Shown piece by piece: positions 1-64,000 of a DNA stretch of 64,000 nt. Positions within the stretch are counted from its first letter, which is position 1. Each line of letters begins with the position of its first letter. The translations under genes were made by a program, and so were the position numbers. The DNA is from Thermalbibacter longus (GTDB lineage: Bacteria > Chloroflexota > Chloroflexia > Thermomicrobiales > Thermomicrobiaceae), in NCBI RefSeq assembly GCF_023806485.1, contig NZ_JAMSLR010000001.1:310001-374000 (forward strand), written 5' to 3'. The notes below the pieces were generated by a model. The model made no database searches, was not told the origin of the DNA, and saw only the letters and a list, made by a program, of their open reading frames with translations.

Positions 1-510
1 CCGCCGCGCTTTGCCGGTTTGACCGCTGCGGCTGCTGTGGCGGGACTCGGCATGGCGATCATGCTGCTCACCGTTGGCCTCCGCCGGCGTGATCCGCAGG
101 GTAACGGCCGCTTTCTCGCCGAACTGGGTGCTGGGCTCGCTTTGGTCTGTGCCGTGGCGCTCCTGGTCTCCCGTCTCGACCAGACGCCTGGGGTGGCCGC
201 GCGCAACCCGATCCCGGCGACGCCAGAGTCGATCGCGGCCGGGCAGGAGCTCTTCGTGGCCAACTGCGCCGTGTGCCACGGCGCCTCTGGCCGTGGCGAC
301 GGGCCAGCGGCCGCCTCGCTGGACTGGCCACAGATCAATATGGACCTCACTGCTCACCTCTACCAGCACACCGATGGGGATCTCTACTGGTGGATCAGGG
401 AAGGGAAAGCAGGCACGCCGATGCCTGGCTTCAAGAATCAACTTGCTGATGAGGAGATCTGGCACCTGGTCAATTACCTTCGGACGCTGGACCGACGTTC
501 GGCGCCGTAG
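1..510 (+). CDS. C-terminal part of a membrane-anchored c-type cytochrome
   Basis: The frame is already open at the first base, so the 5' end is missing; a TTG at 19 is the first possible start but is probably internal. Two hydrophobic segments (about residues 9-27 and 37-55 of the visible part) are followed by a cytochrome c class I domain with one heme motif CAVCH and a likely axial Met in TPMPGF. It would carry electrons outside the membrane. The membrane helices ahead of the heme domain resemble the end of a CopD-like or similar membrane protein fused to cytochrome c, but this cannot be settled from the fragment. Confidence 0.75.
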   Translation, partial: PPRFAGLTAAAAVAGLGMAIMLLTVGLRRRDPQGNGRFLAELGAGLALVCAVALLVSRLDQTPGVAARNPIPATPESIAAGQELFVANCAVCHGASGRGDGPAAASLDWPQINMDLTAHLYQHTDGDLYWWIREGKAGTPMPGFKNQLADEEIWHLVNYLRTLDRRSAP

Positions 511-713
511 CTGCGCTCTACTGGTACCGGAGTCGATGGTTTGGAGCCGGGAGGCCCGAAATATCAGGAAGAGAGTCCGCAAGTGACCGGTCTGCGGTAT
601 CATTGGGAAGCGGCGCACCGTGCCGAAGGGAGGGTAATGGCCCCTCTTGCGGCACCGCCCGGAACCGGAGCGCTGGCCGGGGGCGACGGCGCACGGAGGT
701 GGGTGGGTAGACC

Positions 714-3503
714 ATGAGTATGGCGAGACTCTTCCCAGGGATCAACATCGGCTACGTCCTCGAGCAGTACGAGCGGTACCAGCAGGATCCCAATCAGGTC
801 GATGCAGCCTGGCGCGCGTTTTTCGAGCGCTGGGGTTCGGTGCTGGTGGCCGAAGAGGGGCCTACGACGCCGGGCGTGGCCGCTCCGGCAGTCGACCTGG
901 CCAAGGTGGCTGCCGTCGTAAGCCTGGCCGAGAGCATCCGTAAGCGCGGCCACCGGGCGGCGCGCCTCGACCCGCTCGGGAGCGACCCGCCGGGTGACCC
1001 GGCGCTCGATACCGGCTATCACGGGCTGAGCGAGCGTGACCTGGAGACGTTGCCAGCCAGCATCGTCGGCGGGCCGATCGCCCGGAGCAGCCAGAACGCT
1101 CGCGAGGCGATCACCCGGCTTCGTGCCGTGTACTGCGGCACGATCGGCTATGACTTCGGTCATGTCGAGGAGCCTGAGGAGCGGGAGTGGCTGATCGAGG
1201 CCGTCGAGAGCGGCCGTTTTGCCGTGCCCCCGACGCCCGAGCAGAAGCGCGCGCTGCTGGAGCGGCTCACCCAGGTGGAGGCCTTCGAGCGCTTCCTGCA
1301 CCGCGCCTTCGTCGGACAGAAGCGCTTCTCGATCGAGGGCACCGATATGCTCGTCCCGATGCTCGACCACATCGTGAGCTCGGCGGCGGAGGTGGGCATT
1401 GCGACCATCGCGATCGGGATGGCCCACCGGGGCCGGTTGAACGTGCTGGCCCACGTGCTGGGAAAGCCATATGAGCGAATTCTCGCTGAGTTTCTCGGAC
1501 TGAATCACCGCGAGCCGTTCTCCGAGGCCGAGGGCGGCAGCCTAGGCTACACCGGCGATGTCAAGTATCACCTGGGTGCCAAGCGTCCTTCTGGCGAGCT
1601 GCCGCTCCAGATCACGCTCGCTTCCAACCCCAGCCATCTCGAGTTCGTCAACCCGGTGGTAGAGGGTATCGCCCGTGCCGCGCAGGAGCGCCGTGACCAG
1701 CCCGGCGCGCCACAGCGTTCGCCTGATGCCTGCCTGCCTGTCCTAATCCACGGAGACGCCGCGTTCCCCGGTGAGGGCATCGTCGCCGAGACCCTGAACA
1801 TGGCTCAGCTTCCCGGCTATACCACCGGGGGGACGATCCACATCATCGTCAACAACCAGCTCGGCTACACCACCGAGCCATGGGAAGGCCGCTCGACGGC
1901 CTATGCGAGCGACGTCGCCCGGGGATACGAGATTCCGGTCATCCACGTCAACGCGGATGACCCTGAAGCCTGTCTCATCGCGATCCGGCTGGCGTTCGCC
2001 TATCGCCAGCGCTTCCACAAGGACGTGCTGATCGACCTGATCGGCTACCGGCGGTGGGGTCACAACGAGGGCGACGAGCCGAGCTTCACCCAGCCGAAGA
2101 TGTACGCTGTCATCGGCCAGCATCCGTCGGTCCGGGAGCTCTGGGCCCGCCGGCTGGAGGTGGAGGGGCTTGTGACCGCCGACGAGGCGCGAGCGCTGGA
2201 GCAGCGCATGCTCGAACGGCTGCAGGCGATTCGCCAGGAGCTGGTTAGCCACAGCGATGGACCATCAGATCAACCGCGCATCGGCCGTAACGGTCGAGCC
2301 GGCGAGGTGCCGACCGCGGTCCCGGTCGACCAGCTTCGCGAATTGAACCGGCAGGCGCACGCGTTGCCCGAGGGATTCAACCTCAACCCCAAGCTCAGGA
2401 GGCAGCTTCAGCGTCGCCTCGAGGTGGTGGAACGCGACGGCGCGCTCGATTGGGCACACGCGGAGCTGCTCGCCTTTGCCTCGATCCTGGCCGACGGCAT
2501 CCCGATTCGCCTGACAGGCCAGGACACGGTTCGCGGCACCTTCAGCCAGCGCCACGTGGCTTTCTTCGACGTGGAGACGAACGAGCGGGTCATCCCGCTA
2601 CAGCGCATGCCGGCTGCCCGCGCCTCGTTCGACGTGCACAACAGCCCGCTGGCTGAGGCCGCGCCGCTCGGCTTCGAGTACGGCTACAGCCTGCAGGCTC
2701 CGGAGGCGCTGGTCCTGTGGGAGGCGCAGTTCGGAGACTTCGCCAACGCCGCCCAGGTGATCATCGACCAGTTCATCGCCAGTGCCCGGGTGAAGTGGCA
2801 GGAAACGTCCGGACTAGTGCTGCTGCTGCCGCACGGCTACGAGGGGCAGGGGCCGGAGCATTCGAGCGCCCGGCTGGAACGCTTCCTGCAGCTTGCGGCG
2901 GAGGACAACCTGCGCATCGCCAACTGCACGACGGCGGCCCAGTACTTCCACCTGCTGCGCCGGCAGGCGGCCCTGCTCAAGACCGCGCCGCGTCCGCTCG
3001 TGGTCATGACCCCCAAGAGTTTGTTGCGACACCCGAAGGCGGCGTCGCCGCTCGCGGAGCTGGCGCACGGGAGCTTCAAACCGGTGCTCGACGACTCGCA
3101 GGCCGGGGAGCGCGCGCCGGAGATCACCCGGTTGATCCTCTGCAGCGGCAAGGTGTACGTCGACCTGGTCACTAGCCCGCACTGGGAAGAGGCGCGACAC
3201 GTGGCCATCGTGCGGGTCGAGCAGCTTTACCCCTTCCCGGAAGAGGAGCTGCGCCGGGTGATCGATCGCTATCCGAACGCGCGCGACGTGGTGTGGCTCC
3301 AGGAAGAGCCGAGGAACATGGGCGCCTGGACGTTTATGGAGCCGCGCTTGCGGCCGCTGCTCGGTGACCGGGCGCTACGCTACATCGGACGGCCGGAACG
3401 CGCCAGCCCGGCCGAGGGCCTCGCTGACCTTCACGACCAGGAGCAAGCTCGGATCGTCACAGAGGCCTTCGAGGGGGTGCCGGAGCCGGCGCTCAGGTCC
3501 TGA
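714..3503 (+). CDS. sucA: 2-oxoglutarate dehydrogenase E1 component
   Basis: Thiamine-diphosphate-dependent E1 subunit of the TCA-cycle 2-oxoglutarate dehydrogenase complex. The 929-residue length is normal for the family. It has the short N-terminal E2-binding segment (ending near SVLVAEEG), the AHRGRLNVL active-site histidine region, the ThDP/Mg motif GDAAFPGEG with a following NNQ, and the C-terminal transketolase-like pyrimidine-binding half. ATG at 714 lies behind an AGGTGG/GGAGG-like ribosome site. It is followed 16 bp later by the E2 gene, so the two form an operon. No dihydrolipoamide dehydrogenase (E3) gene is present in the window. Confidence 0.95.
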
Positions 3504-3519
3504 AGGAGTTGGAGCATCG

Positions 3520-4869
3520 ATGGCAATCGAAGTCCGCGTGCCGGAGATGGGCGAGTCGATCGTCGAGGCCGTGATCGGCAACTGGCTGAAGAGAGAGGGA
3601 GACGCGGTCTCGGCCGGCGAGGCCCTGGTCGAGCTGGAGACTGAGAAGGTCAACATCGAGGTCGCGGCCGAACAGTCCGGCGTGCTCGAGCGGATCCTCA
3701 AGCGCGAGGGGGAGACTGTCTCGGTCGGGGAAGTGATCGCCGTGATCGCGGAAGGCGTCGCTGCAGAGGCCCCGGCAGCCCGGACGGAGGCTGAGCCGGC
3801 CCGGCCAGTTGCCGAGCCGCAGCCAGTGGCAGCCGAGGTGTCGGCAGCGCCTGCCGAGCGCGCCGCGCCGGCCGAAGCGCCGGGAGTGCGGGCGACACCA
3901 GCGGTGCGCCGGCTCGCCGAGGAGTACGGGGTGGATCTCCGGCAGGTTCCGGCCAGTGGTGAAGGCGGCCGGATTACGCGGGAGGACGTGCTCCGCTACG
4001 TCGCCCAGCAGCGCGAGGCGGTCGCCGCGCCGGCCGGCGGGCCGAACGGCACGACGACCGCTCCACCCGCAGCCCAGCCCGAGCCGGCTGCTCCACCGAG
4101 CCCGCCGCCCGTGGCGCCAGCGACCGCTCCGGCAGCTCCAGCGATGGTACCGGCGATGGCCGTTGACGGGCGGCGTGAAGAGCGCGTGCGGATGACGCAA
4201 CGACGCAAGACGATCGCGCAGCGGCTGGTCGAGGCGCAGCGCACCGCGGCTATGCTCACCACCTTCAACGAGATCGACATGAGCGCGGTGATCGAGCTAC
4301 GCCGGCGCTGGCGAGACCGCTTCCGCGAGCGATACGGGGTGAGCTTGGGCTTCATGTCCTTCTTCACCAAAGCGGTCGTCGGCGCGCTCAAGGCGTTCCC
4401 GATGCTCAACGCTGAGATCCAGGGCGACGAGATCGTGCTCAAGTACTACTACGACATCGGCATCGCGGTCGGCGCCGAGGAGGGGCTCGTCGTCCCGGTG
4501 GTGCGCGATGCCGACCGCAAGTCGTTCGCGCAGATCGAGCGGGAGATCGAGGAGCTGGCGCGGAAGGCACGCGAGCGCCGGCTGACGATCGAAGATCTGA
4601 GCGGCGGCACCTTCACGATCACCAACGGTGGCGTCTTCGGCTCGCTCCTCTCGACCCCGATTCTCAATCCGCCGCAGGTCGGCATTCTGGGCATGCACAA
4701 GATCGAGGAGCGGCCGGTCGTGGTCGACGGTCAGATCGTCGTGCGCCCGATGATGTACGTGGCGCTGACCTACGACCACCGTATCGTGGATGGCCGCGAG
4801 GCCGTGCAGTTCCTGGTTCGGGTCAAGGAGCTGATCGAAGATCCCGAGCAACTCCTGCTCGAAGCCTGA
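3520..4869 (+). CDS. sucB: Dihydrolipoyl succinyltransferase, E2 of 2-oxoglutarate dehydrogenase
   Basis: 449-residue E2 subunit. From the N terminus: one lipoyl domain (about 1-78) with the modified lysine in ETEKVNIEV; an Ala/Pro-rich linker; a peripheral subunit-binding domain (about 125-160, [16 protein letters not shown]...GRITREDVL); a second Ala/Pro linker; and a catalytic acyltransferase domain ending with the HRIVDG active-site motif. I chose ATG 3520 because AAGGAG sits just upstream and the lipoyl domain begins there; an upstream in-frame extension to 3364 would overlap sucA and has no domain. The preceding E1 gene makes succinyltransferase the best call, though acyl specificity among E2s is not readable from motifs alone. 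Confidence 0.93.
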
Positions 4870-4893
4870 ACGAGCCGTCAGTCTAACCTGGAC

Positions 4894-4931
4894 GAGAGCC
4901 CGGTTCGGTTGTCCAGACGCGCCGGGCTCTC
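4894..4931 (+). terminator. Terminator hairpin after sucAB
   Basis: A perfect 10-bp stem (GAGAGCCCGG at 4894-4903 and CCGGGCTCTC at 4922-4931) lies 25 bp after the sucB stop and is followed by CTTCTG. It separates the sucAB transcript from the hydrolase gene starting at 4959. Confidence 0.75.
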
Positions 4932-4958
4932 CTTCTGTGAGCGCGATGGGATGCGACG

Positions 4959-5786
4959 ATGCCAGTGACCGACCTCCGATGGGCGTTGGCGCCCGACGGA
5001 GAACGGCTAGCCTACGAGGTCAGGGCTGAGGAGCCGGATGCCCCAGCGCTGATCGCGCTCCACGGCGTGCTGGTGGGGAGCTCGAACTGGGTGCACCAGG
5101 TGCTCCGGCTCCCCCGGTTTCACTGGATCGTCCCGCACATTCGTGGTCACGGTCAGAGTCCGCCGCCGATGCCGCGTCAAACGATCGAAGAGGCGGCGCT
5201 CGACGCGCTGGCGGTGTTGGACGCGGAGGGCGTGGAGCGAGCCGTCGTGCTGGGAAACTCCCTCGGGGCGACCATCGGGCTGGCGCTCGCCCTGCTCCGG
5301 CCGGAGCGCGTACGGGCGATGGTGCTGGTCGAGCCGTCGCTGCCGGCGCTGGTTGAGCACGAAGGGAGGTCGCGGTTAGCCGAGACGGCCGCCCGGACGC
5401 GTCACCTGCTCGCCGAAGACCGGATCGACGAGGCGCTGGCGTTGTTCCTGGTACCCCGGCTCGGCGAGGATTGGGAGACGAAGGCTGGGCGCCGGCGCTT
5501 GGACGAGTGGCGGCGCAACCTGTTCTCCACGCCGGCGTGGATCGATGCGGTGCTGGCGTTCGACCCCGGCCCGGTGCCGCTCGCCGTGCTGGATCACCCC
5601 ACGCTGCTGGTCTATGGCGCGGAGACCCAGCCCTTCTACCGTGCCATGACGCTGGCTTTGGCCGAGTTGCTGCCCAATCCCGAGGTGGTCGAGGTTCCGA
5701 ACGCGGGCCACGGTGTGCCAGTCGATAACCCAGACGCGTTCAACGAACTGCTGCTACGCTTCCTCGATCGGCTCGGCCTTAGCTGA
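4959..5786 (+). CDS. Alpha/beta-fold hydrolase
   Basis: 275-residue cytoplasmic alpha/beta hydrolase. The oxyanion-hole strand reads LIALHGVL (about residues 31-38), the nucleophile elbow is GNSLG (Ser near 98) and the catalytic His is in NAGHGVPVDNP near the C terminus. The acid is probably in the VYGAETQ strand, where a Glu replaces the usual Asp. No signal peptide is present. It follows the sucAB terminator by 27 bp and seems to be transcribed separately. The substrate cannot be inferred; the family includes esterases, lactonases and C-C hydrolases. Confidence 0.8.
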   Translation: MPVTDLRWALAPDGERLAYEVRAEEPDAPALIALHGVLVGSSNWVHQVLRLPRFHWIVPHIRGHGQSPPPMPRQTIEEAALDALAVLDAEGVERAVVLGNSLGATIGLALALLRPERVRAMVLVEPSLPALVEHEGRSRLAETAARTRHLLAEDRIDEALALFLVPRLGEDWETKAGRRRLDEWRRNLFSTPAWIDAVLAFDPGPVPLAVLDHPTLLVYGAETQPFYRAMTLALAELLPNPEVVEVPNAGHGVPVDNPDAFNELLLRFLDRLGLS

Positions 5787-5916
5787 GGTTGATCACCGGA
5801 ATCTCCCGCAATCGTTGAGAGCAGCGACAAGCATAACCGGCCGGACTCTTGCCTGGTGAGCCCGACCGGCTTCGACTCGAGGTGACGTGCGACCTGCGGT
5901 GGCTGCCGACAGCTCT

Positions 5917-6273
5917 CTACCGCCGCGCGCCGAGGATACTCGCTGCGGCGAACAAGGCCACGGCCAGACCAGTCACCACGCTGCTCACCACCGCGGCGGG
6001 GAGGAAGGTCACGCCGTAGACGAACGGCATCACTGCGACCCACAGCCCGAGGACGACGTTCAGCCAGCCCAGCCAGCGCAGGCCCGGCGACAGCGCGAGC
6101 TGGGTAATGGCCAGGCTTAGAATAAGCCCACCGACGAAGGTGCAGTTGAGTCGCATGCCGTCGTACAGCGAGAAGTTGAGGATGTAGGGCGACGCAACCA
6201 GCCAGACGCCCAGCGGGATGCAAAGGGCTGCCAAGATATCCCAGAGCGTCGTCCGACGCTGTGCCGTCACCAC
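5917..6273 (-). CDS. SPW repeat membrane protein
   Basis: 118-residue integral membrane protein with four predicted helices arranged as two SPW-type repeats: a first repeat with VWLVASPYILNF and a second with LWVAVMPFVYGV. The SPW family is common in actinobacteria and Chloroflexota and has no established biochemical role. I chose GTG 6273 (another GTG lies at 6270) because AAGGAGT is about 7-9 bases upstream; longer in-frame extensions add a non-membrane arginine-rich stretch and have no ribosome site. The gene faces the hydrolase at 4959 tail to tail. Confidence 0.7.
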   Translation of the reverse strand: MVTAQRRTTLWDILAALCIPLGVWLVASPYILNFSLYDGMRLNCTFVGGLILSLAITQLALSPGLRWLGWLNVVLGLWVAVMPFVYGVTFLPAAVVSSVVTGLAVALFAAASILGARR

Positions 6274-6627
6274 GCACAGTACTCCTTCCCCATCGTGACC
6301 TGCTAGACCGACACCGCCCCGGCGCGGTGCTCTTGGACTATTCTCCAGGATGTCGCCAGGTTTCGCCAGTCCTGGATCATGAGCTCCGCGCGGCTCGAAC
6401 ACCGGCTGCCTGCTCTCGCGCCTCTCGTCGCTGTGAAGCGGTCCGGTGAGCATGGAGATGCCCAGGCTGGGGCCAGCAACACGGAGGGGGAGCGGTTGAA
6501 GTGGGGCACCCGCTGCTGGTGTCCGCCGGACGGCGGCACGGCCTGGGGAGCAGCGCAATCCGCAGAACTGGCTCCGTCGTATTGCCTGTGAAGTGCCGCG
6601 CCGAGTGATGAGGTGAAGGGAGGGCGC
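6274..6627. other. Divergent intergenic region, SPW gene / cupredoxin gene
   Basis: 354 bp between two genes transcribed outward. It must hold promoters for both, but I see no -10/-35 pair good enough to call and no convincing small gene or hairpin. Confidence 0.4.
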
Positions 6628-7323
6628 ATGACGCGAAGAGTCACCCGAAGACGCGCGCTGGCCGTGATCGCGGCCCTGCTCGGCTTGCTGGCTGGGCTAC
6701 TGGTCCTGCCACCGCTCGCTGCGGGCCAGGAGCAGCGGATCGAGGTGGAGTTGACCGAATTCTCGATCACACCTAATTCGATCACGGTAACCGCCGGCGA
6801 GCCGGTCACCTTCGTTGTGTCGAACACTGGTGGGGCCCCGCACAACCTCGAGTTCGAACTCGAGGCGCAGGGACTCGAACAGCTCCTGTTCGACACGAAC
6901 CTCCAGCCTGGGGAGACGAGGGAAGCCACCGTCACCTTCGACACTCCCGGCGAGTGGGTGATGTACTGCCCGGTGGGCAATCATCGCGCGCAAGGAATGG
7001 AGGGTCGGCTCATCGTCCAGGCCGCCGGGACTCCCACGCCGACCACGGCGCCCGCGGCCACGCCGACACCAGCAGCCACCCCGACGCCCGCGGCCACGCC
7101 GACGGCTGCTGCCACGCCGGCTCCCGCGATGACCCCGACCCCCGCCGCGACGCCGACCGCGGCGCCGGCTCGCACGCCGACCGCGACCCCGATGCCGCAG
7201 GTCGCCCCACCGACCGGCGGCGGGACTGGCTCCGGTCCGGCCGAGCTGTTCATCGCTGGTCTGCTCGCGCTCGGGCTCGTCGGAGTACTGGCTGGGCTAG
7301 CGGCACGCCGCCGGGCGGCCTAA
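6628..7323 (+). CDS. Secreted membrane-anchored cupredoxin (plastocyanin-like)
   Basis: 231-residue exported protein. A twin-arginine-like basic start and hydrophobic signal (about 1-30) precede a cupredoxin domain (about 32-130) with the type-1 copper ligands in order: His in APHNLEF, Cys in MYCPVGNH, His of GNHRAQ and Met of GMEG. An Ala/Thr/Pro linker (about 135-195) leads to a C-terminal transmembrane helix and an RRR tail. This topology suggests an electron carrier tethered to the outer face of the membrane. ATG 6628 has AAGGGAGG upstream; an in-frame GTG at 6613 is less well placed. Confidence 0.85.
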   Translation: MTRRVTRRRALAVIAALLGLLAGLLVLPPLAAGQEQRIEVELTEFSITPNSITVTAGEPVTFVVSNTGGAPHNLEFELEAQGLEQLLFDTNLQPGETREATVTFDTPGEWVMYCPVGNHRAQGMEGRLIVQAAGTPTPTTAPAATPTPAATPTPAATPTAAATPAPAMTPTPAATPTAAPARTPTATPMPQVAPPTGGGTGSGPAELFIAGLLALGLVGVLAGLAARRRAA

Positions 7324-7383
7324 AGAGGACAGCCGAAATCGCCGTGGAGGCGGGCACGCCCGCCTCTGCACGCTCTCCCCATT

Positions 7384-7410
7384 GCCGGCTGCGGAGCTAC
7401 CGCAGCCGGC
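7384..7410. terminator. Bidirectional terminator between convergent genes
   Basis: A perfect 11-bp stem (7384-7394 with 7400-7410) and 5-nt loop lie between the cupredoxin gene and the convergent LCP gene. A second GC-rich inverted repeat, GAGGCGGGC / GCCCGCCTC, precedes it near 7347-7366. Neither is followed by a long T run. Confidence 0.6.
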
Positions 7411-7423
7411 GCACTCTTAACAC

Positions 7424-9031
7424 TCATTCCTGCCAGGAACATGCCGAAGGGAGGTCGACACTGCTCGAAGCCAGCTCGTCCGGCAGCCCGTCTATCGAGA
7501 GCGCTGCCGAGACCACCTGCTGGATCAGCGAGAGGTTCGGAATCGGGTAGCGGCCGGTCGTCCAGCCAGATACATACGTGGGCGGCACGAACCCGATCGT
7601 GACGACCCGCTCCGGCGACACGGCCAGGGCGAGCTCGACCAGGTGGGGCAGAGCGTCCAGCGGCACGTCGGTTCGTACCGTATCCTGGAGCGCTTCAGTC
7701 AATGCCGGGAAAGCGAGCAAGATCGTCGGGAGGTCAGCCTGGCGGCGCAGTGCTCCGAGCAGGCAGCGCTGGCGGTACATCCGGTCGTAGTCGCTGGTGC
7801 CGGTACGTGAGCGCGCATAGGCGAGTGCCTGGTGACCGTTCAGGTGCTGCCGTCCCGCCGGGATCTCGTAGTAGGCCCAGTCTTCGCCCGGCGCTGGTGG
7901 GGAGAGCCAGGTCGTAACCGGCTTCGGGACGTCGATCGTGACCCCACCGAGCGCGTCCACGACGCGGACGAAGCCGGCCATATCGACAAGCGCATAGTAG
8001 TCGACGGGCACGCCCGTGAGCTTGCCGATGGCGCCCTTCAGCGCAGCAGCGCCGGGATCGGGAGCGCCCGGAAAGCGCTCCGGGTAGCGCGAGGCGTAGC
8101 TGTACAGCGCGTTGAGCAACTGAGGCCACCGGCCGTCCGGGAAAGAGGCTGCCAGCTCATCCGGCAGCGGCACGCCCACGAAGTTCCGAGGCACGCTGAA
8201 GAGACCGGCGCGTCCCGTGTCGAGTTCGAGCACGGCCAGGATGATCGAGTCGGTGCGCGCGCCGCTGCGTCCAGGTCCGGCATCGGAGCCGAGCAGCAGC
8301 ACGGCGATGCGACGATCGGCAAGGGCCGGGTCGAGCGGGCTGGGCGGTGGGGGTTCGGGCGTGGGCGCCGGCTCCGTGGACGGCGTAGGGGATAGTTGGG
8401 GGGTGGGGGTCGGCCTCGGAGGTGGGAGAGGGAACCGGTTCGGCAACTCGTCGAGCGGGGGCAGCCCTCCTCCTGCCAGCGGCGATGAAGGCGTCGGCAC
8501 CGCCGGAGGTGGCGTCGGCAGGGGCTTTCGGCTGGGTCGTGGTTGACTCGCGGGTGCGGTCAACGCAGTCGCGGGCCGCTGCTCTGGGAAGACGGTTACG
8601 AGCAGGACATAGAGCTCGTACGTGTAGTAGCCGGCGAGCATATGAGGCACGCTGGCTACGATGAGGAGAGCTGCCAGTCCGGCCGCGGCGAACGCCTGCG
8701 ACCGTCGGCGCCATCGCGCGGTGGTGTGGGGTAATCGCTGTCGCCCGAGCCGAAACGCGTCGGCGATCACCAACCACCGCACCAGCGCGAGCACCGCATT
8801 CAGGCACAGCGCCAGGAGCAGCGTGCTCGGGCGAAGTGCGAGCACCAGCACGGCCGCCCGCTCCTGTCGCCAGGCTAACCCGGCGAGTGTGGCCAGGGCA
8901 GCGGTGCCGCCGAGGAGTAGCCCGCCCCGCACCCAGGCTCCGAGCAGAAGCTGGCCGGCGCCAGGCAGCAGTGCGGTGAGTCCGGCCGCTGCCAGGGCCC
9001 GCCAAGGGATCCCCGCGGAACGCTGTCGCAT
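7424..9031 (-). CDS. LytR-CpsA-Psr (LCP) family cell-wall glycopolymer ligase
   Basis: 535 residues. The N-terminal third holds several hydrophobic helices (about 10-140, including a LPGAGQLLLGAW segment), then a Pro/Ser/Thr-rich spacer (about 165-240), then the extracellular LCP domain (about 245-500). LCP hallmarks are VLLLGSDAG, RTDSIILAVL, SVPRN and the arginine-rich YARSRTG...DYDRMYRQR motif that binds the polyprenyl pyrophosphate. The family transfers glycopolymers from lipid carriers to the cell envelope. The multi-helix N terminus is longer than the single anchor of classic LCP proteins. It is divergent from the polysaccharide deacetylase at 9384, also an envelope enzyme. Confidence 0.88.
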   Translation of the reverse strand: MRQRSAGIPWRALAAAGLTALLPGAGQLLLGAWVRGGLLLGGTAALATLAGLAWRQERAAVLVLALRPSTLLLALCLNAVLALVRWLVIADAFRLGRQRLPHTTARWRRRSQAFAAAGLAALLIVASVPHMLAGYYTYELYVLLVTVFPEQRPATALTAPASQPRPSRKPLPTPPPAVPTPSSPLAGGGLPPLDELPNRFPLPPPRPTPTPQLSPTPSTEPAPTPEPPPPSPLDPALADRRIAVLLLGSDAGPGRSGARTDSIILAVLELDTGRAGLFSVPRNFVGVPLPDELAASFPDGRWPQLLNALYSYASRYPERFPGAPDPGAAALKGAIGKLTGVPVDYYALVDMAGFVRVVDALGGVTIDVPKPVTTWLSPPAPGEDWAYYEIPAGRQHLNGHQALAYARSRTGTSDYDRMYRQRCLLGALRRQADLPTILLAFPALTEALQDTVRTDVPLDALPHLVELALAVSPERVVTIGFVPPTYVSGWTTGRYPIPNLSLIQQVVSAALSIDGLPDELASSSVDLPSACSWQE

Positions 9032-9383
9032 TACCCGCTCCTCGGGATATCGACATCGAGCTCGGATGCCTCCGAGGGCTCCAGTTTACCATATCATTCT
9101 TGGTCACCGGCTCCCGGCTGTCCGCTCGGTCCGCGCGGCAGCGGCCACCGCTGTCCTGCCCGAGCGATCGCCGGCCACCCAAGGACCGGCACGTCGCTCC
9201 TCTCGAACCTGGAACCGGTAGCTCGGGCGAAGCGTATATTCGAGCGAACAGCACTCGCTGGCGAGGCGAGCCCCGCTCTTCTCTCCAAGCCTGCTGTGAC
9301 CCTCAGTGTCATCGCTATCACTCAGCCGGCTGGTCCGCCGAAAAGGGCCGCCTGGCCGGAGACGTCACGGAGGGAGCCCAGCG
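9032..9383. other. Divergent intergenic region, LCP / deacetylase
   Basis: 352 bp. An AT-rich patch near 9086-9100 and a TATATT hexamer at 9235-9240 (plus strand) are the only promoter-like elements, and neither has a convincing -35 partner. No gene is seen. Confidence 0.35.
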
Positions 9384-10664
9384 ATGTCGCGCGCTGCCTA
9401 CCTATCTCCTGGCTCGCTCGTTGGCCTGACCGTGTTGTGCCTGCTCGCGAACTTGTTCGGTCCGGCCGGAAGCGTGGTCGCTGCCCCAGGGGACGTGACG
9501 ACCATCCGGCGCTTCGAGACGGCCGAGCCGGTCATCGTCCTCACCTTCGATGCCGGCGCCGACCGCGGCTTTGCCAGCAATATTCTGGATACGCTAGCGG
9601 CCAAGGGCGTGCGGGCGTCGTTCGGGCTGACCGGGGCCTGGGCGGCTGCCAACCCCGACCTGGTCCAGCGGATGGCCCGCGAGGGTCACCACCTGATCAA
9701 CCACACCTGGAGCCATCGCTCCTTCACCGGTCGCTCGACCGGCTCCGCACCCCTGAGCACAGCCGAGCGGACCGAGGAGCTGCGCCGGACCGAAGAGCTG
9801 ATCCGGCAACTCACCGGCATCGAGCTGCGACCGTACTTTCGGCCGCCGTACGGTGACTTCGACGACTCGGTGCTGTCTGACCTAGCCGACAGTGGCTACA
9901 CCTTGAACATGATGTGGACGATCGACTCGCTGGGGTGGAGAGGTCTCACCGCTGACGAGATCACCCAGCGCGTGCTCGACGCCGCCGAGCCGGGCGCGAT
10001 CGTTCTTATGCACGTCGGCAGCCAGTCGCAGGACGCGGCGGCCCTGCCGGCACTGATCGATCAGCTCCGAGCGCGCGGCTACCGGTTCGCGACCGTCCGC
10101 GACCTGGTCGAGGGGCGAGCCGGGCCGGAGTTCCGCTACTTCCCCGAGACCGGCCATTGGGTAAGCCACGGCTTCTTGCGTTACTGGGAACGATTCGGCG
10201 GGTTGGCCATCTATGGCTACCCGCTGACTGAGGAGTATGTCGATCCTGCCACCGGCCGCGTGACGCAGTGGTTCGAGCGGGCCCGGTTCGAATGGCACCC
10301 GGGTGCCTGGCCCGCGCGCTACGACGTGCTCCTCGGGCGGTTGGGCGCGGAGGTGTCGGCCGAGCGCGAGGGGATAGGCCCGTTTCGGTCGGCCCAGCCG
10401 GTCACCGGCTGTACCTACTTTCCACAGACCGGCCACAACCTGTGCGGGGGCTTCCGGGCCTACTGGGAGCAGTTCGGCGGGCTTGCGGTGTTCGGTTACC
10501 CGATCTCCGAGGAGTTCCGGGAGGTAAACCCAGACGACGGACGCGAGTACACGGTGCAGTACTTCGAGCGACAGCGGTTCGAGTGGCACCCGGGGGCGTG
10601 GCCGGAGCGGTACGACGTGCTGCTCGGCCGGCTCGGCGCCCAGCTCCTGACCGGGCAGCGTTGA
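9384..10664 (+). CDS. Secreted polysaccharide deacetylase with two C-terminal repeats
   Basis: 426 residues. A signal peptide (about 1-34) is followed by a NodB-type deacetylase domain (about 40-250) with TFDAGAD (metal-binding Asp), HTWSH (metal His pair), RPPYGDF and VLMHVGS. The TFDDG motif is modified to TFDAG, so one of the two aspartates is missing. The C terminus carries two about 75-residue repeats, each with FPxTGH, a YWERFGG or YWEQFGG core and FEWHPGAWPxRYDVLLGRLG; this repeat is widespread in Chloroflexota secreted proteins and is presumably a binding module. ATG 9384 follows GGAGGGAG. An envelope polysaccharide is the likely substrate. Confidence 0.88.
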   Translation: MSRAAYLSPGSLVGLTVLCLLANLFGPAGSVVAAPGDVTTIRRFETAEPVIVLTFDAGADRGFASNILDTLAAKGVRASFGLTGAWAAANPDLVQRMAREGHHLINHTWSHRSFTGRSTGSAPLSTAERTEELRRTEELIRQLTGIELRPYFRPPYGDFDDSVLSDLADSGYTLNMMWTIDSLGWRGLTADEITQRVLDAAEPGAIVLMHVGSQSQDAAALPALIDQLRARGYRFATVRDLVEGRAGPEFRYFPETGHWVSHGFLRYWERFGGLAIYGYPLTEEYVDPATGRVTQWFERARFEWHPGAWPARYDVLLGRLGAEVSAEREGIGPFRSAQPVTGCTYFPQTGHNLCGGFRAYWEQFGGLAVFGYPISEEFREVNPDDGREYTVQYFERQRFEWHPGAWPERYDVLLGRLGAQLLTGQR

Positions 10665-10751
10665 TGTAAGCGGGGATACTTTTCACTTCTACGACGGGAT
10701 GACATGGGCTGGCCCAGCTTTCACCGGTATTTGACGAATCTGCCGTGTTGG

Positions 10752-10781
10752 TTGCTACCTTTAATACCTTTATGCTATCCT
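10752..10781 (+). promoter_or_regulatory. Possible promoter of the low-GC gene
   Basis: TTGCTA (10752-10757) and TATCCT (10776-10781) are separated by 18 bp in an AT-rich stretch that stands out from its surroundings. It lies about 70 bp before the ATG at 10851. Weak hexamers, so the call is tentative. Confidence 0.35.
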
Positions 10782-10791
10782 ACTGGTTAAA

Positions 10792-10807
10792 CAGGGTGAT
10801 CACCCTG
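10792..10807. promoter_or_regulatory. 16-bp perfect palindrome, candidate operator
   Basis: CAGGGTGATCACCCTG is a perfect inverted repeat placed about 11 bp after the predicted -10 of the low-GC gene, where a repressor would block transcription. No regulator gene lies next to it. Confidence 0.45.
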
Positions 10808-10850
10808 AGAATTGGGCTGCTATTCACCATTCACCAGGTCTGCAGTAGCG

Positions 10851-11609
10851 ATGCTGGAAGAGACTAACCCGCTCTGGGCTGACCAATACGCTACAGATGT
10901 GAATCAGCGGCTAGCAATAGTTGTGCGGTGGCCTACTGAGCAGCCAATTGAGGAGGCGGTTGGTGAGATTGGTCAGCTCGTAGGCGAAATACTCGAAGAA
11001 TACGCGCACTCTATTCGTCATCAACAGCCCTCCGTGTCACGCTATCAAGTGGGACCAGCGGCGGATGGTCTGTGGCTTTCCTATCTTTGTACGATTGATA
11101 AGGACGTGCGCCAACTCCTCAGCGACGGAGCAAATCTAATAGCTTGGGGACACCTAGCTATTGCACTCTTTAAGAAGATCCGCGTGTATTGGCAGCGACG
11201 TAGGTATAGCGTCCAGAACTACTTAGACCAACCAGGCTCCAACCTTGAGGCGATCACGTCACCTCACTTCTCGGAACCAATGATTCTTGGACTTTGCTAC
11301 AAACATTGCGAGGAAACGTACTCTGAGCCAATTAGGGACATATCGGTGTTCGACCGATCCGCATTTCGAGTATTCTCCTCCGCATGTCATCCGGGCGACG
11401 TGGAGGTTCATACCGTGCGGATCTGGACAAAGAACCGAGCAAGCTACATATACGTTGTTGATTCCAAAGGTCGACCCATTGAGCACTTCCGGACGTTAGG
11501 GAAAGATCTCAGACCTCTAGATTTGCCGAGGTGGTTCAACGATGATTCCCGTGATTCTTCGGGATTCTCCGAGGTAAGAACTATTATTATATCTAGAGCT
11601 GGGCGTTGA
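10851..11609 (+). CDS. Unrecognised protein encoded in a low-GC island
   Basis: 252 residues, no family recognised. Composition differs from every neighbour: the stretch 11581-11640, for example, has 28 G/C of 60, and codons such as ATA, AAT and TTA that are nearly absent elsewhere occur here. There is no signal peptide; one moderately hydrophobic stretch (about LIAWGHLAIALF) is followed by a basic segment KKIRVYWQRRR. The C-terminal half contains several aromatic and charged patches. ATG 10851 is the first Met; a TTG at 10812 would add 13 residues and overlap no feature. The atypical base use, isolation and palindrome upstream suggest horizontal acquisition. Confidence 0.6.
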   Translation: MLEETNPLWADQYATDVNQRLAIVVRWPTEQPIEEAVGEIGQLVGEILEEYAHSIRHQQPSVSRYQVGPAADGLWLSYLCTIDKDVRQLLSDGANLIAWGHLAIALFKKIRVYWQRRRYSVQNYLDQPGSNLEAITSPHFSEPMILGLCYKHCEETYSEPIRDISVFDRSAFRVFSSACHPGDVEVHTVRIWTKNRASYIYVVDSKGRPIEHFRTLGKDLRPLDLPRWFNDDSRDSSGFSEVRTIIISRAGR

Positions 11610-11874
11610 ACCATGTCTCAGTGCTCAGTCTAGTCGGCGTGATTCGAAGTAGTTTACGCACCTTTTCCTGTCTGCCGGTGATTCGAATCGAACCTGTGCT
11701 GCTTGGCGAGGTTGCTAAACTCAGGCAATCATATTCGTACCGGCATCATAACCTCACAAGAACATTAATATGCCCATCTGCTGACTGTGCTCCGCTGTCT
11801 AACACCGAGGCTGCGTTGAAGTGACGCTGAAGGCTCCCTGATCGCAAGAAGATTCGGCTGCGGAAATTGGTGTC
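11610..11874. other. AT-rich spacer after the low-GC gene
   Basis: 265 bp of the same low-GC character, ending abruptly near 11870 at the 3' end of the GH127 gene. It contains GTGATTCGAA twice (11639-11648 and 11678-11687). I see no gene, tRNA or integrase. Confidence 0.4.
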
Positions 11875-13779
11875 TTACGCGGAACCATTTCGGAGCCAGA
11901 CCAGCATTCGACCGGGCTCGCGGTTCGCCCAGGCGTAGTAGGGGATGGCGACCAGCTCGATCTCTCGATCACTCCCGAAAGTCTCGACTCCGCGGGCGGT
12001 GCGGTAGAGGGTGCCAGACCAGGCCGGGCCGGGCGGGGCGAGGCGCGCGGGGGCACGCAGGGCCACCACGCCACCGAGCAGATCCGGTCGCTCCTCGGTC
12101 ACGATCTCCGCACCGATGGGAAGCACCAGGTCGCGAAGATCGATACCCGGGTTATCCGCCTGCTCGACGCAGTAGATCAGGGGCCCGCGAGCCGGAGCTA
12201 CCCGACCCGCGTTCTCGGCCGCGTAGGGGTGCGATTCGAGACGGCGAGCCGGCATCGGGAGGCTGAGCTCAACCGTGTCGCCCCGCTGCCAGGCACGCCG
12301 GACCTCGACGTAGCTGCCTGGGGCCTGGTCGGCGGCGACCTGGCCGTTGACGCGCACGATCGCGCCGTCCTCGCACCAGGCCGGTACCCGGAGGAAGAGG
12401 CTGAACTCGCCCGCGCCGTCCACCTCCATCTCGATCGCCTCGTCCCAGGGGTAGTTCGTCTGCTGGCGGAGCCGAACTGGCTGCCCGCTAGGCAAGGTGA
12501 TCTCCGCGGTGCCCTGGGCGTAGAGATGAACCCAGATGCCCTGATCGGTCACGCTGTAGAAGTAGCCGGGGAGCGACGCCAACAAGCGAGCCACGTTGGG
12601 CGGGCAGCAGGCGCAGGTGAACCACGGCTGCCGCCGGTGCGAGCCGTCGTCGGCCAGCGGGTTCACGTAGAAGTAGGCTCGTCCGTCGAGCGAGTAGCCC
12701 GCGAGGAAGCCGTTGTAGAGCGCCAGCTCCATGAGGTCGGCGAAGCGCGCCTCGCCGGTCAGCAGCAGCATGCGCCAGTTCCACATCACGTTGCCGATGG
12801 CGGCACAGGTCTCGGCGTAGGCGCGCTCGTTGGGCAGCTCGTACGGCTTGCCGAACGATTCGCCCTCGTGGCGGGCGCCGATGCCGCCGGTCACGTAGAG
12901 CTTGGCGGTCACCATGTCGAGCCAGAGGCGCTCGAGCGTCTCGCGCAGGGTCGGATCGCCCGTCTCGGCGTAGAGGTCGGCCGCGCCGGCTGCTAGGTAG
13001 ACGGCGCGGACGGCATGCCCGACCATCTGGTCGAGCTCGCGGAAAGGCTTGTGGTCCTGGCGATATTCATCGCCGCCGGCGTACCCGTAACCGCGGGCGT
13101 TCAGGAAGTAGAGCGCCTGATCGAGGTAGCGGCGCTCGCCAGTGACCCGGGCGAGCTCGACCAGTGCCATCTCGATCTCGGGGTGGCCGTCGGTGCCGGG
13201 CTGGCGTCCGGACTCCTCGGGCCCGAAGGTATCACAGATGCAGTCGGCGAATCGGCGGGCCACATCGAGGAGCGTCGACTTGCCGGTGGCGCGGAAATGG
13301 GCCACGGCGGCCTGGAACAGGTGCCCGGCGCAGTAGAGCTCGTGTGTTCGTGGCAGATCGGTCCAGCGAGCCGCCTGGTTTCCGAGGATGTAGTAGGTGT
13401 CGAGGTAGCCGTCGGGCTGCTGCGCGGCGGCGAGCTCGGCGATGACGCGGTCGACGAGCTGGTCGAGCGCTGGGTCGGGGTCGGTCGCGAGGCACCAGGC
13501 GGCCGCTTCCAGCCACTTGTAGACATCGGAGTCGTTGAAGTAGAGCCCTTGGAAGGGGCCTCCCTGCTGGCCGGCCGCGCGCCGGAAGTTGTCGAGCCGG
13601 CCGGTCCGCTCGAGGTACTCGTACTGCAAGGGGAGCGACACCTCACGGACGAGCTGCCGTCGCGGCCCCCAGAACGCGTCATCGAGCCTGACGGCGGTCA
13701 CTGGCAGTGGGCGAAGCCTGGCGAACGGGCTAGACGACGTATCGACGACCGGGCCACTGAGCCGTCCGCGCGCTGACAT
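11875..13779 (-). CDS. Glycoside hydrolase family 127 (beta-L-arabinofuranosidase-like)
   Basis: 634 residues, typical for GH127 (formerly DUF1680). An (alpha/alpha)6 catalytic barrel is followed by beta domains. The family's zinc/cysteine centre is visible: AETCA (Glu323, Cys325) and FTCACCPPN (Cys391, Cys392), where one of the paired cysteines is the nucleophile in the characterised enzyme HypBA1. No signal peptide is present, so it should act on imported oligosaccharides. ATG 13779 has GGAGGA 8 bases upstream; the open frame runs on to 14034, but that extension is arginine-rich and lacks a ribosome site. Substrate specificity (L-arabinofuranoside versus others) is not certain. Confidence 0.9.
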   Translation of the reverse strand: MSARGRLSGPVVDTSSSPFARLRPLPVTAVRLDDAFWGPRRQLVREVSLPLQYEYLERTGRLDNFRRAAGQQGGPFQGLYFNDSDVYKWLEAAAWCLATDPDPALDQLVDRVIAELAAAQQPDGYLDTYYILGNQAARWTDLPRTHELYCAGHLFQAAVAHFRATGKSTLLDVARRFADCICDTFGPEESGRQPGTDGHPEIEMALVELARVTGERRYLDQALYFLNARGYGYAGGDEYRQDHKPFRELDQMVGHAVRAVYLAAGAADLYAETGDPTLRETLERLWLDMVTAKLYVTGGIGARHEGESFGKPYELPNERAYAETCAAIGNVMWNWRMLLLTGEARFADLMELALYNGFLAGYSLDGRAYFYVNPLADDGSHRRQPWFTCACCPPNVARLLASLPGYFYSVTDQGIWVHLYAQGTAEITLPSGQPVRLRQQTNYPWDEAIEMEVDGAGEFSLFLRVPAWCEDGAIVRVNGQVAADQAPGSYVEVRRAWQRGDTVELSLPMPARRLESHPYAAENAGRVAPARGPLIYCVEQADNPGIDLRDLVLPIGAEIVTEERPDLLGGVVALRAPARLAPPGPAWSGTLYRTARGVETFGSDREIELVAIPYYAWANREPGRMLVWLRNGSA

Positions 13780-14663
13780 CGTGGTGCTCCTCCGAGTCGC
13801 GAAAATCCCGTCACTGGGACGCGAGGCGTCCTTAGACCTCGTCACCAGTGTACGCTGCCGGGATCGAACCGGCGCCGGGTCGGCCGGGCGAACCTGGCCT
13901 ATCGTCGAGCGACGCCTCTCACCATAGACGACGACCGCACCGCCGGCTGGGCGAGCGCCCGAGCGTGGGCGGTCGCGTGCTGGCCACGGGGCGAGAGCCG
14001 TCTCCTCGCGGCTTCGCCAGCATCCGACGAGCATCAGGCGATCCCGCCGATGGGCGACGACAGTTCACGCATCCGATCAGGTTCGGACGGCTCTGGGCAT
14101 GCCCTCGAGCCGGACGATGCTCACTCCGCAGGCTCGGGCCGCGGCGAGCTCAGCGCCACGTTGAGCCCTGACCCGTCAGACTTCCGTCTCGTTCGGCGGG
14201 TATGATCTCCATAGTGCCGGATCAGTGCGTGTGGTCTGGTAGGCCCATGGGCTGGGAGCGTGTCTGCCTGCGGTGGAGGTGATCGATAGGTGAGTAGTGC
14301 CGAGCAGCTCTAACGCTTTTGATAGGCAGGCGGGTGCGTGCCTCGCTGTCCGTTATCACCCTCTTATGGAGCGTCCCTCCGGATGCGGGATGAAGTCTCC
14401 GCCTGCATGAGCCGAGGGGTGCATGCGGAGGTGTCCGCTCGAGGAGGAAAGCCTATAGCGTTTGCGTCGCCCGGGCAGAGTGGCTGGAACCGCACCGCGA
14501 CGTCGGCCTCCATGGTCGGCGTATTCGTCGCATGGGCGAAGTGGCTACTGGTCCTAGCAGCTCATCGCCCGTCAGGAGCGCCGTGACGTACAGTATTCCT
14601 GTTAGCGTACTGCTGGAAGTCCGTCGACTGACTGGGTTCTAAGGCGTTTGAGGGGAGGGTAAC
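13780..14663. other. 884-bp divergent intergenic region, GH127 / BNR protein
   Basis: On the minus strand, 33-71 bases upstream of the GH127 start, lies a nested inverted repeat (13812-13850). Toward the BNR gene the only promoter-like element is TATGAT at 14201-14206 with no good -35. A short hairpin GCGGA/TCCGC sits near 14424. Several short frames cross the region, but none has a ribosome site or looks like a protein. Confidence 0.4.
13812..13850 (-). promoter_or_regulatory. Nested and competing hairpins in the GH127 leader
   Basis: Outer arms CACTGG (13812-13817) and CCAGTG (13845-13850) enclose two mutually exclusive stems: GGACGC/GCGTCC (13817-13822 with 13826-13831) and CGAGG/CCTCG (13822-13826 with 13837-13841). 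On the RNA leading into the GH127 gene this could act as an attenuator-like switch. There is no match to a known riboswitch class. Confidence 0.3.
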
Positions 14664-17600
14664 GTGACGAGTGCGGGCGGGAAGATCATGGAGAGCGTGC
14701 TCTCGTCGCTGGAGTGGCGCTGCATCGGCCCGCACCGCGGCGGGCGGGTGGTCGCCGTCGCCGGTGACGTCTCGGACCCGATGACGTTCTACTTCGGCGC
14801 CTGCGCTGGCGGCGTGTGGAAGACCACCGACGGCGGGGTGACCTGGCGCAACGTCTCCGACGGCTTCTTCCGCACCGCCGCCGTCGGCGCCATCGCGGTG
14901 TCGGAATCCGACCCCAACGTGATCTACGTCGGCACCGGCGAGGCCTGCATCCGCAACAACGTCTCCCACGGCGACGGCGTCTACAAGTCCACCGACGCCG
15001 GCCGGACCTGGATCCACTGCGGGCTCTCCGATACCCGCCACATCGGCAAGATCGTGATCCATCCCCACGACCCGGACATCGTCTACGTGGCCGCGCTCGG
15101 CCACGCCTTCGGCCCCAACGAGGAGCGCGGCGTCTTCCGCTCGACCGATGGCGGTAAGACCTGGGAGAAGGTGCTCTACAAGAGCCCGCGCGCCGGCTGC
15201 CACGACATCGCGATGGATCGCACCAACCCGCGCATCCTCTTCGCGGCGGTCTGGCAGGTGCAGCGCTACCCCTGGGCGCTGGTGAGCGGCGGCGAGGAGT
15301 GCGGGCTCTGGCGTTCCTTCGACGGCGGCGACACCTGGGAGGAGATCTCCCGCAAGCCCGGCCTGCCCACCGGGCTCCTGGGCAAGATCGGCGTCGCGGT
15401 CTCGCCGGCCAAGCCCGGCCGCGTCTGGGCGCTGATCGAGGCCGAGGACGGCGCCGTCTTCCGCTCCGACGACTACGGCGAGACCTGGATCCGCCTCAGC
15501 GAGCAGTCGCTGCTCCGTACCCGTCCCTGGTACTACATGCACATCACCGCCGATCCAAAAGATCCCGACACGGTCTGGGTCCAGAACTACAGCCTCTGGA
15601 AGTCGGTCGACGGCGGGGCGACCTTCCACCGCGTGCCCACCCCCCACGGCGACGACCACGCGCTCTGGATCGACCCCAACAACCCGCTCCGGATGATCGA
15701 GGGGAACGACGGCGGCGCCTGCGTCACCTTCAACGGCGGCGCGAGCTGGTCCTCGATCTATAACCAGCCGACGGCCCAGCTCTACCACGTTATCACCGAC
15801 GACCAGGTCCCTTACCGCGTCTACGGCTCCCAGCAGGACAACACCGCCATCAGCGTGCCGAGCCGCTCGGTCGATGGGGCGATCCACGAGCGCGACTGGT
15901 ATGCGCCGGGCGGCGGCGAGAGCGGCTACATCGCCGTCAAGCCGGACGATCCCAACATCGTGGTCGGCTCGGGGCCGGCCGGGCGACGCGTCTTCAACGA
16001 CCGGCTCACCCTCTACGATCACCGGACGAAGCAGGTGCGCGACATCACCATCTGGCCGGAGCTCTACGGCTGGGGCGTCGGCGCCGAGAGCCTCAAGTAC
16101 CGGATCGGCTGGACCTTCCCAATCTTCTTCTCCAAGCACGACCCCAACGTCCTCTACGTGGCCGGCAACCACGTCTTCCGCTCGACGGACCTGGGCACCA
16201 CCTGGGAGGTGATCAGCCCCGACCTCACCCGCAACGACCCCGAGAAGCTCAAGCCCTCCGGCGGGCCGATCACGCGCGACAACACCGGCGCCGAGGTTTA
16301 CTGCACCATCTTCGCGCTGGCCGAATCGCCGCTCCGTCCTGGTCTCCTCTGGGCTGGTACCGACGACGGCCTCGTCCACGTCTCGGAGGACGGCGGGCGC
16401 ACCTGGCGCAACGTCACCCCGCCCGAGCTGCCCGAGTGGACGCTGGTCAGCATCGTCGAGCCTTCCCCGCACGACCCGGCCACCTGCTACCTGGCCGCCA
16501 CCCGCTACAAGCTGGACGACTTCCGCCCCTACCTCTACAAGACGGCCGACTACGGCCGCACCTGGACGAAGATCACCAACGGCATCCCGGAGGGTGAGTT
16601 CACCCGGGTGATCCGCGAAGATCCCAATCGCCGGGGGCTGCTCTACGCCGGGACCGAGACCGGGCTCTACATCTCCTTCGATGACGGCGCCAACTGGCAC
16701 CGGCTGGGTGGTAACCTGCCGGTGGTGCCGATCTACGACCTCGTCATCAAGGGCGTCGAGATGGTCGTCGCCACCCACGGGCGGAGCTTCTGGATCCTCG
16801 ACGACCTGACCCCCTTCTACCAGCTCGACGAGCCGCTGGACGATGCCCAACCCTACCTGTTCCGTCCCCGGCCGACGATGCGCATGCGCATGGACAGCGC
16901 CCGGCCCTACCGCGAGCCGATCCTGGGGATGGTCAACTACGCTCGGGTCGACACCAGCGTGGTCTCCATCCTGCCCGAGCGCAGGCCGGACGGCTCCGTC
17001 GCTTACCGGTACCTGGACGCCGGTGAGAACCCGCCCCAGGGCGTGATCATCCACTACTACCTGCCGGCCGAGCTGGAGGGCCCGGTCACCCTGGCGATCC
17101 TCGACCAGCAGGGCGACGAGCTCCGCTCGTTCAGCAGCGAGGACGGGGGGCTCCCGGTCAAGCCTGGCATCAACCGCTTCGTCTGGAACATGCGGCTGCC
17201 GGGCGCGCCGGACGTGACCGCGCCCGACCTCGAGCCCTGGCCGCGCCCGGATGGGCCGATGGTCTTGCCCGGCACCTACCAGGTTCGCTTGGCGGTCGGC
17301 GATCACCGTCTCGTCCAGCCGTTCGAGATCGAGCCAGATCCACGGATCACTGCCAGCAGCGACGACCTCCAGGCGCAGTTCGAGCTCCTGCGAGCGATCA
17401 TCGAGAAGCTCTCGCTGACCAACGTGACGATCAACCAGATCGACGCGCTGCTGGCCCAGGCCAGGAATTGGGAACAGCGCATCGCCGGACTCGCCGGGGG
17501 CGAGGCGGTTCGTCGCGCGCTGGCGGCGCTCCAGAGCGAGCTCCACTCCATCCGCGGCGAGCTGATCGACGTCCACATGCGCGAGTCCCAGCTCTGGCCA

Positions 17601-17813
17601 AGCGGGCTGCACGAGAAGTTCAACGCGCTGTTCGACGCGGTCGACAGCGCCGACTACGTTCCCACGCGCCAGTCGCGCGAGGTCTTCGCCGAGCTCTCGG
17701 CGCAGCTCGACGAGCTGGTCGAGCAACTCCGGCGCGTGCTCGACGAGCAGGGCGGGGCGCTCAACGCGGCCATTCGGGAGGCGGGGCTGGCTCCGATCGG
17801 CTTGCCAGCGTAG
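14664..17813 (+). CDS. Large Asp-box (BNR) repeat beta-propeller protein
   Basis: 1049 residues built largely from Asp-box motifs of the form S/T-x-D-x-G-x-T-W; I count about eleven (for example KTTDGGVTW, KSTDAGRTW, RSTDGGKTW, RSFDGGDTW, RSTDLGTTW, VSEDGGRTW, KTADYGRTW, ISFDDGANW). This predicts one or two sortilin/sialidase-like beta-propellers over about residues 15-700, followed by a C-terminal beta domain and a helical tail rich in Glu/Leu (about 890-1040). The sialidase catalytic Arg/Tyr set cannot be recognised, so an enzyme name is not justified. There is no signal peptide, unusual for this fold. GTG 14664 follows GAGGGGAGGG. Confidence 0.8.
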   Translation: MTSAGGKIMESVLSSLEWRCIGPHRGGRVVAVAGDVSDPMTFYFGACAGGVWKTTDGGVTWRNVSDGFFRTAAVGAIAVSESDPNVIYVGTGEACIRNNVSHGDGVYKSTDAGRTWIHCGLSDTRHIGKIVIHPHDPDIVYVAALGHAFGPNEERGVFRSTDGGKTWEKVLYKSPRAGCHDIAMDRTNPRILFAAVWQVQRYPWALVSGGEECGLWRSFDGGDTWEEISRKPGLPTGLLGKIGVAVSPAKPGRVWALIEAEDGAVFRSDDYGETWIRLSEQSLLRTRPWYYMHITADPKDPDTVWVQNYSLWKSVDGGATFHRVPTPHGDDHALWIDPNNPLRMIEGNDGGACVTFNGGASWSSIYNQPTAQLYHVITDDQVPYRVYGSQQDNTAISVPSRSVDGAIHERDWYAPGGGESGYIAVKPDDPNIVVGSGPAGRRVFNDRLTLYDHRTKQVRDITIWPELYGWGVGAESLKYRIGWTFPIFFSKHDPNVLYVAGNHVFRSTDLGTTWEVISPDLTRNDPEKLKPSGGPITRDNTGAEVYCTIFALAESPLRPGLLWAGTDDGLVHVSEDGGRTWRNVTPPELPEWTLVSIVEPSPHDPATCYLAATRYKLDDFRPYLYKTADYGRTWTKITNGIPEGEFTRVIREDPNRRGLLYAGTETGLYISFDDGANWHRLGGNLPVVPIYDLVIKGVEMVVATHGRSFWILDDLTPFYQLDEPLDDAQPYLFRPRPTMRMRMDSARPYREPILGMVNYARVDTSVVSILPERRPDGSVAYRYLDAGENPPQGVIIHYYLPAELEGPVTLAILDQQGDELRSFSSEDGGLPVKPGINRFVWNMRLPGAPDVTAPDLEPWPRPDGPMVLPGTYQVRLAVGDHRLVQPFEIEPDPRITASSDDLQAQFELLRAIIEKLSLTNVTINQIDALLAQARNWEQRIAGLAGGEAVRRALAALQSELHSIRGELIDVHMRESQLWPSGLHEKFNALFDAVDSADYVPTRQSREVFAELSAQLDELVEQLRRVLDEQGGALNAAIREAGLAPIGLPA

Positions 17814-17917
17814 CTGGTCACCCGGCGGGCCTGGGCAACGCTAGGAGACGTGCTGAGCGATCGTGGGTGGAGCGAGGTTGTTCTCTGGCTTTGCGAGGTG
17901 AAGGGTACCGGGAGCCG

Positions 17918-18931
17918 ATGAGCACAGTGCGCGAGACCGGCGAGCGGCCGGCCGGCTATGCGATGCCCCCGACGATCGAGCCTGATGCGCGCGAGCGGCT
18001 GGCGATGGCGGCCAACGGGATCTTCCGCCGAGCCATCCTCTCCGCCACGCACAACCCGCTGGTGGCCCGCTTCGTCCGTCGCTACGGCATGCGACTCGGC
18101 GCGGCGCGCTTCGTCGCCGGCGAGACGCTGGACGAGGCCGTCCGCGTCCTGCGATCCCTCAACGCGAAGGGGCTGCGCACCAACACCACACTGCTCGGCG
18201 AGGGGGTCAAGGACGAGGCGACTGCCCTCGGGGTCGTCGACGCCTACATCGAGATCCTCGACCGCATCGCCGCCGAGGGCTTGGTGACCAACGTCGCGCT
18301 CAAGCTGACGCACCTGGGGCTGGATCTGGGCGAGGAATTCGCCTACCGGAACGTCCGGACGCTGGTCGAGCACGCGGCCGCGCTCGGCAACTTCATCCGG
18401 ATCGACATGGAGGAGTCGACCCGGGTCGACCCCACGCTCCGCATCTACCGCCGGCTGCGGGCCGACGGCTACGACAACGTGGGAACGGTGCTGCAGGCCA
18501 TGCTCTACCGCACGGTGCAGGACCTCGAGGACCTGCTGCCGCTCAAGCCGAACCTGCGCCTGGTGAAGGGTGCCTACCTCGAGCCGGCGAGCGTGGCCTA
18601 CCCGAAGAAGGCCGACGTTGACCGCAACTACATCCGGCTGGCCGAGCGCTGCCTGCCGAACGCGGGGTTCACGGCGATCGCGACCCACGACGAGCGGATC
18701 ATCGCCCACGTAATCGACTTCACCGAGCGGCACGGGATCGGCCGCGACCGGTTCGAGTTCCAGATGCTCTACGGCGTGCGCCCGCAGCTCCAGCTCGAGC
18801 TGGTGCGGCAGGGGTACCGGGTGCTGGTGGCAACACCCTTCGGCACCGAGTGGTATTTCTACCTGATGCGCCGGCTGGCCGAGCGCCCGGCGAACGTGCT
18901 GTTCCTCCTCCGCAACCTCGTCAAGCGATAA
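17918..18931 (+). CDS. Proline dehydrogenase (monofunctional)
   Basis: 337-residue FAD-dependent TIM-barrel enzyme oxidising L-proline (or a hydroxylated proline) to the pyrroline. Family motifs present: QAMLYRT, LRLVKGAYLEP, TAIATHDERII, FQMLYGVRPQ and the C-terminal substrate-carboxylate arginines in MRRLAERPAN. Monofunctional, with no P5C dehydrogenase domain. ATG 17918 follows GGGAGCC; the open frame continues upstream only through the end of the BNR gene. It is followed 66 bp later by a DHDPS-family aldolase on the same strand, which may indicate hydroxyproline rather than proline as substrate. Confidence 0.88.
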   Translation: MSTVRETGERPAGYAMPPTIEPDARERLAMAANGIFRRAILSATHNPLVARFVRRYGMRLGAARFVAGETLDEAVRVLRSLNAKGLRTNTTLLGEGVKDEATALGVVDAYIEILDRIAAEGLVTNVALKLTHLGLDLGEEFAYRNVRTLVEHAAALGNFIRIDMEESTRVDPTLRIYRRLRADGYDNVGTVLQAMLYRTVQDLEDLLPLKPNLRLVKGAYLEPASVAYPKKADVDRNYIRLAERCLPNAGFTAIATHDERIIAHVIDFTERHGIGRDRFEFQMLYGVRPQLQLELVRQGYRVLVATPFGTEWYFYLMRRLAERPANVLFLLRNLVKR

Positions 18932-18997
18932 TGGGAGCGCAGCCCGAGCGGGTGCTGGTCGTAACGACAGCGGAGCCGAGTGGTCAGGAGGGCGATC

Positions 18998-19927
18998 GTG
19001 TACGAGCCGTTGCGCGGTGTCTACAACATCCTGAGCACGCCGTTTCATCCTGATGGCAGCCTGGACGAGGCCAGCCTGCGCCGGCTGGTCGAGGCCACCA
19101 TCGCCGCCGGCGTGGACGGCATCACCGTCCTCGGCGTGGCGGGCGAGGCGCAGAAGTTGACCGACGCTGAGCGCCGCCGCGTGGTCGAGGTCGTCATGGA
19201 GACGGTCGGTGGCCGGGTGCCGGTGATCGTCGGCACCTCACGCGACGGCACCGACGCCACCATCGCCGCCAGCCGCGAGGCCGAGGCGATGGGGGCGGCC
19301 GGCGTGATGGTGGCGCCGCCGACGTTCCTGCAGCCCGGCCCGGCTCTGACGGAGCACTTCCGCCGGCTGGGCGAGGCGATCGGGATCCCGATCGTGCTGC
19401 AAGACTACCCGCCGGTGAACGGGGTCACCCTCTCGCCGAGGGCGATGGCCGAGCTGGTCGAGGCGGTGCCGGCGATCGCGACCATCAAGCTGGAGGATAC
19501 GCCGACTCCTCAGCGGATCGCCCAGACACTGAAGCTGACCGGCGACCGGGTGACGATCGTCGGCGGGCTGGGCGGCATGTACCTGCTGGATGAGCTGCGG
19601 GCCGGGGCCAGCGGCACGATGACCGGCTTCGCGTACCCGGAGGTGCTGGTCGCGATCTGGCGGGCCTGGCAGGCGGGTGACCGGGCAGGCGCGGCTGAGC
19701 GGTACTACCGGGCGCTGCCGGCACTGGTCTTCGAGGGGCAGCCGCGGATCGGGCTGGCGATCCGCAAGGAGACGCAGCGCCGCCGCGGGCTGATCGCGCA
19801 CGCTACGGTCCGGCACCCCGGGCCGGTGCTGGACGAGCAGACACTCGAGGCCCTGACCGAGGTGCTCGAATGGACCGGGCTGCCGGCCGCCTACGACCGC
19901 GTGGGGGCTCAGAGCTCCGCGAGCTGA
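18998..19927 (+). CDS. DHDPS/NAL superfamily lyase (possible 4-hydroxy-2-oxoglutarate aldolase)
   Basis: 309-residue (beta/alpha)8 class I aldolase. The Schiff-base lysine is in TIKLED, the catalytic tyrosine in QDYPPV, and the pyruvate-carboxylate loop reads GVAGE in place of the GTTGE of true DapA, so this is probably not dihydrodipicolinate synthase. GTG 18998 has AGGAGGG at ideal distance. Pairing with proline dehydrogenase suggests the last step of trans-4-hydroxyproline breakdown (4-hydroxy-2-oxoglutarate to pyruvate and glyoxylate), done by a member of this family in other organisms. Other sugar-acid lyases of the superfamily remain possible. Confidence 0.7.
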   Translation: MYEPLRGVYNILSTPFHPDGSLDEASLRRLVEATIAAGVDGITVLGVAGEAQKLTDAERRRVVEVVMETVGGRVPVIVGTSRDGTDATIAASREAEAMGAAGVMVAPPTFLQPGPALTEHFRRLGEAIGIPIVLQDYPPVNGVTLSPRAMAELVEAVPAIATIKLEDTPTPQRIAQTLKLTGDRVTIVGGLGGMYLLDELRAGASGTMTGFAYPEVLVAIWRAWQAGDRAGAAERYYRALPALVFEGQPRIGLAIRKETQRRRGLIAHATVRHPGPVLDEQTLEALTEVLEWTGLPAAYDRVGAQSSAS

Positions 19928-20291
19928 CCGCTGGCCTTGTCCGTGCCTGCCTACCCGAGGGATCGTGAGCCGGTGCCCGGGTTCGGGGCCGGAGGACGGC
20001 GGGGGAGTGCGCGCTGGGGCAGCCGGCCCGGCGACTGGGGCCAAGCGGCTAGCTCGGCGTCGGTGACCTGTCGCCGCCTCTGGAACCAGGTGAGGTTCTC
20101 CTCCGGAGGGTGTCACCCGAAGCTGTGGGCGCCTGGACGCGCTCGGCAATTCCGGGATGCCCTGTAGCTCGACCCGGTCGAGGGCGGAGACGGCCACGGT
20201 GGTCTCAGGTGCTAGGACGGGACTGCTGAGCGCGCTCGTGCTCGAGCGGCGGTGGCTACTTCCTGGATATCGCGAGGTTCCGAGGGGGCAG
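19928..20291. other. Intergenic region with nothing recognised
   Basis: 364 bp of ordinary high-GC sequence between the lyase and the macrodomain gene. No protein-like frame with a ribosome site, hairpin or promoter stands out. Confidence 0.4.
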
Positions 20292-20831
20292 ATGATGAGC
20301 GACGGCATCATGGAGGTCATCGTCGGCGACATCACCACGGTCGATACCGAGGCCATAGTGAACGCCGCGAATACTGAACTCTGGATGGGCGGAGGCGTGG
20401 CGGGCGCGATCAAGCGGGCCGGCGGCGAGGAGATCGAGCGCGAGGCGATGAGCAAGGGCCCGATCCGCGTCGGGGAGGCGGTGGCGACCGGCGCCGGCCG
20501 GCTACCCTACAAGGCGGTCATCCATGCCGCCGCCATGGGGTATCAGGGGGGACGGATGATCCCGCCGACTGCCGAGAGCATCCAGGCGGCGACGCGAGCC
20601 GCGCTCGCGGTCGCCGACGAGTTGGGAGTGGAGTCGGTGGCCTTTCCGGCGCTGGGCACGGGCGTGGGGGGCTTCGACCTGGCCGAGGCCGCGAGCCTGA
20701 TGGTGTCGACGGTGCGCCGCTCTCTGTCGCGCCCAGATTGCCGGGTACGCCGGGTCGTCTTCGTCGTGCGCACCGAGGATGCCCGCCAGGCCTTCCAGGA
20801 CGCCATCGATCGAGAGAGCGAAGTGATGTAG
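20292..20831 (+). CDS. Macrodomain protein (ADP-ribose / O-acetyl-ADP-ribose hydrolase type)
   Basis: 179 residues, a stand-alone macrodomain. Ligand-binding motifs are clear: VGDITTVDTEAIVNAANTEL (about 10-29), the glycine-rich GGGVAGAI loop, and the GTGVGGF phosphate-binding loop. The MacroD-like NAAN and GGGV loops favour hydrolytic removal of ADP-ribose or deacetylation of O-acetyl-ADP-ribose rather than simple binding. Two adjacent ATG codons (20292, 20295) follow GAGGGGG. It stands alone on its transcript, with no toxin, sirtuin or PARP gene nearby. Confidence 0.85.
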   Translation: MMSDGIMEVIVGDITTVDTEAIVNAANTELWMGGGVAGAIKRAGGEEIEREAMSKGPIRVGEAVATGAGRLPYKAVIHAAAMGYQGGRMIPPTAESIQAATRAALAVADELGVESVAFPALGTGVGGFDLAEAASLMVSTVRRSLSRPDCRVRRVVFVVRTEDARQAFQDAIDRESEVM

Positions 20832-21139
20832 TGCAGGCTGGAGCTGTCGCTCCGGTGTCTGAGGGATGTGCCTCCAGATTGCGGTGGGGAATCTGCTGCA
20901 CCTCTGAAGCCGACTCCGCTGACAAGCCCACCGTCCGAGCGACCGCTGCCACATGAAAGCACTCGTAAGGCGGTAATGCCCGAAGAATCAGGCCTCGCTC
21001 CGTTGAGTTGGACACCGGCTCGGCCGAGGATCAGTCCAGCCCGCGCGAGAACCTCGGATGCCACGTTGGAGAGGCTTCCCGATTGCGCAACCTGCGCCGT
21101 TCCGGTATCGTGCGGTCGAGCAGATCGCTCACAAGTTGT
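20832..21139. other. Spacer before the regulator pseudogene
   Basis: 308 bp without a supported gene. It may include the decayed 5' flank of the regulator remnant that follows. Confidence 0.35.
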
Positions 21140-21766
21140 TTGATCAGGTCCGGTCGGGAGGTCGGAGGAGCGGTCAAGCTCCTTCTCGAACGGGACGCGT
21201 TTCTCTCCGAACTACGCCAGCGGCTCGATGCAGCCGCTTCGGGGCCCGGACACCTGGTCTTCGTCGCGGGGGAAGCCGGGGTGGGTAAGACCGCCCTGGT
21301 CACAGCGTTTGACAGAATGGTGGAGCGCGAGGCTCGGCTCTATCACGGCGCCTGCGACCCGCTCTCGACGCCGCGGCCTCTCGGGCGACTCCTCGACATC
21401 GCGGCGCAAGCTGGAGAGGAGCTCCGGCGTGTCCTCGAACTGGACGACCATCGCCAGCGCGCCTTCCTGGTCTTCCATGCATTCCTCGCGCGCCGCACTC
21501 GACCCGCGCTGGTGGTCATCGAAGACGCCCACTGGGCTGACGAGGCGACGCTCGATCTCCTGCGCTTCGTCGGCCGACGCGTCGCCACCACCCGCGCACT
21601 CGTGGTCGTCACCTACCGCGACGACGAGCTCGGGCCGAGTCACCCGCTGCGGGTCGTGCTGGGGGATCTGACGACAACGTCCGCCGTCAGTCGCCTGCAT
21701 CTGCCACCCCTCTAAGTCGATGCGGTGCGCACGATGGCGGAAGGTACGGACTTCAATTACAAGTAG
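21140..21766 (+). pseudogene. Remnant of an AAA-ATPase (MalT/LuxR-type) regulator
   Basis: The reading frame encodes the start of an STAND/AAA regulator: LLERDAFLSEL, Walker A GEAGVGKTAL and Walker B ALVVIEDAHWAD. At 21713-21715 a TAA interrupts it, yet the same frame continues the family pattern (VDAVRTMAEGT) before a second stop at 21764-21766, after which homology is lost. Intact relatives are about 900 residues and end in a LuxR HTH; most of the ATPase, the TPR region and the HTH are missing. No good start codon with a ribosome site exists; TTG 21140 is a nominal start. This is a truncated, nonsense-bearing relic. Confidence 0.75.
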
Positions 21767-21792
21767 CCTCCACTCGCCTTGTCCTCCAGAAT

Positions 21793-21833
21793 CCGCTCGG
21801 GGCCGCGATACTCGGTGTCGCGGCTCCGAGCGG
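21793..21833. terminator. Long hairpin, terminator-like
   Basis: A 16-bp stem with one G-U pair (21793-21808 with 21818-21833) and a 9-nt loop, just after the regulator remnant. There is no T tract; it may be a surviving terminator. Confidence 0.5.
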
Positions 21834-22015
21834 GCTCCAGCTACTACGTACTGACGGCGAGCGCGCCAGCCTAGCGGGCGCAAGCAGTCTAGCGATTCGA
21901 GATCGCCTCTCGGCATGGGGAACTTTCGTCTCGGCAGTAACGTCCTGCTAGTGGAGAACGGTCGAGGGTGGGACACGCCTTGCGACCCGGTGACCCAGCC
22001 GAAAGGAGTCGATCG

Positions 22016-22975
22016 GTGACCTCTACGCGGAGACGATTTATCGCCCTTGCCGGCGCCGCTATCCTGGTTCCCCTGCTTGCTGCCTGTGGCCAGCCCGAAG
22101 GCCAGGGTGGCCCCGGTAGCCAGCCAGGGCCTGGCTCGACCCCCTCGACCGGGGAGAGCAGCCCCACGGCCGGGCCGGGCACCATTGCCCACCCAACTGG
22201 CGCCGAGGATCTGGTCCTGCGCATCGATCGCACCGGTGGCTTGCTTCCGCCATTCTACGCAGTGACCGAACTCCCGCTCTTCGTGCTCTACGGCGACGGG
22301 CGCGTGATCACGCAGGGACCACAGATCATGATCTACCCGCCCCCGGCTCTCCCCAATCTCCTCGAGACGAGATTGACCGAGGAGGGCGTGCAGGCGATCC
22401 TGCACGAGGCGCAGGCGGCTGGCCTGCTGGAGGGTGACCGGCGCTATGAATTGCCCACAATCGCCGATGCGCCGATCACTCTCTTCACCGTCAACGCCGG
22501 TGGCCGAACTTCGACCGTGTCCGTCTACGCGCTGAGCGAAGCCGAGCTCAACGACCCGAACCTGTCTCCGGAGGATCGACAAGTCCGGCAGCGACTTCGG
22601 GACTTCCTGGACAAGGCGCTTAGCTTTAGCTCTTGGCTGCCTCCGACTGCCATCGCGAAGCCAGAGACCTCGTACGAAATCTCGCGCCTGCAACTGGTCG
22701 TGGTTCCCGCTGACCAGGCTATCGACGAGCCGGTCGATGTGCAGCCGGCGGAGATGGAGTGGCCGCTGGCGGGTCCACTGGGTGAGTTCGGGGAACCGTA
22801 TCAGGTGATGGGCATGCAGGCTCGTTGCGGGATAGTGGAGCGCGCTGAGCTAGCGGCCGTGCTCGACGCGATGAGCCAGGCCAACACGCTGACCCGCTGG
22901 CGGAGCGGCGACGCGCTCTACGCGGTTTTCCCCCGTCCGCTCCTCCCGGGGGAGGCTGGCTGCGTCTCGTCGTAG
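22016..22975 (+). CDS. Predicted lipoprotein of unknown function
   Basis: 319 residues. The start RRRFIALAGAAILVPLLAAC is a lipoprotein signal with a possible twin-arginine export motif and lipobox LAAC. A Gly/Pro/Ser-rich tether follows, then a beta-rich domain with a paired-cysteine C-terminal half (ARCGIV and EAGCVSS, perhaps a disulfide). No catalytic motif is recognised. GTG 22016 is supported by AAAGGAG. It stands between the regulator relic and the PHP-phosphatase gene. Confidence 0.75.
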   Translation: MTSTRRRFIALAGAAILVPLLAACGQPEGQGGPGSQPGPGSTPSTGESSPTAGPGTIAHPTGAEDLVLRIDRTGGLLPPFYAVTELPLFVLYGDGRVITQGPQIMIYPPPALPNLLETRLTEEGVQAILHEAQAAGLLEGDRRYELPTIADAPITLFTVNAGGRTSTVSVYALSEAELNDPNLSPEDRQVRQRLRDFLDKALSFSSWLPPTAIAKPETSYEISRLQLVVVPADQAIDEPVDVQPAEMEWPLAGPLGEFGEPYQVMGMQARCGIVERAELAAVLDAMSQANTLTRWRSGDALYAVFPRPLLPGEAGCVSS

Positions 22976-23093
22976 ATAGTTGCTCTCGCGCGATTCTGAC
23001 GTCACCCGTGGTGCCGGCGGGAACCGGATGGGCTTTCCGCCGGCGTTCTGTCTCCTCTCCCGACCGGCATCCGGTTGCTTGTTCACGACCCGG

Positions 23094-23099
23094 TATAAT
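23094..23099 (+). promoter_or_regulatory. Consensus -10 box before the PHP phosphatase
   Basis: TATAAT, 66 bp before the proposed GTG. The best -35 candidate, TTGCTT at 23075-23080, is only 13 bp away, so the -35 is uncertain. Confidence 0.4.
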
Positions 23100-23164
23100 C
23101 CGGCAGCAGGCTATTGCGACGACTTTTCGCCTGTTGTCAGGCCTTTGACGGCCGGAAGCGTTGG

Positions 23165-24073
23165 GTGAAAGACGTGGGCGAAGCACAGGCGGGCGAGTCT
23201 GGAGTCGGCGCCCCTGAGGAGGTCGCGACGGGGACCTCGGTGACGCGCGATTCGGAAACGCGCCAGACACCGGGCCACGATATCCCTCAGGTGGACCTGC
23301 ACAGTCACTTGGTCCCTGCGGTAGACGATGGAGCGCGGGACGAGGAGATGGCCGTCGCGATGCTGCGGGTAGCCGCGGCCGACGGCACGCGAATTATCGC
23401 CGCGACGCCTCATGCCGACGGATCCCGACCAGCGACCATCCCGGATGCGGTGCAACGGCTCAACGAGCTGGCCCAGGAAGCTGAGATCCCGATCGAGGTC
23501 GTGCCCGGGTGCGAATACAAGCTGACCCGTTATCTGGGCATCTTCTACAAGCAGGGGCGGCTGATCACCCTCAATGGAAAGCCCTATGTCCTCGTCGAGT
23601 TGCCGGACTGGAACGAGTGGCCACGCTGGGTGCCGCGGTCGCTTGCGGCACTCCTCGAGGACGGCCTCTGGCCTGTCTTCGCGCATCCTGAGCGCCATCC
23701 TCCAGTCCAGCGCAATCCGGAGCTCGTGCTCGAAGCGGTACAGGCCGGTGCGCTGGTGCAGATCAACGCAGGCTCGCTGCTCGGCAGCAACGGTAGGGAG
23801 GCACAGCGCGTCGCCGTGCTGCTCCTTCGCGCCCGGGCCGCTCACCTCATCGCCAGCGACTCGCATCACCCCCAGGACAGGCCGCCGTGCATCAGCGCTG
23901 CGCTCGAGCGCGCCGCGGCGCTGGCCGGCGACGACTACGCGCGCTGGATGCGGTGGGCCGCCCTGCAGGTCGTGCTCGGAGAGCGGGTCGAAGTTCCCCA
24001 GCCAGACCCGGAAATCCTGCGCTCCGACGAGTCCTGGCTCGATCGGGTGCGCGATTGGCTGGGCACTCCCTAG
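23165..24073 (+). CDS. PHP-domain protein, CpsB/CapC-type tyrosine phosphatase
   Basis: About 302 residues. A PHP metal-dependent phosphoesterase domain starts with VDLHSHLVPAVDDGARD, continues with ATPHADG, VVPGCEY, VFAHPER and ends with the SDSHHP metal site. These are the signatures of the Mn-dependent tyrosine phosphatases (Wzb/CpsB/YwqE) that reverse BY-kinase phosphorylation in capsule or exopolysaccharide synthesis. No BY-kinase or polysaccharide genes flank it here. The start is uncertain: GTG 23165 has GGAAG upstream, GTG 23174 is also possible, and about 35 residues precede the domain. Confidence 0.82.
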   Translation: MKDVGEAQAGESGVGAPEEVATGTSVTRDSETRQTPGHDIPQVDLHSHLVPAVDDGARDEEMAVAMLRVAAADGTRIIAATPHADGSRPATIPDAVQRLNELAQEAEIPIEVVPGCEYKLTRYLGIFYKQGRLITLNGKPYVLVELPDWNEWPRWVPRSLAALLEDGLWPVFAHPERHPPVQRNPELVLEAVQAGALVQINAGSLLGSNGREAQRVAVLLLRARAAHLIASDSHHPQDRPPCISAALERAAALAGDDYARWMRWAALQVVLGERVEVPQPDPEILRSDESWLDRVRDWLGTP

Positions 24074-24097
24074 GAGCCATCGGTACCGCCACCCGCC

Positions 24098-25522
24098 TCA
24101 GGAGATACCGGACGCCTCGAGCTGGAAGGCAGACAGAGCCGATCGGGCTGCCCGCTCAGCGCCCGCGATGCAGTCGGGCAGGCCGACGCCCCGATAGGCC
24201 GCACCGATGAGGAAGAGCCCGGGGTGAACAGCCAGGCGCGCCTCGATCTCCTTGATCCGGTCTAGATGCCCAACCAGGTACTGCGGGATCGAGCGCGCTT
24301 GCCGGTGGACGATGGCGTGCAACGGCTCTGCTCTGAGGCCGAACAGCCCCCGCAGCTCTTCCCGTGCTAGCTCGACCAGGCGGTCGTCCGGCAGCTCGAG
24401 GATCCCTTCACGGCCGTAGCGGCCGAGGAACACACGAACCGGCGCGAGATCAGGCGGGGCACGCCCTTCGAACTTGTTCGCGACCCAGGTGACCGCGGTC
24501 ACCTCCCGACCCTCGGCGACCGGCACGACGACGCCGCGACCACGGGCGACCGGCGCGACGTCGCATGCTCGATAGACCAGCGTGACTGTGGCAGTGGAGG
24601 CGTAAGGAATACCCTCCAGTAGTCTGGTGAGCTCTCGATCCAGCGGCTCGAGCAAGCGTGCCGCAGCGTAGGCCGGCGTCGCGATGATGACCGCGTCGGC
24701 ATCGAGGTCATGGCCACTCGTGAGCGTGATCCGGTAGCCGCCCCGACACTCGGAGAGCAAGATGGCTGCATCGCCGAGGCGGACGTCGACCTGGTGGAGG
24801 CGACGAACCAGTTCCTCGATAAGTGTTCCCATGCCACCCCGCAACGTGAGAAAGGTGGAGCCAGAACCGCTACGCGCGCGGCTGCGCCGCTGGGTGAGCG
24901 CGCCACGGATCAGACTCCCGTGGCGCAGCTCAAGTTCGCGGAGTTGGGGAAAAGTGGCCAGCAGGCTGAGGTGTTCAGCGTCGCTTGCGTAGATGCCGGC
25001 AAGCAATGGCTGGGCGATCCACTCGTAGGCCTCGCTGCCGAGTCGCCGCCGCACGAACGCTGCCAGCGACTCGTCCTCGTCATCACGGCGCGGGGGTAGG
25101 AGCAAGTCGAGAGCCAGGCGCAGCTTGCCCCGGTTCGAGAGGAGGCCACTCGTCAGGAGTGGGCGCAGCCGGGTGGGGATCATCAGCGAGAACCCTTCGG
25201 GGAGTGGCTCCAGGCGTCCCCGGCGAGCAATGAACGCGCTCTCGAATCCCGGGCGCAGGCCGACGAGCTCGGCGCCGAGGCCCAGCTCGATCGCCAGCGC
25301 CCTTGCGGCCGGCTTCGTGGCTAGGAAGGAATCGGGGCCAGCCTCGACGAGAACGTCACCCCAGCGATCGGTGCGAACCCAGCCGCCCAGGCGGTCGGTC
25401 GCCTCGACCAGCGTAATGCGTAGCGGCGTGGACGCTACCACTCCTTGTAGCCGGTAGGCAGCGGCGAGCCCAGCGATCCCACCGCCGATCACCGCGATGT
25501 GGTGGAGAGCGTCTGGCCCCAT
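24098..25522 (-). CDS. hemY: Protoporphyrinogen oxidase, HemY type
   Basis: 474-residue FAD enzyme oxidising (proto/copro)porphyrinogen. The N-terminal dinucleotide-binding motif is VIGGGIAGLAAAYRL, followed by EATDRLGGWVRT and EAGPDSFL; the C terminus has FLIGAAYRGVGLPDCI, the FAD-binding end typical of HemY/HemG oxidases. ATG 25522 lies 2 bp beyond the hemH stop, so translation is likely coupled. Last gene of the hemE-hemH-hemY operon. In organisms with this gene order and a Gram-positive-like pathway, the enzyme often makes coproporphyrin III; which route is used here is not shown by the sequence. Confidence 0.92.
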   Translation of the reverse strand: MGPDALHHIAVIGGGIAGLAAAYRLQGVVASTPLRITLVEATDRLGGWVRTDRWGDVLVEAGPDSFLATKPAARALAIELGLGAELVGLRPGFESAFIARRGRLEPLPEGFSLMIPTRLRPLLTSGLLSNRGKLRLALDLLLPPRRDDEDESLAAFVRRRLGSEAYEWIAQPLLAGIYASDAEHLSLLATFPQLRELELRHGSLIRGALTQRRSRARSGSGSTFLTLRGGMGTLIEELVRRLHQVDVRLGDAAILLSECRGGYRITLTSGHDLDADAVIIATPAYAAARLLEPLDRELTRLLEGIPYASTATVTLVYRACDVAPVARGRGVVVPVAEGREVTAVTWVANKFEGRAPPDLAPVRVFLGRYGREGILELPDDRLVELAREELRGLFGLRAEPLHAIVHRQARSIPQYLVGHLDRIKEIEARLAVHPGLFLIGAAYRGVGLPDCIAGAERAARSALSAFQLEASGIS

Positions 25523-25524
25523 CG

Positions 25525-26490
25525 TCAACGCGCGAGCGCGCGAGCCTCGGTCACCCGGCGGCGGACCACGTCCGCGATTGCCTGGCACAGTAGCGGATGG
25601 TCGTTGAGCGAGGCTGTGCGCTCCAACCGGATGCCGAGATCGGCGGCATAGTGCCGGTGCTCGATGTCGACGTCGTAGAGCACCTCCACGTGGTCGCAGA
25701 CGAACCCGATCGGTACCAGGAGCACGTTCTCGACGCCCTCGGCTGCCAGCCGGTCGAGCGTCTCTTCGACGGTCGGCCCCAGCCAAGGCTCCTCGCTGGC
25801 ACCCTGGCTCTGGAAGGCGAAGACCCAGCGCCGCGACGGAAAATGCCGGGCGACCTGCTCGACCGAGGCGAGGATCTCCTCGCGGTACGGATCGCCCCAG
25901 GTCAGGATACGCTCCGGCAGGCTGTGCGCGGTGAAGAGAAGCACCACCTCGTCACGTCGCTCCGCGAAGCGAGCTAGCCCCTCGGTAATCCGGTCGGCTA
26001 CCGCCGCGATGAAGGCCGGCTCGTCCTTCCAGCTCTCGACGGCCAGCACCGGGAATTCGGCTCGCTGCGACTCCAGCGCCTCGGATAGCCGCTGCAAGTA
26101 GGCGCCGACGCTCATTTTCGAGTAGTGCGGGGCCATCACCACGGCTACTAGCCGGTCAGCGCCGTCGCGCAGGATCTCGGGCACGACCTCGTGAATATAG
26201 GGGTGCCAGTGCCGCATGCCCACGTAGGTGCGGTAGCGAATCCCCTGTTCGGCGGCCTCGCAAGCGTTGAGCAGCCGCTCGATCCCGGCCGCCTGGGCAC
26301 GGGTCAGCTCGACGATCGGCGAGCGCCCGCCGATGCGACGGTAGCGCTCGGTGATCTCCTCCAGCAGTGCCTGCGAGAACGGCCGCCCGTGCCGGACGTC
26401 GGCCAGGTAGGCCGGGATGTCCTCGAGCTTGTCAGGTCCGCCGTACGCCATCAGCAGCACCGCGATGGTCTCGACCGGCTGGGTACTCAT
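25525..26490 (-). CDS. hemH: Ferrochelatase
   Basis: 321 residues, insertion of Fe(II) into the porphyrin. Family motifs: LLMAYGGP near the N terminus, MRHWHPYI, APHYSKMS, the catalytic His in LLFTAHSLPE, FQSQGASEEPWLGP and PIGFVCDHVEVLYDVDIE. Its ATG overlaps the hemE stop by 4 bp. Together with hemE and hemY it matches the hemEHY order of Bacillus subtilis. It may use coproporphyrin III rather than protoporphyrin IX, as ferrochelatases in hemEHY operons often do. Confidence 0.95.
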   Translation of the reverse strand: MSTQPVETIAVLLMAYGGPDKLEDIPAYLADVRHGRPFSQALLEEITERYRRIGGRSPIVELTRAQAAGIERLLNACEAAEQGIRYRTYVGMRHWHPYIHEVVPEILRDGADRLVAVVMAPHYSKMSVGAYLQRLSEALESQRAEFPVLAVESWKDEPAFIAAVADRITEGLARFAERRDEVVLLFTAHSLPERILTWGDPYREEILASVEQVARHFPSRRWVFAFQSQGASEEPWLGPTVEETLDRLAAEGVENVLLVPIGFVCDHVEVLYDVDIEHRHYAADLGIRLERTASLNDHPLLCQAIADVVRRRVTEARALAR

Positions 26491-27590
26491 CTCGATGCCT
26501 GCCCTCCATCACTCGTTCTGCAGTCGACGGTCCGGCACTTGGCCGGATAGGCAGAGCCTGGGGCGAGGGTCAGCTCGTGCACGAGATCGACGAGGTACCG
26601 CACGTTGTCGACTGGCGTTTCGGGGAGAACGCCATGGCCCAGGTTGAAGATGTGGCCAGGGCGGCCACCAGCTTGCTCCAGCACAGCTCGCGCCTGGCGC
26701 GCGATCTCGTCGCGCGGCGCGAAGAGCACTGCGGGGTCGAGGTTTCCCTGGATGGCCCGGTCCAAGCCGATCGTATCCCAGGCGTCGTCCAGCCGGACGC
26801 GCCAGTCCACCCCGATCACGTCGGCTCCGCTCTCCGCCAATTCTGCGAGGAAGCCCGCGGTGCCGGTGCTGAACAGGATGACGGGCACGCCGAGCGGTCG
26901 CAGCTCGTCGACGATCCGGCGAACCCAGGGGAGCACGCGCTCGCGGTAGTCGAGCGGGCTGAGCGCGCCGGCCCAGCTATCGAAGAGCTGCACCGCCTGC
27001 GCTCCGGCAGCGATCTGGGCGCGCAGGTAAGCCGTCGTCACGTCGGTGAGCAGATCCATCAGAGTCGCCCAGCTCTCGGGGGCTCCGTGCATCAGCCGCT
27101 TCGTCTCCAGGTACTGCCGCGAGCTACCGCCTTCGATCAGGTAGCTTGCGACCGTAAAGGGCGCGCCAGCGAAGCCGATCACCGGCACCTTTCCGCCCAG
27201 TTCCCGTCGCACCAGTCGAATCGCCTCATAGATCGCTGGCGCGATCTCCTCGGCCTCCGGCCGGCGCAGCCGTTCGATCGCTTCCGGAGCGCGAACCGGG
27301 TCGTGGATGACTGGCCCCTCTCCGGCTGCGAATTCGAGCCGCACGCCCATCGAGACGAGCGGCAGCAGGATATCGGCAAAGATGATCGCGGCGTCGACTC
27401 CGAGCCGGCAAACCGGCTGGAGCGTCACCTCGGCGACCAGCTCCGCTTGGCTGCAGATGTCGAGCAGCGAGGCACGCGCGCGGACGGCCCGGTACTCGGG
27501 AAGGTAGCGGCCTGCCTGGCGCATCAGCCAGATCGGCGTCGCGTCGACCGGCTTTCGCTGGCAGGCGAGCAGGAAGCGGGAATCTTCCAT
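26487..27590 (-). CDS. hemE: Uroporphyrinogen decarboxylase
   Basis: 367-residue TIM-barrel enzyme converting uroporphyrinogen III to coproporphyrinogen III. Signature PIWLMRQAGRYLPEY near residue 19 with the binding arginines, IIFADILLPL (catalytic Asp), GFAGAPFTVASYL, and the C-terminal FNLGHGVLPETP. First gene of the heme operon; it overlaps hemH by 4 bp. The C terminus extends about 20 residues past the usual end with a low-similarity tail. Confidence 0.95.
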   Translation of the reverse strand: MEDSRFLLACQRKPVDATPIWLMRQAGRYLPEYRAVRARASLLDICSQAELVAEVTLQPVCRLGVDAAIIFADILLPLVSMGVRLEFAAGEGPVIHDPVRAPEAIERLRRPEAEEIAPAIYEAIRLVRRELGGKVPVIGFAGAPFTVASYLIEGGSSRQYLETKRLMHGAPESWATLMDLLTDVTTAYLRAQIAAGAQAVQLFDSWAGALSPLDYRERVLPWVRRIVDELRPLGVPVILFSTGTAGFLAELAESGADVIGVDWRVRLDDAWDTIGLDRAIQGNLDPAVLFAPRDEIARQARAVLEQAGGRPGHIFNLGHGVLPETPVDNVRYLVDLVHELTLAPGSAYPAKCRTVDCRTSDGGQASR

Positions 27591-27821
27591 TGACCGTCAC
27601 CGTCCAGAGGTTATCATCCAAAAACCAGCGCCACTGCTCATGATCCGAGCGCCGGCTTCCGCGCAATTCTACCAGTGCGACGAGGCGGGGTCGTGCCGGG
27701 AAAACCGTGACAGCGCTCTCCTAGCTCAGAGGCGCCTGCATGGTGAGATTGGGTCGGAGCGGCATACTTTGGGGCAGTACTGGCTCTTGCGTCATGAGCG
27801 GACTGGGAGGTGAGCGACACG

Positions 27822-28376
27822 ATGGCAGTGCTGTCGAACGCCCGCGACATGCTGGAGCAGATGCGGAAGGTGCGGCAGATCCGCCAGTACCGGCCGGATC
27901 CGATCCCCGAGGATGTGATCACCGAGCTGTTGGAGGTTGCCCGCTGGACCGGGAGCTCGCGGAATACTCAGCCGTGGCATTTCATCGTGGTCGATGACCG
28001 GGAGACCTTGCGCCGGATCAGCCAACTCCGCCCACCGATCGCTTGGGTGGCCGAAGCGCCTCTCGGGATCGCGATCGTGCTCGACGGCGAGAGCGAGACG
28101 AGCGAGGCCTACGATGAGGGCCGGGTCACGGAACGCCTGCTGGTCGCGGCCAGGCTGCTCGGGCTCGGCGGCGGCGTTGCCTGGTACGGCGACGCCTCGC
28201 AGCAGGGTGAGGCGAAGCGCATCCTCGGCATCCCACAGGAGCGCACGGCACGCTCGATCGTGGCTATCGGCTACCCGCGCTCGGTGCGTGACCCTCGCCC
28301 GAATCCCGCTCGTGGCGGCCGCAAGCCGCTGGCCGAGCTCGTCAGCTACAACCGGTACGGCGCTCGCAGATCTTGA
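27822..28376 (+). CDS. Nitroreductase family FMN protein
   Basis: 184 residues. N-terminal FMN-binding region RQYRPDPIPEDVITELLEVARWTGSS with the phosphate-binding SSRNTQPWHF motif; C-terminal GYPRSVRDP. Such small nitroreductases use NAD(P)H and FMN to reduce nitro compounds, quinones or flavins; the substrate is unknown. ATG 27822 is chosen since GGGAGG lies 11 bases upstream; a GTG at 27810 directly abuts that site. It is divergent from the heme operon. Confidence 0.85.
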   Translation: MAVLSNARDMLEQMRKVRQIRQYRPDPIPEDVITELLEVARWTGSSRNTQPWHFIVVDDRETLRRISQLRPPIAWVAEAPLGIAIVLDGESETSEAYDEGRVTERLLVAARLLGLGGGVAWYGDASQQGEAKRILGIPQERTARSIVAIGYPRSVRDPRPNPARGGRKPLAELVSYNRYGARRS

Positions 28377-28407
28377 AGGGGACGGTTGACGGGAGCACGC
28401 CGCGCCA

Positions 28408-29163
28408 CTACGGGACATGGCGCGGGCTTGGCCCGGCTGCAGTGAAACTGCTCGTGCCGCCTGTGTGCAGCGCACTGGTCTTTGGACGGCGAAGCTGAAA
28501 GGCGAGGTAGAGCGCCGAAGCGAACGGCAAGCCGAAGGAACCTCCCAATAGGATCGCGATTCCCAGCAGTGATGCCCAGTTCGCGCGCTCGACCGTGGTT
28601 CGTGGATGCGATGGGGGTGTGGCGAGGACTGTGGGGGTTCCCACTGGCGGGGCAACGGACGGTTCGGCGCCCGGCGAGTACGTCACCGGCGTCGCGAGTT
28701 CGTAACTCTCCACGCGCGAATCAACGCGTATTGGGGTAACCCAGAGCACAACCAGGGCGAGACCTAGCAGCGGCAATGCGCTCGCGACCAGCTTGTCTCG
28801 CGTTTGCCAGGACTCGGAGAGCCAAACCAGCACCAGGCCGATCGGCCAGACGATCGCCGTCGCCACCACGGCGATGGTCTCGAAGAGGCCCGGTCGCCTT
28901 GCTGTCTCCGGCTCCGGCGCGGAGCCCACGATACCCAGCCGCTCGCGCGCTTCGCGGGCCAGCTCGTCCGGGGTGCCGAGCCGGTCGAGGATCGAGCGCA
29001 CCGTCGCCTCGTCCGGATCGGGCACGGCGGCGAGCGCATCGTGAATGTGGGTGCGGAGGTCGTCCAGAATCTCGCGCCGCTGCGCGGGTAGGAGGTCACT
29101 CAGCGCGTCAGCGACCTCGCGCAGGTAGCGCTCGACGAGGGGGCGAAGGGGATCGTCGCTCAC
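28408..29163 (-). CDS. HAAS-domain membrane protein paired with PadR
   Basis: 251 residues. The N terminus (about 1-75) is a HAAS/DUF1700-like helical domain: LVERYLREVADALSDLLPAQRREILDDLRTHI is its core. Then come two transmembrane helices (about 85-130), an extracytoplasmic Pro/Thr/Val loop and a third/fourth helix. HAAS proteins are typically encoded after PadR regulators and are thought to sense signals for them. GTG 29163 overlaps the PadR stop by 4 bp (GTGA), which decides the start over an upstream extension. Confidence 0.75.
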   Translation of the reverse strand: MSDDPLRPLVERYLREVADALSDLLPAQRREILDDLRTHIHDALAAVPDPDEATVRSILDRLGTPDELAREARERLGIVGSAPEPETARRPGLFETIAVVATAIVWPIGLVLVWLSESWQTRDKLVASALPLLGLALVVLWVTPIRVDSRVESYELATPVTYSPGAEPSVAPPVGTPTVLATPPSHPRTTVERANWASLLGIAILLGGSFGLPFASALYLAFQLRRPKTSALHTGGTSSFTAAGPSPRHVP

Positions 29164-29507
29164 TTGGTCTCTCCTTCCAGCGAGTCGAGCAACCCGTCGA
29201 CGGCCTGCCTGAAGGCGATCCACTGCTGGCGAAACGCTGCCAGCGCGGCCCTGCCGGCCGGGGTCAAGCGGTAGTACTTGCGCGGTGGCCCCGCGGGCGA
29301 TGTGCGCCACTCGGTTTCGACCAGTCCTTCACGACGAAGGCGGCTCAGCAGCGGGTAGATCGTGCCCTCCGACGTGAGGAGCGCGTCGACCCGCGAGAGC
29401 TCCTGCACCAGTTCGAAGCCGTAGTACTCGCGGCGGGCCAGCAAGGCCAGCACGCAGTACTCCAGCGCTCCTCGCCGCATCTGGGACATAAGAGCCGCCG
29501 TATCCAT
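29160..29507 (-). CDS. PadR family transcriptional regulator
   Basis: 115-residue winged-helix repressor with the PadR core: GALEYCVLALLARREYYGFELVQELS, the recognition helix region SEGTIYPLLSRLRREGLV and the wing ...SPAGPPRKYYRLTPAGR; a C-terminal dimerisation helix follows. Single-domain PadR-s2 type. ATG 29507 lies only 6 bases after a strong -10 (TATTAT), so the transcript appears leaderless. The palindrome in its own promoter spacer predicts autorepression of the PadR-HAAS operon. Confidence 0.88.
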   Translation of the reverse strand: MDTAALMSQMRRGALEYCVLALLARREYYGFELVQELSRVDALLTSEGTIYPLLSRLRREGLVETEWRTSPAGPPRKYYRLTPAGRAALAAFRQQWIAFRQAVDGLLDSLEGETK

Positions 29508-29513
29508 GCCTTC

Positions 29514-29542
29514 ATAATACCACAAGGTACCTTGTAACGCAA
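29514..29542 (-). promoter_or_regulatory. PadR-HAAS promoter with embedded operator
   Basis: On the minus strand TTGCGT (29542-29537) and TATTAT (29519-29514) are exactly 17 bp apart, and the spacer carries the perfect 14-bp palindrome ACAAGGTACCTTGT (29522-29535). The motif half AAGGTA recurs just outside at 29541-29546. Position and symmetry fit a PadR dimer occluding RNA polymerase. Confidence 0.75.
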
Positions 29543-29841
29543 GGTATCGATGGCTGGTTCATAAGGCTCTCCACGTCGCCAGGGCAATAGGTCAGAAGGC
29601 CCGGCCTGGCGGCCGGGATGCCCGCGGGCCGTGATCCCACACACCTGAGCAGGTTACCCTGCTGCTTGCCCTCGAGTAGGAGGCTCGAACTGGTAGCCGT
29701 TACCCAGCGGTGAGACTTGCCGAGCCGCACGCGGCCGCGTGGCCGGCTGAAAGTGGGCTCAACGGCGCCAGCCGGTATGCCCAGCCGCAGCGCACCGCGA
29801 CGGGCGCGTACAATCCTCGACGGGGCGATGGCTGTGCTACC
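29543..29841. other. Spacer between the PadR operon and the meta-cleavage operon
   Basis: About 300 bp; the minus-strand operon upstream ends at 29842. I see no gene and no clean terminator. Confidence 0.35.
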
Positions 29842-30651
29842 TTAGACGAAGCGGACCGTGAGCGGCGGCTGGCCGAACATCTCGACGACGAACAGATCGC
29901 CGGCCTGTGCCGGGATGGCGCGGGCGAGCGAGCCGGAGAGCACGATGTCGCCCGGCTCCAGCCGAACGCCGAACTCGCCCAGCTTGTTGGCCAGCCAGGC
30001 GACCGCGCGGGCCGGATGGCCGAGTGCTGCGGCGCCGATCCCCTCCACGGCGGGCCGCCCGTTGTGGTGGACCAGCATACCGATCGTCCGCAGGTCGGCC
30101 TCGCGGAGGCTTCGGTTCCAAGAGCCGACCACGAAGCCGCCGAAGGAGGCGTTGTCGGCGATGGTGTCCGCCAGCTTGATGCGCCAATCCTCGATCCGGC
30201 TGTCCACGATCTCGACCGCGAGCGCGACGGCCTCGGTGGCTGCCAGCACAGCCTGGAGCGTCACTCCGGGGCCGGCGAGCGGCCTGCCGATCAGAAAGGC
30301 CAGCTCGCCTTCGAGCCTGGGCTGGATGAAGAGCTGGGCGGGCACCTCGGCCCGGCCGCGTATGACCGGGAAGTAGCGCGAGGCCCAGAGATTGCCGTAG
30401 TCCGGCTCGAAGACTCCCATCTGCTCCTGCATGGCCCGGCTCGTCAGCCCGATCTTTCGGCCGACGGTGCGCTCGCCTCGGCGTGCGCGCATCTCGCTCC
30501 AGCGGGTCTGGATCGCGTACGCGTCGGCTGGGCTGAGCGGGCCGACGCTCTCGGTCAGTGGCGGGATCGTGGTCGCCGTCTCCCAGGCGTGGTCGAGCCG
30601 CTCGGCCAGCGCCTCGATGTCCGGGCCTGCAACGACGCGCTGCTCTGCCAT
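29842..30651 (-). CDS. 2-oxopent-4-enoate hydratase (2-hydroxypenta-2,4-dienoate hydratase)
   Basis: 269-residue fumarylacetoacetase-fold enzyme adding water to 2-hydroxypenta-2,4-dienoate to form 4-hydroxy-2-oxovalerate (MhpD/DmpE/XylJ group). Motifs: GRKIGLTSRAMQEQMGV, the metal-binding region EGELAFLIGRPL and VEIVDSRIEDW, and DNASFGGFVVG. It is the last gene of the catabolic operon and a paralogue of the decarboxylase immediately upstream, as is usual in meta pathways where the two form a complex. ATG 30651 follows GGGAGG-like sequence. Confidence 0.88.
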   Translation of the reverse strand: MAEQRVVAGPDIEALAERLDHAWETATTIPPLTESVGPLSPADAYAIQTRWSEMRARRGERTVGRKIGLTSRAMQEQMGVFEPDYGNLWASRYFPVIRGRAEVPAQLFIQPRLEGELAFLIGRPLAGPGVTLQAVLAATEAVALAVEIVDSRIEDWRIKLADTIADNASFGGFVVGSWNRSLREADLRTIGMLVHHNGRPAVEGIGAAALGHPARAVAWLANKLGEFGVRLEPGDIVLSGSLARAIPAQAGDLFVVEMFGQPPLTVRFV

Positions 30652-30666
30652 CGCTCTGTTCCCTCC

Positions 30667-31395
30667 TCACGCCTCGAGCCGGGCGAGCAAAACGCTGCCC
30701 TCGGGCCCGTGCACCTCGAGCACGCCCGGCCGGGCAGGGACCGCCGCGGCCGGCGCGCCGAGAAACACGACCTGGCCGGCCTGCAACCCCCCGGTGGCCT
30801 CGGCCAACCAGCACAGCCGCTCCTCCGGGTTGCCGAGCGTGCCGAGCGGTCCTTCCGCCAGCAGCTCGCCATCGAGATAGAGGCGGAGCTCGCCGTCGAG
30901 CTGCAGCGGCAGCGCGCGCTCGCCGAGGAGGAAGCCGCCCCCGGAGGCGTTGTCGGCCACCACCCCGGCGATGCTGAAACGGTAGTCTTTCCACACGCTG
31001 TCGAGAATGTCGATCGCGAGGAAGACCGCACCAGCAGCGAGCCGGCCAGCACCGGGGGTCGAGCCCGGTGGCAAGTCCTCGCGCAGGACGATCGCCAGCT
31101 CCGGTTCGATCCGGGGCTGCAAGAAGCGGCCGAGCTGTACCGGGCTCTCCAACAGCATGCCGGCTGTCACTCGCCCGAAGATCGGCTCGTCGATCCCCAT
31201 CTGCGCCTGCTTGGCGGGGCTGGTCAGGCCCAGCTTGTAGCCGCGCAGCGCCTGGCCCTCCAGCAGCGCCGCCTGCACGCGATAGGCGCCGTCCAGGTCG
31301 ACCCCGCCCGGCTCCTCGCTCGCGTCGAGCAGCCGGCCGGCCTGGCGAGCCGACCGGATCAGATCGAGCAGCGCTCGCTCAGCGCCGCTGAGCAT
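30667..31395 (-). CDS. 2-oxo-3-hexenedioate (4-oxalocrotonate) decarboxylase
   Basis: 242 residues of the same fold as the hydratase, assigned to the DmpH/XylI decarboxylase because of its position between the tautomerase and hydratase genes. Motifs: GYKLGLTSPAKQAQMGIDEPIFG, PRIEPELAIVLREDL, FLAIDILDSVWKDYRF and DNASGGGFLLGE. It would decarboxylate 2-oxohex-3-enedioate to 2-hydroxypenta-2,4-dienoate. ATG 31395 has GGGAGGGGAGGAC upstream and overlaps the 3' end of the tautomerase gene by 17 bp. Decarboxylase versus hydratase rests partly on context. Confidence 0.8.
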   Translation of the reverse strand: MLSGAERALLDLIRSARQAGRLLDASEEPGGVDLDGAYRVQAALLEGQALRGYKLGLTSPAKQAQMGIDEPIFGRVTAGMLLESPVQLGRFLQPRIEPELAIVLREDLPPGSTPGAGRLAAGAVFLAIDILDSVWKDYRFSIAGVVADNASGGGFLLGERALPLQLDGELRLYLDGELLAEGPLGTLGNPEERLCWLAEATGGLQAGQVVFLGAPAAAVPARPGVLEVHGPEGSVLLARLEA

Positions 31396-31594
31396 CGTCC
31401 TCCCCTCCCTCTCGCTCGGCCATGGTTCGTCCTCCACTGCCCCACTCGTCACGGCCCACCTCGTAGATGATCACCCGGATCTCCTCCGCTGGCCAGCCCA
31501 GGTGTCGAGCAGCAGATGCGGTGAGCCGCCGGATCAACTCTGCCTTCTGCCCAGTCGTGCGACCCTCGAGCATGGTGACCTTCAGGAGCAGCAT
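31379..31594 (-). CDS. 4-oxalocrotonate tautomerase homologue lacking Pro1
   Basis: 71 residues, slightly longer than the 62-residue classic enzyme because of an acidic C-terminal tail. The alignment with 4-OT needs no gap: LLEGRT-like MLEGRT, Arg11 (R of EGRT), RVIIYEV with Arg39, and EWGSGG with the position-50 aromatic are all present. The residue after the initiator Met, the catalytic Pro1 in active 4-OT, is Leu (codon CTG). No alternative start supplies a proline. It starts 2 bp after the hydrolase stop and lies in the right operon position for 2-hydroxymuconate tautomerisation. Confidence 0.8.
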   Translation of the reverse strand: MLLLKVTMLEGRTTGQKAELIRRLTASAARHLGWPAEEIRVIIYEVGRDEWGSGGRTMAEREGGEDDAQRR

Positions 31595-31596
31595 CT

Positions 31597-32463
31597 CTAC
31601 AGCTCCCCGGCGATGAAATCCGCGATAAGCCGGTTGAAGGCGTCGCGGTACTCGATCTGCGTCCAGTGGCTGCACTGCCCGAAGACGTGCAACTGCACGC
31701 GGGGGAGCCGCTGAAGTAGGTACAGGCTGGTGTCCAGGGGGATGATCTGGTCATCGCGGCCATGAACCAACAAGACACGCTGTTGGATGCTCGCAAGGGC
31801 GTCGTCGGGAACGACCAGCTCATCCAGGTGGCGCTGGCGCGGGGCCGGGAACATCGCGGCAAAGCTACGGCGAGCGTTCGGCTCCTGCGTCGATTCATAA
31901 CGCTGGCGGGCGATCGCCTCGAGGTCACCTCCCACGCGCTCGGGATCGTAGACGAACCAGCGGAAGATCTGGGTGAGGCGCTCGAGGGTCGGCTCGTCAT
32001 AGAAGCCCCAGGTGCCGTCGAGTCCCGGGGTGATCCGAAACGGCACGCCAATAGTTCCCATCAGTACGGCTGACCGCACGCGCTCGGGGTGACGCCAGAG
32101 GAGATGCAGCGCGATCGCCCCACCCATCGAGTTACCGACCACGTGCGCGCGCTCGATGCCGACCAAGTCGAGAAGCGCGATCAACTGCTCCAGCCAGGCT
32201 CGCATCCAGGCGCCCATGCCCTGGAGCGGCGGATCTGGATGCTCGCTCTGCCCGAAGCCCACCAGGTCCGGGGCTAGGCAGTCGAACCGTTGGCCCAGCG
32301 CCGGCAAGGCGAACTGCCAGTTGGCCCAGGCGCTCACGCCAGGCCCGGAGCCGTGGAGGAAGAGCACCGCCGGCTCTCGCCCGGCTCCAGCGCGATACAG
32401 GTACGTGCGGTACGGACCGGCTCGCAACGTCGTGCGCTCGACCGGCACGTTCGATGTATCCAT
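31597..32463 (-). CDS. Meta-cleavage product hydrolase (alpha/beta hydrolase)
   Basis: 288 residues. Family features of 2-hydroxymuconate-semialdehyde-type hydrolases (DmpD/TodF/XylF): oxyanion HGSGPGVSAWANW, nucleophile GNSMGG, catalytic Asp in VHGRDDQIIPLD and His in GQCSHWTQIE. It hydrolyses the ring-opened product to 2-hydroxypenta-2,4-dienoate plus formate or another acid. ATG 32463 begins at the conserved domain. It lies between the flavin reductase and the tautomerase in one minus-strand operon. Specificity for the semialdehyde or a ketone ring-fission product is unknown. Confidence 0.88.
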   Translation of the reverse strand: MDTSNVPVERTTLRAGPYRTYLYRAGAGREPAVLFLHGSGPGVSAWANWQFALPALGQRFDCLAPDLVGFGQSEHPDPPLQGMGAWMRAWLEQLIALLDLVGIERAHVVGNSMGGAIALHLLWRHPERVRSAVLMGTIGVPFRITPGLDGTWGFYDEPTLERLTQIFRWFVYDPERVGGDLEAIARQRYESTQEPNARRSFAAMFPAPRQRHLDELVVPDDALASIQQRVLLVHGRDDQIIPLDTSLYLLQRLPRVQLHVFGQCSHWTQIEYRDAFNRLIADFIAGEL

Positions 32464-32480
32464 GGCCGTCTCCTTCAGCC

Positions 32481-33050
32481 TCACCACCACCAGGCGCCGG
32501 AGTCGTGCAACTGTACCTCCAGGCACCGGTAGTTGCCGCCGTAGAACAGCAGCGGCGCGCCGTCTCGGCAGTCGAGATGCTCTACTTGCCCGATAAACAG
32601 CGTGTGGTCACCGGCCGGTACCGCTTGCACGATCCGGCAGACCAGATGAGCTACCGCCCCTTCGATCAGGGGCAGGCCATGTTGCCATTCGAAGCGGGGT
32701 TCCTCGCTCACCTGCGGGCGCCCGCCGAAATGCCGGGCCAGCAGCTCCTGGTTCTCGGCCAGAATGCTGACGCCGTAGCGGCCGGTCTCCTCCAGCAACC
32801 GGTGCATGCGCGCGCGGTGATCGACCGCCACGGTCACCAGGGGAGGATCGAGCGATACGGACATGAAGGCATTGGCGGTCATCCCGTGGACCGTCGCTCC
32901 GCTGACTGTCGTGATCACGGTGACGCCGGTGGCGAATCGGCCGAGCGTGCGGCGGAACTCGCGCGGGTCGATGCTGCTCGAGGTGTCCGGCGAAACGGCT
33001 GCCCTCGATTGAGCCGCGGCCGGCGTCTGCTGTCTGGCCCGAGGAGTCAT
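32481..33050 (-). CDS. Flavin reductase (HpaC-like)
   Basis: 189 residues. Flavin reductase-like domain: RRTLGRFATGVTVITTVSG, VHGMTANAFMSVSLDPPLV, GRYGVSILAENQELLARHFGG and CRIVQAVPAGDHTLFIGQV. It would supply reduced FAD/FMN by diffusion to the HpaB-type monooxygenases encoded at 36670 and 40943, making a two-component phenol hydroxylase. An about 25-residue Ser/Ala-rich N terminus precedes the domain. One reductase gene appears to serve two oxygenases. Confidence 0.88.
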   Translation of the reverse strand: MTPRARQQTPAAAQSRAAVSPDTSSSIDPREFRRTLGRFATGVTVITTVSGATVHGMTANAFMSVSLDPPLVTVAVDHRARMHRLLEETGRYGVSILAENQELLARHFGGRPQVSEEPRFEWQHGLPLIEGAVAHLVCRIVQAVPAGDHTLFIGQVEHLDCRDGAPLLFYGGNYRCLEVQLHDSGAWWW

Positions 33051-33096
33051 CGTGGTCTCCTCTCGCGCTCGCTCCCCGTGAGCGGATCGAGCAGGA

Positions 33097-34110
33097 TCAA
33101 GCTACTCGCTGCTTGGCCTGTGCCAGATCGACCGCAACGTCGAGGATCCAGTCTTCCTGCCCCGCCACGGCCTGGCGCCGGCCGAGCTCGACCAGCAGCT
33201 CCCGCGGGTCGAGCCCGAATTCGGCCGCGATGTGTCGAGCGTGCAGCAGGAACGTCGAGTAGACTCCGGCATAGCCGATAGTGATCGCGTCGCGATCGGG
33301 GATCGGCTGGTACGGCATGATGGGCGCGACGACGTACTCCGCAGCGTCCATCAGCGCAAAGACGTCGAGACCCGGGTTGATGCCGAGTCGGTCGAGCACG
33401 GCGGCGATCAGCTCAGTTGGAGCATTGCCGGCCCCGGCGCCCAGTCCCCGGAGGCAGCCATCGACCTGATCGGCTCCGGCTTCGATGGCGGCCAGCGTGT
33501 TGCCGATGGCCAGGCCGAGGTTGTTGTGCGCATGGAAGCCGACCTGGATCGAAAGCCGCTCCTTCAAGGCACGCACGCGTGCCCGGGCATCGTCGGGCAG
33601 CATCGCGCCGGCCGAGTCGACGATGTAGACGCAGTCGGCGCCGTACGACTCCATCAGCGCGGCCTGCTCGGCCAAAAACTCCGGTGGCCGCATATGGGCC
33701 ATCATCAGGAAGCCCACGGTCTCCAGGCCCAGCTCCTTGGCCAGACCGAAGTGCTGCTCGGAGATGTCGGCCTCGGTGCAGTGCGTGGCGATCCGGACCA
33801 CCTGGACACCGCGCTGGGCAGCCTCCCGTAGCTCCTGCCGGGTGCCGATGCCGGGGATGAGCAGGGCGGCGATCTTGGCACGGGTGGCGGATTGCCGCGC
33901 GGTCTCGATCAAATCCATCTCCGAGGTGCCGGAGAAACCGTACTGGATCGAGCTCCCCGCGAGCCCGTCACCGTGGGTCACCTCGATTACCGGGACGCCA
34001 GCGGCGTCCAGCGCCTGGACGATCTGCTGCACCTGCTCGCGGGTAAACTGGTGCTTCATCGCGTGCGAGCCATCGCGCAGGGTCGTATCGGTCACCCGTG
34101 GCGCTTTCAT
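33097..34110 (-). CDS. 4-hydroxy-2-oxovalerate aldolase
   Basis: 337-residue TIM-barrel enzyme (DmpG/MhpE/BphI) cleaving 4-hydroxy-2-oxovalerate into pyruvate and acetaldehyde. Motifs: the metal-binding [16 protein letters not shown] start, [34 protein letters not shown] (metal histidines) and [17 protein letters not shown]. Its start overlaps the acetaldehyde dehydrogenase stop by 4 bp, consistent with the known bifunctional complex that channels acetaldehyde between the two subunits. Confidence 0.94.
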
Positions 34111-35030
34111 GCCACCACCTCCTCGCGCACGCCGAGCAGGTGCCGGGCGAACAGCTCGCCGACCTGCCGCGCGGCCGCCGTCATAATGTCGAGGTTGCCG
34201 GAGTAGGGCGGGAGGAAGTCGCCGGCACCCGTCACCTCGAGCAGCATCGCGATGACGACCCGCTCGCCCCAGGGGGTCGAGCGCCGGTCGAAGACCGGTG
34301 CGCTCTTGAGCCGGTAACCGGGGACGTAGCGCTGCACATCGGCGACCATCTGCTCAACCGACGCGACGACGGCGTCCTTGTCGAAATCGCCCGCAGGGAT
34401 CACATAGATCGTGTTGCGCATCAAGATCGGGGGCTCGGCTGGGTTGAGGATGATGATCGCCTTCCCCTGCTGGGCGCCGCCGAGGGCTTCCAGGCCGCGG
34501 GCGGTGGTGAATGTGAACTCGTCTATGTTCTGGCGCGTGCCGGGCCCGGCTGATCTGCTGGCCACCGTGCTGACGATCTCGGCGTAGCGCACCGGAGTGA
34601 CCCGGCTAACCGCGTAGACCAGCGGGATCGTTGCCTGCCCGCCGCAGGTGATCAGGTTGACGTTGGGCTCGTCGAGGTGCTGGCCGAGATTGACCGGCGG
34701 GACTACATAGGGACCTCGGGCGGCCGGCGTGAGGTCCACCGCGATCTTGCCGGCCTCGCGCAGCAGCTTGGCATGACGCACATGCGCCTTGGCGCTGGTG
34801 GCGTCGAAGACGATCTTGATCTCCGGATCAGCGAGGACCGCTGCGATACCCTCGTGGCTGGCCGGAATGCCGAGCGAGCGGGCCCGGGCCAGTCCCTCTG
34901 ACTGGGGATCGATCCCGGCCACCAGCGCGAGCTCCATGTGGCCGGGATCGCGCAGGATCTTGTACATCAAGTCGGTGCCGATGTTGCCCGAGCCGAGAAT
35001 CGCGACTTTAACTCTATCCGACTCCGCCAT
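34107..35030 (-). CDS. Acetaldehyde dehydrogenase (acylating)
   Basis: 307 residues of the DmpF/MhpF/BphJ family: converts acetaldehyde, NAD+ and CoA to acetyl-CoA. NAD-binding [24 protein letters not shown], and the catalytic cysteine in [11 protein letters not shown]; later [17 protein letters not shown] 35030 has a strong GAGGAGGAA site, which places its first 64 bp inside the 3' end of the IclR gene. The next gene is its aldolase partner. Confidence 0.94.
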
Positions 35031-35785
35031 AGCTGTTCCTCCTCGTACGACTCGACTGATTCTGAGACCCTCCTTGCCGCGCCGGTGATCGCTGTTATCA
35101 GTCGTTGCTGGTTGGGATAGAAGCGATGCGCCGGAACCGACAGGCTCATGGCCGCGATGACCTGCCGGCGACGGTCGGTAATCGGAGCCGCCACGCAGCA
35201 GAGGCCGATCATGGCCTCCTCTTGATCCAGCGCGTAGCCTTCGAGACGCACGCGCTCGAGCTCGCGCGTGAGCCGCCGGATATCCGTGATGGTATTCGGC
35301 GTGAAGGCTCGCAGACCTCTCGCGCGGACGATCGCCTCCACCTCCTCCTGGGGGCGATGCGCCAGCAGTACCTTCCCCACGCCGCTGCAGTGGGCGGGGA
35401 GTCGCTTGCCCACGCCTGAGAGCACGATCTCCAATGCGCGGTCGCCCTGCACCTTCTCGACATAGAGCACCTCGCCGTCGATGAGCACGGCGAGGTGCGT
35501 CGTTTCGCCCCAGCCAGCCACGAGCTGCTGCATTACGGGCCGCGCGGCCTTGAGCAAGCAGCTCGTGTCGAGCAGCATCTGCGACCGCTCGAAGAGTATC
35601 CAGCCGAGCTGGTACCGGCGATTGCTCGTGCGCCGGAGCAAACCTTCTTCAGCGAGGCTGGAGAGGAGCTCGTGCGCAGAGGAGGGCGCGATGCCGAGCG
35701 CGTGCGCGACCTCCGTCACGCCGATCTCGGACTGCTCGAGTGTGAACAGTCGTAGGATCTGGGCCAGACGCCGAACGGTGAGCAC
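34967..35785 (-). CDS. IclR family regulator (copy 1)
   Basis: 272 residues. N-terminal winged helix-turn-helix (about 3-60: [44 protein letters not shown]) and a C-terminal effector-binding GAF-like domain with [12 protein letters not shown] and CCVAAPI. GTG 35785 follows GAGGGGAG; the frame runs farther upstream but crosses the promoter. First gene of the catabolic operon, so it is probably co-transcribed with what it controls. Its paralogue at 39510 shares long identical stretches in the effector domain. The effector is presumably a phenolic compound or pathway intermediate. Confidence 0.9.
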
Positions 35786-35815
35786 GCGCGGTTGTCTCCC
35801 CTCGTCCTTGCAGTC

Positions 35816-35844
35816 ATGATAGACTGGCCAGTTCGGCTGGGCAA
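35816..35844 (-). promoter_or_regulatory. Promoter of the IclR1 meta-cleavage operon
   Basis: Minus strand TTGCCC (35844-35839) and TATCAT (35821-35816) are 17 bp apart, about 30 bp before the GTG of IclR1. The spacer contains the 10-bp palindrome ACTGGCCAGT (35823-35832), a possible operator. Confidence 0.6.
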
Positions 35845-35852
35845 GTCGCTTT

Positions 35853-35867
35853 TTCGGTTCAGCCGAA
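35853..35867. repeat. Control-region motif, copy 1
   Basis: TTCGGTTCAGCCGAA, an inverted repeat (TTCGG/CCGAA), 9 bp upstream of the -35 of the IclR1 operon. It matches copy 2 at 36579 at 13 of 15 bases, and similarity continues to the right (ATTTCG versus ATTCCG). Confidence 0.5.
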
Positions 35868-36578
35868 TTTCGTGGCGTGCTCCATCGAGAAATCTGGAGT
35901 ATGCTCGGCAGCAAGCAGATATGTTGCACACATCTATCGAACGTCTCTGTCAAGGGAGGAATCAAGATAGTCCTGGTATTGACTCAATAGTAGCCACGGA
36001 CATGTGTATACTTTTCAGAATGAAGTCCTCTCCTATGCCTGGAGCGAAAATTTCCATATCCCGTAGCCATCCGCCGAAGGGCCAGGGGTTTTCGCCGTCG
36101 ATCCGTTCGGCGCGCCCGCATCCTATCTCCGCCGGTCGATCGCGGTGCTCCTGGATGTCGTTTCAGGTGCTCCGGCCACTCAGCGCCGTGGTCGCGTAAC
36201 TGGCAGCGTGCTCCCGAATGCGCGCTCTCCCGGACAATGTTCCCGCTTGAACGACAACGAATGGAGAACCTTCGCTCTGGGCCGAAGGGGTGGGCGAGCA
36301 GGCCAAGGCCGCGCGCCGGTGATCGGGTCGGCCTCCGCGTACTCGAGCGTTGTCCGCCAGGCTCAGCTAGCTACCGTGGGCTCTACCGCGCTCGTTCAGG
36401 CGCTCGACCGGCAGCCGGACTGGCCGCGAGAGAAAGCCGCCTCCAGCCCGGTTACGGTAGCCCTGCCCGCTCTCGGCGATCGACTGTGCGTGAGCGAGAG
36501 GGCACCGGGCTCCCGCGGAATTACCGAAGCCATCTGGCCGGCCCGCCCGTGAAACAGGGGAGGAAATCCCCCAGCAAA

Positions 36579-36593
36579 TTCGCTTCATCCGAA
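36579..36593. repeat. Control-region motif, copy 2
   Basis: TTCGCTTCATCCGAA, 8 bp before the -35 of the HpaB1 promoter. Placement just upstream of both divergent -35 boxes suggests an activator site shared by the two promoters. Confidence 0.5.
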
Positions 36594-36601
36594 TTCCGCT
36601 A

Positions 36602-36631
36602 TTGAAGTGTCTCGAGGGCGTTCAGTATAGT
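36602..36631 (+). promoter_or_regulatory. Promoter of HpaB1
   Basis: TTGAAG (36602-36607) and TATAGT (36626-36631) with an 18-bp spacer, about 40 bp before the ATG at 36670. Confidence 0.6.
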
Positions 36632-36637
36632 GGAACA
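36619..36637. promoter_or_regulatory. 19-bp inverted repeat, site A
   Basis: CGTTCAGTATAGTGGAACA, with GTTC and GAAC arms 9 bp apart, covering the -10 box of the HpaB1 promoter. Matches site B (40451) at 15 of 19 bases and resembles site C (51579). Overlap with the -10 suggests repression. Confidence 0.55.
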
Positions 36638-36669
36638 AATAGGCCGGCACAAGGAATAGGGGGCAGGAG

Positions 36670-38235
36670 ATGGCAGTTACACAGACTGCAGTGCGCCCGT
36701 TCACTGGAGCAGAGTACCTCGAGAGCCTTCGAGACGGCCGCGAGGTCTACGTCTACGGCGAGCGGGTCAAGGACGTGACGACCCACCCGGCCTTCCGGAA
36801 TGCCGCGCGCATGGTTGCTCGGCTGTACGACTCGCTGCACGATCCGGCGAAGCAGGGCGTGCTCACGGTGGAGACCGACACCGGTAACGGTGGCTTCACG
36901 CACCCGTTTTTCCGCGCGCCGCGCTCGGCAGAGGATCTGGTCAAGGCCCGGGACGCGATCGCCGAGTGGGCGAGGATGACCTACGGGTGGCTCGGCCGCA
37001 GCCCGGACTATAAGGCGAGCTTCCTCGGCACGCTCGGCGCCAACGCCGCCTTCTACGATCCGTACTCGGAGAACGCCCGGCGCTGGTACCAGTTCGGCCA
37101 GGAGCGCGTCCTCTACTGGAACCACGCGATCGTAAACCCGCCAGTCGACCGGAATCGCCCGCCGGATGAGGTGGGCGATGTCTATATGCACGTCGAGCGC
37201 GAGACCGATGCCGGAATCGTGGTGAGCGGGGCCAAGGTGGTCGCGACCGGCTCGGTTCTGACTCACTACAACTTCATCGCCCACTACGGGCCGCTGCCGA
37301 TCAAAGACAAGAGGTTCGCTCTCATCTTCACCGTGCCGATGGATGCTCCTGGGGTGAAGTTGATCAGCCGGCCTTCCTATGAGTACGCCGCAGCCGTCAT
37401 GGGCAGCCCGTTCGACTACCCGCTCTCCAGCCGGCTCGACGAAAACGACGCAGTCTTCATCTTCGACAACGTGCTGGTGCCGTGGGAGAACATCTTCGTC
37501 TACGGCGACGTGGACAAGGTGAACAACTTCTTCCCGCTCTCCGGCTTCATTCCGCGCTTCACGCTCCACGGCTGCACGCGCTTCGCGGTCAAGCTCGACT
37601 TCATCGCTGGAGTGCTGCTCAAGGCGATCGAGGCCGCCGGCACCAAGGACTTCCGCGGTGTGCAGGCGCGGGTCGGCGAGGTGCTCGCATGGCGCAATCT
37701 CTTCTGGGCGATCACCGAGGCGATGTGCCGCAACCCGATCCCGTGGGTGGACGGCTTTGTCCTGCCGAACCTCGAGTACGGCCTGGCCTACCGGGTGCTG
37801 GCGCCGACAGCCTGGTCGCGAGTGCGACAGATCGTGCTGGACGACGTGTCCAGCTCGCTGATCTACCTGCCGTCTCACGCGGCTGATCTGCTCAATCCGG
37901 ACGAGCGGCCGTACCTGGAGAAGTATGTCCGCGGCTCAAACGGCTACGACGCGCACGACCGGATCAAGGTGATGAAGCTGCTCTACGACTCGGTCATCAG
38001 CGAGTTCGGCGGTCGTCACGAGCTGTACGAGCGGAACTACGCCGGCAACCACGAGAACATCCGGCTCGAGGTGCTGCTGGCGGAGACCGCGATCGGTGGC
38101 GTCGATCGGCTCAAGGCGTTTGCCGAACAGTGCTTGAGCGAATACGACCTGGAAGGTTGGCGCGCTCCCGATCTGATCAACAACGACGACGTGAGCTGGG
38201 TGTGGAAGCGCGTGCGCGAGGCAGGGCAGTCCTGA
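36670..38235 (+). CDS. HpaB-type flavin-dependent phenol monooxygenase (copy 1)
   Basis: 521-residue oxygenase component of the 4-hydroxyphenylacetate 3-hydroxylase/PheA1 family. N-terminal signature [32 protein letters not shown]; middle [10 protein letters not shown] and [13 protein letters not shown]-terminal AGNHENIR. With reduced flavin from the HpaC-like partner it ortho-hydroxylates a phenol to a catechol. The gene directly following encodes the catechol ring-cleaving enzyme. The family accepts phenol, 4-hydroxyphenylacetate, chlorophenols and others, so the substrate is open. ATG 36670 has GGGGGCAGGAG upstream. Confidence 0.9.
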
Positions 38236-38373
38236 GATGGGGTCTCGTTCGCTACGGACGCATCGAAAGGCCACAGCGTCGACTGGGAACGGAGGCACGG
38301 CCCGAGCGCCGGGGTGGGCGCCCCAGCGGCACGCAGTACTAGGCGATGGTTCGGTCATCAGGGAGGTGAGCCC

Positions 38374-39369
38374 ATGACCGCTGGAAACGGCGCGGAGCCG
38401 ATCTTCGACGTGGCGCAGCTCGCGCATGCCGAGATCCTCACTCCAGATATGGAGGGGACGCTCTGGTTCTTCAAGGAGCTCATCGGATTGGAGGAGACCG
38501 AGCGACGTGGCGACTCGGTGTACCTTCGGGCCTACGAGGACTGGTACCACCACACGTTGAAGGTCACGAAGGCCTCCAGGCCGGGCCTCGGCCACGTGGC
38601 CTGGCGGACGACCTCACCGCAGGCGCTCGAGCGGCGCGTGCAGGCGATCGAGGCGGCCGGGCTGGGTGAAGGCTGGCACGAGGGTGACCTCGGGCACGGT
38701 CGCGCCTATCGCTTCCGCACTCCCGATGGCCACCCGATGGAGCTGCTCTGGGAGGTCGAGTACTACCGCACGCCAGCGGAGGCCAAGACGAAACTGATCA
38801 ACCGCCCGCAGCGGCGTCCGCTGCGCGGGGTACCGGTACGCCGGATCGACCACGTGAATCTGCTGGCGTCCGATGTCACGCAGAATCGGCAGTTCCTGAC
38901 GGATGTGCTCGGCTTCCGGCTGCGCGAGAACATCCAGCTCAACAACGGCAAGGAGGCCGGCGCCTGGCTGAGCGTCAGCCCGCTGGTGCACGAGATCGCC
39001 TTCATGATGGACCAGACCGGCAGCCGGGGCAGGCTGCATCACGTGTGCTACTGGTACGGTTACCCGCAACACCTCAGCGACATCGCCGACATCTTCAGCG
39101 AGGTGGGGATCAAGATCGAGGCTGGCCCCGGCAAGCACGGGATTAGCCAGGCGATGTTCATGTACGTCATCGAGCCGGGCGGCAACCGCGTCGAGCTCTT
39201 CGGCGATGCGGGGTACCTGATCTTCGATCCCGACTGGAAGCCGATCACCTGGCATGAGGAGGAGCTCGACAAGGGCATCATCTGGTTCGGCTCGCCGCTG
39301 CCCGCCGAGTTCTTCCTGTACGGGACGCCACCGGTGGAGGTCGCAGAGCCGGCCCATGCCGATGACTGA
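38374..39369 (+). CDS. Extradiol (catechol 2,3-) dioxygenase, copy 1
   Basis: 331-residue two-domain vicinal-oxygen-chelate enzyme. Iron ligands are recognisable in the C-terminal domain: His in RIDHVNLL, His in RLHHVCYW and Glu in NRVELFGD. The N-terminal repeat has [18 protein letters not shown] and GLGHVAW. It cleaves the catechol made by HpaB1 at the meta position. ATG 38374 follows AGGGAGGTGA. About half its residues match copy 2 at 42496, including the run [15 protein letters not shown]. Confidence 0.92.
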
Positions 39370-39399
39370 GCGAGGGCTCATCTCAGCAGCGTACTCGAT

Positions 39400-39435
39400 C
39401 GACTGTGGGGTTGCGTTCTGGCAGCCCCACAGTCG
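39400..39435. terminator. Bidirectional terminator, dioxygenase 1 / IclR2
   Basis: A perfect 11-bp stem CGACTGTGGGG (39400-39410) / CCCCACAGTCG (39425-39435) with a 14-nt loop, between convergent genes. Confidence 0.7.
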
Positions 39436-39509
39436 CTTGTCCGGACACCCCGCTCCAGGCTCGCTTCGCGATGCTGGTCTCCGGGCCTATCACGTCTCGC
39501 ATGCCAGGT

Positions 39510-40325
39510 TCAAGCTCGTGTCGCCCAGGCTGCAGATCGCGACCCGGACCGCTTGGGCCTGGTCCATTCCGGCGTCTCCACGTAGTACCCGAGCTGCATC
39601 GAGACATGCTGCGCAGCTTCGATGACGGCCGTCGTCAGTCGCTGACGGTAGGGATAGAACCGGTAGGCCGGAACGGACAGGCTCAGGGCCGCGATGACCT
39701 CGCCGGTCTCGTCGCGAATCGGGGCGGCGGCACAACAGAGGTCGACCATGACCTCTTCCTGGTCGTAGGCGAACCCCTGCAGTCGCACTTCTTCCAGCTC
39801 GATACGCAGGCGATCGATGCTCGTGATCGTGTTCGGGGTAAGGGATGGCAGGCCCTGACGCTTGACGATAGCCAGGACCTCTTCCCAGGGCCGGTGTGCA
39901 AGCAGGACTTTCCCCACACCGCTGCAGTGAGCGGGGAGGCGCTTGCCAACGCGCGAGAGAACGATCTCGAGCGCTCGGTCTCCTTGGAGCTTTTCAACGT
40001 AAAGCACCTGGCCGTCGATGAGCACCGCAAGGTGCGTCGTTTCGCCCCAGCCGGCGACGAGCTGCTCCATCACCCGGCGGGCGATGAGCAGGAAGTCGGT
40101 CGTTTCCAGCAGGGTCTGCGAGTGCTCGAAGAGGCTCCAGCCGAGGCGGTAGCGGCCTCCTGGAATACGCTGGAGCAGCCCCTCGCTCGCCAGGGTACTG
40201 AGGAGCGAGTGAGCGCCTGACTTCGGTAGCCCGAGCGCCGCTGCCACCTCGGTTACACCCCACTCCGCCTGCTCTGGGGTGAACAAGCGCAACACCTGCG
40301 CCGCGCGCTGGACCGTCTGCAGCAT
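39510..40325 (-). CDS. IclR family regulator (copy 2)
   Basis: 271 residues. HTH domain (TVQRAAQVLRLFTPEQAEWGVTEVAAALGLPKSGAHSLLSTLASEGLL) and effector domain with [18 protein letters not shown] and CCAAAPIRDETG. It resembles IclR1 strongly (shared [17 protein letters not shown] and VEK(V/L)[11 protein letters not shown]). The C-terminal tail is extended with a basic stretch after YVETPEW. ATG 40325 (with GTG 40328 just before) has CGGAGG upstream. Divergent from HpaB2, it probably controls the HpaB2 transcript. Confidence 0.9.
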   Translation of the reverse strand: MLQTVQRAAQVLRLFTPEQAEWGVTEVAAALGLPKSGAHSLLSTLASEGLLQRIPGGRYRLGWSLFEHSQTLLETTDFLLIARRVMEQLVAGWGETTHLAVLIDGQVLYVEKLQGDRALEIVLSRVGKRLPAHCSGVGKVLLAHRPWEEVLAIVKRQGLPSLTPNTITSIDRLRIELEEVRLQGFAYDQEEVMVDLCCAAAPIRDETGEVIAALSLSVPAYRFYPYRQRLTTAVIEAAQHVSMQLGYYVETPEWTRPKRSGSRSAAWATRA

Positions 40326-40942
40326 CACCGACCTCCGTCGATTACCTTAGCGCGAGGGCCAACCGGGACAGCTCAGAAGTTCATGATAATCGGACGCCTT
40401 CCTGTGCGACTTCCTAATTTGGCCTTCATTCGCCAGGCTCGCAAGATCTGTGTTCAGAATAGATGAACAACTGCCTTGACGCTGGCCAGTTGACCTCGTT
40501 AGGGTAGAGAGAAGCATGGATCGGACAGCGTTATAGAGCGAATATAGCACGACCGTCGGGACGAAGATAACTCGAGGCGGAGCACGCGCGGAGAGGAGCT
40601 GGTACATCGACCGAGACGCTTCGAGGCGCGACGTGCGGCGCCGGTAGCTCTCCGTTCCAGGGTCGACCGCACGCATGGCGTTGTTCCGGAGAGTACAGGA
40701 CCGAATGCGACTTCCCCAGGTCACTGATTCGATCTTCACGTTGCGAGCCTTTACCTCAACCGACCACATCCAGCAGACATCGTCCAGCCGGACAGCGAGA
40801 GCTGTAGCCGGTGATGCTGTCTCCGGGAGGTCATTCTCCTCGTTCGCGGGTGTGGTTCCTCCAACGCCACAGCCCGGTAGCCGCGGTTATGATGAGTCGG
40901 CGCGGACATGTCTCCCGCCGTTCGAGACAGAGGAGGGACGGT
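40326..40942. other. 617-bp divergent control region, IclR2 / HpaB2
   Basis: It contains inverted repeat site B (40451-40469) and, 7 bp after it, a possible plus-strand promoter TTGACG (40476-40481) - 18 bp - TAGGGT (40500-40505). A TATCAT -10-like box for IclR2 is at 40388-40383 on the minus strand and a TATGAT at 40888-40893 lies 50 bp before HpaB2; neither has a good -35. No gene seen. Confidence 0.45.
40451..40469. promoter_or_regulatory. 19-bp inverted repeat, site B
   Basis: TGTTCAGAATAGATGAACA, perfect 6-bp arms TGTTCA/TGAACA around 7 bp. It is the most symmetric of the three sites and lies between IclR2 and HpaB2. Confidence 0.6.
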
Positions 40943-42475
40943 ATGGAACGCCTTGCGAAGCCGGTTACCAGGCCGTTAACCGGCGAAGAGTACTTGGAGA
41001 GCCTGCGCGACGGGCGGCGCGTGCTCTTCCAGGGTGAGTGGGTCAAGGATGTGACCACTCATCCTGCCTTCCGGAACGCGGCCCGCTCGATCGCCCGCCT
41101 CTACGATGCTCTGCACGCGGCGGAGACCAGGGATACGCTCCTCACCACCGACCGCCTGGGAATCTCCACCCACAAGTTTTTTACGCCAGCCTATTCACCA
41201 GCCGACCTGCTCGGCGCCCGGGACGCCATCGCGCTCTGGCAGCGGATGAGCTTCGGCTGGATGGGCCGCACGCCGGAGTACAAGGCGGCCTTTATGGCCA
41301 CGCTCGGGGCCGACCCCGACTACTACGCGCCCTTCGCCGACACCGCCCGCAACTGGTACCGGGAGTGTGCCTCCAAGGTCCTCTTCATGAACCACGTGAT
41401 CGTCGACCCGCCGGTCGACCGCAACCGTCCGCCCAGTGAAGCTCGCGATGTCTATGTCCACGTGGTGAGGGAGACCGACGGCGGAATCGTGGTGAGCGGC
41501 GCCAAGCAGGTGGCGACGGCCTCGGCCCTGACGCACGCGACTTTCGTCGGAGTCAACAGCGGTAGCGCTGCCCGCCTGCAGGAGGGGCGCGATGACGACC
41601 TGGCGCTAGTCTTCTTCGTGCGGATGGACAACCCGCGGCAGATCCTGATCTCACGGGCCTCCTACGAGTTGAAAGCCGAGAGCCCGTTCGATAGCCCGCT
41701 GGCTAGCCGGTTCGACGAGAACGACGCGTTTCTCGTCCTGGACGAGGCTTTCATCCCCTGGGAAGATGTGCTGGTCTACCGCGACGTGCCCAAGGCCAAG
41801 CGCTTCTACGCCGACTCCGGGTTCTTCAACCGATTCAACTTCCAGACCACGATCCGGATGGCGATCAAGACCGAGTTCATGCTGGGGCTCCTGCAGAAGA
41901 GCCTGGAGTGCAACGGCACGGCCGACTTCCGCGGTAACCAAGTGATGGTGGGTGAGATCGTGGCGATGCGCCATCTCTTCTGGAGCATCGTGACGGCGAT
42001 GGCCCATGACCCCGAGCCGAGCCTAGGAGGGTCGGTGGTGCCGCGGTTGGAGTACGCCGCAGCGGCACGAATCTATACCAACTTCGCCTGGGATCGAATC
42101 CGGCAGATCTACGAGCGGCTGCTCGGCGGCGCGCCGATCATCAACGTGTCGAACTATCGTGACCTGCTGAACCCGGAGGTGCAGCCGATCCTCGAGCGCT
42201 ACCTGCGAGGGACCGGCATGCCGGCCAAGGAGCGGAGCAAGCTCTACAAGCTGGTCTGGGATGCGATGTACTCCGAGTTCGCGGGCCGGCACGGGCTGTA
42301 TGAGCTGAACTACGCTGGGAACCACGAGCAGAAGTACCTCGATGCCCTGAGCTGGGCGGAGAGGCGCGGCTTGATGGACCAGTTCGAGGCACTGGTGGAC
42401 GAGTGCCTGGCGCAGTACGACCTGGATGGATGGAAAGATCTGGCCTGGTCGTGGTCGCCGGATGGCTCCGCTTAG
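40943..42475 (+). CDS. HpaB-type flavin-dependent phenol monooxygenase (copy 2)
   Basis: 510 residues, the same family as copy 1 with shared signatures [55 protein letters not shown] and [12 protein letters not shown]. The copies differ enough (for example in the VLTHYNF versus ALTHATF region near the predicted substrate pocket) that different phenols are plausible. ATG 40943 is set by AGGAGGGACGGT; the frame continues upstream only through basic non-homologous sequence. It is followed 20 bp later by dioxygenase 2. Confidence 0.9.
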
Positions 42476-42495
42476 TTGTAGGGAGGGTTGGGCTG

Positions 42496-43476
42496 ATGGG
42501 CGAAGCGCAGGTGCCGGTCGTCGCGCAGCTTGCGCACGTTGAGCTGCTGACACCGAAGCCGGTGGAGAGCCTCTGGTTCTTTACCGAGGTGCTCGGGATG
42601 ACCGAGGTCGCGCGCGAAGGACAATCGGTTTACCTTCGCGCTTATGAGGACTGGTACCTCTACACGCTCAAGCTGACTGAAGCGCCGGATGCGGGGCTCG
42701 GGCATGTCGCCTGGCGCGTCTCGGCGCCGGAGCTGTTGCAGGCCGGCGCCGAGGAGATCGAGCGGCGCGGTCTCGGCCTGGGCTGGAGCGAGGGCGAACT
42801 CGGCCAGGGGGCGAGCTTCCGTTTCCAGATGCCCGACGGTCACCGGATGGAGTTGGTCTGGGAACTCGAGTATTACCAGGCGCCCGAGGAGCAGCGCAGC
42901 CCGCTGAAGAACCGGCCCCAGCGCCGGCCGCTACGGGGCGTTCCTGTCCGGCGACTCGACCACGTCAACTGCTTTGTTAGCCAGGTGGAACCGCATGAGG
43001 CGTTTCTGCGGGAGGCGCTAGGCTTCAAGCTGCGCGAGACCAAGATCGGCGGCGATCGGCAGAAGGTCGGGTCGTGGCTCAGCGTCAGTCCGATGGTGCA
43101 CGAGATCGCGGTCATGCGCGACGGCACTGGGCAAGGCAACCGGCTGCACCACGTCGCCTACTGGCATGGTTACCCGCAGCACCTGTACGACGTTGCCGAG
43201 CTCTGCATGGACTGGGGCGTGCGCATCGAGGCTGGGCCCGGAAAGCATGGGACGACCCAGGCCTTCTTCCTGTACCTGTTCGAGCCGGGCGGCAACCGTG
43301 TGGAGCTCTTCGGCGATGCGGGCTATCTGATCTTCGACCCAGATTGGAAGACGGTGGTCTGGGATGTGGCTAACGAATCGGACCTCTACCACAGCACGAT
43401 CTGGATCGGGGCACCGACGATGCCGGAGTCGTTCTACACCTACGGCACGCCGGAGCGGGTACCGGTCGTGAAGTAG
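42496..43476 (+). CDS. Extradiol (catechol 2,3-) dioxygenase, copy 2
   Basis: 326 residues, VOC-fold extradiol dioxygenase. Iron ligands: His in RLDHVNCF, His in RLHHVAYW, Glu in NRVELFGD. N-terminal domain with [10 protein letters not shown] and [17 protein letters not shown] 42496 has GGGAGGG 9 bases upstream. It pairs with HpaB2 as copy 1 pairs with HpaB1. Confidence 0.92.
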
Positions 43477-43535
43477 CGGCCAGCGTCTCTAGCGGCCTTT
43501 TGGATCAGCGGGCCATTGTTCGGGGAGGAGAGACG

Positions 43536-44894
43536 ATGAGCGAGAAGCGGGAGCTGCTGGGTTCAACCGTCCTCGGTGCGCGCTGCTCGCGACGGCTGCT
43601 CCTGCGCGGGGCGTTTGCGGCCGCGCTCGCCCCGTCGCTGGGCGCCCTCTTGGCAGCTTGTGGTGGAGAGGCCGCTCCCACCCCGGCCGCTCCGGCACCG
43701 GCCGCGAGCCCCACCCCGCCGGCGGCGACGCCGACCCCCGCCGCGGCCAGCCCGACGGTGGCTGCAACGCCGACTGGTCAGGCGGGAGGCGAGCCGGTCC
43801 GTCTCGGCGTGTTGCTGCCGTACTCGGGGGTCTACACCGCGCTGGGTGAGAACATCACCCGGGGGTTGGAGCTGTACCTCGAGGAGATCGGGTATCAGGC
43901 CGGTGGGCGCACGATAGAGGTCTATAAGGAAGATGACGCGGCCAACCCGGAAGTGGGCTTGACCAAAGCTCGCCAACTCGTCGAGCGGGATGGGGTGCAT
44001 CTCCTGGCCGGGATCGTCCACAGCGGGGTGGCAACCGCGCTGCGCGACTTCGTCGATAGCCAGCAGATCCCGCTCATCATCGCGAATGCCGGAGCGGCCG
44101 CGCTGACCCGCGATCCAGCCCAGCGCAGCCCCTACATCTTCCGCGTCTCGTTCGCCAATGGCCAGTACGAGTGGCCGCTCGGGCCCTACGCGCACGACTC
44201 GCTCGGGTATGCCCGTGTCGCCGTGACCGCGCCAGACTACTCGGCTGGGCACGAGAAGGCGAACGCGTTCAAAGCGGCTTTCCAGAAGGCTGGCGGCCAG
44301 ATCGTGGACGAGGTTTATCCGCCGTTGGACACTGCCGACTTCGGGCCGTTCCTGCAGCGCCTCCAGCAAGCACAGGTCGATGCCGTCTGGGCCTTCTTCG
44401 CCGGGGCGGACGCGGTTCGCTTCGTCCAGCAGTACAACGACTTCGGGCTGAAGGATCAGTTCCCGCTGATCGGAGCGGGAGACCTGGTAGACGAGGCGTA
44501 TCTGGAACAACAGGGTGAGGCTGCCCTCGATGCCGTCACTTCCCTGCACTACACGCCGCAATACGACTCGTCGGAGAATCAGGCCTTCGTCCAGGCGTTC
44601 CGGGGAAAGCATGGCCAGGTGCCGAACCAGTTCGCCTACCAGGGTTACCTGTGTGCCCGAGTCATCGCGGAGGCGCTCGACGCGGTCGAGGGGCAGGTGG
44701 AAGAGCGGGAGGCCTTCCTGAGCGCGCTGAAGCAGGTGCAGTTCACCGGGCCGACTGGACAGTTCCGCTTCCACCCGGAGACGCAGAACGTCGTGTTTAC
44801 AGTGTTCTTCCGTCGGGTGGAGCGCTTGGACGACGGCAGCCTGGGTAACGTGGTGCTCGACAAAGTCGAAGGCATCGACGACCTCTCGTTCTAG
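43536..44894 (+). CDS. Liv-type ABC transporter substrate-binding lipoprotein (SBP1)
   Basis: 452 residues. Signal SRRLLLRGAFAAALAPSL...LLAAC combines a twin-arginine-like motif and a lipobox; an Ala/Pro/Thr tether (about 48-90) leads to a periplasmic-binding-protein type I fold (VRLGVLLPYSGVYTALGENITRGLELYLEEIG and VAVTAPDYSAGHEKANAFKAAF). Such proteins bind branched amino acids, amides, urea or aromatic acids. No LivH/M/G/F permease or ATPase genes are in the window. It follows dioxygenase 2 closely and may import the pathway's aromatic substrate. SBP2 at 50030 is a close relative. Confidence 0.88.
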   Translation: MSEKRELLGSTVLGARCSRRLLLRGAFAAALAPSLGALLAACGGEAAPTPAAPAPAASPTPPAATPTPAAASPTVAATPTGQAGGEPVRLGVLLPYSGVYTALGENITRGLELYLEEIGYQAGGRTIEVYKEDDAANPEVGLTKARQLVERDGVHLLAGIVHSGVATALRDFVDSQQIPLIIANAGAAALTRDPAQRSPYIFRVSFANGQYEWPLGPYAHDSLGYARVAVTAPDYSAGHEKANAFKAAFQKAGGQIVDEVYPPLDTADFGPFLQRLQQAQVDAVWAFFAGADAVRFVQQYNDFGLKDQFPLIGAGDLVDEAYLEQQGEAALDAVTSLHYTPQYDSSENQAFVQAFRGKHGQVPNQFAYQGYLCARVIAEALDAVEGQVEEREAFLSALKQVQFTGPTGQFRFHPETQNVVFTVFFRRVERLDDGSLGNVVLDKVEGIDDLSF

Positions 44895-44901
44895 CTCAGG
44901 T

Positions 44902-44930
44902 ATCGGTGCAGGGATCCCGGGATCACCGAT
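44902..44930 (+). terminator. Possible terminator after SBP1
   Basis: ATCGGTG (44902-44908) pairs with CACCGAT (44924-44930) around a loop that itself contains the palindrome ATCCCGGGAT. It lies 8 bp after the SBP1 stop with no T tract. Confidence 0.4.
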
Positions 44931-45063
44931 CGATTCTGGCAGGTCCTGGTCGCTACTCTGCTTGATGCCGGGTGTCCAGTGAGCTCATTGGACGTTTCGC
45001 CTTCGGGGTTTCGGTTCGACGCTGCGGAGCGGGCTCGCCTGAGATATTGCGAGAGGAGCCAGC

Positions 45064-46008
45064 ATGATCGATGTCCACGCGCATTTCATCCCGCCAGCCG
45101 TTCTGGACTGGGTGCGACAGCACGCGGATGCCCTGGATGCGCGCTGGGAGCAGCGTGACCCGTCGAAGGCACCGTTCCTCACAGTCGGCGGGAAGTGGTC
45201 CTTCGAGCTGAAACCGGCATTCCACGACGCAGACCTCTTCCTGGCCGATCAGCAGCGAGCCGGCGTGCGGCACAGCCTGGTATCGCCTGTCCCGCAGCTA
45301 TTCCTCTACGATGCGCACCCTGCACTCACGACGGAACTCGCCCGGCTGTACAATAACGAGCTCGCTGCCTGGTGCGAGGAGCAGGCTGATCGTCTCTCGG
45401 GCCTCGCTACATTGCCGCTCAACGTGCCCGAGGACGCGGCCGCCGAGCTGTCGCGGGCCCGCGAGCGCGGCATGCTCGGGGCCATCATCGGCCCTGGCTG
45501 CGGCGACCGGTTGCTCAGCGATCCGTCGTTCGCCCCGCTGTGGGAAACCGCCGATCGGCTGGAGGCCGTGCTCTTTCTTCACCCGCTCTTGAGCCAGGAT
45601 CCTCGCCTGCGCCGCCCGCAGATGCCCAACCTGATCGGTGTGCTCTGGGAAACGACGGTATCGCTGGCCGACCTCATCTTGAGCGGGTTGCTGGATCGCT
45701 ATCCCAGGGTCAAACTGCTGGTGGCGCACGGCGGTGGCTTTCTGCCGTACCAGATCGGGCGTCTCGACCAGGGTTATCAGGTCTGGCCTGCTGTACGAAG
45801 CGCGCTCGACTCGCCGCCGAGCGCCTGCTTGCGGCGCCTCTGGTTCGACTCAGTGGTGTGGACTCGGCAGTCGCTCCAGCTCCTGCTGGATCTCGTCGGC
45901 CCGGAGCGCGTGGCGCCAGGTTCCGATTACCCCTTCGACCTCTCCGTCTGGCCGCCGATCGGCGAGGGGGCCCGAGGAGCCGAGACGCTGCTTGGCCGTG
46001 CGCCGTAG
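45064..46008 (+). CDS. Amidohydrolase-2 family protein (ACMSD-like decarboxylase/hydrolase)
   Basis: 314-residue metal-dependent TIM barrel. Metal ligands: HAH in MIDVHAHFIPP, His in LFLHPL, His in LLVAHGGGFLPYQIGRLD and Asp in GSDYPFD. The pattern is that of 2-amino-3-carboxymuconate-6-semialdehyde decarboxylase, gamma-resorcylate decarboxylase and related enzymes that remove CO2 from aromatic acids or ring-fission products. Context in the aromatic cluster supports decarboxylation of a carboxylated aromatic or muconate-like compound, but the substrate is not deducible. ATG 45064 follows GAGAGGAGCC. Confidence 0.85.
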   Translation: MIDVHAHFIPPAVLDWVRQHADALDARWEQRDPSKAPFLTVGGKWSFELKPAFHDADLFLADQQRAGVRHSLVSPVPQLFLYDAHPALTTELARLYNNELAAWCEEQADRLSGLATLPLNVPEDAAAELSRARERGMLGAIIGPGCGDRLLSDPSFAPLWETADRLEAVLFLHPLLSQDPRLRRPQMPNLIGVLWETTVSLADLILSGLLDRYPRVKLLVAHGGGFLPYQIGRLDQGYQVWPAVRSALDSPPSACLRRLWFDSVVWTRQSLQLLLDLVGPERVAPGSDYPFDLSVWPPIGEGARGAETLLGRAP

Positions 46009-46116
46009 CGTCCCACACCGTGGCACAATGCTCCAGGCAACGGCCAGCCAGCGGTTCGCTCGCTCTGGCCAAAGCGTTTCGAGCCGGACCAGTCGGGAAG
46101 ACCGGAGGAGGAGGGG

Positions 46117-46341
46117 ATGCCGCTGCTCGAGATCCTCTACTCGCGAGAAGAGCCGCTGCTGGTCGAACGGCGACGCGCGTTCGCGCGCGAGGCCGTGGAG
46201 ATCTTTCGCGAGGTGCTCGGCACGCCGCCGGGTCGCCTGCGGCTCGCGTTCTACTACCTCGACCCGGAGGACAGCCTGGGTCTTCTCGATGATTCGCCGC
46301 CAGAGCCGCACGTCGAGCACGCCAGCGAGCCGACAGCCTGA
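46117..46341 (+). CDS. Small tautomerase-superfamily-like protein with Pro1
   Basis: 74 residues starting MPLLEILYS, so removal of Met would expose an N-terminal proline as in active tautomerases. A long helix (REEPLLVERRRAFAREAVEIFREVLG) and a strand RLRLAFYYLDPED match the beta-alpha-beta tautomerase unit. ATG 46117 has GAGGAGGGG directly upstream. It could tautomerise an enol/keto acid in this pathway and perhaps cover for the Pro1-less homologue at 31379. Sequence is divergent, so the family call is moderate. Confidence 0.6.
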   Translation: MPLLEILYSREEPLLVERRRAFAREAVEIFREVLGTPPGRLRLAFYYLDPEDSLGLLDDSPPEPHVEHASEPTA

Positions 46342-46453
46342 CACGGTAGCGGCGGGGTGCGCGTTGCGGCAAGCACCAGAGCTCCGGTTGATAGCGTAGA
46401 ATGGCGCGAGCAGCCGGTCGCTCGAACGTGTCCGGAAAGGAGCGGGGGTTCCG

Positions 46454-47407
46454 ATGGCGAAAGAGGTGCTGGTGTTGACCTGGAAGTACGGGGGGGTGCG
46501 CGAGGAGATCGCGCGGTTCCTCGACTCTCGCGGCTGCCGGTTGGCGGAGCGTGAGATCATCTACCCGATCACCGAGGACCACCTCTGCGAGCTGGTCCGC
46601 GATGTGGACGGGTTGATCGTCGGCCTGGAGCCGGTGACGAAGAAGGTGCTCGAGCACGCTAACCGTCTGAAGGTGATCAGCACCAGCGGGGTCGGCTACA
46701 ACCACATCGACGTGGAGGAGGCGACCCGAAAGGGCATCGCGGTCTGTATCTGCGCCGGGTGCAACAACCATTCGGTGGCGGAGCTGACATTCGCCATGAT
46801 GCTCGGGCTCTCCCGAAGAGTCCTCGAAGCGGACCGGTCGATGCGTCGTGGCCAGTGGGGACGGTTCTTCGGCCAGGAACTCTGGGGCAAGACGCTCGGC
46901 ATCGTCGGATTGGGGCGAGTCGGCAAGAGCGTGGCGCTGCTGGCCAGGGCCTTCAACATGCAGGTGCTCGCGCACGACATTGTCTGGGACATCACCTTTG
47001 CCAACGAGCACGGCATCAGCTACGTGCCACTGGATCGGCTGCTCCGGGAGTCCGACTATGTCTCGCTTCATGTACCGCTGACGCCGGAGACGTACTACCT
47101 GATCGATGAGCGGGCGCTCAGCCTGATGAAGCCAACCGCCTATCTGATCAACCTGGCCCGCGGGCCAGTGGTCAAGCAATCGGCGCTGGTCGAAGCGCTG
47201 CGAGCGGGTAAGATCGCTGGCGCGGGGCTCGACGTCTTCGAGGTCGAGCCGATCGAGGAGAATCCGTTCATCGAATTCGAGAACGTGATCATGACGCCGC
47301 ACCTCGGCGGCTCGACGCAGGAGGCGCTGGAGCGAACGCTGTACCTCTCGTTGACCAACGTGACGAACGTCCTGAACGGGCTGCCGGCGCATTGCCAGGT
47401 GAACTAG
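46454..47407 (+). CDS. D-isomer-specific 2-hydroxyacid dehydrogenase
   Basis: 317-residue NAD(P)-dependent dehydrogenase of the SerA/VanH-like family. Rossmann motif GIVGLGRVGKSVALL; catalytic Arg in NLARGPVV, Glu in FEVEPIEENP and His in MTPHLGGST. It reduces a 2-oxoacid or oxidises a D-2-hydroxyacid; phosphoglycerate is unlikely because no regulatory ACT domain is present. Embedded downstream of aromatic genes, it could act on an oxoacid formed from the ring-fission product. ATG 46454 follows AAGGAGCGGGG. Confidence 0.88.
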   Translation: MAKEVLVLTWKYGGVREEIARFLDSRGCRLAEREIIYPITEDHLCELVRDVDGLIVGLEPVTKKVLEHANRLKVISTSGVGYNHIDVEEATRKGIAVCICAGCNNHSVAELTFAMMLGLSRRVLEADRSMRRGQWGRFFGQELWGKTLGIVGLGRVGKSVALLARAFNMQVLAHDIVWDITFANEHGISYVPLDRLLRESDYVSLHVPLTPETYYLIDERALSLMKPTAYLINLARGPVVKQSALVEALRAGKIAGAGLDVFEVEPIEENPFIEFENVIMTPHLGGSTQEALERTLYLSLTNVTNVLNGLPAHCQVN

Positions 47408-47548
47408 ATTCGAGCGCATGGCTCCGGCGCTATAGCGAACAGTGGGTACGAATGCCTCTCGCGCGCGATGCCTGCGAATCTGGTGAGTAGTCACGGGCGG
47501 CATCGGAGCCAGCGAGGTTCGTGGGAATCATCCCGGAAGGAACTCGCC

Positions 47549-48607
47549 GTGGAGCAACAACAGAGAGACTTCCTCATCAAGCTACTGGAAGCGCCCAGCC
47601 CCTCGGGATTCGAGGAGCCTGCGGCTCGTGTCTGGCGGCAGGAGGCGGAGTCGTTCGCTGACGAGGTCACGGTCGACCGGAACGGCAACAGTTTTGCCCG
47701 GCTGCGCGGCGAAGGGCCGGTGGTCGTGATCGAAGGGCACGTCGATGAGATCGGCCTGATGATTACCCATATCGATGACGACGGCTACCTCTGGTTCCGG
47801 GGTATCGGCGGTTGGGATGATCAGGTCCTGACCGGCCAGCGGGTACGTATACTCGGCCGGAGCGGGCAGGTGCTGGGAGTTATCGGTCGCAAGCCGATTC
47901 ACCTCCTCAGCGAAGAGGAGCGAGGTAAAGCCAGCCGCATCAAGGATCTGTGGATCGATATCGGCGCGCGCAGCGGCGATGAGGCCCGCGAGCTCGTCTC
48001 GGTGGGCGATCCGGCGGTGCTGGAGCAGGCTCCGGTTGAGCTGCGCAATAACCGGCTGGTTGCGCGCGGCATCGACAACCGCATGGGAGCCTTCGTGGCG
48101 CTGGAGGTCCTGCGCGCGCTGTCGACCGATCGCCCGCGGGCCGATGTGTACGCCATCGCGGCCACGCAGGAGGAGATCAGCTTCCTGGGGGCGCGGACCA
48201 GCGCGTTTGCGTTGAACCCCAGTGTGGCGATTGTCCTCGACGTCACCCACGCGACCGACCACCCGGACGCCGACAAGCGCGGTGGGGGAAATGTCAAGAT
48301 CGGTGGCGGGCCGGTGCTGGATCGCGGCTCGATGGTGCATCCGCTCGTCTTCGACCGCCTGGTGGCTGCAGCTCAGGCCGAGGACATCCCGATACAGCTC
48401 TCGGCAGCACCCGCCCGGACCGGGACGGACGCCGACGCCATCGCGCCAGCGCGTGCAGGTATCCCGTGCGGGCTCGTTTCCGTGCCAAACCGCTACATGC
48501 ACTCGCCGAACGAGCTGATCAGCCTGGATGACCTCGACGCAGCCATCCGATTGATCGCCCGGTTCGTTCGAGATCTCGGCCCGTCGCCGGACTTCGCGCG
48601 GAGATAG
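47549..48607 (+). CDS. M42 family metallopeptidase
   Basis: 352 residues. Metal ligands and core of the M42 aminopeptidase/cellulase family: EGHVDEIGLMI, RGIDNRMGAFVALEVL, ATQEEISFLGA, LDVTHATD and RYMHSPNELI. These form large self-compartmentalising tetrahedral dodecamers that trim peptides. GTG 47549 is chosen because GGAAGG precedes it and homology starts at about residue 10; an ATG at 47468 would add 27 unconserved residues. It is 12 bp upstream of the MFS gene, so probably co-transcribed. Confidence 0.88.
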   Translation: MEQQQRDFLIKLLEAPSPSGFEEPAARVWRQEAESFADEVTVDRNGNSFARLRGEGPVVVIEGHVDEIGLMITHIDDDGYLWFRGIGGWDDQVLTGQRVRILGRSGQVLGVIGRKPIHLLSEEERGKASRIKDLWIDIGARSGDEARELVSVGDPAVLEQAPVELRNNRLVARGIDNRMGAFVALEVLRALSTDRPRADVYAIAATQEEISFLGARTSAFALNPSVAIVLDVTHATDHPDADKRGGGNVKIGGGPVLDRGSMVHPLVFDRLVAAAQAEDIPIQLSAAPARTGTDADAIAPARAGIPCGLVSVPNRYMHSPNELISLDDLDAAIRLIARFVRDLGPSPDFARR

Positions 48608-48619
48608 GGGCAACTCGCC

Positions 48620-49852
48620 ATGCGGCTGGCACGGCTCTGGGCCTGGCGCGGGCTCCTGACCTTCATGCTGGGCCACTTCACCGTGGACCTCTACAGCGGG
48701 CTGCTGCCTATCCTCTACGCCCTCACCGCGCAGCGGCTGAACCTCGATAACCGCGATATCGGGCTCCTGGCGCTGTGCTACACCGCGGCCTCTTCGCTCT
48801 CGCAGCCGCTCTTCGGCTACGTCGCCGACCGCTGGGGTGGGCAGCTCCTGGCTCCGCTCAGCCTGGCCTGGTCGTCGGTCTTCGTCAGCGCGCTCGGCCT
48901 GATCGACGCGCCGGCTCTGCTCTATGCCGGCGCGTTGCTGGCCGGGCTCGGATCGGGGGCCTATCACCCAGTCGGCGCGTCGAACGCTTCGATGCTGGTG
49001 GACGATCGCCGCCGCAACACGGCGATGTCCGTCTACACGGTGAGCGGAACGTTTGGCTACGCGCTCGGGCCGCTGATTGCGGCCTTCTTGTTCGGCGTGC
49101 TCGGGACGCGCGGCTCCCTCGCGATGTTGCCGCTCGGATTGAGTGTGGCAGTCTCGCTGCGGTTGGCGCTGCGGCAGTTCCAGCTCGGCCTGCCGACCGT
49201 GCGCTCTCGGGAGCGGGCTCGCCGCGAGCCGATTCGCTGGGGTGCCCTGGCACCGGTGATGGCAGTTGTGATGTTGCGAAGCTGGGTGTTCATGGCTGTC
49301 GTCACCTTCGCACCCGTGTGGTATCGCGACCTGGGGTACGATGTTCGCTTCTACGGCTTGCTGGCCAGCGTCGTCATCGCCAGCGGATCGCTCGGCACGC
49401 TGCTAGGTGGCCTGCTCGCCGACCGGATCGGCCAGCGTGTGGTGCTGGTTGGCTCCCTAGCGCTCGCGATACCAGCTCTGCTGCTCTTCGCCGGTCTCCC
49501 AGGGCCACTGGCCCTGATGACTGGGGCGCTCTTCGGCGCGCTGGCTGATGCCTCCATCTCGGTGACGCTGGTCGCGGCACAGCGGCTACTGCCTGGTCGC
49601 ATCGGGGTCGCGTCCGGGTTCATCCTGGGGATGGGATTCGTAACAGGTGGCATCGGAGCGCCGGTGACCGGGGCGATCGCCGATCACGTGGGGATCCAGC
49701 AAGCCCTGCTGTTCACGTCGGCTCTCCTGCTGGTAGCGCTGGCCGCCTGCTGGCTTATTCCGCGACAGGTGCTCAGCGCAGAGACCGTGCGACCGGCTCC
49801 TGGCCCCTCGGTCGCCGTGACGACGTCACTCCCGCAGCGAGAGAGTGACTGA
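48620..49852 (+). CDS. MFS transporter, fosmidomycin-resistance-like
   Basis: 410 residues with about 12 hydrophobic helices. The first cytoplasmic loop motif is QPLFGYVADRWGG, and the second half repeats it as GGLLADRIGQR. The start (HFTVDLYSGLLPILY) and pattern resemble the Fsr/YnfM branch of exporters. No substrate can be assigned; a drug or aromatic-compound efflux role is only a guess. ATG 48620 follows the M42 stop by 12 bp. Confidence 0.85.
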   Translation: MRLARLWAWRGLLTFMLGHFTVDLYSGLLPILYALTAQRLNLDNRDIGLLALCYTAASSLSQPLFGYVADRWGGQLLAPLSLAWSSVFVSALGLIDAPALLYAGALLAGLGSGAYHPVGASNASMLVDDRRRNTAMSVYTVSGTFGYALGPLIAAFLFGVLGTRGSLAMLPLGLSVAVSLRLALRQFQLGLPTVRSRERARREPIRWGALAPVMAVVMLRSWVFMAVVTFAPVWYRDLGYDVRFYGLLASVVIASGSLGTLLGGLLADRIGQRVVLVGSLALAIPALLLFAGLPGPLALMTGALFGALADASISVTLVAAQRLLPGRIGVASGFILGMGFVTGGIGAPVTGAIADHVGIQQALLFTSALLLVALAACWLIPRQVLSAETVRPAPGPSVAVTTSLPQRESD

Positions 49853-49975
49853 CAGCTCGGTCGCGTGCCGATAGGCCCGCGTCCCGCCGGGCCCCGGTCG
49901 CTCGCTGATCCGTCGCGCAGCGGGGTCGATCCGTAAAGGAACCCGGTCTATCTCGACACTGCTTCCGACTGCGGC

Positions 49976-50004
49976 GCTGCCTCGGGTCAAATGCCCGAGG
50001 CAGC
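49976..50004. terminator. Bidirectional terminator, MFS / SBP2
   Basis: A perfect 11-bp stem GCTGCCTCGGG (49976-49986) / CCCGAGGCAGC (49994-50004) with a 7-nt loop between convergent genes. Confidence 0.7.
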
Positions 50005-50029
50005 GCGCGCATCGGAGCGGTAGCACTCG

Positions 50030-51364
50030 TCAGAACGCGAGGTCATCGATGTTGGGGAAGACGTCGAGGACGACGTTCCCGAGTGAGCCGTCCGTCAATT
50101 GCTGGACTTCACGGATCACGACGGTGTTGATGACTCCCTGGGTCTCTGGGTGGAAACGAACCTCGCCCATCGGCCCGTTGAAGCGCACATTGCGGATAGC
50201 TTCCAGGAACGCCGCAGTGTCCGACGTGTCGCCATCGAGCGCATCCAGCGCTCGCGCGATAATCTGAATGGTGATGTACCCCCAGTACTCCAGATGTCCT
50301 GGCGGATTCCCGAACTTCTGCTGGAACCGCTCAGTGAACTCGCGGTTCTCGGGGGTGTCGTAGCGAGCGGCATAGCAGATCGAGCTCACGATGCCGAGAG
50401 CGGCCTCCCCGACCTCTGGGAGGTAGGGATCGTCCCCGATCTCGCCGCCTCCGAGCAGCGCGTACTGATCCTTCAAGCCGAACTCGGTGAACTGTGTCAT
50501 GAACCGGATCGCGTCCGCTCCGATGAACCACGCCCAAACAGCTTCGGCGCCGGCAGCTTCTTGCAAGACGCGCTGGAGATAGGGACCGAAGTCCTGCGTA
50601 TTGAGCGGGGGGAACACCTCGCTGAGTACCTGGCCGCCACCTTGCTGGAAGTAGTTTCGGAAGATCTCGACCACGGTATGCCCAGTTACGTAGTCCGGCG
50701 CCAGGAGCGCGATCGATCGCAGTCCACGCTTCTCGGCTGCCCATTTCGCCTGCACGAACTCGAACTGGCCCTGGGTGAACGAGGTGCGGAAGATGTACTC
50801 GCTACGCACGTTCGGGTCGCGCGTCAGCGGTGGCCAGCCGTTGATCGAGGCGATAAACGGGACTTGCTGGTTGACGATATAGTCGCGGATGGCAGCCATC
50901 TCGTTACTGAGCGTAATGCCAGTAACGATATCGACGTTGTCACTCTCGACGAGCTTCCGTAGCTTCGTCAGGGCTTGCTCGGGGTTCCCAGGGGAGTCCT
51001 CAGGAAGGAGTTCCAGCTTCCGCCCACCGGCCGTTTCGCCGATCTCCTCGAGCGCGAGCTGCATGCCCTGGAGATGCCGCTGTCCCGAAGCGGATAGACC
51101 GCCGGATAGGGCCGTTATCAGACCGATCTTGAAGGGAGCACCAGCCTGGGCAGCGGTCGGCGTCGCGGCGGGCGCCGCGGTGGGCGTGGCCGCAGGTTGT
51201 GGCGAGGGCATGGCCGTTGCCGTAGGCGAAGGCGCCGGCGTGCCTGCCCCTGGCGATGCGGAACTGGTCGGCGGGGTCGAATCCCCCCCACACGCTGCTA
51301 TGAGCGCGCTGACCGCGGCACCGCCGACGGCTGCCAGGAACTGTCTTCGTCTCATGCTTCGCAT
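50030..51364 (-). CDS. Liv-type ABC transporter substrate-binding lipoprotein (SBP2)
   Basis: 444 residues, similar to SBP1 over the whole binding fold (for example FPPLNTQDFGPYLQRVLQ versus YPPLDTADFGPFLQRLQQ, and the shared C-terminal DGSLGNVVLD). Signal RRRQFLAAVGGAAVSALIAAC has a twin-arginine motif and lipobox; a Pro/Thr/Ala tether follows. No permease or ATPase is nearby. ATG 51364 and ATG 51355 are both possible starts; GGGGAG favours 51364. Inverted repeat site C lies 215 bp upstream, linking it to the HpaB regulon. Confidence 0.88.
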   Translation of the reverse strand: MRSMRRRQFLAAVGGAAVSALIAACGGDSTPPTSSASPGAGTPAPSPTATAMPSPQPAATPTAAPAATPTAAQAGAPFKIGLITALSGGLSASGQRHLQGMQLALEEIGETAGGRKLELLPEDSPGNPEQALTKLRKLVESDNVDIVTGITLSNEMAAIRDYIVNQQVPFIASINGWPPLTRDPNVRSEYIFRTSFTQGQFEFVQAKWAAEKRGLRSIALLAPDYVTGHTVVEIFRNYFQQGGGQVLSEVFPPLNTQDFGPYLQRVLQEAAGAEAVWAWFIGADAIRFMTQFTEFGLKDQYALLGGGEIGDDPYLPEVGEAALGIVSSICYAARYDTPENREFTERFQQKFGNPPGHLEYWGYITIQIIARALDALDGDTSDTAAFLEAIRNVRFNGPMGEVRFHPETQGVINTVVIREVQQLTDGSLGNVVLDVFPNIDDLAF

Positions 51365-51830
51365 TCCATCTCCCCTCTTTTTCGATACACTTTCGCCGCC
51401 TGCGCCACTCCCCGGGGAAGCTGTGCCAGTGTCTACTCGGTGCCTCCTCGATTGCTCTCCTTTCTGATAGCACTGAAGCGATGACGCGCCGTAGCTGCAC
51501 GACGCGTTAAGTGTGGCATCTACCAGTTAGCTACTACTGTGCTAACTTAGCGGGGAAGCTGTACTGGATCAAGTCAAGTGTTCAAGATAGTCGAACACCT
51601 GCGATTACTATGAAGTCTCAACGCGTGGAAGGAAGTGGGTCGGGGGCCCAGTGGGTGTAAGCAGGTCGCGGCCGCATCAGCCATGACGGCGTGGCACATG
51701 GCACGGGAACCTCTGGGCAAACTCTGATCGGGTGACAGGAGGGCAGGTTACGCTCGCTGAGCGCTTCACCGTGCTCCCGCGCCGCCTGCCCTATTCACAA
51801 AGGCATCGGCCCGACACGTGTCAACAGCGG
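51365..51830. other. 466-bp region upstream of SBP2
   Basis: Contains inverted repeat site C (51579-51597) in a short AT-richer patch (51520-51610). The far end abuts the 3' end of the convergently arranged M50 gene's neighbour region. No gene seen. Confidence 0.4.
51579..51597. promoter_or_regulatory. 19-bp inverted repeat, site C
   Basis: TGTTCAAGATAGTCGAACA, arms TGTTC/GAACA, matching site B at 15 of 19 bases. It lies upstream of SBP2 (minus strand). Confidence 0.55.
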
Positions 51831-53006
51831 TCAGTCACCAGGCAGGTCCGAGGGACGGCTACGCTTCTCGACCATTTGGGCGATCTCTTCAGGACTCCGC
51901 ATGAGCTCTTGGCGGAGCTGGAGGTAGCGGAGCAAGGCGTTGCGAGTCAGCAGGCCCAGCAGCGCGCTGTCTCGTACGACCGGTACTTGATGGATGTCAT
52001 GCGCCACCATCTTTCTGAGCACGCTCTCGATGTCGGATTCCGGTGTCGCCGTGACCAGCCGTTCGAACGGGGTCATGAGATCGCGTACGCGCCGGGTGGG
52101 CCATTCGCTACGGGGAGTGTTGCGCACGTCGGTCAAGGTGACGATCCCAACCAGGCGGCCATCCTCGATCACCGGAAAGCTCCGCACGTTGTGGCCGAGC
52201 AGCGCGTCGACCAGCTCGTCGACTGGGACGTCCGGCGAGATAGTGACCGGACGCGCGTCCATAAGCTGTCCGACGCGGACACCCTCGAAGAGACGCTTCA
52301 GCATCAGTTGCTGGTACGACTGCTGTGCGGCGCTCTGGAGAAACCAGCCGATCGCGACCAGCCAGATGCCGGAGAGTGGCGCCCGGAAGACCAGGAAGAT
52401 CCCACCGGCGATGAACAGAAACCCGATGACGACGCCGACGGCTGAGGCGATGCGCGTCGCCCGGTACACGCTATCGAGGGCTCCCCAGAGGAACGCTCGC
52501 AGCACGCGGCCGCCGTCCAGCGGGTAGGCTGGGATGAGGTTGAAGGCGACCAGGATCAGGTTCGCGTAACCAAGATAGTGGAGAATTGCCCCGAGCGGCT
52601 CGTTGACCTGATCAGCTAGAGGCCAGAGCACGAGCGAACCGGCGCCGATGACGAGGCTGACGATCGGCCCCGCAACCGCGATGAGAAACTCGTCGATCGC
52701 GCGGCGCGCCTCCTCGACGATCTGCGCGACCCCGCCGAAGATGAACAGGACTATACTGGCGACCGGGATACCCCGCGACTGCGCGACCACCGCGTGCCCC
52801 AGCTCGTGAGCGAGCACCGAGGCGAAAAGCAGCAGGCTCGCTAGCGCTCCGACTGCCCAGTATGTGCCCGATGTCCATCCCGGGTACCACTCAGGAAAGA
52901 TCCCGACAGCGAGCGAGTAGGTCAGCAGCGCAAACACGACCAGCCAGGTGTAGTGAATGCCAATCTCGATTCCGCGGATCTTGCCCAGACGTACTGACGC
53001 GTCCAT
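51831..53006 (-). CDS. Site-2 protease (M50) with two CBS domains
   Basis: 391 residues. About six membrane helices carry the zinc protease motifs LAHELGHAVVA (HExxH, near residue 66) and NLIPAYPLDGGR (second active-site Asp). The C terminus (about 245-365) has two CBS domains, MDARPVTISPDVPVDELVDALL and MTPFERLVTATPESDIESVLRKM, which would bind adenine nucleotides. This is the SpoIVFB-like group-III S2P architecture, cleaving membrane-bound substrates with energy-state control. The target is not apparent here. Confidence 0.9.
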   Translation of the reverse strand: MDASVRLGKIRGIEIGIHYTWLVVFALLTYSLAVGIFPEWYPGWTSGTYWAVGALASLLLFASVLAHELGHAVVAQSRGIPVASIVLFIFGGVAQIVEEARRAIDEFLIAVAGPIVSLVIGAGSLVLWPLADQVNEPLGAILHYLGYANLILVAFNLIPAYPLDGGRVLRAFLWGALDSVYRATRIASAVGVVIGFLFIAGGIFLVFRAPLSGIWLVAIGWFLQSAAQQSYQQLMLKRLFEGVRVGQLMDARPVTISPDVPVDELVDALLGHNVRSFPVIEDGRLVGIVTLTDVRNTPRSEWPTRRVRDLMTPFERLVTATPESDIESVLRKMVAHDIHQVPVVRDSALLGLLTRNALLRYLQLRQELMRSPEEIAQMVEKRSRPSDLPGD

Positions 53007-53110
53007 TCGCTTCTTCCTCTCTGGAACAGGGTTAGCGGCACGCTGCTCTTGTGGTGCCTAATCAAGAATATAGCGTACTGGGCGACGTGCCCGGTCAGGG
53101 CAAGTATAAC

Positions 53111-53156
53111 GGCCCGTCAACCTAACTCGCTCCAGGCGAACTCGGTTCGACGGGCC
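53111..53156. other. Inverted repeat between the DsbA-like and M50 genes
   Basis: GGCCCGTC (53111-53118) and GACGGGCC (53149-53156) can form an 8-bp stem around a 30-nt loop. It lies 25 bp past the DsbA-like stop on the minus strand and may end that transcript. Confidence 0.35.
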
Positions 53157-53180
53157 TTGGGCAAAGTGGGGCCACAAGAA

Positions 53181-53798
53181 TCAATGCGCTGGCGGCACTG
53201 GCCGCTTGATCTCCTCGATGTACGGGCGGTCGGCAATAATATCTCTCAGGCGCTCCCAGACGGCCAGGTATTCAGACTCTGGCGGGAGCGGGCGTAGCTT
53301 GAGGTAGGCCGCCCGGCCGTTCTCGAAGACCAGCGTCGGCGTGCCGAAGACGCCGTACCGCTGCACGCCCTCTTCATGGTCCCGGGCGAGACCGTCCAGC
53401 GTCGCCTGCTCGAAATCGCGCTGGAAGCGGTCGAGGTCCAGTTCGGCGCGCCGAGCCGCCTCCAGGATCGTCTCTGCCTTGGTCAGCTCCCAGTTCTCCT
53501 CGTGCCGTAGCCGGAGCAAAGCGAGGTGGAAGCGCTCGAAGGCCTCCGGGCCCTGTCGCCGTGCCGCTTCGGCGCCCTTCCAGGCCAGCCGGCCCCGGCT
53601 CGGGTACGTCTCCGGCTGCTCCCAGAGCTTCCAGTCCGGCCCGTGCTTCTGGTTCACCTGCTCGAGGGAGAAGTAGCGCCAGTGGAGGTCGAGTTGGCCG
53701 TTCGTATGGCTCTTGACCCAGTGCAGCAAGACCGCTGCCGTGTAGACGTACGGTCAAGCGTAGTCGTACCAGATCTCGACGCGAATGGGTTCGCTCAT
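53181..53798 (-). CDS. DsbA-family thioredoxin-fold protein, candidate selenoprotein (in-frame TGA)
   Basis: If the TGA at 53756-53754 is read through, one uninterrupted frame of 205 residues runs from ATG 53798 to 53181. It begins MSEPIRVEIWYDYA, then TGA at codon 15, then PYVYTAAVLLHWV. The first strand plus DYxCPxxY-type motif is how DsbA/FrnE-like proteins start, and the TGA occupies the redox cysteine. The rest has the inserted helical domain and the conserved cis-Pro loop GVFGTPTLVFENG. Without readthrough only a 182-residue piece missing the first beta strand and active site remains. Selenocysteine is favoured by the intact frame and downstream hairpin; a TGC-to-TGA mutation or sequencing error is the alternative. 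Confidence 0.7.
53723..53738 (-). promoter_or_regulatory. Candidate bacterial SECIS hairpin
   Basis: Fifteen bases after the TGA the minus-strand RNA folds as GCAGC-GGUCUU-GCUGC (53738-53723), with an imperfect lower-stem extension. The loop starts 21 bases after the codon and opens with GG, within the described bacterial SECIS range (16-37 nt, G in the first two loop positions). The GGUCU loop matches that of the Escherichia coli fdhF SECIS. Confidence 0.55.
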
Positions 53799-53905
53799 CT
53801 CGCCCGCCTTTCCGACTCCCTGAGGAGGGACGCGTCCCGACCGCCTATATCTCGCCTTTGTACAGTTCAACGCGGCGAGGGTACGACGCTATTCCCGGCC
53901 TCACC

Positions 53906-54508
53906 TCAGTGGATCGGCAGAGCCTCCCAAGCCGCCCGCACCTGGGCGATGGTCTCCTCGATCGCGCCGCTGTTGTCGATGACACGGTCGGCGCGGCGCA
54001 CCTTCTCTTCTTGCGGTGGCTGGGCACGGATGCGAAGGAGCGCCTCGTCCTCGCCGATCCGGTCGCGGGCCATCAGCCGGGCGAGTTGCTGCTCCGGCTT
54101 GCAGGTCACCACCCAGACCTCGTCGCAGTCTCCGGCCAGCCCGGCCTCGAAGAGCTTGATCGCATCGATGACGACCACCGGGCTGCGGCTCTCGGCTACG
54201 CGCCGGCGAATCAGCTCGACAACCGGCGGGTGGACGATCGACTCCAGCCGCGCGAGCTGCTCGGGGTCGCTGAAGACGATCCTGGCGAGGGCACGCCGGT
54301 CGAGGCTGCCGTCGGGGTTCATGACCTCCGGCCCGAATGCCAGTACCACGTCCTCCAGTACCGGGCTACCCCGGCTCATCACCTCCCGGGCCACCTGGTC
54401 GGCGTCAATCGTCTCGGCGCCGAGTTCGGCCAGCGCGCGCAGCACGAGCGACTTGCCGCAGGCGATATTGCCAGTCAGCCCGATGACGTATGGCCGCGTC
54501 CGGCTCAC
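53906..54508 (-). CDS. coaE: Dephospho-CoA kinase
   Basis: 200 residues, last step of coenzyme A synthesis. P-loop GLTGNIACGKSLV (usual GGIGSGKS variant), DADQVAREV, SIVHPPV, VVVIDAIKLFEAGL and VTCKPEQQLARLMARD. Its ATG overlaps the ABC-F stop by 4 bp, so it is translated from the same minus-strand message. Confidence 0.92.
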   Translation of the reverse strand: MSRTRPYVIGLTGNIACGKSLVLRALAELGAETIDADQVAREVMSRGSPVLEDVVLAFGPEVMNPDGSLDRRALARIVFSDPEQLARLESIVHPPVVELIRRRVAESRSPVVVIDAIKLFEAGLAGDCDEVWVVTCKPEQQLARLMARDRIGEDEALLRIRAQPPQEEKVRRADRVIDNSGAIEETIAQVRAAWEALPIH

Positions 54509-56454
54509 CGCTCCACGCCTCCGGTCACGGCGTCCAGCTCCTCCTGAAGCGCTTCCCAGCGCCGGTAGGCCGCGTCCAGCTCTTGCTGCGTCGCCTCGTA
54601 ATCCGCGCCCAGCTCGGCGATCGCTTCGATGTCCTGCCGGGCCGTTGCCTCGGCCAGGTCATCCGCTAACGCGTTCAGCCGCTCCTCCAGCTCACCGATG
54701 CGCTCCTCCGTGGCCCGCAGCTCGCGCTCGACCTGGCGCGGGGAGCGCCGGGCAATCCCCGGCACCATCGCGGGCGGGCGCGGTTGGCTATCCAAAGTGC
54801 CACTCGCCGGGCTCGCTGCGGACCCTGCGCCTGATGTAGCTGTCCGCTGGCGCTGGTAGTCGGTGTAGTTGCCCAGCCAGGTCCGCAGGACGCCGTCCTC
54901 GACCGACCAGACGCGGGTCGCTAGCCGGTCGATCAGATAGCGGTCGTGGGAGACGAAGATGATCGTGCCATCGAAGCTCGCAAGCACCGTTTCCAGCGCC
55001 TCGCGACTGGCGATGTCGAGGTGGTTGGTCGGCTCGTCCAGGATCAGAAGATTGCCTCGCTCGAGGGTCAGCAGCGCCAGCGCCAGCCGGCTGCGCTCTC
55101 CACCGCTGAGGGCGCTGACCGGCTTGGTGACATCATCGCCGCTGAAGAGAAAGCGGCCGGCCAGGTTGCGCGCCGCCTCCTCGCTCATCGGCTGCTGGCG
55201 CAGGATAGTACCGAGCACGGTCAGCTTCGGGTCGAGCTGCTCGTGCCCCTGAGCGTAGTAGGCCGGGCGCACGGAAGTGCCGTAGCGGATCTGCCCGGAG
55301 AGCGGCGGGTGCCCGCCCAGCAACGTGCGGATGAGGGTCGTCTTCCCTGAGCCGTTCGGGCCGATGATGGCGACACGTTCACCGCGCTCGACGATGAGTT
55401 CCGGTGTTCGGCAGAGCACGATCGGCTCCGACCCGTCGCTGGCTGGATAGCCGATAACCAGCTCGCTGGTGGTCAGGACGATGCGCCCGCTGCGCAGCCC
55501 AGTGGTGAGCTGGAGGCGGAGAGTCTCGTGCTCGCGCGGGCGTTCGATCCGCTCGAGCCGGGCCAGCCGGGTTGCCCGGCCGCGCGCTTCGCGGGCACGC
55601 TGGCCTGCCTTGTAACGCCGGATGAATTCCTCCTGCTTGCGGATGAACTCCTGCTGGGCCTCGTACTCGGCCAAGCGCCGGGCGAGCCGTTCGTTGCGCA
55701 GCTCGAGGTAGCGCGAGTAGTTGCCCGGGTAATCCTCCAGGTGACCGAAGCTGAGCTCCAGAGTGCGCTCGGTCACCTGGTCGAGGAAGTAGCGGTCGTG
55801 CGAGACGACCACGAAGCTGCCTCTCCACGTGCGGAGGAACGTTTCCAGCCAGGTCAGCGCCCGCAGGTCCAGGTGGTTCGTCGGTTCGTCGAGGAGCAGG
55901 AGATCGGGGTCGGCGAGGAGCGCGCGGGCCAGAGCCAGCCGCGTGCGCTGGCCTCCACTGAGCTGCCCTGCGGCCCGGCTGAACTCGACCTCCTCGAATC
56001 CGAGTCCGGCCAGGACTTGCGTTGCGCGGTGCTCCAGATCGTAGCCGCCGGCCGCCTCGAAGCGGAGGCTCTTCTGCTCGTACTCGGCGAGCAGCCGCTC
56101 TAGCGTCTCTCCGCTCGCGTCCGCAATGGCCGCAGCGAGGCGCTCGATTTCCTGGCCGAGTTGACGCAGGTCCTCCATCGCCTCGAGTGCGGCATCGAGT
56201 ACTGTTCGACCTGGATCGATGGCTGCCTCCTGCGCCAGATAGCCGAGGCGCAGGCCACGCTGGGCGATGAGCGTGCCGCTATCGGGCTGCTCGAGGCCGG
56301 CCAGGATGCGCAGCAGGGTGCTTTTGCCAGCGCCGTTGACGCCGACGAGCCCGATGCGATCGCGCTCACGGATCTGAAAGGTCACGCCGGAGAAGATCTC
56401 CTCGGCGCCGAATCGCTTGCTGAGGTTTTCGACAGAAAGGATCGTCGTCGGCAC
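54505..56454 (-). CDS. ABC-F family ATPase (Uup/Ettl-like)
   Basis: 649 residues, no membrane segments. Two ABC domains: Walker A GVNGAGKSTLL and signature LSGGQRTRLALAR in the first; GPNGSGKTTLI and LSGGERSRLALALL in the second; both with LLDEPTNHLD and a SHDRY switch. The linker between (about 235-300) is the charged P-site tRNA-interaction motif of ABC-F factors. A C-terminal coiled coil (about 575-645) resembles Uup. The family acts on ribosomes. GTG 56454 starts at the conserved domain. Confidence 0.9.
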   Translation of the reverse strand: MPTTILSVENLSKRFGAEEIFSGVTFQIRERDRIGLVGVNGAGKSTLLRILAGLEQPDSGTLIAQRGLRLGYLAQEAAIDPGRTVLDAALEAMEDLRQLGQEIERLAAAIADASGETLERLLAEYEQKSLRFEAAGGYDLEHRATQVLAGLGFEEVEFSRAAGQLSGGQRTRLALARALLADPDLLLLDEPTNHLDLRALTWLETFLRTWRGSFVVVSHDRYFLDQVTERTLELSFGHLEDYPGNYSRYLELRNERLARRLAEYEAQQEFIRKQEEFIRRYKAGQRAREARGRATRLARLERIERPREHETLRLQLTTGLRSGRIVLTTSELVIGYPASDGSEPIVLCRTPELIVERGERVAIIGPNGSGKTTLIRTLLGGHPPLSGQIRYGTSVRPAYYAQGHEQLDPKLTVLGTILRQQPMSEEAARNLAGRFLFSGDDVTKPVSALSGGERSRLALALLTLERGNLLILDEPTNHLDIASREALETVLASFDGTIIFVSHDRYLIDRLATRVWSVEDGVLRTWLGNYTDYQRQRTATSGAGSAASPASGTLDSQPRPPAMVPGIARRSPRQVERELRATEERIGELEERLNALADDLAEATARQDIEAIAELGADYEATQQELDAAYRRWEALQEELDAVTGGVER

Positions 56455-56560
56455 GATACGTCTGCTCTCCTGGTCCGAGCAGCGCCGCCACCCGCGCTGA
56501 GCGCTCACCTGTTGTCACCTGGGTGGGGTGGGCTGGCACTGTTCAGAACCTGACAGCCGG

Positions 56561-56584
56561 GCATCCTCCCCGAGGGGAGGATGC
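56561..56584. repeat. Perfect hairpin GCATCCTCCCC/GGGGAGGATGC
   Basis: An 11-bp perfect inverted repeat with a 2-bp centre between the divergent ABC-F and lysA genes. It resembles the end hairpins of IS200/IS605 elements, but no transposase is nearby; it could also be a transcript-end structure. Confidence 0.4.
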
Positions 56585-56668
56585 GACGCTGGGGCAAGCT
56601 TACCCGCTTATCGGCTCTCGACCAAGCGCTACCAGCCGAAACGGGATGCCCGTTGCGAAGGGGCGGTA

Positions 56669-56674
56669 TATAAT
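56669..56674 (+). promoter_or_regulatory. Consensus -10 box before lysA
   Basis: TATAAT, 70 bp before the lysA ATG. No matching -35 at 16-18 bp is seen. Confidence 0.4.
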
Positions 56675-56744
56675 GCGGGCATTCCGGCATGCTGGAGGGG
56701 GAGCCCCGAAGCCGGGCAGCAGATGGACTCGAGCGTGATCGACG

Positions 56745-58094
56745 ATGCCGTGGCCGAAGACAACGACGCGTGATGCCACTGGCCAGCTCGTGATCGGTGG
56801 TATCCCGGTCCCGCAGCTCGTCGCCGAGTTCGGCACTCCGCTCTACATCTACGATGAGGCGACGATCCGCGCGCAATGCGGTGCCTACCGGGAGGCACTC
56901 GCCCGTCACTACCCTGGTCCTTGGCGGCTCGTCTACGCGGGCAAGGCGTATCTCAGCGTCGGCCTGCTACAACTCCTGGCCGAGGAAGGGATGTGGCTCG
57001 ACGTCGTGTCCGGCGGAGAGCTGCAGCTCGCGCTGGCGGCCGGGTTCCCGCCCGGCCGGATCATCTTGCATGGGAACAACAAGAGCGAGGACGAGTTGCG
57101 CCTGGCGCTGCAAGCACGGATCGGCGCAGTCGTGGTCGACAACCACTACGAGCTCGATCTCCTAGAACGCCTTCATCGCGACACCGAGCAACAGCTCTCC
57201 GTGCTCGTGCGAGTGAATCCCGGGGTAGACGCGCACACGCACGCTTACCGGAAGACGGGCCACCTGGACTCCAAGTTCGGCCTGCTGATCGAGACGGGTG
57301 ACGCGAGCCGGGCCGTGCAGCGCATTTTGGGGATGCCTGGCCTGCGCTTGCGCGGCTACCACGCCCACATCGGTTCACAGGTGTTCGAGGTCGAGCCCTA
57401 CGCGCTGGCCGTTGAGCGGTTGTTCGATTTTGCGCGCGAGATGGCTGCGCAGTTCGGCGTGGTGCCGGAAGAGATCAGCCCGGGCGGAGGGCTCGCGATC
57501 CAATATCTGCCAGAAGACCCGGTGCCGGACATCGACCTCTTCGTGCGAACGGTGGCTGATACGGTACAGCGGGCAGCTCGAGAAGCGGGCTTCCCGCTGC
57601 CGCTGCTAGGGTTGGAGCCGGGCCGATCCATCATCGGGCCGGCGGGCATCGCTGTGTACCGGGTCGGCGCGATCAAGGAGATTCCGGGTGTCCGCCGCTA
57701 TGTCAGCGTGGACGGCGGCATGGCGGACAACATCCGTCCAGCGCTCTATCAAGCTCGCTACACCGCCGCGCTGGCCAACCGCGACGGTCCCGCGGTGACC
57801 CGCGTCACGATCGTCGGGAAGTACTGTGAATCCGGCGACGTTCTGGTGAACGATGCGACTCTGCCGGAGCCTCGTCCCGGTGACCTCGTCGCTATCGCGG
57901 CCGCTGGCGCATACTGTCTGGCCATGGCCAGCAACTACAACCTTGCGCTGCGGCCAGCCGTAATACTGGTGAGGGAGGGACAGGCGCTACTGCTGCAGCG
58001 CCGCGAACGGATCGAGGATGTGCTGCGGCGGGAGTTCGGCCTGCACAGCTCGGCAGCGACGGTCGCGCCAGTTGAATTGCCGGCGTCCCCGTAG
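56745..58094 (+). CDS. lysA: Diaminopimelate decarboxylase
   Basis: 449-residue PLP enzyme, last step of lysine synthesis. PLP lysine in VYAGKAYLS, substrate and PLP sites in LDVVSGGEL, LHGNNKSEDEL, HAHIGSQVFE, GGGLAIQY, EPGRSIIGPAG and the second-subunit Cys motif GKYCESGDVL. The usual YAxKAN is YAGKAY here. ATG 56745 has only a weak ribosome site; the region upstream is open but shows no homology. It stands 67 bp before the sigma-factor gene. Confidence 0.93.
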   Translation: MPWPKTTTRDATGQLVIGGIPVPQLVAEFGTPLYIYDEATIRAQCGAYREALARHYPGPWRLVYAGKAYLSVGLLQLLAEEGMWLDVVSGGELQLALAAGFPPGRIILHGNNKSEDELRLALQARIGAVVVDNHYELDLLERLHRDTEQQLSVLVRVNPGVDAHTHAYRKTGHLDSKFGLLIETGDASRAVQRILGMPGLRLRGYHAHIGSQVFEVEPYALAVERLFDFAREMAAQFGVVPEEISPGGGLAIQYLPEDPVPDIDLFVRTVADTVQRAAREAGFPLPLLGLEPGRSIIGPAGIAVYRVGAIKEIPGVRRYVSVDGGMADNIRPALYQARYTAALANRDGPAVTRVTIVGKYCESGDVLVNDATLPEPRPGDLVAIAAAGAYCLAMASNYNLALRPAVILVREGQALLLQRRERIEDVLRREFGLHSSAATVAPVELPASP

Positions 58095-58161
58095 TATCAC
58101 TTGCGTACCGCCGGTGTGGGATGGTTTACCCCCCAGTGACCAGTAAGTAGGGGTTTAGCGG

Positions 58162-59742
58162 GTGGGCAGAGCGAAGCGACGTGGTAATCACGAGAGCCAC
58201 GATCAGGGCGCCCAATCCAATAACGGCCAGCTAGCGCCGTCGCGGGAGACGGCCGAGGCGATCGAGGCTGAAGCGCGGCGGCAGGGGTTCCTGAGTGGAG
58301 AGCAACTCAGCCAGCTCGGGGCGCTCCTCGACCCGCACGAGCTGGATGCCGCGCTGGCGCGCCTGTCTTCCCACGGGGTGGTTCTCGAGTTCGATGACCG
58401 GGTACAGGAACCTGTGGACGCCGCCGAGCTCGAACTCGAGTTGGCCGAACTGAGCGACGTGAGCGGCTCATGGGAACCTGACGGTCTGCCCGATCTGGTC
58501 GTCGATGACCCGGTAAGACTCTATCTGGCCGAGATCGGGCGTGTCCCGCTGCTGAGCGCCGAGCAGGAGGTCGCGCTCGCCCAAGCGGTGGAGCTCAAAG
58601 AGTATCTCGTTGAGACGCAACGAGCGTGCCGCGAGGCCGGGCGGGATTCCGCGCTCGCGGTGCTGGAGGAGATCTGGGGCCGCTTCCTTGCCCGCTGGCC
58701 GTTGACGCTCGCCTTCTACCAGGCAGTGAATCCAGGTTCTCTGCCTTCGAATAAGCGCGCAGTGCTTGCAGCCGTGTTGCCGCTTACCCAGATCCCGACG
58801 GAGGCGCTCGCGCGTTTCGCGGCCGAGCGTGGCCTGACCATCGAGGAGCTGGAGGAGCACCTGCGACGGAGCCGGCTCGAGTTCGAGCTGCTGCCTCCCG
58901 AAGCGCAGCGCCTGGTCAACCCGCTGGAAGAGCAGCCGGTATCCCCACCGGCGCTGGAATCGATCGGCCTCGACCTCGGCCAGTTGGAACATCGCTGGCG
59001 CGTCGTCACCATGCAGGGAGATCTGGCCCGCCAGCGGCTGGCGGAAGCGAACCTGCGTCTCGTCGTCAGCATCGCCAAGCGCTACCTGGGCCGGGGGATG
59101 AGCCTGCTCGACCTTATCCAGGAGGGCAACCTCGGCCTGATCCGGGCGGTCGAGAAGTTCCAATCGCACAAGGGGTACAAGTTCTCGACCTACGCGACGT
59201 GGTGGATCCGCCAGGCGATTACCCGGGCGATCGCCGATCAAGCGCGCACCATCCGGATCCCGGTGCACCTCGTAGATACCATCAACCGGCTCGCCCGGGT
59301 GTCGCGGCGACTCGCGCAGGAACTCGGCCGCGACCCGACGACCGCCGAGATCGCGGCTGTCGCCGGGATCCCTGCCGAGCGCGTGCGTGAGATCCTGCGG
59401 ATCTCACAGGAGCCGGTCTCGCTCGAGATGCCGGTGGGCCAAGAAGAGGACAGCACGCTCGGCGAGTTCATCGAGGACGAGCGAGCCCTGGCGCCGGTCG
59501 ATGCGGCAGCGACGACGCTGCTGCGCGAGCAGGTGCTGGAGGTACTCTGGACGCTCAACGAGCGGGAACGGCGAGTAATCGAGCTGCGTTTCGGTCTGGA
59601 CGACGGCCGTATCCACACCTTAGAGGAGGTCGGTAAAGCCTTCGGCGTCACCCGTGAGCGGATCCGCCAGATCGAAGCCAAGGCGCTACGCAAGCTGCGC
59701 CACCCTAACCGGAGCCGCAAGCTTCGCGATTTTCTGGACTAG
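58162..59742 (+). CDS. rpoD: Primary-type RNA polymerase sigma-70 factor
   Basis: 526 residues. Region 1.2 begins [17 protein letters not shown]; a non-conserved insert (about 150-250) follows; region 2 has [40 protein letters not shown] and [17 protein letters not shown]; region 3 contains the [14 protein letters not shown] helix; region 4 ends with the -35-binding helix [21 protein letters not shown] and the typical primary-sigma tail [12 protein letters not shown] 58162 is the likely start with an acidic region 1.1-like segment. Whether it is the only primary sigma factor cannot be told here. Confidence 0.9.
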
Positions 59743-59922
59743 CTTCGAGGTCTAGCATTCTCGGCGTCTATCTGTCCGAGCGTGTCGATCTCCTCCCTAG
59801 TGCGTCAGCACGACCGAATCGATGGTGTCGAATGGCCAGTCAGTCGCGCGGTCGTTGAAATCGCGCCGGTTCGATGGGCGGCAGCGATCTCAGGCGAAGC
59901 GCCGGTCGAAGGGAGGCACGCG

Positions 59923-61089
59923 ATGGATTTTCTCCTGACTGATAAGCAACGGGCGCTGCGTGACCGGGCGCGGGCGTTCGCTGAGCGCGAAGTGCTGCCG
60001 GTCGCCGCTGAGCTGGACCGCGAGGAGCGTCACCCGCGCGAGCTGATCGCCCGCGCTCGGGCCGAGGGGTTGGTCGAGCTGAATATCCCGTGCGAGTACG
60101 GCGGGCCGGGGCTCGGGATCCTCGACAGCGCGCTCGTATGCGAGCAGTTCGCTTGGGCCTGCGCCGGATTCGGCACCGCGGCCTTGCTGAACGGCCTGGC
60201 TGCCGAGCCGATCATCCTGGCAGGAACCGAGGAGCAGAAGCGCAGGTGGCTTCCTCGCCTCCTCAACGGCGAGTACGCCAGCTTCGCGCTGACCGAGCCG
60301 CACGCTGGCTCTGACGTTGCCGCGATCCAGACGCGCGCCGAGCGCCGGGGTGACCGGTACGTGCTGACCGGTCAGAAGCGATGGATCGGCAACGCGCCGA
60401 TCGCCAGCTTCTTCGTTCTGTTCGCCAAGACCGACCCGGAGGCTGGCCGCCGCGGCATCAGTGCCTTCCTCGTCGATCGCGCGACGCCGGGCATCGAGGT
60501 GCGCACGCTGCGCAAACTGGGTCATCGCTGTGCTCCCACCGGCGAGATCACCTTCAGCGCGGTCGAAGTGCCTGCGGAGAGTCGTCTCGGCCGGGAGGGC
60601 GACGGCTTCCTACTGGCGATGCAGGTGTTCGACCGTACCAGGCCGCTGATCGCGGCTTTCGGCGTCGGCGTCATCCAGCGGAGCCTCGACGAGGCGCTGG
60701 CCTACGCCATGCAGCGCCAGACGATGGGGCACCCGATTATCGAGCATCAGGCTGTAGGCCACAAGCTGGCAGAGATGCGTATCCGGCTCGAGGCTGCCCG
60801 CTGGCTCACCTACCACGCGGCGTGGCTCGCCGACCAGGGGCGGCGCAACACGCTCGAAGCGGCAGCCGCCAAGGCGTTCGCGGCCGACAGCGCGATGTGG
60901 GCAGCGACGGAGGCAGTGCAAATCTTCGGCGGTAACGGGTACGGGATCGACTTCCCGGTAGAGAAGCTTCTCCGCGATGCCAAACTTCTGCAGATCTACG
61001 AGGGGACGAGCGAGATCCAGCGCAACATCGTCGTCCGCGAGCTGGCGAAAGCGTTCGCGGGGGCGTCAGCCGAGCATGGTCAGAGCTGA
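59923..61089 (+). CDS. Acyl-CoA dehydrogenase
   Basis: 388-residue FAD enzyme. Family signatures [16 protein letters not shown] (FAD contact) and [38 protein letters not shown], with the catalytic base Glu in YEGTS. It introduces a 2,3-double bond in acyl-CoA; chain length or branch preference is not clear. ATG 59923 follows GAAGGGAGG, and homology begins there; the upstream open frame is unrelated. Monocistronic. Confidence 0.92.
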
Positions 61090-61748
61090 ATGCGACCGGG
61101 ATAGAGCCGAGTCAGCGACGACAGACGGCTTCGTGTCCCGATACCTGATTCGCGCGGTACGCTGTCGAGCTTGACTGAGCATCAGGCGTGCGCGCTGGTC
61201 CGCAGGTGATCCTTCCCTCGCGTAGCGTGGCTAGACCTCGGACGCACCGGATCGTGGCGACGCGGCGCGCCTTCGACTGTTCGACATCGAGCCTGCGGGC
61301 GATTTCCTCGCACAGAGCAGACAAGGGGTCATAGTGATGGGGCGACGGAGTCGCGGCTGCCCAGCTTGGCGGCTAGCGGGCTGTCCGATCATGAGTCCTG
61401 GCCCCGAGGGGTCTACGACACCGCCAGGGTGGCTGTACAGCGGGCGGCTTGGGAATGGCGAGGGCGACCTGGACGGATCCGGAGTCGTCAGCACGTTGAA
61501 ACCGAGTCGCCGCCACGCCAGCGCTGCATGCGCCGTCGCGGAGACCGCGTCGCTGGTTTCCCGCGGCGGGCGAGGCGCCTGAGCGCAGTGGCGTGCGGGT
61601 CGTAGGAAACCAGGTCGAGACCCGGCGATGCCGAGTCTGCGCTGACCAAGAACAGGGGCGCCTCGACTGGGCGCCCCCGTAACGTTCCATCCAGAACGAC
61701 GGCCAGAAACGTCGCCGGGATGTTGAGGCCGGCTTCGGCTGGCTGGCC
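61090..61748. other. 659-bp intergenic region
   Basis: Apart from a terminator at 61655-61677 nothing is certain. A 70-codon minus-strand frame (61112-61324) has the plausible helical stretch CEEIARRLDVEQSKARRVA, but it lacks a ribosome site and a recognised family, so I do not call it a gene. Confidence 0.35.
61655..61677 (-). terminator. Terminator of the rhodanese-MoeB gene
   Basis: GGGGCGCC (61655-61662) / GGCGCCCC (61670-61677), followed on the minus strand by TGTTCTTGG, 72 bp past the stop. Confidence 0.65.
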
Positions 61749-62942
61749 CTAGTCCGCGACGCTGCGCGTCGGTAGCAAGCAGGACTGCTGGTAGTCGATC
61801 TCGCCGATATTCTCCGGCGTCAAGGTCGAGCTGGGGCTGCACGCCGCGCACTCAGGGTCGCGCTGCACATGCAGCTCGCGGAACGTCGCGGTCAGCGCGT
61901 CGTACAGCAGCACGCGGCCGACGAGCGGTTCGCCGATGCTCAAGAGCAGCTTGATCGCTTCGACAGCCTGGAGCATGCCGATCACTCCAGGGAGCACGCC
62001 GAGAACGCCGGCCTGGTCACAGCTCGGCGCCAGCTCCGCCGGGGGCGGCTCCGGGTAGAGGCAGCGGTAGCACGGGCCTTCGCCGGGCTTGTAGACCGTC
62101 ACCTGGCCGTCGAAGCGGAAGATGCTGCCATCGACCACCGGCTTGCCCAGCAGCACGGCAGCGTCGTTTACCAGGTAGCGCGTCGGGAAGTTGTCGGCAC
62201 CGTTGACGATCACGTCGTAGTCCGCGAGCACGTCCATGATCGACTGGCTCGTGAGCCAGACATCGTGGGTGATGACTTTGACATCGGGATTGAGCGCGGT
62301 AAGTGCCTCGCGCGCCGACTCTGTCTTGGGGCGGCCGACCCGATCGGTAGTGTGCAGCACCTGTCGCTGCAGGTTACTGAGATCGACCACATCGGCATCG
62401 ACGATTCCGATGGTGCCGACGCCGGCCGCTGCCAGGTACAGACCAGCCGGAGAGCCGAGCCCACCGGCACCGATGAGCAACACCCTGGAGTCGAGCAGCT
62501 TGGCCTGGCCCTCCTCGCCGACCTCCGGGATGAGGAAGTGGCGGCTGTAGCGCTGGAGCTGCTCGCGTGTCCACTGGCGCGGGGTCACGAACGGGTAGCC
62601 GGCGTGCTTCCAGGCGCTGAACCCGCCGGCAACCGAGTAGACGTTGCGGTAGCCCATCTCTTCGAGCGTCTTGGCCGCGAAGGCCGAGCGCACTCCACCG
62701 GCGCAGTAGACGTAGACCGGCGTGTCCTTATCGGGCACCTTGTCCTCGATCTGCATCTCGAGGTAGCCGCGCGGGATGAACAGCGCCCCTGGGACGTATC
62801 CCTGCTCCCACTCCTCGCGCTCGCGGACGTCGACGATTACTGGCCGCCGGCCGGAGCGTAGCTCCTGGTAGAGCGCGTTGACGTCGACCTCACGGATCGA
62901 GCGCTTGATGTCCTGAAACAACCGGTCGTAGAGCTTTACCAT
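61749..62942 (-). CDS. Rhodanese-MoeB/ThiF fusion (sulfur-carrier adenylyltransferase)
   Basis: 397 residues. An N-terminal rhodanese domain (about 15-120) has VIVDVREREEWEQGYVPGA and the active-site loop YCAGGVRSA. A ThiF/MoeB/E1-like domain (about 125-390) has GAGGLGSPAGLYLAAAGVG (ATP), DADVVDLSNLQRQ, DNFPTRYLVND, and two zinc CxxC pairs CYRC and CAAC. It would adenylate and load sulfur onto ThiS/MoaD-type carriers for molybdopterin, thiamin or tRNA thiolation. The usual MoeZ has the rhodanese at the C terminus; here it comes first. ATG 62942 follows GGAGGAAC. Confidence 0.88.
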   Translation of the reverse strand: MVKLYDRLFQDIKRSIREVDVNALYQELRSGRRPVIVDVREREEWEQGYVPGALFIPRGYLEMQIEDKVPDKDTPVYVYCAGGVRSAFAAKTLEEMGYRNVYSVAGGFSAWKHAGYPFVTPRQWTREQLQRYSRHFLIPEVGEEGQAKLLDSRVLLIGAGGLGSPAGLYLAAAGVGTIGIVDADVVDLSNLQRQVLHTTDRVGRPKTESAREALTALNPDVKVITHDVWLTSQSIMDVLADYDVIVNGADNFPTRYLVNDAAVLLGKPVVDGSIFRFDGQVTVYKPGEGPCYRCLYPEPPPAELAPSCDQAGVLGVLPGVIGMLQAVEAIKLLLSIGEPLVGRVLLYDALTATFRELHVQRDPECAACSPSSTLTPENIGEIDYQQSCLLPTRSVAD

Positions 62943-63178
62943 CGATGTTCCTCCGGGTTTGGCGCCTGGTTCGTGCAAGCGTGCGATCCTTTCTATTCTA
63001 CCTGAACGCGCAAGCTGCATAGCTATTCCGCTCGCGGCATGCATCGCCCCGGAGCGAGACCGGCGTGTCGCTCGCCCAGCTCTGTTTTCGACGGCAGGCG
63101 CCGAGAGACCATCTGGGCGGCTAGAATCGGGTGCGCTGGCCACCTGGCGACGGCTTGGGGAAGACCACGGGAGGAACG

Positions 63179-63634
63179 ATGAGCGAACGGGCGCGCGTGA
63201 ACACGATCACCGATCACGGCTGCTTCGGCTGTGGCGAGCAGAACCCGATCGGGCTCAGGCTCGCCTTCTTCCGCGATCGCGATGCAGTAGAGGCGGAGTT
63301 CACGCCGCGGCCCGAGCACGAGGGCTATGCCGGATTGGTGCACGGCGGCATCATCAGCGCACTGCTCGATGAGGCGATGAGCTGGGCGGTGATCGCGGAC
63401 GGCCGGCTAGCCGTCACGGCCCAGATGTCGCTTAGCTTTCGCCGGCCGGTCGAGGTGGGGATGCCGCTGCGGGTGCGCGGGTGGGTCGTCGGGGAGCGCG
63501 GGCGGATCGTCGAGGCCCAGGGCGAGCTCGTGGACAGCGACGGCGCCGTCCTGGCCGAGGCCAGCGGCACCTTCGTGCGGGTCAGCCAGGCCCAGCAGCG
63601 CGCCTGGGAGGAGCGATATCTGCGGCGCGGCTGA
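63179..63634 (+). CDS. PaaI-type hotdog thioesterase
   Basis: 151 residues. Motif HGGIISALLDEAMSW is the catalytic hotdog helix, and the N-terminal CFGCGEQNPIGLRL is typical of this subgroup. It hydrolyses an acyl-CoA thioester, possibly aromatic. ATG 63179 follows GGGAGGAAC. Transcribed alone, with its end facing the partial kinase gene. Confidence 0.85.
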   Translation: MSERARVNTITDHGCFGCGEQNPIGLRLAFFRDRDAVEAEFTPRPEHEGYAGLVHGGIISALLDEAMSWAVIADGRLAVTAQMSLSFRRPVEVGMPLRVRGWVVGERGRIVEAQGELVDSDGAVLAEASGTFVRVSQAQQRAWEERYLRRG

Positions 63635-63650
63635 CCGACGGAATGCGTGG

Positions 63651-64000
63651 TCAGCCTCGGATGTGGACGAACCGCCTCACCCGCTCGTCATTGATCCGGC
63701 CGCTAACAGTTGTGCAGACGAATGCCCGAGTCACAGGTGGTACCAGACGAGCCACGTCTCGGGCAGACGAGAAGTCGCCCGTCACGGCGAACAGCGCGGG
63801 GCCGGCGCCGGTAGGCCAGATCCAGTGCGCACCGGCTTCGCGCAGCGCCTCGGCCGCCTGGCGTACCTCCGGGTATGCTTCGAGCGCGCGGATGAAGGGG
63901 TTGCGAACCAGCTCAGGGTCGAGCGGGAGCCCCTGGCGCAGCCGCTCGGCTTGCGCTCGCGTCGCCGAGCCGTCGCTGAAGTCGCCCGGTTCGAGCGCTT
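63651..64000 (-). CDS. C-terminal part of a GHMP kinase, probably IspE
   Basis: The 3' end of a minus-strand gene continuing past the window. The visible 115 residues include NPFIRALEAYPEVRQAAEAL, AGAHWIWPTGAGPALFAVTGD and AFVCTTVSG. The glycine-rich PTGAGPALF loop is the C-terminal GHMP motif (SGSGPTLF in most), and the spacing and ending match 4-diphosphocytidyl-2-C-methyl-D-erythritol kinase of the MEP isoprenoid pathway. Other GHMP kinases (homoserine, mevalonate type) cannot be ruled out because the N-terminal half is missing. Confidence 0.65.
   Translation of the reverse strand, partial: ALEPGDFSDGSATRAQAERLRQGLPLDPELVRNPFIRALEAYPEVRQAAEALREAGAHWIWPTGAGPALFAVTGDFSSARDVARLVPPVTRAFVCTTVSGRINDERVRRFVHIRG

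Follow-up and report, generated by a model that had tools for sequence, protein, structure and literature searches.

A DsbA-like gene of Thermalbibacter longus with an in-frame TGA very probably encodes a selenoprotein with a single active-site chalcogen

Does a TGA that follows only fourteen codons of a DsbA-like reading frame end the protein, or is it read as an amino acid? The question arises in a window of 64,000 nucleotides from Thermalbibacter longus (contig NZ_JAMSLR010000001.1, positions 310,001–374,000; coordinates in the window count from its first nucleotide). A preliminary description had placed one TGA at codon 15 of an otherwise unbroken 205-codon frame and named no strand. The frame lies on the minus strand, where translation from 53798 to 53181 gives MSEPIRVEIWYDYA-U-PYVYTAAVLLHW... 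over 205 codons, with codon 15 as the only internal stop (Table 1). The plus-strand reading of 53181–53798 was also translated and was discarded, as it yields no coherent protein.

Table 1. Positions of the DsbA-like gene, its elements and its neighbours (window coordinates, except for selD, which is given in genome coordinates).
Feature	Position	Strand	Details
DsbA-like selenoprotein gene (very probable)	53181..53798	(-)	PF01323; start ATG 53796-53798, stop TGA 53181-53183; 205 residues
In-frame TGA, codon 15, very probably read as selenocysteine	53754..53756	(-)	aligns with the catalytic Cys of homologues
SECIS-like hairpin core	53723..53738	(-)	stem GCAGC/GCTGC; apical loop GGTCTT 53728-53733
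Predicted cis-Pro loop G-T-P	53337..53345	(-)	residues 152-154 of FGTPT; invariant F151, G152, P154, T155
coaE (dephospho-CoA kinase), upstream neighbour	53906..54508	(-)	107 nt before the start codon; same strand
Site-2-protease-like M50 with CBS domains, downstream neighbour	51831..53006	(-)	
selD (L050)	G000:C1:375586-376518		~1.6 kb past the right end of the window

The residues encoded before the TGA belong to the fold, as had been proposed: the PF01323 (DSBA) profile, with a gathering cut-off of 25.6 bits, matches the read-through product from residue 7 at 54.7 bits, against 35.4 bits when only the ORF that follows the TGA is scored. In three other assemblies of the genus the encoded protein is 91–94% identical and the same codon is TGA, and codon differences from these congeners comprise 42–52 synonymous and 11–16 non-synonymous changes, a ratio of ~3–4 to 1. 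Within the genus, the 14 codons 5' of the TGA vary only synonymously, except for one Ser-to-Asn replacement, a pattern indicating that this segment is under protein constraint.

Matches to the protein were found in the genomes of 40 of 60 relatives, some of them distant, and outside the genus TGA occupies the same codon in four members of another genus in the family and in six genomes from a second family. A search of named genomes returned 205 stretches encoding a relative; among the best 80 of these 205, the codon-15 column holds TGA in 46 and TGC or TGT in 34, with neither TAA nor TAG in any and no other internal stop. The assertion that the TGA stands at the catalytic cysteine of the family was thus upheld, and the alignment of homologues suggested as a check gave a clean Cys/Sec pair at this column. 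Because the same codon is TGA in the three congeners and in 46 of the 80 named relatives, its occurrence is not due to chance, and since the assemblies are independent, a misread TGC is very unlikely. A TTG downstream of the TGA could open a 182-residue ORF, as might be expected if the TGA had arisen through an error of sequencing or assembly, or by nonsense mutation from TGC or TGG in a recent pseudogene, but we reject this explanation as having a negligible probability: dozens of independent genomes share the TGA, the codon is always TGA and never TAA or TAG, purifying selection acts on either side of it and the short ORF would lack strand 1 and the active site.

The machinery for selenocysteine incorporation was traced in the genome of T. 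longus (3.63 Mb, 80 contigs, 99.93% complete). All four genes whose presence the preliminary description had proposed to verify, selA, selB, selC and selD, were recovered, with a tRNA-Sec bearing a UCA anticodon (75.3 bits), SelB at 323–346 bits (over its cut-off), SelA at 531 bits and SelD at 376 bits. The SelD gene itself contains a TGA at the usual SelD active site (CAG-U-AGKLGP), followed by a stable hairpin; as selD is thus a selenoprotein gene in its own right, the genome requires UGA decoding at another locus as well. In the set of relatives, tRNA-Sec was detected in 9 of 14 genomes with a Sec copy, and the five genomes without a confident tRNA-Sec all encode SelB over the curated cut-off; under a laxer threshold the best tRNA-Sec candidate in those five reached 47.9 bits, the level of serine-type tRNAs.

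A SECIS-like hairpin with G in its apical loop lies shortly after the TGA: the structure GCAGC-GGUCUU-GCUGC begins 15 nt 3' of this codon. Its GGUCU loop resembles that of the Escherichia coli fdhF SECIS. At the common register the stem averages 5.0 bp in Sec copies versus 1.7 bp in Cys copies, and stems of at least 4 bp occur in 43 of 47 Sec rows versus 4 of 40 Cys rows, while pairing exceeds that in all 1000 dealt controls and at all slid registers. Compared with random synonymous recodings, Sec copies fold more stably (median z -1.98) but Cys copies do not (-0.08; Mann–Whitney p 4e-11). The p-values for the hairpin are weakened by relatedness: in independent pairs the hairpin goes with Sec by ~4 to 0, a number that cannot reach p < 0.05. 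For single copies the z-scores are modest; taken by itself, the copy in the window gives p ~0.05 against its synonymous-recoding controls. Four Sec copies have no hairpin at the common register; three of these (L110, L123 and L125) may carry one displaced by a few nucleotides. The loop takes either of two recurrent forms, GGUCU(U/G) or a GUGU loop closed by CAGCC/GGCUG. The latter, CAGCC-GUGU-GGCUG, was observed in marine Dehalococcoidia/SAR202 Sec copies (L071, L077, L081, L084–L086, L116 and others) 18–36 nt after the TGA, in the same place as the GGUCU form of Thermomicrobia. We infer that the hairpin is a SECIS element guiding UGA decoding.

Stop-codon read-through occurs in bacteria, and the UGA could in principle be read as Trp or Cys, through near-cognate read-through or a change of code, and not as selenocysteine. 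This is very improbable, as the gene's own terminal stop is TGA, the genome encodes a full Sec system, homologues carry Cys in 34 of 80 cases and never Trp at the column, and the Sec copies have a specific hairpin after the TGA; general reassignment of UGA is rejected by the combination of terminal TGA, Sec system and Cys homologues. Selenocysteine is therefore the reading we hold with high confidence: on the sequence evidence, the gene is almost certainly a genuine selenoprotein gene in which the UGA of codon 15 would be decoded by SelB and tRNA-Sec, with the SECIS hairpin inside the coding sequence, just 3' of the UGA, guiding the process.

Sec members of the family are found in Thermomicrobiota, Dehalococcoidia, SAR202 and unclassified Chloroflexota metagenome-assembled genomes (MAGs), as well as in one MAG each under the labels Proteobacteria and Nitrospinota. 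A maximum-likelihood tree built with the Sec/Cys codon itself masked gives a best estimate of nine changes of state between Sec and Cys, at least six of which are forced by well-supported branches; one Cys copy (L019) is nested within the Sec clade of Thermomicrobiaceae. The broader family occurs in 90 of 400 genomes drawn across the phylum. More distant DsbA-like matches with one TGA each were also noted in the phylum (G103:C5:496718-497272, G061:C302:595-1107 and G122:C254:10895-11467) and possibly represent other selenoprotein subfamilies.

The family motif is usually D-(Y/F)-x-(U/C)-P-(Y/F/W)-V, represented here by D-Y-A-U-P-Y-V, and invariant columns include D12, P16, W40, E46, N49 and the FG(T)PT loop. 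A second conserved cysteine is absent: Val occupies the second Cys position of a CxxC or UxxC motif (UPYV), and 70 of 87 members, including the T. longus protein, contain no other cysteine. The cis-Pro loop announced in the preliminary description is conserved as FGTPT with P154 invariant, and the cis geometry of this proline is predicted by analogy with the DsbA fold. The same description had called the protein DsbA/FrnE-like, which applies to the fold and the PF01323 match but not to a FrnE/DsbA dithiol enzyme, the motif being UPYV and not UPxC. With its N-terminus at the first beta strand and no visible signal peptide, the protein is probably cytoplasmic. The AlphaFold model (pLDDT 90, pTM 0.86) matched best to DR2335 of Deinococcus radiodurans (Z 22.3–22.5), followed by Rv2466c (Z 17.8), kappa GST (Z 16.6), FrnE (Z 15.3) and HCCA isomerase (Z 14.6), and a profile search of solved structures likewise ranked DR2335 first, with Rv2466c entries close behind.

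DR2335 (PDB 7DK9, 7DKA) is the nearest structural relative, a single-Cys DsbA-fold protein superposing at Z 22.3 over 189 residues with ~30% identity; the two share a single active-site chalcogen in a C-P-Y context and a C-terminal RP motif, but DR2335 has Cys where Sec stands in the T. longus protein. A Deinococcus review credits it with one conserved Cys and states that no function has been reported (PMC8945050); our literature search on 7DK9/DR2335 found no further paper. Rv2466c and the DsbA-type mycoredoxins share the cytoplasmic DsbA fold, but their CPWC/CPFC motif is a dithiol, whereas the T. longus protein lacks a second Cys. The DsbA fold is likewise found in FrnE (DR_0659) and the UxxC DsbA-like selenoproteins, whose first active-site position is occupied by Sec or Cys, but these carry CxxC or UxxC in place of a motif ending in Val.

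Selenoproteins of this kind have been listed before. Table 2 of the 2008 Global Ocean Sampling (GOS) survey includes ‘DsbA 3’, a PF01323 group with a UxxV motif, for which 5 sequences with Sec and 72 with Cys were counted (PMC2398784). ‘DsbA-like form 2’, PF01323 with DxxUP, appears in a 2026 review (PMC13188914, citing Peng et al. 2016, PMC5029168); the record given as its example, MDP6049977.1, bears the name crotonase/enoyl-CoA hydratase family protein. The T. longus protein shows the U-P-Y-V of the former and, in D-Y-A-U-P, the D-x-x-U-P of the latter, the likeness being judged by motif and Pfam description. Because D-Y-A-U-P-Y-V satisfies both motifs and marine SAR202/Dehalococcoidia members occur in the present family, it is very probably of the same kind. 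The GOS entry is one line of a marine metagenome table, with no SECIS, phylogeny, host or structure in the text. The forecast that a Thermomicrobia-type UPxVY member would be a notable addition therefore stands for the Thermomicrobiaceae membership, but the UxxV/DxxUP pattern was already on record in these two sources.

That the protein has a lone selenol and lacks a residue to resolve it suggests chemistry of the monothiol type, and, on fold and architecture, we lean slightly towards a role as a cytoplasmic mono-selenol reductase of mixed disulfides that employs an outside thiol as resolver. The single catalytic selenol would sit at the N-terminus of helix 1, beside the T-cisPro loop, and as selenolate would attack a mixed disulfide, sulfenic acid or similar oxidized substrate, becoming linked as a selenenyl-sulfide either to the substrate or to a low-molecular-weight thiol. 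An external thiol would be needed for release, since the protein has no resolving Cys, in a monothiol mechanism like the mycothiol-linked branch documented for an Rv2466c-type enzyme (PMC8280269).

A selenoprotein with peroxidase- or transferase-like activity, in place of a thiol-disulfide reductase, is possible but rather unlikely, and its variants, kappa-GST-like, HCCA-isomerase-like or detoxifying electrophiles or metals, are jointly of the same low standing. The single chalcogen and the structural neighbourhood of kappa GST and HCCA isomerase speak for such an activity, but DR2335 and Rv2466c rank higher in the structural comparison and the fact that Sec has been kept points to redox chemistry, whereas Ser serves to activate a thiol in kappa GST and HCCA isomerase.

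As to the external thiol of the proposed mono-selenol reductase, bacillithiol is unlikely because BshC was not found in the 99.9% complete genome of T. longus. Apart from a canonical CysS elsewhere, this genome encodes a second, short CysS-family enzyme of 420 residues (G000:C12:382890-384044; L134:4840-6102), which matches MshC and CysS equally well at 406 bits, the MshC cut-off being 485. On sequence grounds, synthesis of a mycothiol-like thiol in this Thermomicrobiaceae genome is possible. No redox partner was seen in the gene neighbourhoods of relatives, where recurrent clusters look housekeeping and include an ABC-F ATPase and the coaE region. In 19 Sec loci of Dehalococcoidia type, an RNase III-like gene, recognized by eye, adjoins the selenoprotein gene (e.g. 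L062:4453-5160).

Taken as a whole, this kind of selenoprotein was known before but barely described, and the T. longus gene adds a well-supported member. New here are the Thermomicrobiaceae members, the wide distribution in Chloroflexota, the SECIS evidence and the single-chalcogen architecture, and a selenoprotein family is added to Thermomicrobia, which none of the selenoprotein reviews searched mentions by name. No NCBIfam model covers the protein over its cut-off (the Rcas_1661 selenolipoprotein model, NF041057, gives 14.3 bits against 190), so annotation pipelines probably report a truncated product without the active site. The family also offers a natural series of Sec/Cys exchanges in which the SECIS hairpin is gained or lost, together with a solved Cys homologue. 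A more speculative, and on balance doubtful, proposal is that these Chloroflexota/Thermomicrobiota DsbA-fold enzymes, with one selenol, no resolving Cys and repeated Sec/Cys swaps, may serve a mycothiol-like thiol outside Actinobacteria. The interest of the family lies in mono-selenol chemistry and the repeated exchange of Sec and Cys, rather than in the existence of the TGA.
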